A stretch of DNA of 51,402 nt from a virus, in IMG/VR virus record IMGVR_UViG_3300012096_000008, positions 1 through 51,402 of that record; one strand, written 5' to 3'. The notes beneath the pieces were generated by a model that searched no databases, was not told where the DNA came from, and saw nothing but the letters and a program-made list of their open reading frames with translations. A program made the translations under genes and the position numbers. Positions 1 through 51,402 of this stretch are shown in pieces (positions within the stretch are counted from its first letter, which is position 1; each line of letters opens with the position of its first letter).

Positions 1-353
1 AAGATGAAAGAATTGGCCTCGATTATCTCTCCACCCGACTCGAAATGATGGTTAAAGAACTAGACTTTGCTTTAATCATAGTGAGTCATGTCAATGACGA
101 AGGACTTACACGCGGAAGTAGAATCATCTCTAAGATTGCTGATATCCGCATTGATCTATTCAGAGATATTACAGCCACAGATCCTATCACTCGGCGTATC
201 ACAAAGCTCGTGGTCTCTAAGAATAGATTTTGTGGTAGAACAGGACCGGCAGGTGAGTTACTCTTTGATCCTGCAACCTACACTCTAACGGAGGATATGG
301 GCTATGCCATACCGGCTAACGATAACCGCAGAATTGAACAATTGGTGTCTTGA
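1..353 (+). CDS. Primase-helicase (T7 gp4-like), C-terminal part, cut by window start
   Basis: The reading frame opens at base 3 and gives the helicase C-terminus. It reads DERIGLDYLSTRLEMMVK, then the LIIVSHVN motif (T7 H3-like, with the sensor His), then LTRGSRI (the T7 H4-like loop), and ends at a TGA at 351-353. In T7-like phages this ring helicase unwinds DNA at the fork and primes the lagging strand. The N-terminal part lies at the far right end of the window (50127-51402). The two parts overlap by 18 codons with two amino-acid differences; joined, they give about 523 residues, close to T7 gp4 (566). The next gene overlaps its 3' end by about 50 bases. Confidence 0.93.
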   Translation, partial: DERIGLDYLSTRLEMMVKELDFALIIVSHVNDEGLTRGSRIISKIADIRIDLFRDITATDPITRRITKLVVSKNRFCGRTGPAGELLFDPATYTLTEDMGYAIPANDNRRIEQLVS

Positions 354-558
354 TGCTGAAAACAATAGTATTGTTGGTGTTATCCATAATAGTAATGATT
401 CAACTCTTCCCGATGGTTTACATTATTATATTCTAAACTTTAGGAGTATGACCCATTATCCCGCATTCAAAATCGATACCTTAGACCAAGAAGAACACTG
501 GCTAGTTTTAACCGCAGCTGGTCGTTACTTCGTATTATACAAGAGTCAAATGCAATGA
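304..558 (+). CDS. Hypothetical protein, 84 aa, between helicase and UDG
   Basis: I do not recognise a named family. The protein has an acidic, aromatic-rich sequence (NNWCLDAENNSIVGVIHNSND, then LPDGLHYYI) with the look of a small beta-rich protein. The ATG at 304 lies inside the helicase 3' end in another frame; no better start is present, so the true start could be a little downstream. Its stop overlaps the start of the glycosylase gene as ATGA (555-558), which suggests translational coupling. Small proteins in this position after the helicase are common in T7-like phages (recollection, not a search). Confidence 0.6.
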   Translation: MPYRLTITAELNNWCLDAENNSIVGVIHNSNDSTLPDGLHYYILNFRSMTHYPAFKIDTLDQEEHWLVLTAAGRYFVLYKSQMQ

Positions 559-1364
559 TTTATCCGTGGAAATTAAACTACTGGCAATCTGGTGAATGGC
601 AGGTAGTAAATGAACGTCTCAAAGATATGGAGAAGGCTAATGTGGCTTTCAACCCCACGCGAAATAGCTTGTTCCGAGCTCTTCGAACAACATCGCTTGA
701 GGAAACGAGAGTTGCTATCTTTGGCCAAGACCCCTACCCAGATGGAAAATATGCGACAGGACTTGCTTTCTCTACCCCCGGTGAAATACAACGAGATGAT
801 TTCCCTCCTACCCTCAGCACCATCCTTAAAGAATACGTCTCTGATCTCGGATATCCCAATCCTAGTCACGGTTCACTTCTACGATGGGCGGAGCAAGGCG
901 TGCTTCTTTGGAATGTCATCCCTAGTTGCAAAGCAGGTAAATCACTATCTCACGACTGGAATGAATATTCCTATCTCACCAAAGAAATCACGCAGAAGCT
1001 TTCGGAAAAAGGGATCGTCTTCTGCTTCCTCGGAGCTGTTGCCAAAAGATATTTGGAAGAAGTAGACTTAACTAAGAATGAGGTAATCTTAACCTCACAT
1101 CCATCCCCTAGGGGTATCAAGTTCGGTAAGAATCCGTTCGAAGGATCAAGGCTGTTCTCAACAATCAATGATAAACTAGTCTCTCAAGGCTTAGATCCAA
1201 TAGATTGGAAACTCCCAGATGTTCCAGATCGACCAGACCAAAGTAATCCGAAGGTTCTCAACAAACCTAATCGTATATGGAACAGTAACCGACATCTATC
1301 TTGGAACCAAGGGAATACGGTTAATGGAGTGCACCACCCCGGAAGGTTGGAAGTTCATGAGTGA
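555..1364 (+). CDS. Uracil-DNA glycosylase, family 1-like
   Basis: Family 1 UDG removes uracil from DNA, leaving an abasic site. Motifs seen: GQDPYP at residues 57-62 (family norm GQDPYH, with the general-base Asp at 59), YATGLAFS, LLRWAEQGVLLWN near 108-120, and HPSPRG at 182-187 with the catalytic His. The Pro in place of His at the end of the water-activating loop is a departure from the norm. The domain ends near residue 222. The last 48 residues are unlike UDG and overlap another gene in a different frame (1219-1413), so this tail may be a non-conserved extension. The gene starts in an ATGA overlap with its upstream neighbour. No dUTPase is visible, so a repair role for this phage's own DNA is an inference. 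Confidence 0.88.
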   Translation: MIYPWKLNYWQSGEWQVVNERLKDMEKANVAFNPTRNSLFRALRTTSLEETRVAIFGQDPYPDGKYATGLAFSTPGEIQRDDFPPTLSTILKEYVSDLGYPNPSHGSLLRWAEQGVLLWNVIPSCKAGKSLSHDWNEYSYLTKEITQKLSEKGIVFCFLGAVAKRYLEEVDLTKNEVILTSHPSPRGIKFGKNPFEGSRLFSTINDKLVSQGLDPIDWKLPDVPDRPDQSNPKVLNKPNRIWNSNRHLSWNQGNTVNGVHHPGRLEVHE

Positions 1365-1413
1365 GGCTAAGCACTTGGAGATCGTCAATGCCAAGGAAAC
1401 AAAATCCTCTTAG
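1219..1413 (+). CDS. Hypothetical protein, 64 aa, overlapping UDG 3' end
   Basis: The ATG at 1219 opens a frame overlapping the last 146 bases of the UDG gene. The product is mixed alpha/beta, with VIRRFSTNLIVYGTVTDIYL, then GIRLMECTTPEGWKF, then a charged C-terminus. Its codons look more ordinary than those of the overlapping UDG tail, so this frame is probably real. No family recognised. An alternative is a shorter form starting at the in-frame ATG near 1324. Confidence 0.5.
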   Translation: MFQIDQTKVIRRFSTNLIVYGTVTDIYLGTKGIRLMECTTPEGWKFMSEAKHLEIVNAKETKSS

Positions 1414-1486
1414 ATAGCAAATATTAAAGCAAAACATCCCCTATTCTTCTGGAAAACCAAGAAGAGATATATCAAGTAAATAGAGA

Positions 1487-1506
1487 ATATTTGTGGTAAC
1501 AAATAT
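1487..1506. promoter_or_regulatory. Perfect 8-bp inverted repeat in AT-rich leader
   Basis: ATATTTGT at 1487-1494 is followed by the 4-base loop GGTA and then ACAAATAT at 1499-1506. The repeat sits in a 171-base gap between genes, 79 bases before the next start. It could be an operator or an RNA hairpin; no T-run follows, so it is not a typical terminator. An ATACGTATTAAA motif lies just downstream. Confidence 0.45.
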
Positions 1507-1514
1507 ACATTATT

Positions 1515-1526
1515 ATACGTATTAAA
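1515..1526 (+). promoter_or_regulatory. ATACGTATTAAA motif, copy 1
   Basis: The first of three dispersed copies of ATACGTATTAA, each in or at the edge of a gap between genes (others at 1842-1852 on the minus strand and 42657-42668). The core TACGTA is palindromic. Read on the other strand the motif begins TTAATACG, which shares seven bases with the start of the T7 promoter consensus. No phage RNA polymerase is encoded here, so the role is unknown. Confidence 0.35.
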
Positions 1527-1584
1527 ATTGTTCGGTAAATTTTGGGGGCAGTACACCAATAGCGATTTCTAATAGGAGCGAGAT

Positions 1585-1845
1585 ATGGGAAGTTCATTCA
1601 AATCCGATAAAGAAGCTCAGAAAAAATGGGCTGACGCCGAAGAGAAACGTGTTACTTCTGAACGTATGGAGTTGGCTGCTAAGATCATCTTGGCTGTGGT
1701 AGATAAAATTTCTAATGATATAATTCGTCCCGGACCTAAGCCAGAAGAACGCGAATGTTATATCATGGCTCAAGAACTTCGAAATCATAGTTCGGAACTT
1801 CAAGAATTAGTTTCAAATATTCTTGAGGTAGAAGAGAAGAATTAA
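1585..1845 (+). CDS. Hypothetical charged helical protein, 86 aa
   Basis: The ATG at 1585 has a good ribosome-binding site (AGGAG about 7 bases upstream). The protein is highly charged and looks almost wholly alpha-helical, with KEAQKKWADAEEKR early on, a short hydrophobic helix AAKIILAVVDKI in the middle, and an acidic C-terminus. It has no recognised domain and no signal peptide. It is the first gene after a 171-base AT-rich leader that could hold a promoter or operator. Confidence 0.7.
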   Translation: MGSSFKSDKEAQKKWADAEEKRVTSERMELAAKIILAVVDKISNDIIRPGPKPEERECYIMAQELRNHSSELQELVSNILEVEEKN

Positions 1846-1852
1846 TACGTAT
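1842..1852 (-). promoter_or_regulatory. ATACGTATTAA motif, copy 2 (inverted)
   Basis: TTAATACGTAT on the plus strand overlaps the stop codon of the preceding gene. The sequence downstream shares GGTACC and ATTTAAACGCA blocks, in the same order, with the reverse strand of the gap at 42590-42668. That shared order suggests a conserved control element. Confidence 0.35.
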
Positions 1853-1957
1853 TTTCTTGTAAATGAACTCTCCCCGGTACCCCAGTACCCGGAAACAATT
1901 TAAACGCACCACGGGCCTTCCTAGGGCCGTACAGACCCTATCTAGAACAGGTGGAGC

Positions 1958-2287
1958 ATGCTCAAACTAGTGGTTGATAACAAACCGGAAGAGGAAGAAC
2001 TACCTCAGCCACTGCTCAAGCCTGATTGGATGGGACCGAAGGATGGAGACTGGCTGAGCAAGATGAAATGTGGTACTGAGTTCTTAGTCAGAGCTAAGAC
2101 TGGTGAAGCACCACGTTGGTTGTTGCATGAGTTCACACATGGTGGTAAGATACATGGTAATGTATTGATCTGTCCTACTTCTACCTTGAATGATCCGAGG
2201 ACTTGGAAGTGGGTTGATCCTCTAGAGTTTTGTAAGTCATTTGAACTGAGGGGTATACTGGAAGAACCGAAGGATGACGATAATTAA
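1958..2287 (+). CDS. Hypothetical protein, 109 aa
   Basis: The ATG at 1958 follows AGGTGGAG, a plausible ribosome-binding site. The protein is acidic at both ends and rich in Trp in the middle (PDWMGPKDGDWL, PRWLLHEFTHGGKIHG, PRTWKWVDPLEFC). Its HEFTHGG run looks a little like a zinc site but does not match HExxH. No family recognised. It overlaps the next small gene by 14 bases. Confidence 0.68.
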   Translation: MLKLVVDNKPEEEELPQPLLKPDWMGPKDGDWLSKMKCGTEFLVRAKTGEAPRWLLHEFTHGGKIHGNVLICPTSTLNDPRTWKWVDPLEFCKSFELRGILEEPKDDDN

Positions 2288-2438
2288 TATACCTGAACAA
2301 GGTACATTCTGGACTATGAATACGTTAAAGAAATCTATAGCACATATGCAGAAGAAGAATACTGAAGGACAATATGACATTGCTATATTAAAAGAACAAA
2401 ATATACTTAGGTCCTTCTTTGAGACCATAGCAGCATGA
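2274..2438 (+). CDS. Small hypothetical protein, 54 aa
   Basis: The ATG at 2274 opens a 54-codon frame overlapping the end of the previous gene and ending just before the GAGGAG ribosome-binding site of the next. The product starts MTIINIPEQGTFWTMNTLKK and then forms an amphipathic, Lys/Gln-rich helix. AAGGATG puts the AGG too close to the start to be ideal; the later in-frame ATG at 2316 is an alternative. Function unknown. Confidence 0.5.
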   Translation: MTIINIPEQGTFWTMNTLKKSIAHMQKKNTEGQYDIAILKEQNILRSFFETIAA

Positions 2439-2447
2439 GGAGCCTAC

Positions 2448-2594
2448 ATGGATATGATTAAGGAAACCATCATTGTGGTGGCAGCTTTCGTTGTCATCGT
2501 TGGTGGTGCCATCTACATCAGTACCCATATGTCCGCGGGTTGTGTGGACTTATTTTTCTACAAGAGTTGTGGCATCGTTACTCACCCGAACTAA
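2448..2594 (+). CDS. Small single-pass membrane protein, 48 aa
   Basis: The ATG at 2448 has a strong GAGGAG ribosome-binding site. After a short charged start (MDMIKE) there is one clear membrane segment, TIIVVAAFVVIVGGAIYI, then a short tail containing two Cys residues. The gene ends 9 bases before a strong intrinsic terminator. Function unknown; small membrane proteins of this type are frequent in the early regions of lytic phages. Confidence 0.68.
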   Translation: MDMIKETIIVVAAFVVIVGGAIYISTHMSAGCVDLFFYKSCGIVTHPN

Positions 2595-2603
2595 CACAGA
2601 GAT

Positions 2604-2638
2604 AACCGACGAGGGTTCCTCTCTCCCCTCGTCGGTTT
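2604..2638 (+). terminator. Intrinsic terminator hairpin upstream of DNA polymerase
   Basis: AACCGACGAGGG pairs with CCCTCGTCGGTT around a short loop, giving a stem of about 12 bp, followed by T-rich sequence. It separates the small-gene operon from the polymerase gene 16 bases downstream, so it probably attenuates rather than fully stops transcription. Confidence 0.75.
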
Positions 2639-2653
2639 ACTTTAGGAATACTA

Positions 2654-4588
2654 TTGAACGTAGTCATTGACATAGAATGTAATTCCTTAAACAATCCTAG
2701 CCAGATATGGTTGATTGTATGTAAGGATATAGATACTAATGAATACTATATATTTAGGAATGTACTAGATGAACCAGAACGATTTATTTCTTTCGCTGCT
2801 AGCGTCAAACAATTTATTGGACATAATTATCTTGGTTATGATAAGCCTGTTTTGGAGAGACTTCTACAGATGGAGTTATGTCAGCAGTCCATCGACACGC
2901 TTATTTTATCTAAACTAATAGACTACCCAAGACAAGGACATAGCATTGAGGCTTATGGATTAGAGTTCGGTGAACCTAAGATAAAGTTCAACGATTGGAC
3001 TAAATGGTCTCAAGAGATGGAGGACTACTGTGTCAGGGATGTTGATATATGCCATCGCATATACCTTAAGTTTAGAAGGTATATTACTGATGTTAATCAT
3101 CAGCCAAGCATTCAGCTTGAACAAAGATTCCAACTGGTCGTCAATCTACTTCACGATGTTGGCTTTGCTTTCAATTCTAGTAAGGCATCTAGTCTTCTCC
3201 GACGGATTGAAGACGAGCTTGCAGTTCTCGACAAATCTATACTAGAAGCCTTCCCCCCTAGGTTGAAGTTGATCAGAGAAGTAATGCCGAAGGAGACTAA
3301 GTATGGTACTATTAGCCTTACTTCCATTCCTAAAGAAATGCGTAAAGATATCTCTGATCTCAGTATCAATGCTCCTTTTTGTTACTGTACTTGGTCTGAC
3401 TTCAATCCTAGCTCTCATAAACAAATTATCACTATACTTAATGAAGCTGGCTGGAGACCTATAGAAAAGACTGGCACTCACATAGAGACTGAGAGGGAGC
3501 TAAGCAGATTAAAGTATACTAAAAGAAATACTGAGGTTGACTTAAAACTAAAAGAATTATATATTAAGTTAGAATTAATGAAGAAGGCTGGATGGAAGGT
3601 CAACGAGGCTAACCTCGATACCTTACCAGCAACAGCCCCTCCCCCTGCACGCTTTCTCGCGAAGCGTATCCTGCTTGAGTCCAGACGTCGTACCCTCACT
3701 GAATGGTTATCCCTAGCTCAGCCCGATAACCGTATTCACGGAAAATTCTACGGCATCGGTGCCTGGACTCATCGTATGGCACACCAATCCCCCAATACTG
3801 CAAACATACCTCTTGAGTTTGATGCCAACGGTAAGAAGAAATTATATGGTAAAGAACTCAGAGCATTGTGGTGCGCACCTAAGAACCGATTACTAGTCGG
3901 CGTGGATGCAGAAGGTATCCAGTTGCGCATCTTTGCCCATTACATTGATGATCCAGAGTTTACCCAAGCCCTAGTCAATGGAAAGAAGGAGGACGGCAGT
4001 GATCCACATTCGCTCAACCGAAGAATTCTTGGCTCAGTTTGTAGGACCAGGCAATCAGCCAAACGCTTTGTGTACGCTCTCCTTCTCGGAGCCGGTAATT
4101 CTAAACTCGCTGAGATATTGGAATGTTCCCTACCAGAAGCAGAACTGGCTCTTGACAATCTTCTTACACGATACCAAGGTTTTGCTTATCTCAAAGAGAA
4201 TGTTATACCGAAGGATGCTAGACGAGGCTGGTTTGTCGGCCTCGATGGGCGTAAGGTTACAATCCCAGGAGATACCTACGGGATGCGCAGGCATCTATGT
4301 ATGTCTGGGTACCTACAGAATGGTGAAGCTGTCGTAATGAAGTCAGCCACTCTCAAATGGCACGATAAACTTAATGACTTCGGCGCTCAGTTAGTCAATC
4401 TAGTTCACGATGAATGGCAAACTGAGTGTCCGAACAACATGGAGATAGCACTAAGTATAGCAAGGATGCAATCAGATAGCCTACGTATAGTAGGAGAGGA
4501 ATTAAAACTTAAGTGTCCTCTAGCAGGTTCCTATGGAAATAATTTAGAGGATTACACTATTGCTACTAATTGGAGTAAAACACATTGA
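2654..4588 (+). CDS. DNA polymerase, family A (T7 gp5-like) with 3'-5' exonuclease
   Basis: Replicative polymerase, 644 aa (T7 gp5 is 704). It starts with TTG after TTTAGGA; no nearby ATG is in frame. The exonuclease domain shows DIEC (Asp6, Glu8), FIGHNYLGYD and YCVRDVD (Tyr125, Asp129). Polymerase motif A is GVDAEGIQLR (Asp418), motif B is RQSAKRFVYALLLGAG (Arg466, Lys470, Tyr474), and motif C is VHDEW (Asp586). Two active-site positions differ from T7: Gln423 replaces the sugar-gate Glu480, and Leu478 replaces Tyr530. Tyr474 matches T7 Tyr526, which permits ddNTP use. It overlaps the next gene by 4 bases and sits with SSB. Confidence 0.96.
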   Translation: MNVVIDIECNSLNNPSQIWLIVCKDIDTNEYYIFRNVLDEPERFISFAASVKQFIGHNYLGYDKPVLERLLQMELCQQSIDTLILSKLIDYPRQGHSIEAYGLEFGEPKIKFNDWTKWSQEMEDYCVRDVDICHRIYLKFRRYITDVNHQPSIQLEQRFQLVVNLLHDVGFAFNSSKASSLLRRIEDELAVLDKSILEAFPPRLKLIREVMPKETKYGTISLTSIPKEMRKDISDLSINAPFCYCTWSDFNPSSHKQIITILNEAGWRPIEKTGTHIETERELSRLKYTKRNTEVDLKLKELYIKLELMKKAGWKVNEANLDTLPATAPPPARFLAKRILLESRRRTLTEWLSLAQPDNRIHGKFYGIGAWTHRMAHQSPNTANIPLEFDANGKKKLYGKELRALWCAPKNRLLVGVDAEGIQLRIFAHYIDDPEFTQALVNGKKEDGSDPHSLNRRILGSVCRTRQSAKRFVYALLLGAGNSKLAEILECSLPEAELALDNLLTRYQGFAYLKENVIPKDARRGWFVGLDGRKVTIPGDTYGMRRHLCMSGYLQNGEAVVMKSATLKWHDKLNDFGAQLVNLVHDEWQTECPNNMEIALSIARMQSDSLRIVGEELKLKCPLAGSYGNNLEDYTIATNWSKTH

Positions 4589-4725
4589 ATACTGAAGCAA
4601 TTGATGAACTCATTCAGTACTTAGATACTGAAATTAAAATGGATCATAAGTATGATCTAGATAGAACTGAGATCGATTTGATTATTGATGCTTTAACATT
4701 CTACAAGGAGATGCAAGTAATATAA
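4585..4725 (+). CDS. Small acidic protein, 46 aa, TTG start
   Basis: The TTG at 4585 overlaps the polymerase stop as TTGA and has GGAG 8 bases upstream. The product is acidic and helical (NTEAIDELIQYLDTEIKMDH, then a second helix ending in FYKEMQVI). Its stop overlaps the SSB start as TAATG (4723-4727). The overlap on both sides makes it a likely real, coupled gene. No family recognised. Confidence 0.62.
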   Translation: MNTEAIDELIQYLDTEIKMDHKYDLDRTEIDLIIDALTFYKEMQVI

Positions 4726-5213
4726 TGGTTAAGGGTAAAACAGAATTTAAATATGTACAAGGTAAGGTAGCTTGGTTTAGACCGGATGTTCCTAATAAAT
4801 GGAATAGATACTCTTGCCAATTGCATCCTGATACTAAGAGCTTGGAAACAATTCGGGAGTTACAAGCACAGGGTTTAAAGAATAACTTAAAGAAAGATGA
4901 AGATGGATACTTCATTAACTTCACCAGACCTATAGCTAAGACATTCACATCTGGCAAGACTATAGCCTTCGGTCCAGTAGAAGTGTTTGATAAAGAAGGT
5001 GTTCCTTTTCATGGAGCTGTAGGTAATGGCTCTGATGTTACTTTGAAACTTGAAATCTACTCCTTCGAGTTTGAAGGAGTCAAAGGCATCGGCGCTCGTT
5101 GGGTTAGTGCTCGGATAGATAACTTAGTACCTTTCAGTTCTGATACAGATATGACTGAGAAAGAGTCAGAGGCTGCTTCAGGATTACTAGACAGACCAGA
5201 GCAGTGGAGTTAA
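4725..5213 (+). CDS. Single-stranded DNA-binding protein (T7 gp2.5-like)
   Basis: Binds ssDNA at the fork and helps the polymerase and helicase. The 162-aa protein has the conserved pattern of the short marine/freshwater T7-like SSBs: FRPDVPNKWNRYSCQL, INFTRPIAK, GKTIAFGPVEVFDKEGVPF, GNGSDVTLKLEIYSF, then ARWVSARIDNLVPF. An acidic, Ser-rich tail ends in a Trp, the counterpart of the acidic tail with terminal aromatic residue in gp2.5. The gene is coupled to the previous one. The assignment rests on this pattern and on its place behind the polymerase. Confidence 0.75.
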   Translation: MVKGKTEFKYVQGKVAWFRPDVPNKWNRYSCQLHPDTKSLETIRELQAQGLKNNLKKDEDGYFINFTRPIAKTFTSGKTIAFGPVEVFDKEGVPFHGAVGNGSDVTLKLEIYSFEFEGVKGIGARWVSARIDNLVPFSSDTDMTEKESEAASGLLDRPEQWS

Positions 5214-5762
5214 TCTGCTGCTCAGCGGTGCAGTGGCGCGCCAGCGAAGAACTGCACCCTGCTCCCCGTTAGGGAGAGCCTGTGGGATGCGCCTCCGCGA
5301 CAGGCAGAAACATATGCAGTGTGAACCCTTATCGCTCAGCGGACACCCCACCCTCCGCACCACCTTCAGGAAGTGGGCTGCAGTGGCCGCCTTGTATAGC
5401 TAGGCGGGAATCCTAAGCGTTATCCGAGTTCCCCAAGCGTCTGGCTGAGTATCCAGAGGAGGTGACTCCAAAACTTCTGCTCGCAATAACCGTGTAAGAC
5501 TGGTGTGACTCCAGTTCAGGTCTACTATCTATTAGTGGTTAAAATGCCTGACCTAGAAGTGGGAAACGGTGAGCAAAATAGCATGGTACTACTCTGAGCG
5601 CACCAACATGGGGTCTCATTAACCTCGAATTGTTGGAGATCAAATAGATGTCGCGCATGCTAGGGTCGGTAGTGACCGACGCTATAACCTCTATAGAGGG
5701 CGCGTATGAGGGTAAAGGTCTTGGCAACCTAAGGATTTGGAAAGCCTAATGATCTGAAGCGG

Positions 5763-5844
5763 TATGAGGTGGCGGAATAAAGGAAATCTTCTCTTAACCA
5801 ACTCTTGTTGGTGACACCGGTTGGTTCGATCCCAACCCTCCGAG
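5763..5844 (+). ncRNA. tRNA-Leu-like segment, cloverleaf incomplete
   Basis: TGGCGGAAT (5770-5778) resembles the start of a tRNA-Leu D-arm. TAA sits at the anticodon position (5795-5797), TGTTGGTGACACCG resembles a tRNA-Leu variable arm, and a perfect T-arm follows (GTTGG-TTCGATC-CCAAC, 5820-5836). However, the anticodon stem does not pair; ACCAAC-TCTT-GTTGGT (5797-5812) forms a different hairpin, and the acceptor stem has only 5 of 7 pairs. It is therefore a remnant or a tRNA-like domain of a larger RNA rather than a normal tRNA gene. Confidence 0.4.
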
Positions 5845-5894
5845 CACTAGGCGGAGACTGGCGACTAGAGCGTTGAGCCCAAAGGAAGCTAAGT

Positions 5895-5919
5895 GCTGGT
5901 TCGATCCCAGCTGATCTGA
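5895..5919 (+). ncRNA. Isolated tRNA-type T-arm
   Basis: GCTGG-TTCGATC-CCAGC is a perfect 5-bp T-stem with a canonical 7-base T-loop, 75 bases after the first T-arm, the spacing expected for adjacent tRNAs. I could not build matching D, anticodon or acceptor stems upstream. Confidence 0.4.
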
Positions 5920-5981
5920 AGGTAGAACAGAGCTTCTGATTACTTTGACGTAGTAGCTATGAAAGATTTCTGAGGTACGCA

Positions 5982-6027
5982 GTGGATTGCAACCCCACCT
6001 ATGCTGGTTCGAGTCCAGCCCGATTAT
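5982..6027 (+). ncRNA. tRNA-Cys-like 3' half
   Basis: An anticodon arm with GCA at 5989-5991 (TTGCAAC loop, 4 of 5 stem pairs) is followed by a 4-base variable loop and a perfect T-arm (GCTGG-TTCGAGT-CCAGC, 6003-6019). The expected 5' acceptor strand and D-stem are missing upstream. The 3' half is intact but the 5' half is not recognisable. It may be a captured fragment or part of a larger RNA fold. Confidence 0.42.
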
Positions 6028-6528
6028 CGTAATGTAGTAGGATCATGATAAAAGCGAGACCCGAACCGGGAACACCATCGGAGATTGGTGTAGCGTTAAT
6101 CCTAAGTGTTCACCCCTCAACTACACTGACGGAACTGTTTCCACTGTTAGAGCAAGCTGCATAACTTGAACTCAGCCCAGACTACCCTGTGGAGCTGGTC
6201 GCGTAGAAGCAGCATCTAGAGTACTGCACAGCGGACACCGTTAACCTCCGTGCCTTCGGGTAGTATGTGCGAAGAGCGGAAGCCATAGATGTGGATCGGC
6301 GGCTGTTAACCGTAGGATCATATAGACTGCCTACATTGGCAGGGATGCGATTGGCGCGTAAAGATCACCGTGAGCCTGCATCAAGCAACAGACTACTATG
6401 ACTAGGCGCAACGCTAAACTGAATCAATTAAGCATGCGCTGAATGGGTAGCTAAGACGCCTCTCACTGTTCCTTACATGAATGGGGTGAGCCGCAAGCCG
6501 GTCTAGCAAGTCCATGTAAATTCCTATT

Positions 6529-6556
6529 GCTTGATTTCACCTTGCGTGAAATCAGC
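6529..6556 (+). other. Repeated hairpin element GCTTGATTTCA...TGAAATCAGC, copy 1
   Basis: TGATTTCAC pairs with GTGAAATCA (9 bp) around CTTGC. The same outer sequences recur at 9284-9307 with a shorter stem and loop. It may mark the 3' end or a processing site of the structured RNA region; no T-run follows. Confidence 0.55.
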
Positions 6557-6666
6557 ATCGAAGACAGACCCATGATGGCCATCTGTCTCTACAAGACGTA
6601 GGAGGTGCCGATGCGTGACTTTCACCAAAGTGCCCAGCCTCCTTAATATTCAAGAAGAAGGGTAAC

Positions 6667-6693
6667 GGAGTGGGCCTTGTTAGAGCCCACTCC
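6667..6693 (+). other. Strong 9-bp hairpin before gene at 6718
   Basis: GGAGTGGGC pairs perfectly with GCCCACTCC around a 9-base loop, about 10 bases before the ribosome-binding site of the next gene. No T-run follows, so it is not a typical terminator. An RNase III site or 5'-end stabiliser is possible. Confidence 0.5.
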
Positions 6694-6717
6694 TGAACCA
6701 CGGAAGGAGTAACTACC

Positions 6718-7047
6718 ATGAGTAAGTACAGCGAATTGCTGGCTATTATGGAGTTCGCCAAGAATACCAGCAAGGATAAAGAACCTAAACGTTGGCGTAA
6801 GAAGAAGGAACCTGACTTCATAAATCAGTTAGTAGACTATCAGGATAAGGTAGAGAAGTTTAACAAATGGTTGAAGACGCAGGAGAAAGAAGATAAGAAG
6901 AAAGATCACAGTCTATTTAAGGATTGGACTGTAGGACAGAAGACCGCTTTCTTTACTATACTCGGGCCACCAATGGGTATAGCTTACATATTCTGTATCG
7001 TCTTATTGGTACGAGGCTTGGCTACATTCGTAGTAGGAGGTCATTGA
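6718..7047 (+). CDS. Hypothetical charged protein with C-terminal membrane segments, 109 aa
   Basis: The ATG at 6718 follows GGAAGGAG. About 75 residues are rich in Lys, Glu and Asp (coiled, helical), followed by TVGQKTAFFTILGPPMGIAYIFCIVLLVRGLATFVVGGH, which holds one long or two short membrane segments. Cytoplasmic part first, membrane anchor last. Function unknown. The stop overlaps the next start as TGATG, showing coupling. Confidence 0.75.
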   Translation: MSKYSELLAIMEFAKNTSKDKEPKRWRKKKEPDFINQLVDYQDKVEKFNKWLKTQEKEDKKKDHSLFKDWTVGQKTAFFTILGPPMGIAYIFCIVLLVRGLATFVVGGH

Positions 7048-7259
7048 TGTCAACGCAAAGAGAACGTTGGGAAAGTTGGACTGCGCCTGAATCTCTTGAA
7101 GACTGCGTTAAGCTGTTCTTCGAAATTCTTGACATCACTGAAACATCAGACAGTGGAGTAGATTTTAAACCTAACTGTATTAGGAGTTGTCGTGTATGGG
7201 ACACTCACCGTCTCGAAAGAATTATCATTAAAATGAAAGAGTTAGCTATACGTGTCTAA
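7047..7259 (+). CDS. Hypothetical protein, 70 aa
   Basis: I chose the ATG at 7047 because it overlaps the previous stop and has TAGGAGG upstream. The product is soluble and mostly helical (MSTQRERWESWTAPESLEDC, then LERIIIKMKELAIRV), with three Cys residues. No family recognised. The next gene starts inside its last codons. Confidence 0.68.
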   Translation: MSTQRERWESWTAPESLEDCVKLFFEILDITETSDSGVDFKPNCIRSCRVWDTHRLERIIIKMKELAIRV

Positions 7260-8115
7260 TATACAAACATTAATACCAGATATATACAAACTAGTAGGAG
7301 GCCAAGATAACTGGCTCAGAGAAGATATTGCAACCCAATTTACGGCTGAACTCACTCTTAAACTCCAAGAATCCCTCGGAGAAAGAGCAAGCCCTACTCT
7401 TCGTCTCTCAGGTATGGGCTTACGCTGCCCGTGTAGCCTGTGGCACTCGATACATACCCCACTGGATGCAGAGCCACTCCCACCTTGGGCCAGAATCAAA
7501 TACACTTACGGACACATACTTGAAAGCCTTGTGATCGCCATGGCTAAGGCAGCCGGGCATGAAGTAACAGGAGAACAAGATGCTGTATCTGTTGATGGGA
7601 TCGTCGGCCATAGAGATTGTGTCATTGACGGGTGTATCGTTGATGTTAAATCTACTACTAGCCGTGGCTTCATCAAGTTCAAAGAAGGTTCAATCGCATC
7701 CGATGATACTTTTGGTTACTTGGATCAACTTGATGGGTATCTTGTGGGCTCCCTTCACGACCCACTTGTTCGGGATAAATATCGGGCTTACTTATTAGCA
7801 ATAGATAAACAATTAGGACATATGTGTTTATATGAGCATACTGCGCGCGAGAAAAGCATTAGAGAAAGAATTCGAGATTATAGAGATGTCGTCGCTCTTG
7901 ATAGAGCTCCGCCATGCACTTGCGAAGAAGTTCCCGAAGGAAAATCCGGAAACATTAGACTGGGCGTTAGAGCAAGCTATAATGCGTTTAAGTACCAGTG
8001 TCACCCACAGCTTCGAACCTTCCTCTATTCAACTGGACCAGTCTACTTAACTAAAGTGGTGAGGAAGCCTGATGTAATAGAGATAGATAGATATGGTAAG
8101 ATAGTTTACAATTAG
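7252..8115 (+). CDS. PD-(D/E)XK exonuclease (Cas4/YqaJ-like)
   Basis: The GTG start at 7252 overlaps the previous gene. The nuclease core shows YTYGHILESLV (Glu91), GHRD (His120, Asp122) and DVK (Asp131, Lys133), the order expected in the PD-(D/E)XK fold. Cys residues lie before the core (CPC near 59-61) and after it (CTC, then a lone Cys near the C-terminus), so an Fe-S or zinc site as in Cas4-type nucleases is possible. In T7-like phages such an enzyme takes the role of the gp6 exonuclease in host-DNA breakdown, recombination and primer removal. It is followed by endonuclease I. Confidence 0.78.
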   Translation: MSNIQTLIPDIYKLVGGQDNWLREDIATQFTAELTLKLQESLGERASPTLRLSGMGLRCPCSLWHSIHTPLDAEPLPPWARIKYTYGHILESLVIAMAKAAGHEVTGEQDAVSVDGIVGHRDCVIDGCIVDVKSTTSRGFIKFKEGSIASDDTFGYLDQLDGYLVGSLHDPLVRDKYRAYLLAIDKQLGHMCLYEHTAREKSIRERIRDYRDVVALDRAPPCTCEEVPEGKSGNIRLGVRASYNAFKYQCHPQLRTFLYSTGPVYLTKVVRKPDVIEIDRYGKIVYN

Positions 8116-8138
8116 TATTTACTTTTACCTCAAAATAT

Positions 8139-8190
8139 GATACCCTAGTATCTTCTTTCCTTTAGCCCACTACGGTGGGGGTTTCCTTTC
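8139..8190 (+). terminator. Two tandem terminator-like hairpins
   Basis: GATAC-CCTA-GTATC (8139-8152) is followed by a T-rich run, and CCCAC-TACG-GTGGG (8166-8179) by GGTTTCCTTTCTT. They fill the gap between the exonuclease and endonuclease I genes and probably attenuate transcription. Confidence 0.5.
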
Positions 8191-8212
8191 TTACTTTGAT
8201 ATACACACCAGC

Positions 8213-8545
8213 ATGACTAGAAATAAGTTTGAGGCTAGAATCTATGCCAGCCTCAAAGCCAAGAAGATTAGGTTTAAATATGAGTCCGAGAAAATCCCCT
8301 ACCTTATCTCAGGACACTACACTCCTGATTTCATTGTCACCACACGTAGCGGAAAGATTTATGTTGAGACTAAGGGCCACTTTAGACCTGAAGCTAAGCG
8401 AAAGATGGTTGCGGTCAAGAAGCTTAACCCCAAACTTGATATCAGAATACTCTTCTACTCATACAATAAATCTAATGAGAAGTGGTGCATCAAGAATGGT
8501 TTTCCCTTTGCTATAGGAGATATACCGGAGGATTGGTTAAGCTGA
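8213..8545 (+). CDS. Endonuclease I, Holliday-junction resolvase (T7 gp3-like)
   Basis: Cleaves branched DNA during packaging and host DNA degradation. At 110 aa it is a little shorter than T7 gp3 (149). The catalytic set is present: FEARIYASL (Glu7), HYTPDF (Asp39), and VETKG (Glu52, Lys54). The later IRILFYSYNKSNEKWC segment fits the family. It lies next to the exonuclease, as in other T7-like genomes. The initial ATG at 8213 lacks a strong ribosome-binding site. Confidence 0.95.
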   Translation: MTRNKFEARIYASLKAKKIRFKYESEKIPYLISGHYTPDFIVTTRSGKIYVETKGHFRPEAKRKMVAVKKLNPKLDIRILFYSYNKSNEKWCIKNGFPFAIGDIPEDWLS

Positions 8546-8691
8546 CTATCTATGCTACTCTATTGGAAGTATATACCTTGGAAGAAATACTTGAACTAAA
8601 CGATAAGACTGAAGAAGATTGCTTAGAGTTTCTAGTTGAAGAGAAGTTTGTAGATCTACCTAAAATCAAACCACTAGACTTCGATGATTAA
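8533..8691 (+). CDS. Small acidic protein, ~50 aa
   Basis: No ATG is in frame. Candidate starts are TTG 8533 (GGAGG is only one base away) and CTG 8542 (GGAGG ten bases away, overlapping the endonuclease stop as CTGA). The protein has a pattern common in T7-like phages behind endonuclease I: VYTLEEILELNDKTEEDCLEFL, then KPLDFDD at the end. Its stop overlaps the next gene. Function unknown. Confidence 0.6.
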   Translation: MVKLTIYATLLEVYTLEEILELNDKTEEDCLEFLVEEKFVDLPKIKPLDFDD

Positions 8692-8848
8692 ACATCCACA
8701 CACACGAGCCGAAAGGCTACGTCTTAAATATTTAAAGGACACCTTTGATAATAAATCAGGAGATCGCGCAGCCCGTAGAATACGGAGGGAAGCGATCAAG
8801 GCAAAGGAACTCGAAGATGAGCTTAGGCAGCAAGTACTTGGCTCGTAA
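8684..8848 (+). CDS. Small basic helical protein, 54 aa
   Basis: The ATG at 8684 overlaps the previous stop by 8 bases. The protein is rich in Arg and Lys (RAERLRLKYLKD, RAARRIRREAIKAKELEDEL), probably one long amphipathic helix, possibly nucleic-acid binding. Its end overlaps the next gene by 32 bases. No family recognised. Confidence 0.58.
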   Translation: MIKHPHTRAERLRLKYLKDTFDNKSGDRAARRIRREAIKAKELEDELRQQVLGS

Positions 8849-9056
8849 GAGAAAGCAATCATCTCAGCCGATTAAGTCTGAGATATCCTTGGGTAACCTG
8901 AGTGGTGGTATTGTTCCGTTACTTCACACTCTAAATGTAATCCAACCCAGAGATGAGATCATTGAAATAGATTTCGACTGGCACAACATCAAGGACGATA
9001 TCTGTCCTATAACAATCTATGTGAGAAAGGAGAAGTCTAAGACCAATGAAGGCTAG
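8817..9056 (+). CDS. Hypothetical protein, 79 aa
   Basis: I chose the ATG at 8817, with AAAGGA 8 bases upstream. The product has a basic N-terminus (KYLARKRKQSS) and then a probable beta-rich half ending in EIIEIDFDWHNIKDDICPITIYV. Unknown function. It overlaps the following HNH-like gene by 11 bases. Confidence 0.65.
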   Translation: MSLGSKYLARKRKQSSQPIKSEISLGNLSGGIVPLLHTLNVIQPRDEIIEIDFDWHNIKDDICPITIYVRKEKSKTNEG

Positions 9057-9282
9057 AAACTACCCCGCGGAGACTGCCTATGAAGACCGTCCTGCTCAAG
9101 TTCAAAGAAGAGAAGCTCGTAATAGAGCCAGACTCAAGGCAGCCAAAGCAGGTAAAGTACGCAAAGGAGACCAACTCGAAGTTGACCACCTTGGATACCA
9201 TAGGACTGGCAGCCTTGCTCACGTGCGGACTGCTGTTGTCTCTCAGCATGCGAATAGAATTAGACAACCGAAACGACATTGA
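9046..9282 (+). CDS. HNH-like small protein, 78 aa
   Basis: The protein follows the pattern of a small HNH-type protein often seen in T7-like phages: a basic Arg-rich helix (QVQRREARNRARLKAAKAGK), KGDQLEVDH with the central Asp-His pair, GSLAHVRTAVVSQHANR, and a basic tail. In relatives the middle reads like SNLRVVS; here an Asn of the HNH set seems replaced around LAHV, so nuclease activity is uncertain. It overlaps the previous gene by 11 bases. Confidence 0.6.
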   Translation: MKARNYPAETAYEDRPAQVQRREARNRARLKAAKAGKVRKGDQLEVDHLGYHRTGSLAHVRTAVVSQHANRIRQPKRH

Positions 9283-9283
9283 T

Positions 9284-9307
9284 GCTTGATTTCATCCTGA
9301 AATCAGC
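9284..9307 (+). other. Repeated hairpin element GCTTGATTTCA...TGAAATCAGC, copy 2
   Basis: TGATTTCA pairs with TGAAATCA (8 bp) around TCC. The outer 11 and 10 bases equal those of copy 1 at 6529-6556, while the inner pair and loop differ. It lies directly after the HNH-like gene and 34 bases before the next start. Confidence 0.55.
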
Positions 9308-9340
9308 TTTAGGCTATTACAGCCCAACAAAGGAAACAAC

Positions 9341-9490
9341 ATGAATGAAGTTACCCACGTGGCTGACCAGGCTCTGGAAGCCGAGAAGTACGTCCTCATC
9401 ATTGACCCGGAGACAGGTGAAGAAATCAAGGTCCAGCGTCTCGACGAGTTCTCCCAAGAAACCGAGGGTGATGAAACGACGATCCACTAA
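9341..9490 (+). CDS. Small acidic protein, 49 aa
   Basis: The ATG at 9341 has AAAGGA 6 bases upstream. The protein is strongly acidic (EVTHVADQALEAEKYVLIID, PETGEEIKVQRLDEF, ending SQETEGDETTIH). It is more GC-rich than its neighbours. Small acidic phage proteins sometimes mimic DNA to block host enzymes; here that is only a possibility. Confidence 0.65.
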   Translation: MNEVTHVADQALEAEKYVLIIDPETGEEIKVQRLDEFSQETEGDETTIH

Positions 9491-9579
9491 CATCCCGCCA
9501 TGGGAAGAATGTGACTTCTAATAGATGTCAACAGACATCAACTCCAGGGGTTCCACACGCCTTGGCTCCTGGTAAACTT

Positions 9580-9616
9580 AGGGAGGGTTGCTGCAAAACT
9601 CCCTCCCTATTCTTTT
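9580..9616 (+). terminator. Intrinsic terminator
   Basis: AGGGAGGG (9580-9587) pairs with CCCTCCCT (9601-9608) around a 13-base loop, followed by ATTCTTTT. It lies between the small acidic gene and the 216-aa gene. Confidence 0.65.
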
Positions 9617-9626
9617 GAGGTATACT

Positions 9627-10277
9627 ATGTTTAAATGGACTAAAGATTGGGAATGTGAATACTTAGCACCTACTACCTGCACGTCTACTGAGGTGCCGTG
9701 CATCGAACATTCGGTATGGACTCTCCATTCTGATGGAAGGTACTATTCGGATCAAAAAGAAGAAGGGAATAATCCCATGTTTGCCCATGAATGTGTTGCC
9801 TATGACCAGTCCCAGTCTTTGAAACCTAAGAATGCTTCGGGTGCTGGCGCAGTTGCGTCAGTAGTCCTTAGTGCTGCTCCTGATACAGAACAGGGTCAGC
9901 GTAAGTATCTCGAATCTCGTGCTCGCGATGTGATGTATATCAAGCGCGATGAGATTATCAAGATCTTCTTCATCGAAGAGCCGGAAGGTCCGAAGACTGC
10001 TAAGGAATTGAAACAGCGTCTGGCCAAGGGCCTCTACACCGTCGCTATTCCTAAGGATATTGATGATGACGAAGATGAAGATTTCGGCTACTTCCATTGG
10101 CGTGATGCCTTCTCTTGGCGTACGCCTGATACCCAGCCCGACAGGAAAGGCTATAAGATTGCCCAGGATGCACTCCAGAAGTTCTACGTAGAACAGCTGG
10201 ACATCATTAAGATAGTGTCCCCTGTTGAAGGTTTGGTTGCTCTGAAGGCTCTGCAGGATTGGAAGCCTAAGAAGTAA
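9627..10277 (+). CDS. Hypothetical protein, 216 aa, last gene of left block
   Basis: I chose the ATG at 9627 because of GAGG 7 bases upstream; an earlier TTG falls in the terminator hairpin. The N-terminal third is rich in Cys, Trp and Thr (FKWTKDWECEYLAPTTC). The middle is Ala/Gly-rich and then basic, an acidic run IPKDIDDDEDEDFGYFHW sits near residue 155, and the C-terminus is helical. No family recognised. The gene ends before the bidirectional terminator that closes the rightward block. Confidence 0.78.
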   Translation: MFKWTKDWECEYLAPTTCTSTEVPCIEHSVWTLHSDGRYYSDQKEEGNNPMFAHECVAYDQSQSLKPKNASGAGAVASVVLSAAPDTEQGQRKYLESRARDVMYIKRDEIIKIFFIEEPEGPKTAKELKQRLAKGLYTVAIPKDIDDDEDEDFGYFHWRDAFSWRTPDTQPDRKGYKIAQDALQKFYVEQLDIIKIVSPVEGLVALKALQDWKPKK

Positions 10278-10341
10278 TGTAGAGTTTGGTTCCATGTCTG
10301 TCACGACTATGGATTAAATCACAGTAGGTTGTGGTCCAAAG

Positions 10342-10379
10342 AAAAAACCCCGTAGGGATTGTTCCTTACGGGGTTTTTT
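10342..10379. terminator. Bidirectional intrinsic terminator between convergent blocks
   Basis: CCCCGTAGGG... pairs with CCTTACGGGG (10 bp with one wobble) around a 6-base loop, flanked by six A on one side and seven T on the other. It can therefore end both the rightward early transcripts and the 32-kb leftward late transcript. It is the best terminator in the window. Confidence 0.92.
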
Positions 10380-10406
10380 TGTGTCTTTTATCCTGTTATG
10401 ATAGGT

Positions 10407-12071
10407 TTAAGTACCTTCTTCAATGTCTGTACGTTGTTGACGTAGCTTCTTAAGCTTGGCTTTATCGAACTCAGTATGAGGATATTTCTTCATAAGCTCA
10501 TCAATCTGTCTGTGTATTGGTTCTAATTTATCTTGTCTTTCCCTAAGCCTTTTCCACGCAGCATCGATAGCATCATCAGCTTCTTTACTACCAATCATAT
10601 TAGGTTCCCTAACATTATAGGGTCTGTCTGGGTGACCCTCAGAGAAATTATCATTAGCTGCACGTCTAAAGTTCTCTACAGATTTAGAGATCTTTCCAGT
10701 TGAATCTCTTACACCGTAGGCAGTAGTCATAGTGACCTCATCAATAGGGATCTGATGCTGAGTAGCAATATCTTGGGTATACCACGGAGGACTATTACGA
10801 CGTTCTTGTTCAAGCATAAGCAAACGCGTGTCTGTATTCCTAGCCTCAGTCTCCCCAGCAAGTCTCATGTAATATTCATAGGCTGCTTTATCCGCAGCTG
10901 CATGATATTCATTATACTTCTGCGCCACCTGTTTTAAATACATAGCTCTAAGATTCTCTTCAGGGGTTAAAACTCCCCCAGCTTCAGCCTTCTCATAAAG
11001 TTTTTTAGCTTCAGGGACTAAAGCCCTTACAAAGGGAGTATATTTTAATTGATAATCTTTGCTTGCTTCCCCTGGATAACCTCCTTTAGCAAAGCCTTCT
11101 TCATCTTGAATAGCATGTTGTACTTCATGCATTAAAACCCCTTGATTAGTAGCATATTTGGGATTCATCCTTATAGTCTTATGACCTACACTCCACTCCG
11201 CCGCTCCATTGTAATAAGGATCTCTTATAACCCTAATATCCTGTAACTTAGGATAAGCCTTATATAATTCAGGATGATCTAGAACCCTAGGTAAAGCAGC
11301 GATATCTTCTCCAGTGAAACCATGACGAGCAGAATCAAACCATTGTCTATCGAAATTAGATTTACTATCGTCTATCTCGTAACGCCATCTATTATCAGCA
11401 CCACGAAAGAATCCTGTCTTCTGGAATATCTCATCAGGATGAGCAGCATTAGATTCTAGTACTTGAGCATGACCTAAGTCAGCCATCTTCTCCTTTATTC
11501 CAGCACTCTTAACACCAGCAAAGGAACCCAAAGTACCATCAGCCAACTTAGCAGCTACAGGAGCCGGAGCTCCTACCATAGTCATAGCTAAATCAGCAGT
11601 CTTTTGAATACCTTCCTCAGACATTGGATTTACTTCACCGGATTTAACATCTCCGGGAAAAGAGAAAATCTTTAGTGCACCCTTAATACTATCCATAAAA
11701 TTCTGCGGCAGATTCTTGACTGCTTCTTCTGATCCAGCAGCCATTCCACGCACAGCATTTAGTATGGATGCTCTGGCCGGTGTAGGAGTAAGGCCCTCTG
11801 ATTTAAACTCACCAGCGGGCTCCGTAGGGCTTCCTGGAGGCATTGTAGAAGAGGTGGTAGGATCATAATCCAGCTGTCTAAGAGGTTTATATTCAGCAGG
11901 ATTGAATCTATTCTGAAAGCTTCCTGCTAGTTCATTCTCCTTAATCTCAGCAGCATCTCTAGCTGGCTTATCCTGACCTACAGGTCTAATGCTAATGGCA
12001 TTCTCATGCATAGCTGTAGCATGAGCATACTCATCTTCATAATAGTTACCATCGCTAGTTCCAATAGGCAT
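10407..12071 (-). CDS. Virion protein with HEVQH zincin-like metalloprotease motif, 554 aa
   Basis: Last gene of the late block, directly after two large internal virion proteins, so probably ejected with DNA (inference). The N-terminal 200 residues are low-complexity and Ala/Pro-rich. Residues 295-330 read KTIRMNPKY...GVLMHEVQHAIQDEEGFAKGG, an HExxH zinc site at 315-319. A downstream GETEAR (Glu407/Glu409) may supply a third ligand. Such zincin domains are known in polyvalent phage/plasmid proteins. The C-terminus is a charged coiled coil (REQ..., KKLRQQRTDIEEG). The stop of the upstream gene overlaps its ATG by one base. Confidence 0.72.
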   Translation of the reverse strand: MPIGTSDGNYYEDEYAHATAMHENAISIRPVGQDKPARDAAEIKENELAGSFQNRFNPAEYKPLRQLDYDPTTSSTMPPGSPTEPAGEFKSEGLTPTPARASILNAVRGMAAGSEEAVKNLPQNFMDSIKGALKIFSFPGDVKSGEVNPMSEEGIQKTADLAMTMVGAPAPVAAKLADGTLGSFAGVKSAGIKEKMADLGHAQVLESNAAHPDEIFQKTGFFRGADNRWRYEIDDSKSNFDRQWFDSARHGFTGEDIAALPRVLDHPELYKAYPKLQDIRVIRDPYYNGAAEWSVGHKTIRMNPKYATNQGVLMHEVQHAIQDEEGFAKGGYPGEASKDYQLKYTPFVRALVPEAKKLYEKAEAGGVLTPEENLRAMYLKQVAQKYNEYHAAADKAAYEYYMRLAGETEARNTDTRLLMLEQERRNSPPWYTQDIATQHQIPIDEVTMTTAYGVRDSTGKISKSVENFRRAANDNFSEGHPDRPYNVREPNMIGSKEADDAIDAAWKRLRERQDKLEPIHRQIDELMKKYPHTEFDKAKLKKLRQQRTDIEEGT

Positions 12072-14179
12072 TATTTAGACACCGGAGGTTTGATTGTGCT
12101 ATCTATCGGGGGAATTCCCGGCTTCCTATTAGCATTCAAGAGAGCGTCCATCATCTTAGTGGGTATGCCTTCGACATTATTCCTGAAGTCAAAGCCACTA
12201 TGCGAAAGTACTCCAACAAGATAACTATTAATATCTCCACTGGCTGACTTCTCTACATGACCTAGATTCTTAAGACCTTCGTTGATCTTATCTATTACTG
12301 AAGTAACAGGGCGTGCATAAGTTTGTTGAACTTGAGACAAAGTACTATTATCCCTATTCAGTAACACAAACTGACCTTCTGTAGTATTCCAACCCATGTG
12401 GTAGCTTTGTAGATATCTTTGATCTTTAATCCTAGATAGATCTGCAATAGAATCTCTAGCTAAAATACCACCCCATGTTTTCTCAACCCAATTACGATAT
12501 TCAGTCTGAGTTTTCTGTGGTAGTTTAGCCATGAAGTCTGTAACCTTAGGATCAGTCATAGCTACAAAAGCTGTCTGACGATCTGCAGGATTGGGAAACT
12601 TATCCAAAGAACCAATATTCTTAAGATTGAATGCAAAGGTAGCTGCATTAATTTTACCTTGATCTTTAACCTCTGGATTAGCAATGACCTTAGCTACATC
12701 TACCATAGCCTTATAGACACCAGGATCGGAGATCTTCTTACTACGTGCATTATCCATGGCATCAGTCATAGTAGTGGGAGTAGGATTAGGTTGACCTAAG
12801 GCTTCCTTCTTCATACCGCCTACATAGTCAGAGTACTTCTTATCGAAGCCACCGACAATAGCATCCTGTAATAGGATAGCACCAGTCTGAGGACCGACAG
12901 CAGTAGTAACTGCCTGCATCTTCCTAGTCATCTCACCTACAGTTTCATCGGCATACAACTCATTAGTAGCTTTATTCTGGATGGCAGTATTCTGATTGAG
13001 AGTAAAGTAGACCCCCATATAATCTTTATCTTTTACCCGCTGAATGATATTATCATAGAGACTAAGTTGTTCATTGATCTCATTCTTTAGATTACTAAGA
13101 CCTCCGACATTACTGGCATAAGAATTGCCTTTCTCATCTCTACGTAAAGCAATAGATCTTAAGTGCGCAGCTGCAGCATCTCGTTGTGTAGCTAGGTTAG
13201 TCAACCACATTCTATTCTGTTCTTCACCCATTTGAGGTATCTGACCAGTAGCTTGACCCTGGAAATAATCAGATAGCTCTTTGGGTGTTTGTACATCAGT
13301 AGCCATTCGTTGAATATTGAAGGCATTGTCAATAGCTCCCCCGGCTTCTTTAGAAAAGTCCGCCTTAGTTCTCTGTACCGTTAATTCACCCTGACTCTTA
13401 GCTGCAGCTCTTTCTGCTTCAGCAGCCTTCTGATTAATTGTTAATGCAGACTGCTTAGCTACATAGTTTCTTAAACCTTCACTATCTATAGCGCCCCGGT
13501 CATACTTCTGTCTTATTAAATCCATGCCAGGAATACTATCAATGTATCTATCTATGAAAGCATGATCCTTATCTTGTACAGATTTACCAGCAGCTAAATT
13601 ACGATTAATATCTTGTAATAAGTTCTCATAGAAAGCATTGGCAGGGTTCTTACCACTGACCTTAGCAATCTGCTCATCAATAAAATCCTTGGAACCTGGA
13701 TATTGATTACGTAAATTCTTAGCTAGAGAGTTCAAAGCACCGGTGTATAGAGTATCATTAGCTTTACCAGCACCACCGTTCTGAGCCATAGCTGTACCTA
13801 GAGCCTGTGCTCTAGCAATACCTTGCTGTAGACCGCCGGGGATCTCTTGCGGAACTTCTTCAGCTAAGGTTGAACCGCTAATACCAGCAGAATGAAGTGA
13901 TTCAGGACTAGGTGCAACTCCACCTTGAGTTTGATTCCATACATTCTTTAAGGCTGCGGTATAATTATCTCTTAATCCTTCTACTCCAGTTCTAACCTTC
14001 TCCTTGATTATATCGGATTGTATCTCATTACCAAGACCTACAGCGCTGGTTAATCCTTCGCCTATAGTAGAAAGAGTCTTACCTAAAGAAGTATCAGACT
14101 CAGGTTGAGGTATAGTATGGGATACTCTAGTCCAATCTTGAGGATTTATCTGCGGAGGTTGAACGTCAAATGAGACCAT
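12071..14179 (-). CDS. Large internal virion / ejection protein, 702 aa
   Basis: The protein is long, Gln/Asn/Ala-rich and mostly alpha-helical, with no signal peptide or recognised enzyme motif. It starts with a Pro-rich segment (VQPPQINPQDWTRVSH), then a Gly-containing helix, then long helical stretches (AAEAERAAAKSQGELTVQ). Size, composition and place between the giant protein and the zincin protein match a T7 gp15-type internal core protein. It is coupled to both neighbours through one-base TAATG overlaps. Confidence 0.65.
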   Translation of the reverse strand: MVSFDVQPPQINPQDWTRVSHTIPQPESDTSLGKTLSTIGEGLTSAVGLGNEIQSDIIKEKVRTGVEGLRDNYTAALKNVWNQTQGGVAPSPESLHSAGISGSTLAEEVPQEIPGGLQQGIARAQALGTAMAQNGGAGKANDTLYTGALNSLAKNLRNQYPGSKDFIDEQIAKVSGKNPANAFYENLLQDINRNLAAGKSVQDKDHAFIDRYIDSIPGMDLIRQKYDRGAIDSEGLRNYVAKQSALTINQKAAEAERAAAKSQGELTVQRTKADFSKEAGGAIDNAFNIQRMATDVQTPKELSDYFQGQATGQIPQMGEEQNRMWLTNLATQRDAAAAHLRSIALRRDEKGNSYASNVGGLSNLKNEINEQLSLYDNIIQRVKDKDYMGVYFTLNQNTAIQNKATNELYADETVGEMTRKMQAVTTAVGPQTGAILLQDAIVGGFDKKYSDYVGGMKKEALGQPNPTPTTMTDAMDNARSKKISDPGVYKAMVDVAKVIANPEVKDQGKINAATFAFNLKNIGSLDKFPNPADRQTAFVAMTDPKVTDFMAKLPQKTQTEYRNWVEKTWGGILARDSIADLSRIKDQRYLQSYHMGWNTTEGQFVLLNRDNSTLSQVQQTYARPVTSVIDKINEGLKNLGHVEKSASGDINSYLVGVLSHSGFDFRNNVEGIPTKMMDALLNANRKPGIPPIDSTIKPPVSK

Positions 14180-17100
14180 TATTGGGTGCCTTGTGTCTGT
14201 TGTAATTGTTTAGTTCGAACGAAAGCATCCTTACGTCTTTCTCTTACGTCTGTTGGAATATCTCTGCCTAAGTAGAAGTCATAATTAGACCGATCAATAG
14301 AATCTCCCTTACTCTTAGCAGCCTGAGCTATAGCAGCTAATACTCTATCGTAAGTAAAGCCAGCTAGATGTAAAGTAGCAAAAGCATTCCTATGGTAAGT
14401 CTCAGCCTGTTGTGGATCATTAGCTTTAGCAGCCATATCAGCTCTATGCATATCTTCTATGAAACTCTTTAAAGCATCCTTCTGTAAGTCTTTCTCTTGC
14501 CTACGAATATCTCCCTTAAGCCAAGCATCAGTCTGTTCAGTAGGACCTAATCCAGTAGTAGCCATGAAGATAGCATTAGCCTTAGATACATCCATAACCG
14601 GAACATCATTGGTAGCTATCCACTTACCCATAGTGGTGCCAATGTATCCCTTTCTAAATTGATTAACAGAAGATATCTGTAGAGCAGGTTTAATCAGATC
14701 ATCAAAGGTAAACTTAAATCTCTTCTCTGCTGGATCTTGTCTAGCAAAGGATATCATAGATTTATACCAACCATCGAAACCGGAGAGGAACTTATAAAGG
14801 TTATCAAAACCCGCGCCACCTACTATTTGCATCCAAGTCTTATCTGATCTAAGTAAATCAGTAAGAGTGGTCATACCCTTAGTCCCCCACTTACCTCCTA
14901 CATCGTAGTTGTTACCCCCAGTAGCTTTATTTAAAAATAGAGCGGGCCAGCCTTCCATTATTGCTGTACTATACCAGTGTTCTCCGGGTATATAACCAAA
15001 GTTATCTAAAGCATACTTACGTGCCTTATCTCCTAAAGGGAGACCGGTAACGCCAACAGCACTAGGGATACCGTACATAGCTCCGTAAGTAGCCATAAGC
15101 CGAGCACGGGCTAGAGCACGATCCCCCGCTGTTGAACCAATCTCCTTACCAAAGAAGGTTTCACCAAGACGATAAGTATAGTTTAGGAACTGCATAGGCA
15201 GAGATAAAACTCCTTCATTCAACATTGAAGCAGAAGCTCTAGTCATGTTATTAGTTAAGATATTAGCGTGACGTAGAATCTGTTGTCTATCTAATTCAGT
15301 TAAAGCTTTAAAAGGATTATCTTCTCTGAAGTTTCTAAAGGCAGTATAGTATGCAGGGATACGGGCAGCCTTCTCACCCCAATTAAAGAACTGTCGACCA
15401 CCTCTACGAAACCCAGACATACCTTGAACTACAGAACTGTTATTAAAGACATTGTCTAAGTCAGCCATCTCACCACCTACGTTTAGGAAGCCAGAACGGA
15501 TTAGCTCTTGTCTACCTTCTAGAAATTCACCCGGACGCCAACGACTACTACCCAGAGTAAGCTTGGCCGCATCTATTTTAGTAGCATAATTATCTAAGGC
15601 TTTAAGTACCTCAGGAGTATTATTCACTGAAGCCCAACTGTGAAGTAGAGAAGCATAAGTACCTGCAGCGCCGGCTCTAGGCTCTAGAGCCACGGTTGTA
15701 GTCCAGCTATTGAATTGAGTTAGAATCTGGGGTAGAGAGTATAGTCCTAGTTTAAAATCATAAGCCATAGATCTAATGGCAGCCACAGGCTCTGCATGGT
15801 ATGGCAATAGCCAATGAGGAACTAATAGTGCACCACGCTTAAATGGATTAGCAGACTCATACATAGTATCCGCTATCTGCTGTGTTAATTGATACATAGT
15901 AGTGTCAAACTTACTAGGTAGACCTATGAATTCTCTAGCCTTATATCTATTAGATAGTAAATTAGACTTCTTCATTAAGTCTACACTATTCAATCCTGTA
16001 CTCCATTCTGGAGTTACGAAATTAGAGAATGGAGCTGACCTAAGTTCAGATTCTTTAGTCTTTAGATATGGAGCTGCTTCACGTAACCAATGCTCAACAG
16101 TATAGATCTTGTAATCGTCCATGAAAGTACTATTAACCATTCTATTGAATGATCTATTAAATGCAGCCATTGGGTCAACCATACTTGCAGGTTGATATTC
16201 GAAGTCAGGACGATCTGCTTTACCTCTAGCATTAATGGCATAGACACGATCTTCAGCACGTTCTCTATTATAATCTACCTGGAATTGTTTAGAAAGATCT
16301 CCGGAACGAGTACCATCTCGCCAAGTACCTGCATATTTAGTTTGTAAGTCTTTACCTACAGGTAGATCAGCTATCTGCATTCCTTTAGGAACTACTTCAA
16401 ACTTCTCTTTAGTGGAGTAACGAGGTAGTACAGTTTTTCCATTCTCATCTTTAGTAGCTTCGAAAAATCCTTTAAAATGATCCCACTCCATAGGAAGTTC
16501 ATGCTCTAGGAATTTAGCCTTAGCTTCATCCATTTTACGAGCATCCATCAACGCTACGACATCATTCATCCTACGAGCGAAGTCTCTGCCTTGCGCTCTA
16601 TTGTCTGCTAGTGCAAAGGTACGATCCCCCTCGTAGAGATGTTCTACCTTAGCACCACGTTTATCTGAAGCTACGCTACCCGGTTGAGTTGGAGTTATAA
16701 TAGGTTGTTTAATAGCATGATCATAATCAAAATCAAAATGGCCACCGGCACGACGATTGACATGTTCATACCCCAACTCTTTAGTTTCAATATTATTAGC
16801 GAAGACATAGACAACACGTTCATTACCTGCAATCTTACTGAAGTTTGCTAAAGGACGTTGTCCTGAAGCATAGACTTGAATTACTCTACCTTGACCTTTG
16901 CTGACTTGATCTGATAACTTCTCTCTAAGTTTAGTAGGTAAAGCATCAGTTCTATATATACGCTCATCCCCAGCCTTATCTCCTAGTACTAGTATATTTT
17001 CACTACCACCGGGGAGAGACTTACGATCTACACCATCTACGAAGCCAGAATTTATCTTAGTATTATTAGGACCATCAAACCAGAACTGATGTTGTTCTAC

Positions 17101-19404
17101 ACCTAGACGACTGCGATACTTATATTCGGAGATCTCCATCAATACACGCTCAGCCTCTACCATCTTGACGAAGGAGAAGTAAGCATTAGCTTCATTGAAG
17201 CTAGGAGGACGATCAAAGTTTATTAGATAATGATTCTCTAGTTCACCTAATGTCTTAAAGAAATAACCAGGTTCTCCATTATTATGAGGATCAGGGGCAT
17301 CCTGGGCATACTTTAATGTTCTAGTGAATTGTTCCTTTACTTCATCTTTAGTAAGCTTACCTGTAATAGATCTAGGAGCACTCCGATACCAAGGAATAGG
17401 CTCTCCAGCTACTTCGTCATTACGCACTACACCCCTAGCAATATCGACTAGAGATTGTCCTTCTTGCTTAGCCCAATTACGTAAACCTGAAGTAGAGAAG
17501 GTGGCAGCATTACGCTGCATCATTTCATTCTTAGATAGAGTTTGATTAGCCCCCCGTACCCAACCGAAGATACCATTTCTAATATTCTCGAAACCAGAGG
17601 CACTAGAAGTACCTACAGCATCCGGAATTATATTACCTGCTACATCTCTGATCATAAGATTCTTGACCAGAGGATCTCCTTCATTAAATGGAATAGTTCT
17701 CTCTACGTAAAAACCAATACCTCTTTGCTTAATAGCGGCAGTAGGGAAGATAGCTTCATTCTTTACCTTACCTTCAGCTTGACCTAATTTGTAGGCTGTG
17801 GGTGCTAGTTTAAGTTCTTGTCTAGCAAAATTATTGGCTAGCTCTGCAGAAGAGAATAGACCCCCATCGTAATTACCATACCTAATAGGCCATTCATGGG
17901 TATTGGTAATCTTATTAGGAATAGGATCACCTACATCTAATAAAGTATTTTTAGGCCCTCTATAGTCAGCGGCAATCTTATTCTTTAGGGCTTCTACATT
18001 CTCAGGTACAGTCAGAGCAAGTGGAGTACGTTGAACCTTAGACATAGCCTCGGCTTCGTTGAGTAGAGTTTCTCCTCCACGAATAATACCATCTTGTATT
18101 CTAACTACAGCTTCACGAGAGAAGCTGCCTGTATTATTAGCTAGCAGTTCAGCATCTTGTCTGAACCCAGTCATCAAGGCTTCCCTACCAATCTTAGTAG
18201 GATTTAGAGTTCCATCATTACCTTTAATTATATTATCAGCTACGGTAAGAATAGCAGATCTATCTGTATTACCTACATTCTCAGCTATAGTAGCTTGAGT
18301 AGGATGTTCTACTTCTAGAGACTTAGCTATATCGCGATAACCTCTACGAGTATTGTTTAATAGATTAACTTTAGTTAATAGCTTCTTAGTTACATTAACA
18401 CCGGTAGCAATATCCAATGGAGCTAGTACAGTATAGATATTATTTAAATACTTATCTGAGGTTGTAGAACCTAGAATAGTCTGAGCAAACATCAGAGCCA
18501 GGGTAGGATTATTACTCAATCCATCTAATATTCTAGTAACCTCGGATCTAAACTGAGGTCCAGGTAAAGCCATCAAAGCATCCACTGTACTCTCTAAGTT
18601 AGTTCCTAGTAAGACACCACCAGAGAGTTTACCCACCTCCTGCATCAGACCTCTAAGTTTATATTCAGAGTAGGGTTGTGCTATTAGAGCTAATTGATCC
18701 GTAGTCCAACCAATCCAACCTTGTTTATCTATTTCATCCTGTAAGTTCTCAGCCTTTGTATGAACGAATTCACGCATGGCTGCAAGAGTACTAGTCTTAG
18801 ATACATTGTCATCTACTTGATCCGGGATCTCTCCTTTAGCTTTATCCAGAAAGTTATCTGGCATATAACTAGCAGCTGTATTAGCAGCACTCACATAACT
18901 AGTTGCATAAGCTCTTTCAATTACTTCATTAGGATCAGCAGCATGATTAACTGGAGCGAAAGGATCTAAGATTTGTTTAACTTCATTAGGATCTAATGGA
19001 CCGCCTTTACTAACAGAAGCTTGTATAATCTTCTGCTGCTGTGTCATAGCTCTATTATAATCTATCTTAGCAGCAGCTTCCCTACGTATCCAGTCTTCTT
19101 GTCCCGCGGCTATGGAAGATCTAACGCCATTCTCATCCATGCCTAATAGATCAGCCAGACCACCATAATTAATCTTAAATGTTCTTTTATCTACCGTAGC
19201 TTCAGAAGGATTAGGAGAAGCGGTATTAGGTCCCGGAAGAGTTGGTTGAGGTAAACCATCATCAGCCTTACCTGGAAGTCCTATTACTACACCTTGATCT
19301 TGAGGTGAAACTAACTCCTGAGGTTGATCCAACTGAGCAGGTTGAGAGAAACTTATTCCCTCTTGTCCCTCATTCTCATCTGGAATGGGTAATGATTGGG
19401 CCAT
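14179..19404 (-). CDS. Giant internal virion / polyvalent protein, 1741 aa
   Basis: The largest gene of the window. It starts with an unstructured Pro/Gln-rich leader, then long helical regions (MTQQQKIIQASVSKGG) and mixed domains. The C-terminal 450 residues contain ILTNNMTRASASMLNEGVLSLPMQFLNYTYRLGETFF, which resembles the membrane-facing domain found at the end of large polyvalent phage proteins (LPD38-type). T7 gp16 (1318 aa) holds an equivalent place, but I saw no lytic transglycosylase motif here. It probably forms part of the DNA-ejection channel (inference). Confidence 0.7.
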   Translation of the reverse strand: MAQSLPIPDENEGQEGISFSQPAQLDQPQELVSPQDQGVVIGLPGKADDGLPQPTLPGPNTASPNPSEATVDKRTFKINYGGLADLLGMDENGVRSSIAAGQEDWIRREAAAKIDYNRAMTQQQKIIQASVSKGGPLDPNEVKQILDPFAPVNHAADPNEVIERAYATSYVSAANTAASYMPDNFLDKAKGEIPDQVDDNVSKTSTLAAMREFVHTKAENLQDEIDKQGWIGWTTDQLALIAQPYSEYKLRGLMQEVGKLSGGVLLGTNLESTVDALMALPGPQFRSEVTRILDGLSNNPTLALMFAQTILGSTTSDKYLNNIYTVLAPLDIATGVNVTKKLLTKVNLLNNTRRGYRDIAKSLEVEHPTQATIAENVGNTDRSAILTVADNIIKGNDGTLNPTKIGREALMTGFRQDAELLANNTGSFSREAVVRIQDGIIRGGETLLNEAEAMSKVQRTPLALTVPENVEALKNKIAADYRGPKNTLLDVGDPIPNKITNTHEWPIRYGNYDGGLFSSAELANNFARQELKLAPTAYKLGQAEGKVKNEAIFPTAAIKQRGIGFYVERTIPFNEGDPLVKNLMIRDVAGNIIPDAVGTSSASGFENIRNGIFGWVRGANQTLSKNEMMQRNAATFSTSGLRNWAKQEGQSLVDIARGVVRNDEVAGEPIPWYRSAPRSITGKLTKDEVKEQFTRTLKYAQDAPDPHNNGEPGYFFKTLGELENHYLINFDRPPSFNEANAYFSFVKMVEAERVLMEISEYKYRSRLGVEQHQFWFDGPNNTKINSGFVDGVDRKSLPGGSENILVLGDKAGDERIYRTDALPTKLREKLSDQVSKGQGRVIQVYASGQRPLANFSKIAGNERVVYVFANNIETKELGYEHVNRRAGGHFDFDYDHAIKQPIITPTQPGSVASDKRGAKVEHLYEGDRTFALADNRAQGRDFARRMNDVVALMDARKMDEAKAKFLEHELPMEWDHFKGFFEATKDENGKTVLPRYSTKEKFEVVPKGMQIADLPVGKDLQTKYAGTWRDGTRSGDLSKQFQVDYNRERAEDRVYAINARGKADRPDFEYQPASMVDPMAAFNRSFNRMVNSTFMDDYKIYTVEHWLREAAPYLKTKESELRSAPFSNFVTPEWSTGLNSVDLMKKSNLLSNRYKAREFIGLPSKFDTTMYQLTQQIADTMYESANPFKRGALLVPHWLLPYHAEPVAAIRSMAYDFKLGLYSLPQILTQFNSWTTTVALEPRAGAAGTYASLLHSWASVNNTPEVLKALDNYATKIDAAKLTLGSSRWRPGEFLEGRQELIRSGFLNVGGEMADLDNVFNNSSVVQGMSGFRRGGRQFFNWGEKAARIPAYYTAFRNFREDNPFKALTELDRQQILRHANILTNNMTRASASMLNEGVLSLPMQFLNYTYRLGETFFGKEIGSTAGDRALARARLMATYGAMYGIPSAVGVTGLPLGDKARKYALDNFGYIPGEHWYSTAIMEGWPALFLNKATGGNNYDVGGKWGTKGMTTLTDLLRSDKTWMQIVGGAGFDNLYKFLSGFDGWYKSMISFARQDPAEKRFKFTFDDLIKPALQISSVNQFRKGYIGTTMGKWIATNDVPVMDVSKANAIFMATTGLGPTEQTDAWLKGDIRRQEKDLQKDALKSFIEDMHRADMAAKANDPQQAETYHRNAFATLHLAGFTYDRVLAAIAQAAKSKGDSIDRSNYDFYLGRDIPTDVRERRKDAFVRTKQLQQTQGTQ

Positions 19405-19940
19405 TAAACGTATGGACCTCCCGGATTAGATCCGAATCCTGCCCCTATATTCCTAGCAAAGGATCCGATAATTGGACCTGCCCTAAGGGTTGCACCACCG
19501 AGAGAGGCTATACCTTGATCAGTAGCAGCTTGACCTCCTAGACCAGCTAATTGAATTTTCTTACCGCTAACATCATTATTTAGACCAAAGATATTTTGAC
19601 CAATCTGTAAGTTCTGACTAATGCCTAAGGCATTAACTCCACCTTGATCTGAAGCAGCAGCTTGCGCACCTGCCAATCCTGATCCGAACTGAGCTCCGCC
19701 AGCAGTAGCTACTTCTAATCCCTTAGCTCTAGCTTGCTGAACATTACGAAGATTCTGTAGTTGAGCCCGTGAAGCTTCTAATTGCATCTGTTGTTGCTTT
19801 TGCGCATTGATCTGCATTTCATCCGCAGCAATTCCTGCACTAACTTGTGCAGTCTGTTTAGCTACATTGGCTGCGCCGAGACCTCCAAAAATCTGCATTC
19901 CTAAACCAGCTATACCCAAACCTATTGATATTGGATCCAT
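19404..19940 (-). CDS. Internal virion protein, T7 gp14-like, 178 aa
   Basis: It begins with a Gly-rich hydrophobic segment (MDPISIGLGIAGLGMQIFGG), then an Ala/Gln-rich amphipathic helix (AADEMQINAQKQQQMQLEAS), then Gly/Ala-rich sequence. This is the usual form of gp14-type ejection proteins, which insert in the host outer membrane. Its place between tail tubular protein B and the giant internal proteins supports this. It overlaps the giant protein by one base. Confidence 0.8.
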   Translation of the reverse strand: MDPISIGLGIAGLGMQIFGGLGAANVAKQTAQVSAGIAADEMQINAQKQQQMQLEASRAQLQNLRNVQQARAKGLEVATAGGAQFGSGLAGAQAAASDQGGVNALGISQNLQIGQNIFGLNNDVSGKKIQLAGLGGQAATDQGIASLGGATLRAGPIIGSFARNIGAGFGSNPGGPYV

Positions 19941-22309
19941 TATGGCCCCTGATTAACTGTTTCATAGAGAGACCAACCCATTAAATCAAATGGTTGTTTA
20001 TCTACTGATGTTATTTTAAGTTGCAATACTAAACCCCACCCTCTAAGTCTATGTCTTTTAAAGATCATTCCATAGTTAGTACTATTAATATTTACGTACT
20101 GCTGGATACTCCATCTCCCGGAATTAGGATTCAATGCATAGTCCCATAGACTTTGTATGTAATATGCAACAGGTAATCCATTTGTTCTGGAATACAAATA
20201 AACATAGGGGATTTGGAAACGTCGTTCAGCTTGTCCATGTAATTTATAACCAGTGGTAAATGTACTGACAAAGTTATTAGATACATTGGCACTTGCCCAA
20301 TCTACATATGTAAAATCTTTTTCTTCTGCAAATGTAATGCCAGTGAATGTAGAAGTTACATATTTAATTACAGAGGAAGGGGTATTCAATCCACCAGGGC
20401 TTTGAACATAAATAATACCATTTATAGTGGGCGGATTATTTGTTGTTATATCAAAGGAATAAGGATAGAAAGCTTTATTATGATTATTGAAATTTAATAC
20501 ACTGTCATATGTATATCTATCTGTTACACTTACTTCATTATTACTTTTATAAATCCATTGCACAATGTAATTAATAGGATCATAGACTCCTCGAACATAC
20601 TTCTTACTTTGTAAGGGAATGTCATCATAGAATGTTTGTATTGTTCCGACTGTAAGTGGAATAACTTCAAGAGGATTGACGTGCAAAGGACTATTAAGAA
20701 GACTTGTTCCTTGTTTAGCAGGCTCTACTTGATAGATACCCTCTTCATTCCAAAACATAGGAAGACCGTTAATATCTACGAAAGATGTACTAGATATACT
20801 ACGAACTGCTGAGAGTTTAACTATTGAATAATCATCAGCAGCAAAACCAATCCCAGCGCTTCCGGATATATACCAAACACCATTAGCTGCAAAGACAAGT
20901 AAAGCATTCAGGAGTGGAAAAAGTTTATAAATACTTCCGCTGCCTTGTATTTGAATTACACCTCCATCTGAGGGTAATAGATTAAATAGAGTCTGTGAAG
21001 TAGGATCATTATCTTGATAACATAAACCAAAATCATTTGAAGTTTGGACTATTTTAGAAAAGTATATACTCTCTGTCCAAGTGTAATAAGGTTCATCCCC
21101 GAGAGGTGGTTGTTGAGCATCTACTCCGGTATACCAAACACGTCCTTGAAACCAACATCCAGTCCGTGGACGAACTGTAGTAACAATGTCAGTTATATTA
21201 GATGTACCACTCACAAGTCCTCTCTGCTGATTAAAAGCATTGAGGATGTAATGTCCTTGCGGAGCATTAGATGTAGATAAAGTTACATTGGCTGCAGTTG
21301 TGGTTGGATTAAAGACATTGGCAGTATCTTTAAAGTACCACCACACATCTGCATTACTTGGATAATTTCCTACTGCAGTATGCCAGGTTGATATATGACC
21401 TTGATTTGTCTGTGTTAATTGCCACTTAGCAAAAGTACCTAAAGCAAAGGTTCCTCCATAAGCATATGTAATAGTTACCGTTATTGAAACATTAGCCACA
21501 AAACTAGATACAGTTCCTGACATAGCAGGAGATCCAGCAGGAGGAGGATTATAAAAAAATTGAAGAGGATCTGTACAATATATGTTGACCGTATCACCCC
21601 CAGTTACTCCCGCAGTAGAAGAGACTGCAAAAGTTATCGAAGAATGAACTACTGAGGTTGAAGTAGTTGAAGAAAAACTCCAAGCACCACCTGAGGTCCA
21701 TCCTTGATTAGTTAAATTATAATTATGTTCATTAGTTAATACATTAGGTCTCGTCGTTATTCCAACAGTCTCTGGAATACCGTTAAAATCTCTGACCTGA
21801 ACATTTATCTTATTACCACCAATTACTCCTGAAGTATATGTGCAGTAAAATGGATCACAACTAGGATGATAAACAAATAGATAACCATTGCCATCAGAGA
21901 ATTGACACTCTTTAGCTGCATCAAATACTCCTCCATTAGCAACAAATGATGTTACGTTAATAAAAGAAGATACTGGTTGTTTAGAAAGCGGGAGGGATAC
22001 AGTAGCAGAACTACTTTTATAAAATAGAAGAAAAGTTCCTATTTGAACAACTACTAATTGAGTTAAACCATCACCGCCTACATTATTCCACTTATAAGTA
22101 TTAATGGCAGAGTCCGATCTATTAATGATACTATATTGAAAATTAGCCTCGTAATCAAATCCTGCACGTCTAATAACATCGCCCACCAGAGTATAAACAC
22201 AATTAGAAGTACTAGTGGCTGCATTCTCCGGGAAGTTTAACCCAGTGAATTCAGTTAATAATCCTTTGGTGAAGTTATTTTCAACACTATTTAGAACTTG
22301 TTGAGGCAA
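19940..22309 (-). CDS. Tail tubular protein B (T7 gp12-like nozzle), 789 aa
   Basis: The N-terminus carries the gp12 signature: VENNFTKGLLTEFTGLNFPENA, then NCVYTLVGDVIRRAGFDYE. The body is beta-rich. A segment near residues 210-300 (SSITFAVSSTAGV, then SGTVSSFVANVSITVTI, then GTFALGTFAKWQL) looks like an inserted beta-sandwich that recurs in the next-but-one gene. The protein forms the distal tail nozzle and binds fibres. It sits next to the adaptor gene, as expected. Confidence 0.88.
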   Translation of the reverse strand: MPQQVLNSVENNFTKGLLTEFTGLNFPENAATSTSNCVYTLVGDVIRRAGFDYEANFQYSIINRSDSAINTYKWNNVGGDGLTQLVVVQIGTFLLFYKSSSATVSLPLSKQPVSSFINVTSFVANGGVFDAAKECQFSDGNGYLFVYHPSCDPFYCTYTSGVIGGNKINVQVRDFNGIPETVGITTRPNVLTNEHNYNLTNQGWTSGGAWSFSSTTSTSVVHSSITFAVSSTAGVTGGDTVNIYCTDPLQFFYNPPPAGSPAMSGTVSSFVANVSITVTITYAYGGTFALGTFAKWQLTQTNQGHISTWHTAVGNYPSNADVWWYFKDTANVFNPTTTAANVTLSTSNAPQGHYILNAFNQQRGLVSGTSNITDIVTTVRPRTGCWFQGRVWYTGVDAQQPPLGDEPYYTWTESIYFSKIVQTSNDFGLCYQDNDPTSQTLFNLLPSDGGVIQIQGSGSIYKLFPLLNALLVFAANGVWYISGSAGIGFAADDYSIVKLSAVRSISSTSFVDINGLPMFWNEEGIYQVEPAKQGTSLLNSPLHVNPLEVIPLTVGTIQTFYDDIPLQSKKYVRGVYDPINYIVQWIYKSNNEVSVTDRYTYDSVLNFNNHNKAFYPYSFDITTNNPPTINGIIYVQSPGGLNTPSSVIKYVTSTFTGITFAEEKDFTYVDWASANVSNNFVSTFTTGYKLHGQAERRFQIPYVYLYSRTNGLPVAYYIQSLWDYALNPNSGRWSIQQYVNINSTNYGMIFKRHRLRGWGLVLQLKITSVDKQPFDLMGWSLYETVNQGP

Positions 22310-22615
22310 TTAATCCACTACTTCCTTAATTGCTATATTTCTAGTTTTGAAATAAGTATCGGCGTATTTTTTCAAGGATGGGAAACTGGTGAACTTAGCT
22401 TTCAGAGATTGTGGCAATATCCCATTCTCATATTGGAAATACCAGAAACAGGTGTCTGGCTCCATCTTGGCAAATAATTTATTACCGCCGGTAAAGAGTT
22501 TAGTATCCATTAATCCTGTGGCACCTTTAACAGTTTTATCTATTACATCTAGAACAAGTTCTCTATCTTTAGCTCTCATCTTAGTAGTATCTGGCAAATA
22601 TTGAATTTCAGCCAT
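22310..22615 (-). CDS. Hypothetical protein between tail tube genes, 101 aa
   Basis: The protein is soluble and helical (KMRAKDRELVLDVIDKTVKG, then EPDTCFWYFQYENGILP), with a Lys-rich C-terminus. It overlaps the adaptor gene 3' end by 8 bases and precedes the nozzle gene by one base. Its place between the two tail tubular genes suggests a virion or tail-assembly role. No family recognised. Confidence 0.72.
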   Translation of the reverse strand: MAEIQYLPDTTKMRAKDRELVLDVIDKTVKGATGLMDTKLFTGGNKLFAKMEPDTCFWYFQYENGILPQSLKAKFTSFPSLKKYADTYFKTRNIAIKEVVD

Positions 22616-23747
22616 TGGAAGAATCCCATCCTCTTAATTTAAATTGACTAGCCCTACTTGTAACCATACCGCCGCGTCTACCATAATCAGCTAGCTCATT
22701 AAAATAAGTCGGTCTATTAACTACCGCCTTATTTTTTTGCACTGTACTCCACCCGCGTTTAATTTCCTGTTCAGCTTTAGGGTGAATAGATTGTTTTAAT
22801 TCAAAATATGCTAAGGCCTTAGCTTCATTCAAGAGAAGAGTAAATTGCTCATCATCTAAATTAGGAATGAAACTATCTACCATTTGCCATTTAGGAAATA
22901 CTCTAGCCCAACACATAGTCTTATTAGCTTGAAGAGTTGAGTCCTGAGTATTATCAAAAGCATCAAAAATGACGTTGAAGTTACTTAGAATACAACAATA
23001 GGACGGTTGCCTATCTGTCTTATAATAGAAGGTATAATTACCGGGAAAACCATTAATATTATTAGTAAATTGAAAACTTCTTACATTAATCTCAGAGGGA
23101 TTAAAGGTATTAACACGATCTATGAATTGATCTATCGGAAGAATAGTAACATACTGATAACCGGGAACAGCTTGGTTATTAGTTGAAATGGCATTGATAA
23201 TCCAAGAATTAAAAGTACCTGATCCTTGTTTTGAAGTTATATTTATTACTAGAGTAGTACTTGAATAGGAAGTTACATTACCTGTTACACTATTACTTCC
23301 CGAAGTAGCCGTAGCTTGTTGCCCAACCTTAATAGATAATGCAGCAGAAGATACTATAAATGTTAATGAACCTAGTCCAATTGTATTAGTGGTGGAAGAT
23401 GTAGTGGACCATAGAATAGTCGGTTTAATATCTACGTTAACACCATGTGTAGCTGTGGTAGTATTAACATTATTAAATATATTAGTATTAAAATATTTAA
23501 TCCATTTAATACCAGTTACATCATCAGGAACTAACATCTCTACTGGAGTTATAGCGCTGAGAGAAGGTTCTAATTGAATTAATTGACTATGCTCGGGTAA
23601 TTCAGTACGATTAACAATATCATAGTATTTATTCTTTAATATAAGAGCTATCTGTTGAGATTCGACATTATCCCCAATACTATTAACTTCATCTGAGGAT
23701 AAAGAACTCAGAACATTCTGAGTCATATCAAGTAAAGTCATGGACAT
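22608..23747 (-). CDS. Tail tubular protein A / head-tail adaptor, 379 aa
   Basis: The N-terminal (MTLLDMTQNVLSSLSSDEVN) and C-terminal helices match gp11-type adaptors that sit under the portal. LLNEAKALAYFELKQ and the closing RRGGMVTSRAS are typical of this group. Between them is an insert of about 70 residues (TFIVSSAALSIKVGQQATAT, then GNVTSYSSTTLVINITS, GSGTFNSWII) that resembles the beta insert in the nozzle protein. The start could be either of two close ATGs (residues 1 or 3). Confidence 0.8.
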   Translation of the reverse strand: MSMTLLDMTQNVLSSLSSDEVNSIGDNVESQQIALILKNKYYDIVNRTELPEHSQLIQLEPSLSAITPVEMLVPDDVTGIKWIKYFNTNIFNNVNTTTATHGVNVDIKPTILWSTTSSTTNTIGLGSLTFIVSSAALSIKVGQQATATSGSNSVTGNVTSYSSTTLVINITSKQGSGTFNSWIINAISTNNQAVPGYQYVTILPIDQFIDRVNTFNPSEINVRSFQFTNNINGFPGNYTFYYKTDRQPSYCCILSNFNVIFDAFDNTQDSTLQANKTMCWARVFPKWQMVDSFIPNLDDEQFTLLLNEAKALAYFELKQSIHPKAEQEIKRGWSTVQKNKAVVNRPTYFNELADYGRRGGMVTSRASQFKLRGWDSSNG

Positions 23748-23750
23748 TTA

Positions 23751-24113
23751 TTAGCGTCTCCAAATACTCATTGCAGTAATACCAAATAGAAATACCATGA
23801 CTGCATAAGGTAGTTCAACAAGAGAGGGTGGATAAGCAGCCACCGTCCAAACCAATTCAGGATGCCTGTAAACTACGATGTTATTCCAAGTTACAAAACC
23901 CATCCAAACAGCAACAGGGAATAAAATTAGATCTCTAGCCAATCTTACTCCTAGATCATCGTGGAAAGCAGTAGTAACGGTGGTACTACCCTGAACAATA
24001 GACTTATCTAAATCTACATTAGCTTGATGTATGCCAAGTTGAACATCTTTAGCCTTGACAAATATAGAAACGATCCCCTGTATTATTGGCCCTATTATTG
24101 GAATCCAGAACAT
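23751..24113 (-). CDS. Membrane protein, holin candidate, 120 aa
   Basis: Three hydrophobic segments are visible: residues 1-18 (FWIPIIGPIIQGIVSIFV), about 61-77 (LILFPVAVWMGFVTW) and about 97-115 (LPYAVMVFLFGITAMSI), ending in WRR. The centre is an amphipathic helix. It lies in the lysis cluster downstream of the endolysin and two other small membrane proteins, so a holin or lysis accessory role is likely (inference). Confidence 0.6.
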   Translation of the reverse strand: MFWIPIIGPIIQGIVSIFVKAKDVQLGIHQANVDLDKSIVQGSTTVTTAFHDDLGVRLARDLILFPVAVWMGFVTWNNIVVYRHPELVWTVAAYPPSLVELPYAVMVFLFGITAMSIWRR

Positions 24114-24347
24114 TTAATCCTTTTCTCTTCCATGTGCTAACCAAGTTATAATACCTAGAATAGCTAAGCCAATAGTAATTTCCTTAGGAATATCAAGCTC
24201 ACCTAAATAACTTTTAAAAGTAGGATCTGAGATATAACTATGCAATTCACCTAAAGCAAAGAGAGTTGCACCTATAGTAGTTTGAGTATAACCTAAGAAT
24301 TTAGTCCAACTCTTATACCATATAGTTTTAAAGGGCTGGGATAGCAC
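24114..24347 (-). CDS. Small membrane protein of lysis cluster, 77 aa
   Basis: It has one clear membrane segment near the C-terminus (ITIGLAILGIITWLA) and a weaker one (TTIGATLFALGEL), ending in a charged HGREKD tail typical of holins. It overlaps the upstream gene by 20 bases and abuts the next one. The exact lysis role (holin or antiholin) cannot be decided from sequence. Confidence 0.6.
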   Translation of the reverse strand: MLSQPFKTIWYKSWTKFLGYTQTTIGATLFALGELHSYISDPTFKSYLGELDIPKEITIGLAILGIITWLAHGREKD

Positions 24348-24546
24348 TGGTCACCGCAGCCTTAGCTGTAGCAATATCAGCTGTAACAGTAGCAGTTGCC
24401 TTAGGGCCAAACCACCAGCCGAGTCCGCCACCAACTAGTAAGGCAACGACGGAAGAAATAATTGCAGTCATATAAGAAACTCCTGTGGGGATTGAATGAT
24501 AAACATGTTGGACAGTATGAGTTGCTGCTTGGGCTAGATTAGCCAT
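24328..24546 (-). CDS. Small membrane protein of lysis cluster, 72 aa
   Basis: One strong membrane segment, MTAIISSVVALLVGGGLGWWFG, follows a short soluble N-terminus. An Ala/Thr-rich tail (ATVTADIATAKAAVTSAIP) ends the protein. It lies directly after the endolysin (one-base overlap). Candidate pinholin or spanin-like protein; function inferred only from place and topology. Confidence 0.6.
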   Translation of the reverse strand: MANLAQAATHTVQHVYHSIPTGVSYMTAIISSVVALLVGGGLGWWFGPKATATVTADIATAKAAVTSAIPAL

Positions 24547-25187
24547 TAAAATTTTCCTTTATTTTTATAGAGATGGATTATAGCACCCACAATTATCGCC
24601 AATACTATAGAGCCAATGATGATGGCAGTTTGATGGGTATGGAAGTAACTGGTAGACCCAACCGCTATGGCTACTGTCCCTGCGCCTACTGCAGGCCCTG
24701 TTGTATTATCCTTGGTAGCATTATCAGACAGAAACTTACTATAAGCACGCACACGAGATACCCGAGACAACCAACCTCTAAGAAACTTCGCATTCTTGCC
24801 CCCTGCAATAGACTTTAGGAAGACCGTACGTTCGTCATTGATAGCGTCTATTAGTTTAGTATCTTTAAGTAATTTAAACTTCTGTAGAGCCTTCCTAGGA
24901 CGTTGTAGACCACTATTAACTCCATAGTCAAAGCAAGTATAATCTACACCAGATGGAAGATCATCACAACCCAAAGCATCCCAATATCTAGTTTTATAAA
25001 TAATCTTAGCTTGAGCTTTAGTCATGTTCTTTACATCTATAGCAGATCCACTAGAGTCAATGTACCTGCGATAATCGCCCAAAGTGACGCCAAAATTAGT
25101 AGGACCACCACTGTCACTCGGATCATCTCCATAACCTCCTTCTTCTTTTAAAACTCTCATTAAACAGTTATTATAATTATCTTTCAT
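24546..25187 (-). CDS. Endolysin, GH108-type muramidase with C-terminal membrane anchor
   Basis: Cleaves peptidoglycan at lysis. The N-terminal domain shows VLKEEGGYGDDPSDSGGPTN with catalytic Glu16 in the EGGY motif, then FGVTLGDYR, and later YWDALGCDDLPSGVDY and FDYGVNSG, all typical of the GH108 plus peptidoglycan-binding arrangement. Unusually, residues 185-207 (AIIIGSIVLAIIVGAIIHLY) form a membrane segment at the C-terminus. This suggests a membrane-tethered enzyme rather than the more common N-terminal SAR form. Overlaps by one base with both neighbours. Confidence 0.88.
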   Translation of the reverse strand: MKDNYNNCLMRVLKEEGGYGDDPSDSGGPTNFGVTLGDYRRYIDSSGSAIDVKNMTKAQAKIIYKTRYWDALGCDDLPSGVDYTCFDYGVNSGLQRPRKALQKFKLLKDTKLIDAINDERTVFLKSIAGGKNAKFLRGWLSRVSRVRAYSKFLSDNATKDNTTGPAVGAGTVAIAVGSTSYFHTHQTAIIIGSIVLAIIVGAIIHLYKNKGKF

Positions 25188-26338
25188 TACCGTTCCCTTC
25201 TAGCCCGTAGAATACCAAAAGCAGCTTCAGTACTTACTGTGAAATTACAGAAAGCTACTAAATATATAGTAGTAGTTGTAGATAGACTAAATCTAGCTCG
25301 TCCTAAATGAATGTTTTGAGTAGGGGCTGATCCCAAAACAATACCTGAGCTAGAATACGCTAATTCATCAAAACGATCATTAGAAAAATCTAATGTACTG
25401 GAAGTAAGTGAAAGACTTCCTGCATAAAGAGTTACATTAGTCGTTGCTGCTCCTTGAAATAATAGATTTGCTTCTATATCCCAATCTCCTGCTGTAAGGG
25501 AGATAGTAGTTATATTAGTTGCTGTCGCCGTTGTTAAGGATATAGCCGATCCTGCGGATATATTAGATGAAATATATTCGCCAATTTCACCGGATAATGC
25601 TGAGCCAGTACTTGGTTCACCGCTATAATGTCCTGGTGAAATAGTACTCGCATTTATGGAAGTAGCTGTAGCTGATCCAAGAACAGGAGCAATTAAAGTA
25701 GGTGCAGTTGCAAATGTAGCGTTACCAGTTCCTGTTTTAGTTGTCAAGGCTAGTAGAAGATTAGATGAAGACGGAGTTGCTAAAAATGTAGATACCCCTG
25801 TCCCAAGCCCAGTAACCCCACTGATCGGAAGTCCAGTGGCATTAGTTAAAATAGCTAGTGAAGGTGTATCTAAATTAGGTGTTACTAAAGTGGGAGAAGT
25901 AAGAGTTTTATTAGTAAGAGTTTGAGTATCTGTCGTACCTACTAAAATACCACTTGCAGGAAAAGTTTCAGTAGTAGCTCCTATTGTAAGATTTGTAAAT
26001 GTTGGAGTAGTTGTAGTAGATACTGTAACTGGATTAGATCCAGTTAATGCAATATTTGTTCCAGCATTTACCACAGGAACTACAATAGAACCTCCTCCAA
26101 TAAAAGTATTTAAATCTTGTAATCTAAGGGGGGAATTAGTAGTAGCCGGAGATGGTAGATTTAAAATCTGATTGCCATTCAGATCTAAATTAGAATTCAT
26201 AGTATTGGGCTGCGTTCCATCTCTAGACAAAGTATTATCAAATGCAGTTTGGATGGTAGCAGAATTATTATTTATTGTAGTAGCAGCTGTTACAGGTTGA
26301 GTAAGATCAGCTACATTAGGGAGAGTTATCTTAGACAT
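25187..26338 (-). CDS. Tail fibre protein, 383 aa, shares anchor with next gene
   Basis: The N-terminal 75 residues ([20 protein letters not shown], then [26 protein letters not shown]) match the anchor of the 610-aa tailspike upstream. The middle contains Thr-rich repeats typical of phage fibres ([21 protein letters not shown]). The C-terminus is a beta-rich domain, possibly a receptor-binding tip ([12 protein letters not shown], then [13 protein letters not shown]). It precedes the endolysin. Confidence 0.8.
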
Positions 26339-26346
26339 AAAATACC

Positions 26347-28179
26347 TTATGGATTAAGAGCATACCAAGCCCATGCTGGTGTAGATGTATAGGTCATTGA
26401 AATAGTATCCCCCGGTCTAACGGTTGTACTAAAACCATTAGTGATTGCGATGGGAATACTATTTACTTGATATTGAGTTATAGCTGAACTTGATGCATAA
26501 ACAACCACTGGAAATGGATTATTATTTGTAATCGCATTTCCGCTTGTAGGTACGGTCGGAGTAACTAGAGTTGGGAGGGAAGGGGTTGAAAGATTATCTA
26601 CATTACCAGATGTTCTAATATTATTTACGGTTGAATAAGTAGTACTGGGAAAGAAGAAGGCTGCATTTCCTGCTATACCACTTGCGATAGAATTTCCTGA
26701 TATCGTAGCGCTTGCAACACCTCCGAATATAATACCATATTGTGATAAAGAACTTCCATATAATAGTGTATTACCAGTTATATTTACATTACTAACCCAA
26801 ATGGGATTAATAATTCCCGTGGCAAATTGAATGCAAGCTGTGGTGGCAAAAAGCTGATTGCCTGATATAACTACTTGATCGCATTGACCCTGAGTAGTAG
26901 GAGCAGGATTGAAAGAAATACCTATTGGAGAACCTTCTATTGTATTTCCAGTAATAATTAAAGGTTCCATAAAGAATGCATGACTACCTGTGACGGGATC
27001 AGTATAAGCCTGAGGTGATATTAAGATGCCAGCAGTTTGTGAAATACCGAATACATTATTACAGATACGATATCCTCCTCCATTATTCATGACTATATGG
27101 TAGGGACCAGCGCAATTAAAAAAATTGCAATTATGAATAATCGAATCCCCGAAACTAGCCGAGTTCACAGATCCAGTAAAGTTTACAGAACTTCCTGCTT
27201 GTAAACTAAGTCCTAAATTCTTAGAATCCAGAAAAATAATATTATCCATTGTAAACTGCATGCAGTTAGTAGCTTTAATAGCTATATCTGCTCCTGTTAT
27301 ACAAAGATCGCGTAGAACACTGAAGGTATTGGTCCCGTTATTAGCTGCCGCAGCATTCATAGAAATGCCCACCGTACCTGAAGTAGGCGGAACTGGATAA
27401 AATACTTCGAAACTTTCTAGGGTAACTGATTTATTTGTTTGAAAGTTAATTGCAGGTACATTACTCATTACAAGAGTACTACCTTTCCACCCAGTAGTCT
27501 TAGTAGGTAATGCAGCAGGAACTCCATTAAAACCGTAGATGAAACCATTATCTCCTTCATAACCAACACCACGAATAGTTATTCTATCTGTAATATTCAA
27601 AGTACTGGATATATTATAATTGCCTCCAGGAATATGGACTATTCCTACTGCAATTTGAGCTTGATTTATACAATTCTGAAAAGCAACAGTAGAATCTGCA
27701 ATTCCTGTTGGATCAGCCCCAAAATCAATTACACTATAATAATCACCTTGTAATTTAGCATTAATAGTAGTAGCTACAGCTCCGGTACCTGTTTGAGTAA
27801 AGGCAATAGAAGGTAAGGAAACTGTACCACTAAAAGTATTACTACCGCTAAAAGTATTATTACCTGAAAATGTATTATTAGCATTTAAAAGAGGAACAGT
27901 ACCTCCTGATGTTCCTATAGGAGGGACAGTAATTGTAGGATTGTTTGCCACATCTATTAACCTTGCAGGAGAATTCATAGTAGCGGGGGATGGTAAATTA
28001 AGTATCTGATTATTATTCATATCCAGATTGGCACCCATAGTATTAGGTTGAGTGCCATCTCTAGACAAAGTATTGTCAATACCGAGTTCTATGATCTCGT
28101 TATTAGTATTGATCGCGTTAACCGCAGTAGTTTGATTTGTTAAGTTAACCAGATCAGTTAACGTGATTTTATTTGCCAT
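26347..28179 (-). CDS. Tailspike with beta-helix (pectate-lyase-like), 610 aa
   Basis: The N-terminal anchor is shared with the 383-aa fibre gene. A Thr/Ser linker with [17 protein letters not shown] repeats follows, then the spike entry [22 protein letters not shown], a known hallmark of pectate-lyase-fold phage depolymerases. A long right-handed beta-helix with NITGNT/ISGNQ-type repeats follows. It probably binds or cuts surface polysaccharide. A small C-terminal domain closes the chain. The sugar target is unknown. Confidence 0.85.
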
Positions 28180-28712
28180 TATGTAAACAATACATATGCT
28201 TCAGAGCCAGGAGTTACATTAGTAAGTCTGATAAATAAATATCTAGAAGTACCTACCGCAATTACCGGAGCTGTTTGATTTGCATCGAAAGTTCCACCAG
28301 AACCATTGACGATGGTGATTGTACCACCAGCACCAGAACCTGTACTATTGATTACTAGACAAGAGATATAATCTCCTACCTGAGCCCCAGAACTTATATT
28401 ATTGACAGTGGCTACCATATTAGCAGCACTATCAAGAGTCATATTACTTGTAGCAGTATTAGAATTCTTCCAAGTAATAATACCTGTTAAAAGATCCGCG
28501 GATAAAGCAATAAAGTTAGTTGCAGATGTTCCACTCCTAGGGGGACCAAATCCAGCAATCCAATTAGTTCCTTGTGGATTAGTAGTATATGCAGAACCTA
28601 GACCAACAGTGCCAATGAGCGTGATGGGAACGCGAGTAGCCCTCGTCCGCTCATTAGTGACTACTTCGTCATCGCCTGCCATGTCAACTTGTTGAGCGAC
28701 ATTAAGAGCCAT
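28179..28712 (-). CDS. Hypothetical beta-rich virion protein, 177 aa
   Basis: Thr/Gly/Ser-rich with short strands (VPITLIGTVGLGSAYTTN, GTITIVNGSGGTF), ending AYVLFT. No recognised enzyme motif. Its place between the capsid-neighbour gene and the tailspike suggests a decoration or fibre-associated protein (inference). One-base overlap with the tailspike gene. Confidence 0.7.
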   Translation of the reverse strand: MALNVAQQVDMAGDDEVVTNERTRATRVPITLIGTVGLGSAYTTNPQGTNWIAGFGPPRSGTSATNFIALSADLLTGIITWKNSNTATSNMTLDSAANMVATVNNISSGAQVGDYISCLVINSTGSGAGGTITIVNGSGGTFDANQTAPVIAVGTSRYLFIRLTNVTPGSEAYVLFT

Positions 28713-28765
28713 ATTTTATTTCCTTTCTATGATACTGGGGACCGTAGTCCCCAGAACCACATTAA

Positions 28766-29488
28766 TTATTGACTGATAGAACCATACATCGTGTATCTAA
28801 CACGTAGCTTTATCAATCCGTTGGTGAATGCACCTGTAGCGATCGCCGAAATATACGCCTTCGAAGGAAGGGGTGTAAGTGCGTTAGTCACTAGAGGAAC
28901 AGATCCCAACCATGTAGCATTACTGCCTGCCACCGCAGTACCAGAAGCATCCCATGCTAAACCGGTAGTTGCGCCGGGAATAGTATAAGTTGTTCTCTGA
29001 CCTGAAGTAGTCATACGAGCAATTGGGAACGCATTAAGTAATTGCGTACCCGCGTTGGGTGTTACCTGTACAAATGTACTTGACGGAGTACCTGGGCTAA
29101 CAGCCGCAAGTCCTACTGAGAGACTCGTACCACCAGTAGCACCTATAATTGTCTCAACTTCCACAGACTCAAAAAAGAGCTGCATGGTTGTGAAATTTAG
29201 GATACCACCAGAGACCGTAGTCACCGGAGTAATTTGTAAGGGAACAATGTCAGTTAAAGATTGAATACCTGCCGCAATCGGGAAGCCTGTACCAACGAAC
29301 GATGTCGGTGGGGCAGGAACCTGAATAGTAGTGCCAGAGCCAATAGCCATGGGTACTAACGGAATAAGTTGTTCAATCTCGCGAGTTTCGCCGTAGACGA
29401 GATAATCGCCTCCGACTTCTTCGATAGCCTTCTGCGTACCAAACTGTAGCGGAAGTCCATCTTGGTTAAGCCAAAAACCTGCTACCAT
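28766..29488 (-). CDS. Virion protein next to capsid, 240 aa (possible decoration protein)
   Basis: The protein is beta-rich, with few charged residues and many Thr, Gly and Pro. It starts VAGFWLNQDGLPLQFGTQKA and ends with LRVRYTMYGSISQ. It lies 11 bases after the capsid gene and appears better composed for structural use than for catalysis. Head decoration or second head protein is the likeliest role (inference). Confidence 0.68.
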   Translation of the reverse strand: MVAGFWLNQDGLPLQFGTQKAIEEVGGDYLVYGETREIEQLIPLVPMAIGSGTTIQVPAPPTSFVGTGFPIAAGIQSLTDIVPLQITPVTTVSGGILNFTTMQLFFESVEVETIIGATGGTSLSVGLAAVSPGTPSSTFVQVTPNAGTQLLNAFPIARMTTSGQRTTYTIPGATTGLAWDASGTAVAGSNATWLGSVPLVTNALTPLPSKAYISAIATGAFTNGLIKLRVRYTMYGSISQ

Positions 29489-29499
29489 TTCATATCTCC

Positions 29500-30459
29500 T
29501 TAACTTGGAACTGCACTGGTGGCGGTAATTACTGTAACCATGTTTTCAGGCCGATAAAGCTTGAAACCATACTCAGCAATGGTGAGGTATTCTTCTTGCT
29601 GTAAGTCCTTGTTAAACTCACTGTAGACTGTGGGCATCTGTCTGAAGCCACCAATCCAAGGTGTAGTGTCACCCGGAGTCGCAGAGAAGAAATAGTTAGT
29701 TACGCCGCCAGTTACCGCAACGCCATTGATCGTTTCTGATGCAATGGGAGGAAGATAATTAGAAACGTAAATATCAAACCCATAGACATTAAAACGGAAT
29801 TTGAAGCCCGTCATAATGCCATCGCGAGTTACATCGCCCCACATTTGCATGGGAGAGAGTAAATTCACGAGATTTGTTTGAGTTTGTAGTGTATATGCAA
29901 CTGAAGGATCAATCACGGCACATAGATTAACCAAAGGCACGTTAGCCTTGAATAATGCATATTGTGCACGAGCGAAGTCAGGCAATGTGATTGACTGACC
30001 TGTGCCGCCTGCCACCCAACGGTGGTCGGCGAGATTGATGATGTTGGGATTGCCAGCAGTTTGTCCATTGTTCGCTTGAGCGAAAATGCGAGTCTCCACT
30101 GCTTCCATCAAGGCACGATGTTGACGCGGCACGAATGCAGCGATAACGTCGGCTTGGTAAAAGCTATCTCTCTTGAACTTTTCGCTGATTGCATGAGCAG
30201 AATACTTGTACTGATCAAATGAGAACTGGAAGTTACCAGTATCCATTGCGTTGTACTTGACCGCTTGATTTTCTGTGAAATCTAGCGTTTCTGCTTCACC
30301 AATAGACGGAATGTTGATTGTATAGCCATCGGGGAAGTCTTGGATAATCTTGACAAACTTCATAGCATTCAATTCATCAAGTAGAAGTTCCTTGATCTGA
30401 CGTGACCAAAGTTGACTTCTAATGAGATATTGATTATTGGCGTCGTTAAAACCAGCCAT
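29500..30459 (-). CDS. Major capsid protein, 319 aa
   Basis: The gene sits between scaffold and virion genes in the usual podovirus order. The protein has the HK97-fold composition: an N-terminal arm (NQYLIRSQLWSRQIKELLLDE), a long helix with E-loop region (GEAETLDFTENQAVKYNAMD), a spine helix (FVPRQHRALMEAVETRIFAQ) and a beta-rich C-terminus. It forms the icosahedral shell. ATG with GGAG upstream (AGGAGACTTCATT). Confidence 0.85.
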   Translation of the reverse strand: MAGFNDANNQYLIRSQLWSRQIKELLLDELNAMKFVKIIQDFPDGYTINIPSIGEAETLDFTENQAVKYNAMDTGNFQFSFDQYKYSAHAISEKFKRDSFYQADVIAAFVPRQHRALMEAVETRIFAQANNGQTAGNPNIINLADHRWVAGGTGQSITLPDFARAQYALFKANVPLVNLCAVIDPSVAYTLQTQTNLVNLLSPMQMWGDVTRDGIMTGFKFRFNVYGFDIYVSNYLPPIASETINGVAVTGGVTNYFFSATPGDTTPWIGGFRQMPTVYSEFNKDLQQEEYLTIAEYGFKLYRPENMVTVITATSAVPS

Positions 30460-30481
30460 AATGAAGTCTCCTTAGATTAAA

Positions 30482-31222
30482 TTAATTCTCAGGCATACCG
30501 AATGCAGCACCTAATTCGATGGCATCGTTATGCATTTGAATAGCGATTTTAGGATCCAGATAGGCTCGGGGATCTCTTTTATTTAACTCTTGATAATAAT
30601 TCCAATCTCGTTTCTGAACCGTTGGTGCGAACTGGTTTTGTCGCTGGCTTGAACGGGGTGGAGCAATATCAGTAGATTGACGGGCTTCATCTAATCCAAA
30701 GGTCTTTAGAAAGACATTGGGATGAGTCTTAGCCAGATCGTCGGTAAAAGCTTGATCTAAGCCTAGTGTATCCATACGTTGCTTAAGAACTTCTGAAGCT
30801 TTATCTCCAAAGTGTTCTTTAAGCTTTGCCTTAATTATATTGAAGTTTTCAGTCTGTTTAGTCAGCTTCTCACGTTGAGTGAGCTTCTGTTCCAGAATGG
30901 AGTCAATATCTTCAGGCTTAATCGATGGCTTGGTTTCTTCCGTTTGGGTGATTACGGGTTTGTCCGGGTTGGCAAGAAGTTTCTCTTGTCGAGCTATTAA
31001 TTCTTTCAACGAGGCCGTCGTAGTAGCTTCTTCTCTTAACTTAAGATAGTCTTCCCGGATATTGTCAAAGCGGGCATTTTGTGTCTTAATGAAAAGATCA
31101 GATTCTATCTTTGCTGCGAGGATCTCTTCCTTGGATTTGTCTTTCCATTTATTGAGTATAACCTCACGTTCGTTAGTATTATCCGGGATCACCGGTTCAA
31201 CATCTAATAGGCTGTCAGCCAT
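30482..31222 (-). CDS. Scaffolding protein, 246 aa
   Basis: Acidic, highly helical and coiled-coil rich (KDKSKEEILAAKIESDLFI, ENFNIIKAKLKEHFGDKASE), with a basic/Gln-rich segment near 195 (RSSQRQNQFAPTVQKRDW) and a C-terminal helix. Its place directly upstream of the capsid gene is typical of the head assembly scaffold. It overlaps the preceding small gene by 8 bases. Confidence 0.82.
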   Translation of the reverse strand: MADSLLDVEPVIPDNTNEREVILNKWKDKSKEEILAAKIESDLFIKTQNARFDNIREDYLKLREEATTTASLKELIARQEKLLANPDKPVITQTEETKPSIKPEDIDSILEQKLTQREKLTKQTENFNIIKAKLKEHFGDKASEVLKQRMDTLGLDQAFTDDLAKTHPNVFLKTFGLDEARQSTDIAPPRSSQRQNQFAPTVQKRDWNYYQELNKRDPRAYLDPKIAIQMHNDAIELGAAFGMPEN

Positions 31223-31481
31223 GTTTCTTCTCCTGGTCGAAGGTTATTAGTTTAGACACCATCTTCAAAGCAGCTCTAAAACCATTGTTATGAGCTTGCT
31301 TATAGTCCCAATTAGGTGTCTCATATATCTTAGGACTTATCTCTGCGGCATCGAGGCCGGCTTTCTCTTCATCTAAAAGTTCTTGCAATCGATCTAAAAT
31401 ATATCGAGAGGCTTTTAAACTTCTAGTAAATTTTTCCTTATCTTCCTCAGTCTTTAAATGCTTGGTCCAAGCAGTAATCAT
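31215..31481 (-). CDS. Hypothetical helical protein, 88 aa
   Basis: A charged helical protein (TKHLKTEEDKEKFTRSLKAS, RLQELLDEEKAG), with later FRAALKMVSKLITF. Overlaps the upstream 35-residue membrane peptide gene as ATGA and the scaffold gene by 8 bases. Possible head-assembly accessory; no family recognised. Confidence 0.65.
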   Translation of the reverse strand: MITAWTKHLKTEEDKEKFTRSLKASRYILDRLQELLDEEKAGLDAAEISPKIYETPNWDYKQAHNNGFRAALKMVSKLITFDQEKKHG

Positions 31482-31585
31482 AAACGATCCTTAAGAAGTA
31501 TAACGAATATCCAACCTATTAAAGCCAAGGCTGCTGCAAATACCATGATTGTAGTTACAATACCTAGTATTTCTTGAGCAGACAT
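31478..31585 (-). CDS. Tiny single-pass membrane protein, 35 aa
   Basis: The product MSAQEILGIVTTIMVFAAAL continues with a further hydrophobic run and ends KDRL. It is almost all one membrane helix. AGGAG precedes the ATG at a good distance and its stop overlaps the next start as ATGA, so it is likely translated. Its place among head genes is unusual for a membrane protein. Confidence 0.55.
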   Translation of the reverse strand: MSAQEILGIVTTIMVFAAALALIGWIFVILLKDRL

Positions 31586-31602
31586 TTAATAATTATCTCC
31601 TA

Positions 31603-31779
31603 TTAGATAGTGCCTTTATTAATACTTTCCTTAGCACCATCACCTGCACCACTACCGCCATATCCAGCTAAATTAGGATCTTCATGAGTGACGTTATGTA
31701 AATGTTTCAAATGAGGAGTATGCGCATTATCTTGACTAGAAGGGAAGGATGGATGCATATAAGCTTTGTGATCGGCCAT
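31603..31779 (-). CDS. Small His/Gly-rich protein, 58 aa
   Basis: The ATG overlaps the portal stop by one base (TAATG). The N-terminal half is rich in His (ADHKAYMHPSFPSSQDNAHT, then LKHLHNVTHEDP); the C-terminal half is Gly-rich. No family recognised. Codon-tight placement between portal and the next gene supports expression. Confidence 0.58.
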   Translation of the reverse strand: MADHKAYMHPSFPSSQDNAHTPHLKHLHNVTHEDPNLAGYGGSGAGDGAKESINKGTI

Positions 31780-33653
31780 TATTGTGTTCCTAATGTTCCT
31801 GCAGGAGTTGCGTTAGCAGGAGGATTACGCTTCAACCCAAACCCAGGTTGAGGGGGAGGCGGTGGAGGGGCATACTGTCCAGTCTGAGGATGGACATCGT
31901 AATCTTGTCCTATTCCTGTAGCTGTACCAGCTTCTTGATGTAGTTGTTCTTGCAGAGATTGGATCATTCTTTGACCATCAGCCTGTTCTGCCAAAGATAT
32001 GAATGGAGTAACCGCTGCATAATCTTTTAGATCGAACACTGTTTCAAGTATCTTTGCTAATACTATTCCACTGAAATGAGGCTGGACTGTGGGCCAGAGA
32101 CCGGACCCGGTGAGAGCAGTAAGATTTTGGACAAGTTCTGCTTGTTCAGCAAAATGTCGAGCACCAATTGGCTTAATCCTTCCAACTCCTGTAATGTCAT
32201 CAACAGTGAGAGTTTGGAAGGTTGTAGCATTGAGGTCATTATCAAATACTCTTATTGTAAGAGCTCCAGATAGATTTCTACGTGCTAATTCTAACATGTA
32301 ATTAAGCAACATCTCTAAGACTTGTTCAGAGAATTGATTGATTTTATTCTGAAATAGCCGGGAACTGGCATTCTCTAGACGTTGTACTTCGTACTTTGTC
32401 TTTTCACCCGGAGACCGAATGCCCATAGCCTCTCTGGGAGCTCCCGCCATTTCTTCCATCTGAGTAGTCAGTTTCTCAATCTTCATGTCAGCTTGTAAGA
32501 TCTGAACATCAGGTTGAACTAGTTCTACATCTCCTTCATCTGAGACAAAGATCTTTTCACCTGGCTGCCAGACATACTCTTCTACGAAGCCTTTAACCTT
32601 TTGGACAGGATAAGTCGATAAATCCCAGATATCTGCAGCCATATTCTCTATATGATCTACACGATATTGCATACCAACAAGATTAGCTAAAGGACCCATG
32701 CCCCATAGATTATCTTGTTTGCGTCTCCACGGAGAATGAACGATTGGAGGATAGCCAAAGAAAGACGGATTAGATTTGTTATTGATCAATTTATGACGAT
32801 CTACAATCGTAATAACACGATTCTTTTCAAAGGTATCTGTATAAGGATCGTACCAATCCCCGTAGAAAGTTAGTACTTCAACGAAGTCAGATAATAGGTA
32901 AGCTCTGAAATTAGTGAAGCCATCCATGGCATAGAGACGATCCTTCTGGATCCAGTCTCCTTGAAATTGCCTAGCATGGAATCTAATTTCTTTTAAGTAT
33001 ATAAAGAGTTTCTCGTAATCTTCCTGATTCTCATCATTAGATAAACGTTCCATTAAATCTTTCAATTCACCCATAGAAATTAGAGAACGAATCATCTTTG
33101 GAGATTGAATGAAATTTTCTGCTGTTGGATTAAAAACTATGTCCAAAGGACTAATACGACGAACTGCGGGACCGACATAGCCGGCCTGGGTTTTATCTAT
33201 TTGTTCTACTCTTTGATCCACCCATTCTACTGTTGCAAAGCAATTACCGAAGTCTATGTAATCTTGTATGATCTTTTCCATTTCAGATTTGAACGTTGGT
33301 TGTTCAATAGTCCAAGTCATATAGTTTACAATTGAGTCTCGCTTTTCAACGGAAGCTTGATTCTCAGGTTCCCATTCAAGCCATTTACGCTTGGGGAATA
33401 ACGTGGCGATGTAGTTCGCGAACAAGTTATCTCTGATTTGGCAGAGTTTAGGAACTGTAGTCTTATTCTTCCAGGGCAATGAAGAGTTGGAAGTCTGGGT
33501 AGTATCTGTGGCATATACATAACGTCTAACCTCTTCCCAATCATTCTTAGCGACTTGTCGGAGAGTATCCCATTGTATCCATCGTTCTGTAAGTCTAGTA
33601 GCAAGTAAATCCGGAGAAATGATATTCTCCAGAGCCATGACTTTACCAGTCAT
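31779..33653 (-). CDS. Portal (head-tail connector) protein, 624 aa
   Basis: I chose the ATG at 33653 because GGAGGAG lies directly upstream and the start overlaps the TerL stop as ATGA. Podovirus portal features: RWIQWDTLRQVAKNDWEEV, LCQIRDNLFANYIATLFP, YIDFGNCFATVEWVDQ, SPLDIVFNPTA and the wing/clip segment MEEMAGAPREAMGIRSPGEK. The C-terminus is a Pro/Gly/Gln-rich barrel tail. The dodecamer forms the DNA gate and binds TerL. Length is near that of other podovirus portals. Confidence 0.88.
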   Translation of the reverse strand: MTGKVMALENIISPDLLATRLTERWIQWDTLRQVAKNDWEEVRRYVYATDTTQTSNSSLPWKNKTTVPKLCQIRDNLFANYIATLFPKRKWLEWEPENQASVEKRDSIVNYMTWTIEQPTFKSEMEKIIQDYIDFGNCFATVEWVDQRVEQIDKTQAGYVGPAVRRISPLDIVFNPTAENFIQSPKMIRSLISMGELKDLMERLSNDENQEDYEKLFIYLKEIRFHARQFQGDWIQKDRLYAMDGFTNFRAYLLSDFVEVLTFYGDWYDPYTDTFEKNRVITIVDRHKLINNKSNPSFFGYPPIVHSPWRRKQDNLWGMGPLANLVGMQYRVDHIENMAADIWDLSTYPVQKVKGFVEEYVWQPGEKIFVSDEGDVELVQPDVQILQADMKIEKLTTQMEEMAGAPREAMGIRSPGEKTKYEVQRLENASSRLFQNKINQFSEQVLEMLLNYMLELARRNLSGALTIRVFDNDLNATTFQTLTVDDITGVGRIKPIGARHFAEQAELVQNLTALTGSGLWPTVQPHFSGIVLAKILETVFDLKDYAAVTPFISLAEQADGQRMIQSLQEQLHQEAGTATGIGQDYDVHPQTGQYAPPPPPPQPGFGLKRNPPANATPAGTLGTQ

Positions 33654-35221
33654 GCTACTCCTCCCCAACGGGAGTTAAAGATATATTCAGGTTCTTTGTT
33701 CTTTCGCATTCTATAATAATCCAGAGGTGGTACTGCAAAATCTATCGCAGAAGCTAAGGCATCCTTAACATCGTCATGCGCTGGATTGCTGTAAATTAAT
33801 TCTTCTTCTAAAACCTGGCAATTACCGCTGGAATAGTGCCATATCTGTCTATTAGCATATCTAGGTTCTAATATAGAGAAGATACGTTCTTCCTTAGAAC
33901 CTGTCCACCGTGAAGGTCTAAACTCATCTACAGATAAGGATAAACCATTCTTACGGATGTAATTCTCCTTTAGATCTTCGACTATAACTTTCTGAGCTAC
34001 GCTTACTTCACAACGAATCTTTCTGAAGCCCCATTTGTCATATAGTTTTAAGATATGGTTAAAATATTCAGATACCCGATCTGTTTTAAAGCGATCTATT
34101 TCAAGAATATAGTAATTGTTAAGACCGTCAGCACCAAGGACCACAATAGAAGTGAAGTCAGCCTTCTTTCCAGTAGAGTAGGCGAAGTCGACAGAGGCAC
34201 AGATGTTAAGACGTTCTCGTTTGAAGAACCAGTGGTGGTCTCTTTTGGTGAGATAGTTTTGATCGTAGTACTGGAACAAGTCTCGTTGGATGGGGGAATT
34301 ATCCACGTCGTGTGGGTCGTTGTAGTACTGGGCTCTAAAGTGAATTTTGTTAAGGTATTGAGCTCTTTTAGTCGCAAGAATATCCGGGTCGAAGCCAAAC
34401 CATTTACCATCGGATCTACGTTGTCTAGGCCAGAGAAATTGTCCGGAACCATCTCCGGCGGTTTCGACTGGATATTCTTTGCTTTCAAAAAGCGAAACGG
34501 AAGCTTCTTTGTTTCCTTCGTCATCGTATTCATCTATTTCCATTTCTAATAGACTTGAGTATAAATCTTTAGGATGATACCTAGTACCAACTACCCATTC
34601 ACGCGCATTGACAGTTTCAATAGAAGATAGATAAGAATATTGATCTATTACTTTTTGTCGTCCTTCTTCGAGGTACGCATTGCTCTGGACAACAACATCG
34701 TCAAGCACAGCGATATCGCAATGCATGCCAACAATGTTAGAAGTAAGCCCAGCGGTGAATATAGATGGATCACGTATCGATTCTTCCTTCCTCTTAGGAT
34801 GGTCTAGTGATATTTCTCTCTCAGTCCACTTCTCACGTTTAGCTTCTTCTGGTACGACCATATCAGGCCAATAGAGGCGATATACATCATCTGTGAATAT
34901 ATCTTTAATAAACTTCAATTGCTTAGTAGCTAAGTTAGAAGTAGATGAAATATAGAGAACCCGAAGCGTGGGATCTTTAGTAAGTTCCCATGCTACACGA
35001 TAAGCGACTAGAGCACTCTTCATGTGGTCTCTTGGCAAGAGTAGTAATTGATGAGATCTACTTCCATCAGAAGTCCACCAAGATATAACCTCACGATGGA
35101 TATTACCGAGCAATCTTTTAGGATGAACTAATTTGATGAACTCTTCTAGGGAGCTTTCAGCTAGCTTACGCCGATCGTCTCGGGTCTTTTGTAGGTCTGA
35201 TTTCTTTTTTCGGCCTGCCAC
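33650..35221 (-). CDS. Terminase large subunit (TerL), 523 aa
   Basis: The DNA-packaging motor. ATPase: LLPRDHMKSALVAYR (Walker A near 61-70) and IAVLDDVV (Walker B, Asp174/Asp175). Nuclease: CASVDFAYSTGKKADFTSIVV (first metal-binding Asp), then the late DDVKDALASAIDFA segment. It starts with GTG; a small overlapping frame lies upstream. No clear small terminase is encoded nearby, so TerS may be one of the unidentified genes upstream or missing. Confidence 0.9.
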   Translation of the reverse strand: MAGRKKKSDLQKTRDDRRKLAESSLEEFIKLVHPKRLLGNIHREVISWWTSDGSRSHQLLLLPRDHMKSALVAYRVAWELTKDPTLRVLYISSTSNLATKQLKFIKDIFTDDVYRLYWPDMVVPEEAKREKWTEREISLDHPKRKEESIRDPSIFTAGLTSNIVGMHCDIAVLDDVVVQSNAYLEEGRQKVIDQYSYLSSIETVNAREWVVGTRYHPKDLYSSLLEMEIDEYDDEGNKEASVSLFESKEYPVETAGDGSGQFLWPRQRRSDGKWFGFDPDILATKRAQYLNKIHFRAQYYNDPHDVDNSPIQRDLFQYYDQNYLTKRDHHWFFKRERLNICASVDFAYSTGKKADFTSIVVLGADGLNNYYILEIDRFKTDRVSEYFNHILKLYDKWGFRKIRCEVSVAQKVIVEDLKENYIRKNGLSLSVDEFRPSRWTGSKEERIFSILEPRYANRQIWHYSSGNCQVLEEELIYSNPAHDDVKDALASAIDFAVPPLDYYRMRKNKEPEYIFNSRWGGVA

Positions 35222-35270
35222 CTAATTTTCCTAATGTTTTAGCATGTTTACTGATGCTTGCTGGTTTCAT
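35166..35270 (-). CDS. Possible tiny basic protein, 34 aa, overlapping TerL start
   Basis: The frame runs MKPASISKHAKTLGKLGGRP and on to a basic tail. The LGKLGGRPKK pattern resembles small basic phage peptides, and the upstream 847-aa gene ends in a related LSSLGGQARAKSLT motif. It overlaps the first 56 bases of TerL. The ribosome-binding site is weak, so this call is tentative. Confidence 0.3.
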   Translation of the reverse strand: MKPASISKHAKTLGKLGGRPKKEIRPTKDPRRSA

Positions 35271-35271
35271 T

Positions 35272-37815
35272 CTATTTCCACCGTATGCTTGCTGCTTTTG
35301 AAGCTATAGCAGATCTTTGCTTGCTGGTTAGGGATTTGGCCCTGGCTTGACCGCCGAGGCTAGAAAGCACAGCAGCAGCTTTCTTAATATCTTCAGAATG
35401 GACTTTATGTCCCTCTGCAATCTGTTCTATACCCTCTAACCATCTCCACTTCTTACCACCACCATGAACTTCTGCTGGAGGAGGAGGTGGAGTAACATAT
35501 AGTACAAGATTGGGAAGATTATCTTGATCCGGTATGAGTATTACCGGTTGTTTAGTCTTACCCCAATCGGTCCAAGAAAAGATACCTAATGGAGTACTTA
35601 ACTGAGTGGGATTAAGTACTACAATATTCGGAAGATTACTTTGATCCGAAACTATCGGTCTAACTGGATAATAGTAGGTCCAATCAGATTTATTAAATGG
35701 TATTGTATTAGTATTTAGATTTATATTCAGAGCCATGCCTGAAGGAGGCTGAGGTACTGAAGGTAAGAATTGAGTCTTAGAGAAATCTTGTGTATAGAAG
35801 GGATTAACAACTACTGCAAGGGTAGTCAGTAAAAGGTTCGTCGGATCGACCGGACCAGCCTTGGCCCGACTTGGAAAAAAAAAGGCTGATGTCGTCCAAT
35901 CAAAGGGTCCGAATGGTATCGGATTAGTATAAAGATTTAGGTTTACCGATTGTACATCAGGCTTTGCAAGCGTGGAGACAAAAGGCTTAGAAAAGTCCTG
36001 AATAAAGAAAGGATTAACTATTACTACAGGAGTACTAAGTAAAGCTACATTCGGAAAATCATTTTGACTTAAAGGTCTAGGTTTATGCGGGAAAGGCACA
36101 TACCAATCAAATGGCCCGAATGGTATATTATTACTTAGAACTAAGTTGGGAAGATTGTTCTGATTAGAAACAATAGACTTAATCGAATAAGCAATTCCGA
36201 AATCTTGTAAATAGAAAGGATTACCTACTACTACTGGATTTAGAAGAACAATATTAGGATATTGCGTAAAAGGTACCGACGGAATATCGAAACCTTTAGA
36301 CCAATCAAACTGAGCGAATGGAATTGGATTGGTGTATATATTTACATTATACGCTTGTTGATCAGGCTTTGCCGGTCCAAGAGCGAATGGCTTAGAGAAA
36401 TCCTGTGTAGAGAAAGGAGTGGAGAAATTCTGTAGTACTAAATTAGGATATTGCGGAGAAGGCAACCAATCCGGTAATATATGAGTTGTGGAATAATCCG
36501 AAGGAAGAAACGGATTTGCGACTACAACTGTGTTAAGTAATACTATATTCGGATATTGAGGGGGCGGTAACCAATCATATAATGAATTTAATGGAAAATT
36601 AAACTCATTAAGATTAGGTATCGGATTTTTGTAGATACCTATATTATACGGAGTAGCCTGAGGAGGAGAAGAGACTACTGTTTTAGGAAATGTTACAGAT
36701 TGACTGACACTAAATGGTATTGGATTGGGATAGAAATTTATATCAGTGTGTGGTTGATCAGGTTGATATCGTATAGTCGGATGAATTCTAGGCCAATCTG
36801 TTTGAGAGAATGGAATAGGATTATTGAATAAATTTAAATTTAGGGAAGATTGTTGGGCAGGAAGGCCTGGTATATCGAATATACGGCCAAAATCTTGAGT
36901 GTGGAAAGGATTATTACCTACCGGAGTATAGGTTAGAACAAGGACACCTTGAGCCCCCAACCCTGCTGTACTACCAGCGCCACCGCCGCCACCATAGCTT
37001 CCACCGTTACCGCCAACGCCTTGAATCCCAGTTCCGGTAAAACCGCCACCACCTGCACCACCGCCCCCTGGTCCAGCCGCCCCAACAAGAAATCCGCTTC
37101 CACTTACAGCGCCAGTCCAAACCGAATCTTGGCTGCCCGCTCCGCCCACGCCGCCATTGGCCGTTACGGTACCCTTAGAACCGCCGCCGCCGCCGCCGCC
37201 ACTTGATCCGTCACCGCCGGCAGCGCCGCTTGTGCCTGTGCCTGCAGTACCGCCACCAGCCGATAGACGATTGTTGCCGCCTGTGCCACCATCGGTAAGA
37301 TTGGCATTGGCGTCGCTGCCAGCGCTGCCTCCATTAGCTCCGCCTCCCCCACCACCACCGAAGGTAAGGCTTACATTTGATCCGCCAGCGCCGCCTACGC
37401 CATTCGGCCCGCCAGCGCCTCCGCCACCGGCATTAGCGTTACCGGGAGCAGTGCCTCCAGTGCCGCCATTATTATTGCCATTAGCACCAGTGCCACCAGT
37501 TCCTCCAGCGCCGCCAGTAGCACCACCATTGCCAAATCCGCCACCTACAGCGATCACTGTATTGGTATTAAATGTCGTATTGGTTCCAGCTACACCATTG
37601 CCGCCACCAGCACCGATTACATAATTAAAGGCTGTAGTGCCGGGAGTGGCTACGGAAAAGTTATTGCTTCTGCGATATTCACCGCCGCCGCCGCCATCAC
37701 CCGTAGAGGCGTGACCGCCACCACCGGCACCAATAGCCTCAACCGAATTATTAGCGTTATTCCAATCGGAAGGGCTGGTAGAAGTCGTGCCAGATATGAT
37801 GACAATGACTGTCAC
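35272..37815 (-). CDS. Gly-rich N-terminus plus tandem NPF/DW repeats, virion protein, 847 aa
   Basis: The GTG start overlaps the upstream stop as GTGA. Residues 30-300 are very Gly-rich (GAGGGG, GGAGG repeats), like the sandwich domains of phage fibre tips. Residues 300-770 hold about a dozen tandem units of 35-40 residues alternating NPFYxQDFSKxF with NPIPFxxFDW and ending PNIVLLNPVVV. The last 70 residues are helical with LGGQARAKSLTSKQRSAIAS. The Gly-rich part is also more GC-rich than its surroundings. It is probably a virion or fibre-associated protein; the repeat's role is unknown. Confidence 0.7.
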   Translation of the reverse strand: MTVIVIISGTTSTSPSDWNNANNSVEAIGAGGGGHASTGDGGGGGEYRRSNNFSVATPGTTAFNYVIGAGGGNGVAGTNTTFNTNTVIAVGGGFGNGGATGGAGGTGGTGANGNNNGGTGGTAPGNANAGGGGAGGPNGVGGAGGSNVSLTFGGGGGGGANGGSAGSDANANLTDGGTGGNNRLSAGGGTAGTGTSGAAGGDGSSGGGGGGGSKGTVTANGGVGGAGSQDSVWTGAVSGSGFLVGAAGPGGGGAGGGGFTGTGIQGVGGNGGSYGGGGGAGSTAGLGAQGVLVLTYTPVGNNPFHTQDFGRIFDIPGLPAQQSSLNLNLFNNPIPFSQTDWPRIHPTIRYQPDQPHTDINFYPNPIPFSVSQSVTFPKTVVSSPPQATPYNIGIYKNPIPNLNEFNFPLNSLYDWLPPPQYPNIVLLNTVVVANPFLPSDYSTTHILPDWLPSPQYPNLVLQNFSTPFSTQDFSKPFALGPAKPDQQAYNVNIYTNPIPFAQFDWSKGFDIPSVPFTQYPNIVLLNPVVVGNPFYLQDFGIAYSIKSIVSNQNNLPNLVLSNNIPFGPFDWYVPFPHKPRPLSQNDFPNVALLSTPVVIVNPFFIQDFSKPFVSTLAKPDVQSVNLNLYTNPIPFGPFDWTTSAFFFPSRAKAGPVDPTNLLLTTLAVVVNPFYTQDFSKTQFLPSVPQPPSGMALNINLNTNTIPFNKSDWTYYYPVRPIVSDQSNLPNIVVLNPTQLSTPLGIFSWTDWGKTKQPVILIPDQDNLPNLVLYVTPPPPPAEVHGGGKKWRWLEGIEQIAEGHKVHSEDIKKAAAVLSSLGGQARAKSLTSKQRSAIASKAASIRWK

Positions 37816-38015
37816 GTCAGCATTTTACCAGTTCGACGTCGGACAATGGCATTGATTTCTGGTATCCCAATGGGACCGGTCTGAGTTTCTATGTGGAGGA
37901 TTTCATCGAATGCCACGTTAGAATGTGCAGCAAGTTGATAATCTTCATCAGGGATAATGAGACGTCGAACCTGTCCTGTAGTTATATCATAGACAATGCC
38001 AATTTTAGTGCGCAC
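37812..38015 (-). CDS. Small hypothetical protein, 67 aa
   Basis: I chose the GTG at 38015, just after the upstream stop at 38020, because the longer frame from 38075 would overlap that gene by 56 bases. The product has RTKIGIVYDITTGQVRRLII, then a beta-rich middle (FDEILHIETQTG) and an Arg-rich C-terminus (NAIVRRRTGK). No family recognised; probably a small virion component. Confidence 0.6.
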   Translation of the reverse strand: MRTKIGIVYDITTGQVRRLIIPDEDYQLAAHSNVAFDEILHIETQTGPIGIPEINAIVRRRTGKMLT

Positions 38016-38019
38016 ATTA

Positions 38020-38394
38020 TCAATTCCCGGGAGTACGGAAAAACGAATTAAAGTTACTAGAAATTGCAGTATCAATGTGTGGGTCAGTAACTAATGCAGC
38101 TTGTGTAGCAACATTACCGCTTGTTAAAGGAGTGGCCCCAACCACCGTAGCATCACTAATAACATTGGCATTTGTAGCGACTGAATTGGTAATCATGATC
38201 TTGAATATATCCGGCTGGTTCATTACTGCCACAAGAAATGTTTCTCTTTCACGATGAAAAGCAACCGTAGTTGATGATTCTGACTTAATTGCAAGACAAG
38301 CGGCAATTAGAGATTGTCTTACTCTATTTTGAAATGTTGGATCGGAGGCAAGCAATTGCTGATCATTGTAATTTGGAGATGGTGTTGCAGCCAT
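38020..38394 (-). CDS. Hypothetical protein, 124 aa
   Basis: Begins MAATPSPNYNDQQLLASDPT, with a helical middle (NRVRQSLIAACLAIKSE), then REVETFL-like charged strands and a Thr/Ala-rich C-terminus. Its lack of enzyme motifs and its place between the glycosidase-like gene and the Gly-rich protein suggest a small virion component (inference). Confidence 0.68.
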   Translation of the reverse strand: MAATPSPNYNDQQLLASDPTFQNRVRQSLIAACLAIKSESSTTVAFHRERETFLVAVMNQPDIFKIMITNSVATNANVISDATVVGATPLTSGNVATQAALVTDPHIDTAISSNFNSFFRTPGN

Positions 38395-38403
38395 AATATT
38401 CCC

Positions 38404-39807
38404 TTAATTGATTCTATAAATGTGAACTGTCCATGCATTAGCAAATGTATCGACAAACTTTGTTCCACCATTGGTAATGGGGATGGTACGATTTTCGTTA
38501 ATAACAGTTACAGTAGTAGCCCCTGTATTTACGATATTGAAAGTGGCGCTAAGATTGGTAGTAGATTCGGATTCACGAGTTGTAGCTATAATATAGAAGT
38601 TGGTTCCATTCCATTTGGCAACAGCCTCAACCCCACCATTAAGCCAGTTTGTCTCAACAGTCGGGAAAATATAACCATGTGGAGTTATCGAAGTCAGATA
38701 TCCCAAAGCAGCTGGAGAGTTGATAACCGAAGCCATGGTTTTGATTAAGGCATTGGTGGCCTTGGCTTGATTATAAATAGAGATAGACTGACCGCTATAG
38801 ATAGCCGTATTAAAGCCAGAACCATGCGCAGCGAAATCAGTATAGGTAAAATAATCTATGCCGCGAGCACCATGAATGATCGATGACCATACCGCCCAGT
38901 TCAACTCTGTTGGTTGAATAATATATGGGGTTGGAGTCCACAAACCATCATAGTTCTCTGGCAGAGACCACATGGGAATGCGACCTGTCGCACCATTGGT
39001 TCCAACGGCGCTATTGCCATTACCACCCACATTTTGACCATTAACATATGAACGATAAATATCGATCATGTTGCCGTAGTGACTACCACGGCGGATTTGA
39101 TCAGTAGTTGCAGGAGTAGAACTAAAACTCATGGGCACAGATAAGACGTTACCGCCGGCCTGTAATCCATTGGAATTGCCTGAATAAGCAAACCAGTAAA
39201 TATCTGCACTGAACGAATCGGTGGAACGGTTTCCACCTCCCGGAGCAGTCCAGTTATTCTTGGCTAGTAAAGTAGATATAGGAGTACCACCAAGATCGCC
39301 TGCAATGATGTAGTTAATGGTCCCAGTCAAATCGAACATGCGACCAGTCCACTGTGCAGCAGTATAACCGCTAATGAAGGTTTGAATGGCGGCTACTGTA
39401 GCTGGTTCATCCAGATGCATACCGACTTCCCAGTCGGTTCCATAGGGGCCGGAACCATTACTGAAAGCCTGAAGTTGAGCGGGAATCATACCGGAGTAAT
39501 CACTGGTTCCAGTGACGGCAACCGCGACGTTCAAACCAAGATCAACCATCTCTGATTCATCTGCTGGATAAACACCAAAGAAGACACCGAGAGGGAAGAA
39601 GTTCGGATCATCCCAATTGACCGTAGGAAAAGATGGATTGGCTGAAGTAGCTTTAGTAAAATTATTACCTGAATAATAGCTATGGCTCATCACTGTGGGG
39701 GTGAGCATAGTTTCACCATCAATAGCCTGTAGAGTTACCCCAATCGGTAGTTGTACTACCGATGAGGGAACAAAAATCTTGCCTCTAGAACCTAGAAATA
39801 AACCCAT
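38404..39807 (-). CDS. Glycoside-hydrolase-like TIM-barrel protein, 467 aa
   Basis: PFFGVYPADESEMVDLGLNVAV and WEVGMHLDEP (an acidic pair near residue 131 that could be catalytic) are followed by FDLTGTINY and NWAVWSSIIHGARGIDYFTY, a pattern known from barrel glycosidases. The C-terminal 130 residues form a beta-sandwich (AVAKWNGTNFYIIATTRESE). It may trim capsule or cell-wall sugars as part of the virion. The exact family cannot be set without a search. Confidence 0.6.
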   Translation of the reverse strand: MGLFLGSRGKIFVPSSVVQLPIGVTLQAIDGETMLTPTVMSHSYYSGNNFTKATSANPSFPTVNWDDPNFFPLGVFFGVYPADESEMVDLGLNVAVAVTGTSDYSGMIPAQLQAFSNGSGPYGTDWEVGMHLDEPATVAAIQTFISGYTAAQWTGRMFDLTGTINYIIAGDLGGTPISTLLAKNNWTAPGGGNRSTDSFSADIYWFAYSGNSNGLQAGGNVLSVPMSFSSTPATTDQIRRGSHYGNMIDIYRSYVNGQNVGGNGNSAVGTNGATGRIPMWSLPENYDGLWTPTPYIIQPTELNWAVWSSIIHGARGIDYFTYTDFAAHGSGFNTAIYSGQSISIYNQAKATNALIKTMASVINSPAALGYLTSITPHGYIFPTVETNWLNGGVEAVAKWNGTNFYIIATTRESESTTNLSATFNIVNTGATTVTVINENRTIPITNGGTKFVDTFANAWTVHIYRIN

Positions 39808-39813
39808 TAGATA

Positions 39814-40329
39814 TTACAGAACTTCGTAGAAGATATTAGCTCCTATTGCGCCTGCTGTACCTGTATTAGCTGAAGATAGTACTGTCTCAGAGTTAGACGT
39901 GGTAGCTGTACCAACCGAAACCCATTCCTCTTCTGAACCTGGGTTTGTCTGCCATTGGATAATTCCACCAAAAGCATTAAACGTCAAATTAAGACGTGGA
40001 ATAGTGACCGCTGGAGAACGTGTTGGGGCAGTTGTAGCTGCTACATAAGCAACAGGTAATGTTGTCGCTGCTGTTGCCGCAATGTTGACGTAACCATCAG
40101 TATTTGGAAGTGCTAGAGCAGTTGGAGTAGCACCAAGTGTTGAGGATCGTGCCAGCATAGTTGCTGTGACAGCGCTGGAAGACGCCTGGCCTTCTAGCAG
40201 TACTTTACCGATCTTTAAGATATCGGTTGCAGAACCAGCCTTAAGAGCGGCGAAAGAACCGGCGGCTAATACGCCGTCAGCCTGTGCAGTAGGAGTAAAA
40301 GTAGAAACCTGGAATATTCTTTTTGACAT
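39814..40329 (-). CDS. Beta-rich virion protein, 171 aa
   Basis: Ala/Thr/Ser-rich protein beginning SKRIFQVSTFTPTAQADGVL with few charged residues. Later strands include VTIPRLNLTFNAFGGIIQWQ and EEEWVSVGTATTSNSE. Ends NIFYEVL. The composition matches structural or decoration proteins; no catalytic motif seen. Lies six bases upstream of the glycosidase-like gene. Confidence 0.65.
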   Translation of the reverse strand: MSKRIFQVSTFTPTAQADGVLAAGSFAALKAGSATDILKIGKVLLEGQASSSAVTATMLARSSTLGATPTALALPNTDGYVNIAATAATTLPVAYVAATTAPTRSPAVTIPRLNLTFNAFGGIIQWQTNPGSEEEWVSVGTATTSNSETVLSSANTGTAGAIGANIFYEVL

Positions 40330-40343
40330 TTAATTATTTTCCT

Positions 40344-40682
40344 TTATTGGGAAGTTAGCAGGTTAGTGGGACTTCCCAATGCCGCCTGCTTTAGGGTTAA
40401 ATCTATATATTTGGAGAAAGGCATATGGACATCCTGAGTCTTAGCTTTGACAGCACAGACATCACATATGTAGTGATCGCATTCATAACAATGCGGGCGA
40501 TCGCGAGTACGTAATGGATTCTTAACTACTACGCTCTTGCAATGAGAACAGGTCATGGTATCCGCCTCGTATACCTTACCTTCACCAGCTAGACGGGGAT
40601 CATAGCCAGCTAATAGAGCTTCTTGTGGAGTTAGACCAGGAGATGCACTATGGTCTACTTTTAGATATCCCATCTGCTTCAT
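40344..40682 (-). CDS. Zinc-ribbon protein, 112 aa
   Basis: Four CxxC pairs or single Cys/His positions form a likely double zinc site: CSHC near 45-48, then HCYECDHYICDVC near 64-76. The N-terminus carries SPGLTPQEALLAGYDPRLAGEG and the C-terminus a short amphipathic helix. Similar ribbons occur in small phage head or regulatory proteins. Function unknown. Confidence 0.68.
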   Translation of the reverse strand: MKQMGYLKVDHSASPGLTPQEALLAGYDPRLAGEGKVYEADTMTCSHCKSVVVKNPLRTRDRPHCYECDHYICDVCAVKAKTQDVHMPFSKYIDLTLKQAALGSPTNLLTSQ

Positions 40683-40684
40683 GG

Positions 40685-40999
40685 TTACAACGTTGTGGTA
40701 ATAACGGCAACCTTAAGACCGGAGCCTAGAGGGACTAGAAAATCTGAAGTTTGTCCTGCAGACATACGCAAACTGCTATTAGCTAAAGCAGTGGGATTAG
40801 TTCCAAATAAAATGGAAGCTGGTGCGCTACTATCTACAGCAACTCTAACTACTTTAGTATTGTTTTTAAATGCAGCGGATTGTGCAGAAGTCGCAGATAT
40901 AGTTACAGGAGCTTGGTCTGTACCAGGTTCTACTGGAATAGGCAGACCTCCAGTTAAAAGACCAGAATCAGGATACTCCCTGATATACATAATAGACAT
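40685..40999 (-). CDS. Hypothetical beta-rich protein, 104 aa
   Basis: The protein starts SIMYIREYPDSGLLTGGLPI and continues with beta strands (PVTISATSAQSAAFKNNTKV, FLVPLGSGLKVAVITTTL). The form is that of a small virion decoration protein. It is contiguous with the zinc-ribbon gene and overlaps the upstream membrane gene by one base. Confidence 0.66.
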   Translation of the reverse strand: MSIMYIREYPDSGLLTGGLPIPVEPGTDQAPVTISATSAQSAAFKNNTKVVRVAVDSSAPASILFGTNPTALANSSLRMSAGQTSDFLVPLGSGLKVAVITTTL

Positions 41000-41196
41000 T
41001 AAATTTTAGTTCCTTGTTTTAATCCCCTGGCGAATTCAATTTCACCGGTTGCTTTGATTAATGCAGCATTGAGACCATTGGTCTGATGTTTAATTTCATT
41101 ACACTGTTTAACTATGAAATGTGCTTGGACTGTATTATATAATAAGACTAGAGCAGACACAGCTAAACCGATGTCCCCTAACGTCGGCTCAATCAT
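40999..41196 (-). CDS. Small membrane protein, 65 aa
   Basis: One N-terminal hydrophobic segment (LGDIGLAVSALVLLYNTVQAH-range, residues 6-25) is followed by an amphipathic helix with KQCNEIKHQTNGLNAALIKA. The topology resembles Rz-type spanins or small phage membrane proteins, but no lysis gene is close by. Function unknown. Confidence 0.62.
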   Translation of the reverse strand: MIEPTLGDIGLAVSALVLLYNTVQAHFIVKQCNEIKHQTNGLNAALIKATGEIEFARGLKQGTKI

Positions 41197-41203
41197 ATTC
41201 TAA

Positions 41204-41341
41204 TTACAAGACACGATCAGATAGAGCTAAGAATCCCTGACGGGGAGGAATCTCCTTGGGAATATCTTGTCCACTCTTGTGGACTGTCTTAGGTTTCATA
41301 TTAGCTTTGTCGTCTTTAGTACCTTTGTTACCTTTACTCAT
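41204..41341 (-). CDS. Tiny Lys-rich protein, 45 aa
   Basis: Starts MSKGNKGTKDDKANMKPKTV and ends PPRQGFLALSDRVL. The ATG overlaps the upstream stop as ATGA, which supports translation. It is one of five small, mostly basic genes in tandem. No family recognised. Confidence 0.55.
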   Translation of the reverse strand: MSKGNKGTKDDKANMKPKTVHKSGQDIPKEIPPRQGFLALSDRVL

Positions 41342-41481
41342 GGTCCTATTGCTTCCAATCCTAATTGTTTCTTAGTACGAGGGGGTTTACCCATAACAGG
41401 GTGAGATTCAACGTCCATAGGGGTCCCCATAGTGACGCCATAGTCTACATTGGGGTTGAGGTCTAAACTGGTATGCTCCAT
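41338..41481 (-). CDS. Tiny protein, 47 aa
   Basis: Met/Pro-rich sequence (LDLNPNVDYGVTMGTPMDVE) with a basic C-terminal half (GKPPRTKKQLGLEAIGP). It overlaps both neighbours by one to four bases (TAATG upstream, ATGA downstream). Function unknown. Confidence 0.55.
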   Translation of the reverse strand: MEHTSLDLNPNVDYGVTMGTPMDVESHPVMGKPPRTKKQLGLEAIGP

Positions 41482-41588
41482 TAGGTAGCTACCTCAGGTA
41501 CTACAGGAGCAGTAGGTTCTGGATGCTTATGTTCTATCAAAGCTTCTAACTTCTTAATTTCTTCCTTAACTTCTTCAATTAAGTCCAT
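41481..41588 (-). CDS. Tiny acidic/helical protein, 35 aa
   Basis: One charged helix (MDLIEEVKEEIKKLEALIEH), probably a short coiled coil, followed by a Pro-rich tail. Coupled to the next gene by a TAATG overlap. No family recognised. Confidence 0.5.
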   Translation of the reverse strand: MDLIEEVKEEIKKLEALIEHKHPEPTAPVVPEVAT

Positions 41589-41589
41589 G

Positions 41590-41700
41590 TTATTTAAAAC
41601 CTTTCTTTCTATCTTTAAGTTTATCTCTCTTAGAACCTTCTTTGATTCCTAATTTCTTATCTTTAGCCATATCGGCTTTCTTAGCTGTAGACATTGCCAT
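41590..41700 (-). CDS. Tiny Lys-rich protein, 36 aa
   Basis: Thirteen or so Lys residues in 36 (TAKKADMAKDKKLG, KDRKKGFK), with no hydrophobic core. Start could be the ATG at 41700 or the one two codons later. It overlaps the upstream stop by one base. A nucleic-acid-binding role is possible. Confidence 0.5.
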   Translation of the reverse strand: MAMSTAKKADMAKDKKLGIKEGSKRDKLKDRKKGFK

Positions 41701-41834
41701 TACTTAGACCCTCTTGTTACTGGATTCTTCTTATGTTTACTATTATAGATCTTAGCAGCTCTAGTCTTAGCTTCTTTAGAAGACATACCTTGTTTCTTAA
41801 ACTTATCTCTTATAGCTTCATATTGTTTAGGCAT
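41700..41834 (-). CDS. Small basic protein, 44 aa
   Basis: Sequence MPKQYEAIRDKFKKQGMSSK, then EAKTRAAKIYNSKHKKNP. Small phage proteins with this YEAIRDKF...AAKIYN pattern are frequent (recollection). Overlaps the previous gene by 8 bases. No known function. Confidence 0.6.
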   Translation of the reverse strand: MPKQYEAIRDKFKKQGMSSKEAKTRAAKIYNSKHKKNPVTRGSK

Positions 41835-42003
41835 TAGAATCTATTACCTTAGTCTTCTTAGTTTCAGATAGAAGTTTCATAGCTTGTTGTCCTAGTAATA
41901 CCTGAAGTACTAAGAGACCTCTTTGATCTAGGTCTTCTATTAGTTTCTCTAATGTTAGAGGATTAGTAGATCTATTACGTAGATCAGCTACCTTGTTGGA
42001 CAT
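41827..42003 (-). CDS. Hypothetical helical protein, 58 aa
   Basis: I chose the ATG at 42003 rather than 42039, because the upstream extension lies inside the previous gene. The product has two helices (LTLEKLIEDLDQRGLLVLQV, GQQAMKLLSETKKTK). Function unknown. Overlaps the previous gene by 20 bases. Confidence 0.6.
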   Translation of the reverse strand: MSNKVADLRNRSTNPLTLEKLIEDLDQRGLLVLQVLLGQQAMKLLSETKKTKVIDSNA

Positions 42004-42283
42004 ATATACACATTGGACTAGTATAGTCATTGTAACCATGCATTATACAAACATGACAATGATTATCTTGGGAAGGATGAATCTTATCTTTAGTAAACTC
42101 TATTCCATTCCAAACTACACCTTTAGCAGTCTCTAGGATTTCTGAACAAGAATCAATTGGATGGCAATGAGTATTACCACAACAGGCAAGGGAATACCAA
42201 TCGTGAGGAAAGGCCTGTAGAGTTCCGAATAGTAGAACAACACATAGAGTTCCTAAGAATATTAGTTTTCTTGATATTGACAT
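41984..42283 (-). CDS. Exported Cys-rich protein, 99 aa, first late gene, probably leaderless
   Basis: An N-terminal signal peptide (MSISRKLIFLGTLCVVLLFG, likely cut after LQA) precedes a Cys-rich domain: HDWYSLACCGNTHCHPI, then HCHVCIMHGYN, total eight Cys. HxWYxxxCC proteins are known from proteobacteria and their phages. The predicted start of transcription falls on the A of this ATG, so I chose it over the ATG six bases upstream, which lies against the -10 box. The protein would act in the periplasm; role unknown. Confidence 0.72.
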   Translation of the reverse strand: MSISRKLIFLGTLCVVLLFGTLQAFPHDWYSLACCGNTHCHPIDSCSEILETAKGVVWNGIEFTKDKIHPSQDNHCHVCIMHGYNDYTSPMCIYVQQGS

Positions 42284-42305
42284 AGACATATTATACGCTT
42301 ATAAT
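42277..42305 (+). promoter_or_regulatory. Consensus sigma70 promoter, rightward
   Basis: TTGACA (42277-42282) and TATAAT (42300-42305) with a 17-base spacer, a perfect match to both hexamers. Predicted start near 42312, before the AAGGAA ribosome-binding site of the gene at 42335. It overlaps a perfect promoter facing the other way. Confidence 0.9.
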
Positions 42306-42318
42306 CAACTATTGTCAA
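42290..42318 (-). promoter_or_regulatory. Consensus sigma70 promoter, leftward (late block)
   Basis: On the minus strand TTGACA (42318-42313) and TATAAT (42295-42290) with a 17-base spacer, again a perfect match. Predicted start at 42283, the first base of the exported protein's ATG. It is the only strong promoter found upstream of the 32-kb leftward block. Confidence 0.9.
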
Positions 42319-42334
42319 CATATAAGGAAATACC

Positions 42335-42550
42335 GTGAGTAAACACTATGGATTGTCAGATACCTACTGGAAAGACGATAAATTGTATTTTCATAAGAAA
42401 GATACCAAACTTAAGATAATTCCCTCAGAAAATGAACTATTTAGGATAGAATGGCCAGATAGGGTTAAATCAGCAGATTTCTATAATTTTACTAGAGCTA
42501 GGGAAGCTGCAAAGCTGTATGTGCTTAAACACGTCAAGGAATTCTTTTAA
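42335..42550 (+). CDS. Hypothetical protein, 71 aa, first rightward gene
   Basis: GTG start with AAGGAA upstream, 23 bases after the predicted promoter start. Basic and aromatic-rich: KHYGLSDTYWKDDKLYFHKK, then ADFYNFTRAREAAKLYVLKH. Its place as the first gene of the rightward unit, opposite the late block, suits a regulator, but no DNA-binding fold is evident. Function unknown. Confidence 0.7.
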   Translation: MSKHYGLSDTYWKDDKLYFHKKDTKLKIIPSENELFRIEWPDRVKSADFYNFTRAREAAKLYVLKHVKEFF

Positions 42551-42656
42551 ACAGCGGGGGAGAAGCTCGCGCAAGGGTCTAGGATGCGTTTAAATTTAAA
42601 TCAGGTAGTAGGGTACCACCCAGGGTATAAATTGATCTCCTGAGCCTTCCTAGCAG

Positions 42657-42668
42657 ATACGTATTAAA
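42657..42668 (+). promoter_or_regulatory. ATACGTATTAAA motif, copy 3
   Basis: Identical 12 bases to copy 1 (1515-1526). Read on the minus strand it is followed by GGTACC and ATTTAAACGCA blocks, as is copy 2. Lies in the gap after the first rightward gene. Confidence 0.35.
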
Positions 42669-42721
42669 TTTCTAGTGCGATATATTTTAGGTGTAGTTCA
42701 GCGCCGCGTGAAGACCCCCCG

Positions 42722-42741
42722 ACCCCCTTGGGAGGGTTTTT
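42722..42741 (+). terminator. Terminator-like hairpin
   Basis: ACCCCC and GGAGGGT form an imperfect stem around a short loop, followed by TTTTTA. It would end the short transcript from the rightward promoter. Confidence 0.5.
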
Positions 42742-42744
42742 AGG

Positions 42745-43392
42745 TTATATTAGTAGCTCATATGGTTAAATTATCTTACTTAGTAACGTAAGAAACTTAT
42801 AAGACTCTTACATCGTAGTTACTTATATTATTAACTAAGACTCTTAAATTAGATGATATAGAAACAGAAGAAGATACTGTGATTAGATCATGTAATATCT
42901 TAAGATGACTTAGTTCTCTTAGTAACTAAGCTTAGTTCTAAATAAGACATAAATATATTATAGAATAACATTAATAACTAAGCTGTTTAAATATACTTAG
43001 TTACTTAGAGGAGCAAGCTGTAATGTAGATGAATATAGCGCTTTATTCATGTCTATGGCTAAATTATGTCCATCAATAATATCAATAGCTTAAGGTACTA
43101 TGAAATGAATATTATCATTCATTGTTTAATGTATTTGTTGATTGCATCTTGCAATCTGTTGATATTAAGGCAATAAGAACATGAAATGACTTTGAAATTC
43201 ACAAAGATGTGAATACACTGCCTTGACATAGCCACAATTAGGGATTAGTCTAATCATGGTGCTAAAAGCACTAGAGCGGGGAAGTTCGTCAAAGATGACA
43301 ACAAATCCGCCTGTTGTATGACATTGTGAATAGAAATCAGCGCTCCAAGGCATTGTGCTTTGGGGGCGATATCGCATGAGAGAGAACCTATC
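42745..43392. promoter_or_regulatory. AT-rich control region with CTTAGTTA/TAACTAAG iterons; origin or operator candidate
   Basis: No gene is supported here. 42776-43008 carries about eight copies of CTTAGT(T)A or TAACTAAG in both orientations, including the perfect 14-base palindrome AACTAAGCTTAGTT (42924-42937) and an 8-bp inverted repeat TAACTAAG...CTTAGTTA (42975-43003). TAAGACTCTTA is repeated directly at 42800 and 42836. Further right lie hairpins 43104-43123 and 43140-43156, TTCACA...TGTGAA (43198-43213), a TTGACA at 43223 with a weak -10 region, and the palindrome GATTAGTCTAATC (43243-43255). This suits a replication origin or a regulator-binding cluster. Confidence 0.55.
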
Positions 43393-44526
43393 ATGGTAAA
43401 AGCTTTACTCAATCCCAAGACTAAGGAAGATGTACCATCCAATGGTCTGCTCTATGAGATCGGCAGAACAATGGATATCAAAGCTCAAGAGACAGCCGCA
43501 AAGTGTGGCTATCTCACTGGCACAATCAATACTATTGCCAAGGCTAAACAAGACTATGAAGGCGGACCATTCGCCGTCATGTTCAAGGTTATGGGACAAA
43601 TGGAAGAGGAAGAGGTAGACGCTTTGCCTATTCCCAACACTGACAGTGGCAACAATCCTGCTCTCTATAAGATCAGGACTATCAATGCCAAGGGCAAACC
43701 AACGGTAAAAGAACATAACTTTTATAAGGTTATGTCTGATCGCTTGCCTTGCAATGTTGCGAAGCAACAACGGATTGACATGTTGGAACTAAGCATGAAA
43801 GATCCGGTTCAATTCAATGTCTCAAGTGTACCTCAAGATATCAAAGACATGGATCAAGATCGGCGCAACGCTGAGATATCTCGCCTCAATGGTGAGCTAT
43901 CAACTTCACGTGTCAATCTGGTAGGGGCATTTGAACTATGGTTCCATATCAGAGCAGCCAATGCACTTAAAGGTGTTACTGTTAGCATCATGTATGCATT
44001 GGACAAGGAGGGTAAGGAACTTGATGGACAAGAAGGACGTGATTGGATTGTCGAGAATACCAAGACGCCAATCCTTATCACTACTACCGTTGAAGGCAGG
44101 AAGGCCAAGGATACAACACAACTAGGTGTTGGATCATTCAAGAAACTACGTCCTGCCATTGCTCGTGAACATGGTGAAACTTACACTGCACTTATGGATA
44201 GTGCACCTACTGTGAAGCGTGGAACTAAGAGTGAAGAAGAACCAGGCGGTGAAAAGCCATTGGCTATCAACACCAAAGAAACATTCTACGCTAGAATGGT
44301 GGATGTTCATGACTATATGGATACCATCACAACTGACAGTAAGCAAACAGTGGTGGCTTCAATCATCGGCGATCTGAGCCGTAAAACTGGCAGTGATGAT
44401 GCTTTGGTTACATTCACTGAAACACGCGATATGCTGACTGATATACTGGAGAAGGTATTCAAGGCCGGCGATCGGTACATCAAGATCAAGGCCGCCGAGA
44501 AAGAAGCGGAAGAGAAAGCCGCTTAA
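43393..44526 (+). CDS. Hypothetical protein, 377 aa
   Basis: I chose the ATG at 43393 (GAGAGAG upstream) over an upstream TTG. A soluble, charged protein: KTKEDVPSNGLLYEIGRTMD, QDIKDMDQDRRNAEISRLNG, ANALKGVTVSIMYALDKEGK, ending in an Ala/Glu/Lys-rich helix. No enzyme motif recognised. It follows the AT-rich control region, so it may be an early regulator or takeover protein (inference). A terminator lies 38 bases after its stop. Confidence 0.75.
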   Translation: MVKALLNPKTKEDVPSNGLLYEIGRTMDIKAQETAAKCGYLTGTINTIAKAKQDYEGGPFAVMFKVMGQMEEEEVDALPIPNTDSGNNPALYKIRTINAKGKPTVKEHNFYKVMSDRLPCNVAKQQRIDMLELSMKDPVQFNVSSVPQDIKDMDQDRRNAEISRLNGELSTSRVNLVGAFELWFHIRAANALKGVTVSIMYALDKEGKELDGQEGRDWIVENTKTPILITTTVEGRKAKDTTQLGVGSFKKLRPAIAREHGETYTALMDSAPTVKRGTKSEEEPGGEKPLAINTKETFYARMVDVHDYMDTITTDSKQTVVASIIGDLSRKTGSDDALVTFTETRDMLTDILEKVFKAGDRYIKIKAAEKEAEEKAA

Positions 44527-44564
44527 CAGATTGTAATAACAATCAATACCTGACTAACTAATAT

Positions 44565-44596
44565 AACCCCTGTGCCTCGCGGCATGGGGGTTTTTT
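44565..44596 (+). terminator. Strong intrinsic terminator
   Basis: AACCCCTGTGCC pairs with GGCATGGGGGTT (12 bp with two wobbles) around TCGC, followed by TTTTTT. It closes the 377-aa gene. Confidence 0.88.
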
Positions 44597-44665
44597 ATTG
44601 TGATAGGAATATAACACATATGATCTGTTGATCGTGTTTACGATCTGTTAAGCTATTTAGCTAAC

Positions 44666-44693
44666 TTGACTTAATCAAATATAAGTTTATAAT
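44666..44693 (+). promoter_or_regulatory. Sigma70-type promoter
   Basis: TTGACT and TATAAT with a 16-base spacer, about 47 bases before the ATG at 44740. A palindrome AGCTATTTAGCT (44651-44662) and a direct repeat GATCTGTT (44622 and 44642) lie just upstream and could be operator sites. It probably drives the run of small genes to the right. Confidence 0.82.
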
Positions 44694-44739
44694 GATAATA
44701 GGGCGAGGGGATTTAGCAGCAGACGAAAGGGGAAGTGTT

Positions 44740-44907
44740 ATGTCCAAGTATTCACTGATCTTCGCACCAACTCCCAACTATATCATCACACGTCCGAAGG
44801 GTAATATCCCTTGGTGTAAACCTGCGGTAGATGTATTCCGCATTGACGAAGAGGATAAGATTACCATACACAATCCATGTACGCCGTGGATCAAACCATA
44901 CGGTTAG
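44740..44907 (+). CDS. Small protein, 55 aa
   Basis: I chose the ATG at 44740 (AAGGGGAAG upstream); the in-frame ATG at 44692 lies inside the -10 box. Sequence MSKYSLIFAPTPNYIITRPK, then WCKPAVDVFRIDEEDKITIH, ending PWIKPYG. Short beta-rich protein, two Cys. First gene after the promoter. Function unknown. Confidence 0.66.
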   Translation: MSKYSLIFAPTPNYIITRPKGNIPWCKPAVDVFRIDEEDKITIHNPCTPWIKPYG

Positions 44908-44993
44908 TTAGGTTACGTCAACCCAAATGACGGAAACACCTGGACATGTGGATAAACTGTCCATTACTTTTGTCTAAATGAGGGAGAGATACC

Positions 44994-45380
44994 ATGTACT
45001 ATTGTAGAGGCGAGGCATCGGGTTTCTATAATCACTGTTCACAACATAAGTACCCAGCTACTGAACAATGTCATTACTGTAAATGGTATGAAGCAGGTAA
45101 TGGGTTACCTCATTATCCTGTACCTGCAATCAAGCTAATCATTGAAGTATGTCCTGAGTGTGAGGATAGCCCATTCCACAATTCAGTTGTATTGTGGGAG
45201 TGTAGGGTTCAATGTTCATGTTGTGATGCGTACATCTGGACTATCGCCTGTATATGGGACTTCGATTTCAACCGAACTACAGACTTTAATTACGAATGCG
45301 GAGTTTATGTTAACTCCCGTCAAATAGAGGAAGGTATTGAACTATATCATCGTTACGGAAAGGCAGGAGGTCATGCCTAA
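44994..45380 (+). CDS. Cys-rich, probably zinc-binding protein, 128 aa
   Basis: Fourteen or so Cys, several as CxxC (QCHYCKWYE, EVCPECEDS, VQCSCCDAYIW), suggest two or more zinc sites. ATG with GAGGGAGAG upstream. The C-terminal part (NRTTDFNYECGVYVNSRQIE) is less Cys-rich. The stop overlaps the next start. Function unknown; perhaps a small nucleic-acid- or protein-binding early factor. Confidence 0.7.
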   Translation: MYYCRGEASGFYNHCSQHKYPATEQCHYCKWYEAGNGLPHYPVPAIKLIIEVCPECEDSPFHNSVVLWECRVQCSCCDAYIWTIACIWDFDFNRTTDFNYECGVYVNSRQIEEGIELYHRYGKAGGHA

Positions 45381-45543
45381 GTTCGGTATACTTATATCAC
45401 AAGATGACTACGGTTGGTGGAAGTACAGCCTAATTATCAATTGGAAGATAGCTATTACTTCCACACCATATGAGTCAGCTCCAACTGCATTTAGAGCTGC
45501 GTTAGCTGAAGCTAATATACGTGGACATTATAGAGGGGAATGA
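45373..45543 (+). CDS. Small hypothetical protein, 56 aa
   Basis: ATG at 45373 with GCAGGAGG upstream, overlapping the previous stop. Trp/Tyr-rich beginning (PKFGILISQDDYGWWKYSLI), then NWKIAITSTPYESAPTAFRA. Looks like a small alpha/beta protein. No family recognised. Confidence 0.66.
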   Translation: MPKFGILISQDDYGWWKYSLIINWKIAITSTPYESAPTAFRAALAEANIRGHYRGE

Positions 45544-45544
45544 T

Positions 45545-45760
45545 ATGCAAGTCCAATTCGTGTTTCGTGAATACAACCATTTCGGTAGATGCACACTGGA
45601 ATGGGAAGGTATGACCGAGGATATGGCTACCTACTATGAAAAATACTTTCTGTTCATATCGAACAGAGATAGAGATACAGTACGATTGACTGCTGATACA
45701 GCACTAGAGAATGGTATTGAAATACACCGTTCCTATGTCACACTCAGGAGGGCTAGATGA
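45545..45760 (+). CDS. Small hypothetical protein, 71 aa
   Basis: ATG at 45545 with GAGGGGAATG upstream, one base after the preceding stop. Sequence QVQFVFREYNHFGRCTLEWE, then MATYYEKYFLFISNRDRDTV, ending RRAR. Similar size and composition to the previous protein. Its stop overlaps the NYN gene start as ATGA-like. Function unknown. Confidence 0.66.
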   Translation: MQVQFVFREYNHFGRCTLEWEGMTEDMATYYEKYFLFISNRDRDTVRLTADTALENGIEIHRSYVTLRRAR

Positions 45761-46320
45761 AACGTATTGGTATCTTCATTGATGGTTCTAATCTATACAT
45801 GTCTGCTAAGGCATTAGGATTTAGGATCGACTTCACTAAATTAAAGCAATATTACCAGACTCAAGGTGATGTTGCTCAAGCTATGTACTTCACTGCTCTA
45901 CCTCCTAAAGATGTTGAATCTCCATTACGTAGGATGGTGGATTATGTTGAGTTCAATGGTTTCACTGTAATACAAAAAGAGACCAAGGAATATCTAGACG
46001 TAGACAATAAGAAAAGATTGAAAGGGAATATGGATGTGGAGATTGCTGTCTACATGGGAGAAGTTGCTAATAGCCTCACTGATATCATTCTGTTTAGCGG
46101 GGACGGTGACTTTCGCTGTCTTATTGAGTCATGTCAGCGTGCTGGCGTTCATTGTACTGTTGTGTCTGCTCGTAGTCTTGTGGCTGATGTTCTAAGACGT
46201 CAGGCTAATGAATATGTTGACTTGTCTACTCTTAAAGATAAGTTAATGCATGAGGAAGCCAAACAACAAGAAGTTGAAGAAAAGCGTAGTAAACGCTTTA
46301 ACTTCTTGGATAAAGGTTAA
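45757..46320 (+). CDS. NYN-domain (LabA/DUF88-like) PIN-fold RNase candidate, 187 aa
   Basis: The LabA-like NYN fold is clear: GIFIDGSNLYMSA with Asp9 and Asn12, KGNMDVEIAVYM with Asp93, and IILFSGDGDFRCLI with Asp116 and Asp118, the usual acidic cluster for metal-dependent RNA cleavage. C-terminal 40 residues are a charged helix (EEAKQQEVEEKRSKR). It overlaps the upstream gene by 4 bases. A role in turning over host or phage RNA is an inference. All acidic residues needed are present, so it is probably active. Confidence 0.85.
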   Translation: MKRIGIFIDGSNLYMSAKALGFRIDFTKLKQYYQTQGDVAQAMYFTALPPKDVESPLRRMVDYVEFNGFTVIQKETKEYLDVDNKKRLKGNMDVEIAVYMGEVANSLTDIILFSGDGDFRCLIESCQRAGVHCTVVSARSLVADVLRRQANEYVDLSTLKDKLMHEEAKQQEVEEKRSKRFNFLDKG

Positions 46321-46344
46321 TCCTATCACACATGAAAGTCCGCC

Positions 46345-46821
46345 ATGTCCAATCGAACAATGAAGCAAAAGGCTAATAAGCTACGGCGACAGCGTAGAGC
46401 GTGGGCTAAGTCATATTCTAGACCCAGTGGTATTACCGTTAATCGTGGTGTGCTACAGGAATACAAAGAACGTGCTTGTGGATTAGGTATATCTGAGTTT
46501 GAGGTAGATGAGACAATCCGCATTCTATACAACCGTGAGCCCATTGCTGGTGTTACAGCAGGACGTACAGAAATTTTCGAGATGTTAAGGGAATTGAAGA
46601 AACGCGTACCGGAGTTAGCATACTTCAGTGTTGTAGATACACCTTACCATCGGGTATTGTGTTACTACAATTCAACTCATACTAGTTATACAATAACACA
46701 TACTGACATCAGAAAGCAGATACTACGTACTTCAATTGAGTACGGTAGTAAACAGCGTGCTCTATATGTCTGGCAACAAGATAAGGTTACTTGGATCAGT
46801 CAGGTTCCAGCCCCTCCCTGA
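46345..46821 (+). CDS. Hypothetical protein with very basic N-terminus, 158 aa
   Basis: The first 30 residues are strongly basic (KQKANKLRRQRRAWAKSYSR), followed by a mixed alpha/beta domain with VDETIRILYNREPIAG, FEMLRELKKRV and a late beta region (RVLCYYNSTHTSYTIT). Possibly RNA or DNA binding. A weak GAAAG ribosome-binding site precedes the ATG. Terminator hairpins follow. Confidence 0.66.
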   Translation: MSNRTMKQKANKLRRQRRAWAKSYSRPSGITVNRGVLQEYKERACGLGISEFEVDETIRILYNREPIAGVTAGRTEIFEMLRELKKRVPELAYFSVVDTPYHRVLCYYNSTHTSYTITHTDIRKQILRTSIEYGSKQRALYVWQQDKVTWISQVPAPP

Positions 46822-46828
46822 CTGTTAG

Positions 46829-46906
46829 GATGCAGCCGCACTGCATCTGCATAGCCCACTGTGCATGGCTCCCCTCCGTGCACGGTGGGCATTTCTTTGG
46901 CAATTT
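46829..46906 (+). terminator. Two hairpins, second a likely terminator
   Basis: GATGCAG-CCGCA-CTGCATC (46829-46847) is followed by a 12-bp stem (46854-46865 with 46879-46890) and then ATTTCTTT. Together they close the operon from 44740. Confidence 0.7.
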
Positions 46907-46928
46907 TGCCTAGCCAAGGAGATACTAA

Positions 46929-47132
46929 ATGAAGAGGTACATCGCATTCCATAATCAGCAGAACAGCGGTATCATTGATCAGGCCAAAGCTCAGGAATGG
47001 GCTTTGAATTACCTGACCAAGAATATGAACGTCACAAAGGTTCATATCGCCGAAGTCCTTCTGGTTGTTGAACGGGCTGCCCCTCCAATTGCTGTGAATG
47101 AATTCTTCTGTCAACTCGACGAATCTGCATAG
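46929..47132 (+). CDS. Small hypothetical protein, 67 aa
   Basis: ATG with AAGGAG 9 bases upstream. Sequence KRYIAFHNQQNSGIIDQAKA, then YLTKNMNVTKVHIAEVLLVV, ending FCQLDESA. Small alpha/beta protein between two terminators, so a separately controlled unit. No family recognised. Confidence 0.68.
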   Translation: MKRYIAFHNQQNSGIIDQAKAQEWALNYLTKNMNVTKVHIAEVLLVVERAAPPIAVNEFFCQLDESA

Positions 47133-47138
47133 TATTAT

Positions 47139-47167
47139 GGCGTGGGCTACGGCCCACGTCGTTTGCT
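47139..47167 (+). terminator. Intrinsic terminator
   Basis: CGTGGGC pairs with GCCCACG (7 bp plus flanking G-T and G-C pairs) around TACG, followed by GTTTGCTT. It is a short hairpin directly after the 67-aa gene. Confidence 0.65.
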
Positions 47168-47187
47168 TATTGAAAGAGGAGAGAGAT

Positions 47188-47751
47188 GTGAATGGAACAT
47201 GGGAAAGTAATGCAGTGGATTGGATATATCTCTACCAACCTGAAATAACTCTACTCACCGGCTTAATCCTATTGTTGTGCGGTATGACAATGGGTGTGCG
47301 GTACCTATGGCGGTACTATTTCTCGCAGCAACTAAAGGATATGGGTTATTGGGTATACAAAACATTACTACGTAATCCGTGGCAATGGCTCAGCCGTCCA
47401 TTCCGAAGACTGCACCGTCGATGGTCCGAGAAGAATTTGAGGGCTAAGATGGCTAAGTTCGAGGAAAGGATAATAGCCGACAAGATTCTTGACGTTCTGT
47501 ATGATGAGGTGGAAGCAGGACGTATCTCCAAAGCTAGATTTCGTCGTATGCAAACAGAGATGGGAAACTTCTTTAACATCCCTGATCTGTGTCGTCGTAA
47601 GCTGCATCCCGAAGCCATCAAGAATATGCGCAAGAAGGAGAAGCTTGCAGGACCGAAAGGTAAGATACCTGGAGGTAAGCCGGGCGAAGATGTAATCCCT
47701 TTGTATGAGGCATTGGGTCATAAGTATCTGAAAAAGAAGGGGGCAGCATGA
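47188..47751 (+). CDS. Single-pass membrane protein with basic cytoplasmic domain, 187 aa
   Basis: I chose the GTG at 47188 because it follows AAAGAGGAGAG and lies after the terminator; a longer frame would run through the hairpin. One membrane segment (PEITLLTGLILLLCGMTMGV) is followed by a strongly basic helix (FRRLHRRWSEKNLRAKMAKF) and a Lys-rich tail. Likely type with short outside N-terminus and cytoplasmic domain. The stop is close to the next ATG. Function unknown. Confidence 0.7.
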   Translation: MNGTWESNAVDWIYLYQPEITLLTGLILLLCGMTMGVRYLWRYYFSQQLKDMGYWVYKTLLRNPWQWLSRPFRRLHRRWSEKNLRAKMAKFEERIIADKILDVLYDEVEAGRISKARFRRMQTEMGNFFNIPDLCRRKLHPEAIKNMRKKEKLAGPKGKIPGGKPGEDVIPLYEALGHKYLKKKGAA

Positions 47752-47903
47752 GGAAGCTAACCAAATCACAGAGGCGAAAGATGCGACGATTGCCTCGTGA
47801 GAAACGTCGTCGTGCTCGTACATCTAAGATGCGTCTCAGACGTATAGTTATGGGACTTCGTCGTATGAGAATTAGAATCAGCAGAGAGGAAGTGAAGTCA
47901 TGA
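47748..47903 (+). CDS. Protamine-like 51-aa protein, nearly half Arg/Lys
   Basis: The frame from ATG 47748 encodes MRKLTKSQRRKMRRLPREKR, then RRARTSKMRLRRIVM and MRIRISREEVKS: 24 of 51 residues are Arg or Lys, and none is Cys. Its ATG overlaps the upstream stop and its TGA overlaps the next ATG as ATGA, so it is a coupled gene. Such composition fits a nucleic-acid-binding protein or an inhibitor acting on RNA or RNA polymerase; the exact role is unknown. The region looks more like tandem basic blocks than like ribosomal proteins. Confidence 0.7.
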   Translation: MRKLTKSQRRKMRRLPREKRRRARTSKMRLRRIVMGLRRMRIRISREEVKS

Positions 47904-49444
47904 CATTAGCAACCAATCAACCACAAACCATCATCCGTAAGAAGGCCGGACATTTGATGGATAAGGAGTTCTTAGAGACAGCGCTTAGGCACTGTCCCAC
48001 AGTCTCAGGCTATGCTATCCGAGATGCCACCGATGGTAAGACTACGTTGGAGACAGATCAATACGATAGATCAGTCACCATAGAAAACTTGATGACGCTC
48101 AACGAGCAGGCCATGGAATACGATGCGGTACTCTACATGGCCAACATCACGCAGAGTGGGTTGACCAATCTCAAGGATGATATCCAACCATTCGTGCTAC
48201 AAATGAAGGATGCCGATGACCCGGATGGCGAAGGAATATCCATTGTTTCATTCTTTGTGGAAGGTGACTTTCCCAAGTATACTGACTCAAAGTCAGGTCA
48301 TACTGATGAATATAACTTCGCCCATGATGTCATCATACCATTACTCGAAGAGATTTTCGAAGATGTCGAAGGTGATATTGGTAAGTTCACTGCCAAGTTA
48401 CATAAACCTTCATTCGAAAAGACTCTCACCGCCTACGTTGGCCATAGGGCTGCGTTCGTCTTCCTCCCTCTTGAAGGCGATCCCATCGAATTCGGGACCA
48501 ATCCCTTGGGTACTACATTCGAATGGGGCACAGCTTCCCAGCAGCACGGTTTTGAGACTAGCGAGAACCAAGATCCTATCACAAAACCAAGCGTCACGAC
48601 ACCAGCTAAGAAGAAATTCGATCCATTTGGTAAGAACAAAGCAACAATCACCACGGACGATAAGGGAGTACATCATGTAGGTAATACAACATACAGTGGT
48701 GACAAGGCAGCCATAGATAAATTGAAAGACGGTGCTTCGCATCGAAATAAAACCAGTGTTAGTCCACCACCTAAGCTGGATGGTACAGCAAGGAATAGAT
48801 GGATTAGGTTATTCAATAATAACAAGCTTCCCGAAAATCACCTTGCCAAGAACCTGGCTCTATGGGTTGATCCTGATGTGGCTCCTTTTGCTCAGCGTCA
48901 GGTTACTACAATAATGGAAGTAAAGAATTTAGAAGATGAGATGCGAACCGGAAATAAAGCACCGCCTCTCAAAGATATGGGCGGCAGTATGAAACAGGCT
49001 CATCAAGAGATTGCTCTAGTCAATGCTGCTAAGTCTGCGGCTGATTATCTTCCTACTTTAACGGATGCAGAGATGACTGAAGCTACTGGTATCTTGGCTG
49101 GTTTTATTGATCGAGATAAAGTTCCAAGTGCTTTGGAAATCCAGAAGATGGAAGCACCTTGGGCTATGTTCTCCGAAAAGATGGGCATTCCATTTAGCGA
49201 TACTATGAGATGGCGGGTAGGGGATGAATTAAAGGCTGTCTTTAAAGGTAATAAGATAGCTGAGATGCTGTACATTGAATTACGTCGCAGGTATATTGAA
49301 TTACTAGGCACAGATAAACTAATAGAATTGGTCGGTAAGGATTTGGTCAAGAAGGAAACCGACAAACATGTGGAAGCTAAGGAAACTTTGAAGCCTTCTG
49401 GCACAAGCAAACGTAATCTCCTATTTGGTAAGAAATCAGCTTGA
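47900..49444 (+). CDS. Hypothetical protein, 514 aa (largest rightward unknown)
   Basis: N-terminal 220 residues form an alpha/beta domain: PTVSGYAIRDATDGKTTLET, YDAVLYMANITQSGLTN, GISIVSFFVEGDFPKY, YVGHRAAFVFLPLEGDPIEFG, then TTFEWGTASQQHGFE. The order of strands recalls class II glutamine-amidotransferase folds, but no N-terminal Cys is present; this is only an impression. A Thr/Lys-rich linker (FDPFGKNKATITTDD) joins a helical second half. ATGA overlap with the 51-aa gene. Two hairpins follow its stop. Confidence 0.72.
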   Translation: MTLATNQPQTIIRKKAGHLMDKEFLETALRHCPTVSGYAIRDATDGKTTLETDQYDRSVTIENLMTLNEQAMEYDAVLYMANITQSGLTNLKDDIQPFVLQMKDADDPDGEGISIVSFFVEGDFPKYTDSKSGHTDEYNFAHDVIIPLLEEIFEDVEGDIGKFTAKLHKPSFEKTLTAYVGHRAAFVFLPLEGDPIEFGTNPLGTTFEWGTASQQHGFETSENQDPITKPSVTTPAKKKFDPFGKNKATITTDDKGVHHVGNTTYSGDKAAIDKLKDGASHRNKTSVSPPPKLDGTARNRWIRLFNNNKLPENHLAKNLALWVDPDVAPFAQRQVTTIMEVKNLEDEMRTGNKAPPLKDMGGSMKQAHQEIALVNAAKSAADYLPTLTDAEMTEATGILAGFIDRDKVPSALEIQKMEAPWAMFSEKMGIPFSDTMRWRVGDELKAVFKGNKIAEMLYIELRRRYIELLGTDKLIELVGKDLVKKETDKHVEAKETLKPSGTSKRNLLFGKKSA

Positions 49445-49516
49445 CACTGAGGTTTTCCTCCCACTCAGTGTTGAGGGGACGGTGGTGTTCAATCCCCCGA
49501 CATCACCGTCTCTTCG
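49444..49516 (+). terminator. Two hairpins, likely terminator
   Basis: ACACTGAG (49444-49451) pairs with CTCAGTGT (49464-49471). Then GACGGTG (49478-49484) pairs with CACCGTC (49504-49510), extended by further pairs. A short TCTT run follows, so termination is probably partial. Confidence 0.5.
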
Positions 49517-49530
49517 AATAGGAGAGAACA

Positions 49531-50166
49531 ATGTTTTGGAAAACACCGTACAAGTTTGACTTATCTGAAACAAGATTTACCCCAGACATCGCAAGACTAG
49601 AATTATCGCAATTCCAATTGCTATTCGTCTGTGATGATCTGATGCGAGCCGGTAAGAATTATAATATAATAGCTGACAGCTCGGCCTCAGTAGCCAGAGG
49701 TTTCACTCTTCATGGTTATAACTTCTATAAGAAGAGAACTGATGGAATTCCTGTAGTAATGGCTGCTAAGCAAGCAGATAACAGATATAGTTTCTCTTGT
49801 TTGAAGATTAAGGGAGAAATTCACGCAGTTGAGTCAAAAGCCTTCATAAAGCTTGACACCCACTACCTGAATGGAGTACAATACCGTCGAATTAGGACTA
49901 AGATCCTGTATCCCACTCGCCAGCATGGCGTAGTCGTTAACCACGATAATGAAGGTAAGCTCTTACCTCCTGCCCTGCAAGGCAATAAACATTTCCTCCT
50001 CCCAGAACGGGTAGATATTATCTCGGCTTGGATGTACATTGGTGCGTCTAACTATTGGAATGATCTACTTGATGGGGGGTTTGCTTTTGAACCTGTACGT
50101 ATTGTAGAACCGAAAGAACAGAAGAATTGGTTAATCAAATATTACCACTGGCAAAACCAACCATAA
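49531..50166 (+). CDS. Gamma-glutamylcyclotransferase-like (AIG2-type) protein, 211 aa
   Basis: The fold pattern is FQLLFVCDDLMRAGKNYNII, SVARGFTLHGYNFY, LKIKGEIHAVES and FIKLDTHYLNGVQYRRI, matching the barrel of GGCT/AIG2 proteins (in which these read like VFVYGTLMRG...GEVYEVD...LDxxEG..YxR). The usual catalytic Glu after LDxx is replaced (LDTHYLNG, Tyr112), so enzyme activity is doubtful. ATG with AGGAGAG upstream. It overlaps the following primase-helicase start. C-terminal 80 residues are unassigned. Confidence 0.55.
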   Translation: MFWKTPYKFDLSETRFTPDIARLELSQFQLLFVCDDLMRAGKNYNIIADSSASVARGFTLHGYNFYKKRTDGIPVVMAAKQADNRYSFSCLKIKGEIHAVESKAFIKLDTHYLNGVQYRRIRTKILYPTRQHGVVVNHDNEGKLLPPALQGNKHFLLPERVDIISAWMYIGASNYWNDLLDGGFAFEPVRIVEPKEQKNWLIKYYHWQNQP

Positions 50167-51402
50167 TTGAACGTCATATTGCTTGTGATGATTGCGGATC
50201 ATCCGATGCTAAATGTACTTACTCAGATGGTCACAGCTATTGTTTCAGTTGTTTAACTTATACTCCACCTTTAGATAAACAGGAATTTAGTTATGAATTT
50301 CTCGGAACAAGAGGAATTGCTAAAGAAGTTTTTCAATTCTTTGACACAAAGACAAAAATTGATGTTAATGGAAAGCCGACTTCTATTGGATTTCCCTACC
50401 CTAACGGTAGTTTTAAAATAAGAACTTTAGATAAGAAAGGTTTCTATTCTCAAGGTGATATAAGCAAAGCTGGTTTATTTGGTCGTAATAAGTTTGCGGC
50501 TAGTAGTCACAAGACCGTGACTATAACAGAGGGAGAGTTGGATGCTCTATCGCTTTATCAGGTTGTACGCAGTCCTGTCGTCTCTGTTCACAGCGCTGCT
50601 AGTGCTGGAACTGACGTTAGCCTGGACCGATCCTGGGTTAATTCGTTCGAAAGAATTCTACTCGCATTTGATGGTGATGAAGCAGGACGTGAAGCAGCAT
50701 CTAAAGTTGCAAAGCTGTTTGATTACAACAAAGTTTTCATGGTGTCGTTCCCAGGCGGAACGCGTAAAGACGCCAATGACTACCTTCGAAACGGTGAACG
50801 GGACGAACTAGCAACTCTGTGGTACAACGCCAAGAAGTTTCTTCCTGAAACTATCGTCTCTTCGTTTCATGAGTTCGATAAGATCATTAAGGAAAAGCCT
50901 AAGGCTGGTGTACTATATCCGTTCCCTACCTTGAACTATATGACCTACGGTATCCGCACCGGTGAGTCCGTGTTAATCACGGCTCAAGAAGGTGTCGGTA
51001 AAACGGAGATGATGCATGCAATCGAACATCAACTTCTTAAAGAAACATTGGATAATATTGGCGCTATCTTTCTTGAGGAACCGAAGCGACGACACCTTCA
51101 GGCTATTGCAGGTATTCATCTTGGACGTCCTGCGCACCTACCCGATAGTGGTGTCACAGATACGGAAATTTTCCAAGCCGTACAAGACGTGGTTAGGATG
51201 GACGAGCGCCTTCACATCTATTCTCATTTTGGATCAGATGATCCTGAGGTCATTCTTGATACCATTAGATTTTTGGTATCCGCACGTGGTTGCCGTTACA
51301 TTCTTCTCGACCACATCACTATGGTTGTTAGTGGTCTCGGAGGCAAAGACGAAAGAACTACTCTCGATTATCTTTCGACGCGACTCGAAATGATGGTCAA
51401 AG
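50127..51402 (+). CDS. Primase-helicase (T7 gp4-like), N-terminal part, cut by window end
   Basis: Zinc ribbon CDDCGSSDAKCTYSDGHSYC-FSC (two CxxC sets), TOPRIM primase core (ITEGELDALS, then LLAFDGDEAGREAA), and RecA-type helicase: AQEGVGKTEM (Walker A, first Gly changed to Ala), GAIFLEEP (catalytic Glu), YIFLDHITMVVSG (Walker B). It makes primers and unwinds DNA at the fork. No ATG is in frame; TTG at 50127 gives a start about 15 residues before the first Cys and overlaps the upstream gene by 40 bases. Continues at the window's left end (1-353). Confidence 0.93.
   Translation, partial: MVNQILPLAKPTIIERHIACDDCGSSDAKCTYSDGHSYCFSCLTYTPPLDKQEFSYEFLGTRGIAKEVFQFFDTKTKIDVNGKPTSIGFPYPNGSFKIRTLDKKGFYSQGDISKAGLFGRNKFAASSHKTVTITEGELDALSLYQVVRSPVVSVHSAASAGTDVSLDRSWVNSFERILLAFDGDEAGREAASKVAKLFDYNKVFMVSFPGGTRKDANDYLRNGERDELATLWYNAKKFLPETIVSSFHEFDKIIKEKPKAGVLYPFPTLNYMTYGIRTGESVLITAQEGVGKTEMMHAIEHQLLKETLDNIGAIFLEEPKRRHLQAIAGIHLGRPAHLPDSGVTDTEIFQAVQDVVRMDERLHIYSHFGSDDPEVILDTIRFLVSARGCRYILLDHITMVVSGLGGKDERTTLDYLSTRLEMMVK

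Follow-up and report, generated by a model that had tools for sequence, protein, structure and literature searches.

Comparative evidence for a giant phage RNA family carrying YrlA-like, circularly permuted tRNA modules in a replication operon

Very few known RNA families reach the size of the one described here, and what GOLLD and ROOL do remains open. In permuted two-piece tmRNA, the 3' half precedes the 5' half, and the tRNA-like part joins a large RNA at the anticodon-stem position. GOLLD and ROOL come from phages or prophages, have no known function and assemble into cages; tRNAs can be accommodated by the linkers of GOLLD (PMC12286853). YrlA, a bacterial Y RNA of 90-150 nt, is a tRNA mimic that carries modifications made by DusA and TruB; PNPase is bound by its tRNA-like domain, and Rsr/Ro60 by its stem (PMC8394870).

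The window analysed here, the whole 51,402-base stretch of DNA, comes from a single virus record. Its replication operon, on the + strand, comprises in order a UDG-like gene, a family A DNA polymerase gene (2654-4588; PF00476, phrog_17), a 46-aa gene, a 162-aa gene (4725-5213), an interval of 1,504 bases (5214-6717) that lacks + strand ORFs of at least 60 aa, a 109-aa ORF (6718), the gene of a Cas4-domain exonuclease (7252-8115; phrog_1990), used as synteny anchor and coding control, and an endonuclease gene (8213). The product of the 162-aa gene had no family match and is SSB-like by position only. The sequence-only reading had described the interval as an insertion into an operon of overlapping genes, without a convincing gene of its own and richer in GC than its flanks. 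All three points were borne out: the genes at 2654-4588, 4585-4725 and 4725-5213 overlap, with the next + strand ORF starting only at 6718; the interval holds no + strand ORF of at least 60 aa, and its small ORFs are not conserved; and GC content is about 0.50-0.52 inside, compared with 0.34-0.43 upstream. A scan for promoters and terminators gave nothing above chance expectation. Elsewhere in the window, an NYN-domain protein with a PIN-like nuclease fold (45757-46320, + strand; PF01936, E 4e-24) is a possible phage RNase, and a 1741-aa ORF on the - strand (14179-19404) has no Pfam match.

Evidence for selection at the RNA level came from an alignment (A1) of nine close relatives with 65% mean identity and long invariant blocks across the interval. 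The RNAalifold consensus on this alignment contained about 40 helices, in which 96 base pairs were changed on both sides, compared with 7.05±3.1 (maximum 15) in 80 column shuffles that kept the gap pattern and the conservation; the consensus energy lay 16 s.d. below the shuffles (z = -16.1). The same procedure applied to the exonuclease gene (80% identity) yielded a single pair of this kind and z = +0.8, and the consensus energy of the interval was better on the + strand than on the - strand (-162.0 vs -125.7). These counts, the coding control and the strand preference therefore identify a giant structured RNA. The shuffles preserve column composition but not phylogeny; an artefact is nevertheless unlikely in view of the coding control and of how large the effect is. 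The single-sequence fold of the window was only modestly better than shuffles (z = -2.4), and for the predicted structure it is the comparative evidence, not single-sequence folding, that is decisive. The earlier proposal of a giant folded RNA inserted in the replication operon is supported, and neither outcome named as refuting it was met, as no coding frame is conserved and compensatory changes are numerous. The features of a giant structured phage RNA in general (more than 600 nt, non-coding, extensively covarying) are likewise present. As far as can be judged from sequence comparison, it is almost certain that the interval encodes a new family of multi-domain, non-coding phage RNA of about 1.4 kb, read along the replication operon.

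The conserved body of the RNA, from the first to the last consensus helix of A1, spans 5315-6693 on the + strand, which is also the strand of the parts described below. It is preceded by a stretch of about 95 nt (5214-5308) which, in A1, is partly common to only one relative (L036) and is absent in L004 and L006. All the stems named in the sequence-only reading can be found in the window, but not all of them are conserved ones. The 8-bp stem GGTGCAGT/ACTGCACC (5227-5234/5251-5258) exists but falls within this 5' stretch and is not conserved among close relatives, and the GNRA hairpin GGAG-GTGA-CTCC is present near 5459-5470, whereas the relatives instead pair 5460-5464 with 5477-5482. The proposed UUCG-type loop was recovered as TTCG near 6255, and the proposed long-range stem as TTACATG/CATGTAA near 6473-6519. 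A tRNA-like superdomain (5749-6046) is closed by the long-range helices 5749-5755/6040-6046 and 5759-5763/6026-6030, in which five and three pairs, respectively, are changed on both sides (8 of 12 in total). It is surrounded by outer closing helices (5710-6062) formed by 5710-5713/6059-6062 and 5720-5722/6052-6054, and the most conserved sequence block, TCGTAATGTAGTAGG..ATAAAAGCGAGACCCGA, lies at 6027-6064. A 3' domain (6212-6292) is formed by the helices 6212-6219/6286-6292, 6226-6230/6266-6270 and 6231-6235/6247-6251. The body ends with a 9-bp hairpin, GGAGTGGGC/GCCCACTCC (6667-6693), with five pairs changed on both sides, which is not followed by a T-run and lies directly 5' of the Shine-Dalgarno-like AGGAG of the next ORF. 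The reverse complement of 6051-6130 resembles a type II tRNA with GTGTAGTTGAGGGGTGAACAC as its D-arm and with a long variable arm; this candidate was set aside, and parts of it are missing from L003, L006 and L036.

More than 80 related contigs were gathered from IMG/VR by polymerase and exonuclease searches; the 109-aa ORF, used as bait, retrieved no relatives. The gap was measured from the homologue of the 162-aa gene, or from the polymerase if no homologue was found, to the exonuclease. The interval occurs at the same place in 63 related, mostly uncultured phages, the clade members with a complete interval, where the gap ranges from 1,462 to 4,156 nt (median 2,189) and ORF coverage is poor. 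No such gap exists in the marine isolates Roseobacter CRP-13 and phage T5S1-k141_653015 (the latter listed as Zobellviridae), both of which have Cas4 and polymerase homologues, or in Sinorhizobium phiM6, and in more distant contigs (L104, L106-L110) the place is occupied by genes. The RNA is therefore an insertion specific to this clade, and its carriers are a group of soil phages. A blastn search with the interval against isolated phages gave no matches, and in one further contig (L118) a 19-base motif matched by chance, with no other similarity. In an outgroup phage (L098, 9692-9765), one tRNA-like gene in canonical order, to which ARAGORN assigned a 2-base anticodon, lies exactly at the place of the giant RNA; growth of the giant RNA from a tRNA is suggested by this single gene.

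Whether the RNA belongs to a described class had been left undecided from the sequence alone, and this question could be resolved: the GOLLD and ROOL covariance models were unmatched at E up to 10, no Rfam 15 family reached its gathering score in the window or in 15 relatives, and an Rfam scan of the interval at E up to 10 gave nothing meaningful. The earlier remark that giant phage RNAs lie near tRNAs applies here only in a modified form, because no canonical tRNA is nearby (ARAGORN found 0 tRNA or tmRNA genes in the window) but the RNA itself holds tRNA-like modules. In the window, ARAGORN likewise found no complete cloverleaf with an anticodon loop and no tmRNA with a tag reading frame, and there was no Rfam tmRNA match.

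The tRNA likeness rests on three copies of an 18-base repeat, unnoticed in the first reading, which are perfect tRNA T-arms (5820, 5895 and 6003) and are all enclosed by the closing helices of the superdomain. The first opens a YrlA-like permuted tRNA module (5820-5871), in which the T-arm (5820-5836) is followed by a closed, acceptor-like hairpin CTCCG/CGGAG (5838-5842/5852-5856), which covaries, and by a degenerate D-arm from 5859. The second T-arm hairpin is GCTGGTTCGATCCCAGC (5895-5911). The third, GCTGGTTCGAGTCCAGC (6003-6019), has on its 5' side a covarying hairpin (5981-6000) that resembles an anticodon or variable arm, with the loop TTGCAA/GTGCAA/GTGAAA; the best tRNA-model match in the window, a weak one of 16.9 bits against a cut-off of 29, spans 5974-6021. 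A covariance model of the module (R1) scored 20.6 bits in the window (E 0.028 in 0.96 Mb) and 46-51 bits in L003, L007, L037 and L114, the last of which is outside the training set. The window module alone does not fold as predicted, and its D-arm is weak. A second model (R2) covers the domain around the third T-arm and recovers it in distant members (L052 with E 7e-7, L074, L070 and L133); the intervals therefore belong to one RNA family. The E-values of these short-calibrated models are rough.

Across the clade, perfect T-arms were found 84 times on the + strand and never on the - strand, with 0.3 expected from dinucleotide shuffles. At least one was present in 46 of the 63 genomes; the modules may be optional or diverged, since the other 17 show no perfect T-arm. 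In many relatives a hairpin directly adjoins the T-arm and is followed in turn by a Leu/Ser-type D-arm, TGGYGNAA..GG..ANRC. In an alignment of 15 module segments, 91.5% of the cells were paired and 35 double changes were counted, compared with 11.3±2.7 after shuffling. For 44 additional matches from outside the training set, these values were 97.2% and 151 (vs 38.8±7.5); they extend to other phages, to bacteria and to a few tandem tRNAs of canonical form, and their alignment leans towards the model because it was fitted to it. At E < 0.001, all R1 matches lay on the + strand and inside the interval, apart from real tRNA genes. R1 also scores the boundaries of canonical tandem tRNAs (L182, 4285-5023), and matches near real tRNAs were therefore discounted. 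Tandem canonical tRNAs were themselves rejected, with the post-T-arm strand rarely pairing with upstream sequence and only a few odd ARAGORN matches. The strand 5' of the T-arm pairs with the strand just 3' of the D-arm in a position-restricted test (sum 97.4 vs 65.7±4.0 shuffled), but a closing-stem search without position limits remained at chance level, so that support for the closing stem comes only from the restricted test.

The segments of L066, L023, L094 and L102 fold on their own into the predicted permuted cloverleaf, and that of L018 does so in part. The segment of L102 (2784-2874; folding z-score -7.0) comes close to a complete tRNA in circularly permuted form: its opening lies at the anticodon loop, a long hairpin closes its 7-bp acceptor stem, and its 5-bp anticodon stem, 5-nt variable loop and 4-bp D-stem are near-textbook. 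With high confidence, although by comparative prediction, the modules of the clade can be regarded as circularly permuted tRNAs of YrlA design without a CCA end or an anticodon loop. That the window itself carries the same tRNA-mimic module, with a degenerate D-arm, is probable but less secure.

The closed-acceptor module was also observed in nine contigs of other phage kinds (L120, L126, L127, L128, L131, L142, L144, L145 and L148), where it lies within or close to stretches of about 0.4-2.5 kb that lack ORFs; L148 additionally matches the domain around the third T-arm (19.8 bits). YrlA-like permuted tRNA modules, sometimes several in tandem, occur in Bacteroidota genomes of Dokdonia, Aquimarina, Tenacibaculum and Saprospiraceae (L154, L163, L165, L172, L173, L175, L176, L182 and L185). 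In most cases a conserved protein of about 366-385 aa is encoded a few hundred bases further downstream, and the two copies tested are SPFH/Band_7 (slipin-like) proteins. These bacterial modules look like unannotated Y RNAs, since the Rfam YrlA model matches the three tested loci, though only below the cut-off.

The helices of the phage module follow the same order as those of YrlA, namely closing stem, UGUU-type linker, T-arm, hairpin-closed acceptor, two bases, D-arm and closing stem, and the Rfam YrlA model (RF02553) matches L066 at 10856-10923 with 29.4 bits (E 5e-6 genome-wide). Distant clade members have the complete YrlA module, whereas the window has its T-arm and acceptor with a degenerate D-arm. 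From the shared helix order and the match in L066 it follows that the giant RNA is at least built with a Y-RNA module and, by inference, works like one. However, the YrlA gathering score of 69 bits was not reached (the best scores were 29.4 in L066 and 9.9 in the window), and the conserved body of about 1.4 kb does not fit the 90-150 nt of YrlA, the phage module being, unlike YrlA, only a small part of the RNA beside further T-arms. YrlA is bound to Rsr/Ro60 (PMC8394870), whereas no TROVE/Ro60 gene was found in the window or in 29 relatives (30 phage records, host unknown), which argues against a self-contained Ro60 RNP. As it is now defined, the YrlA family does not include the giant RNA. The nearest RNAs in kind are GOLLD and ROOL, even though their models are unmatched. 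Like both, it is a giant, ornate phage RNA of unknown function. GOLLD is also tRNA-linked, but the present RNA is not near tRNA genes and has its own tRNA likeness built in and permuted; compared with ROOL, it is about twice as long as the 659-nt ROOL env-120 (PMC12286853) and lies in a replication operon. With tmRNA it shares a tRNA-like part for which the position of the anticodon stem is the point of attachment to a large RNA; it differs in the absence of a tag ORF, in the loop-closed acceptor, which leaves no CCA end, and in the D-arm of elongator-tRNA (Leu/Ser) type.

Taken as a whole, the explanation that is favoured, by a modest degree of confidence, is a new giant phage RNA family built around YrlA-type tRNA mimics on which host tRNA-binding proteins dock. 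Co-transcription with the replication genes and the docking of such proteins on the tRNA elbows are inferred, without expression data. The RNA would be made together with the replication genes; in each module the T-arm stacks on the loop-closed acceptor stem, followed by the D-arm, and the would-be anticodon stem attaches the module to the rest of the RNA. As a scaffold, the RNA may then present tRNA-like elbows to host proteins that recognize tRNA bodies, such as the T-arm- and D-arm-modifying enzymes (TruB and DusA modify YrlA) or PNPase, which is bound by the tRNA-like domain of the Y RNA, and these proteins would be sequestered or redirected to the benefit of the phage. This function is inferred from the analogy to YrlA, an RNA in which the tRNA-like domain is itself understood only in part, and such capture or redirection by a scaffold can only be put forward tentatively. 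The closed acceptor and the missing anticodon loop argue against charging, decoding and a role as a decoy for anticodon nucleases.

Other readings have to be weighed against this one. An architectural or self-assembling RNA in the manner of GOLLD and ROOL, with the T- and D-arms as elbows that hold together the RNA or a multi-copy cage, perhaps enclosing ribosomes or tRNAs, is rather unlikely but has points in its favour: cages are formed by both of those RNAs, with linkers in GOLLD that can accommodate tRNAs (PMC12286853), the present RNA resembles them in size and in its ornate fold, and the modules lie deep inside a domain closed over a long range. However, neither RNA is matched by sequence or model, and the near-exact tRNA consensus in T-loop and D-loop exceeds what a structural T-loop needs. 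Several tRNA-like modules per RNA, in a sequence that changes fast while its structure is kept, could also suit a decoy that absorbs host defence factors attacking tRNAs or sensing tRNA fragments, and RNA repair operons that include Y RNAs are described as responding to damaged tRNAs (PMC7790460). This possibility, for which the link to defence genes is untested, appears improbable, as the modules have neither a CCA end nor the anticodon loop that most known anticodon nucleases target.

The RNA might also be a genuine phage Y RNA that, in the manner of YrlA, links PNPase to the Ro60 (Rsr) ring of the host and whose giant body enlarges the part to which Ro60 binds. The identical module topology would fit this, as would the related modules of Flavobacteriia, which adjoin a gene of SPFH/Band_7 (slipin-like) type and obtain scores with the YrlA model. 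Even so, this reading is quite doubtful: no Ro60-binding stem was recognized, the gathering score was not reached, and the window and its 29 relatives contain no TROVE gene (the host being unknown). The presence of T-arm and D-arm sequences, and the single tRNA-like gene of the outgroup, from which the giant RNA may have grown, could instead point to a decaying array of tRNA genes without function. This reading is already contradicted and retains very little credibility, since the dense covariation over 1.4 kb and the covarying, paired permuted modules mean selection on structure, and neither a CCA end nor 7-bp canonical acceptors are found. An element acting at the level of DNA, for instance a cruciform-forming replication origin, would fit the position among replication genes, but it is contradicted by the strand asymmetry, with all T-arms on one strand and a better consensus fold on the + strand, and can hardly be maintained at all.

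The scaffold of YrlA-type tRNA mimics thus remains the preferred reading. What is new here is an undescribed RNA of about 1,400 bases and the occurrence of tRNA-mimic modules inside a giant phage RNA, which connects the field of giant phage RNAs with the separate one of tRNA mimicry by Y RNAs. Since this giant RNA has a built-in functional clue, the tRNA-mimic module of Y RNAs, the binding partners of giant phage RNAs become directly testable. The finding also suggests a route by which a tRNA gene can become a giant RNA. It is conceivable, though short of an even prospect, that there is a class of phage giant RNAs, extending beyond this phage family, in which each RNA is made of several tRNA modules of the circularly permuted kind. 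Such RNAs, which may go back to one phage tRNA like that of the outgroup, would present many tRNA elbows to capture the tRNA-handling machinery of the host.
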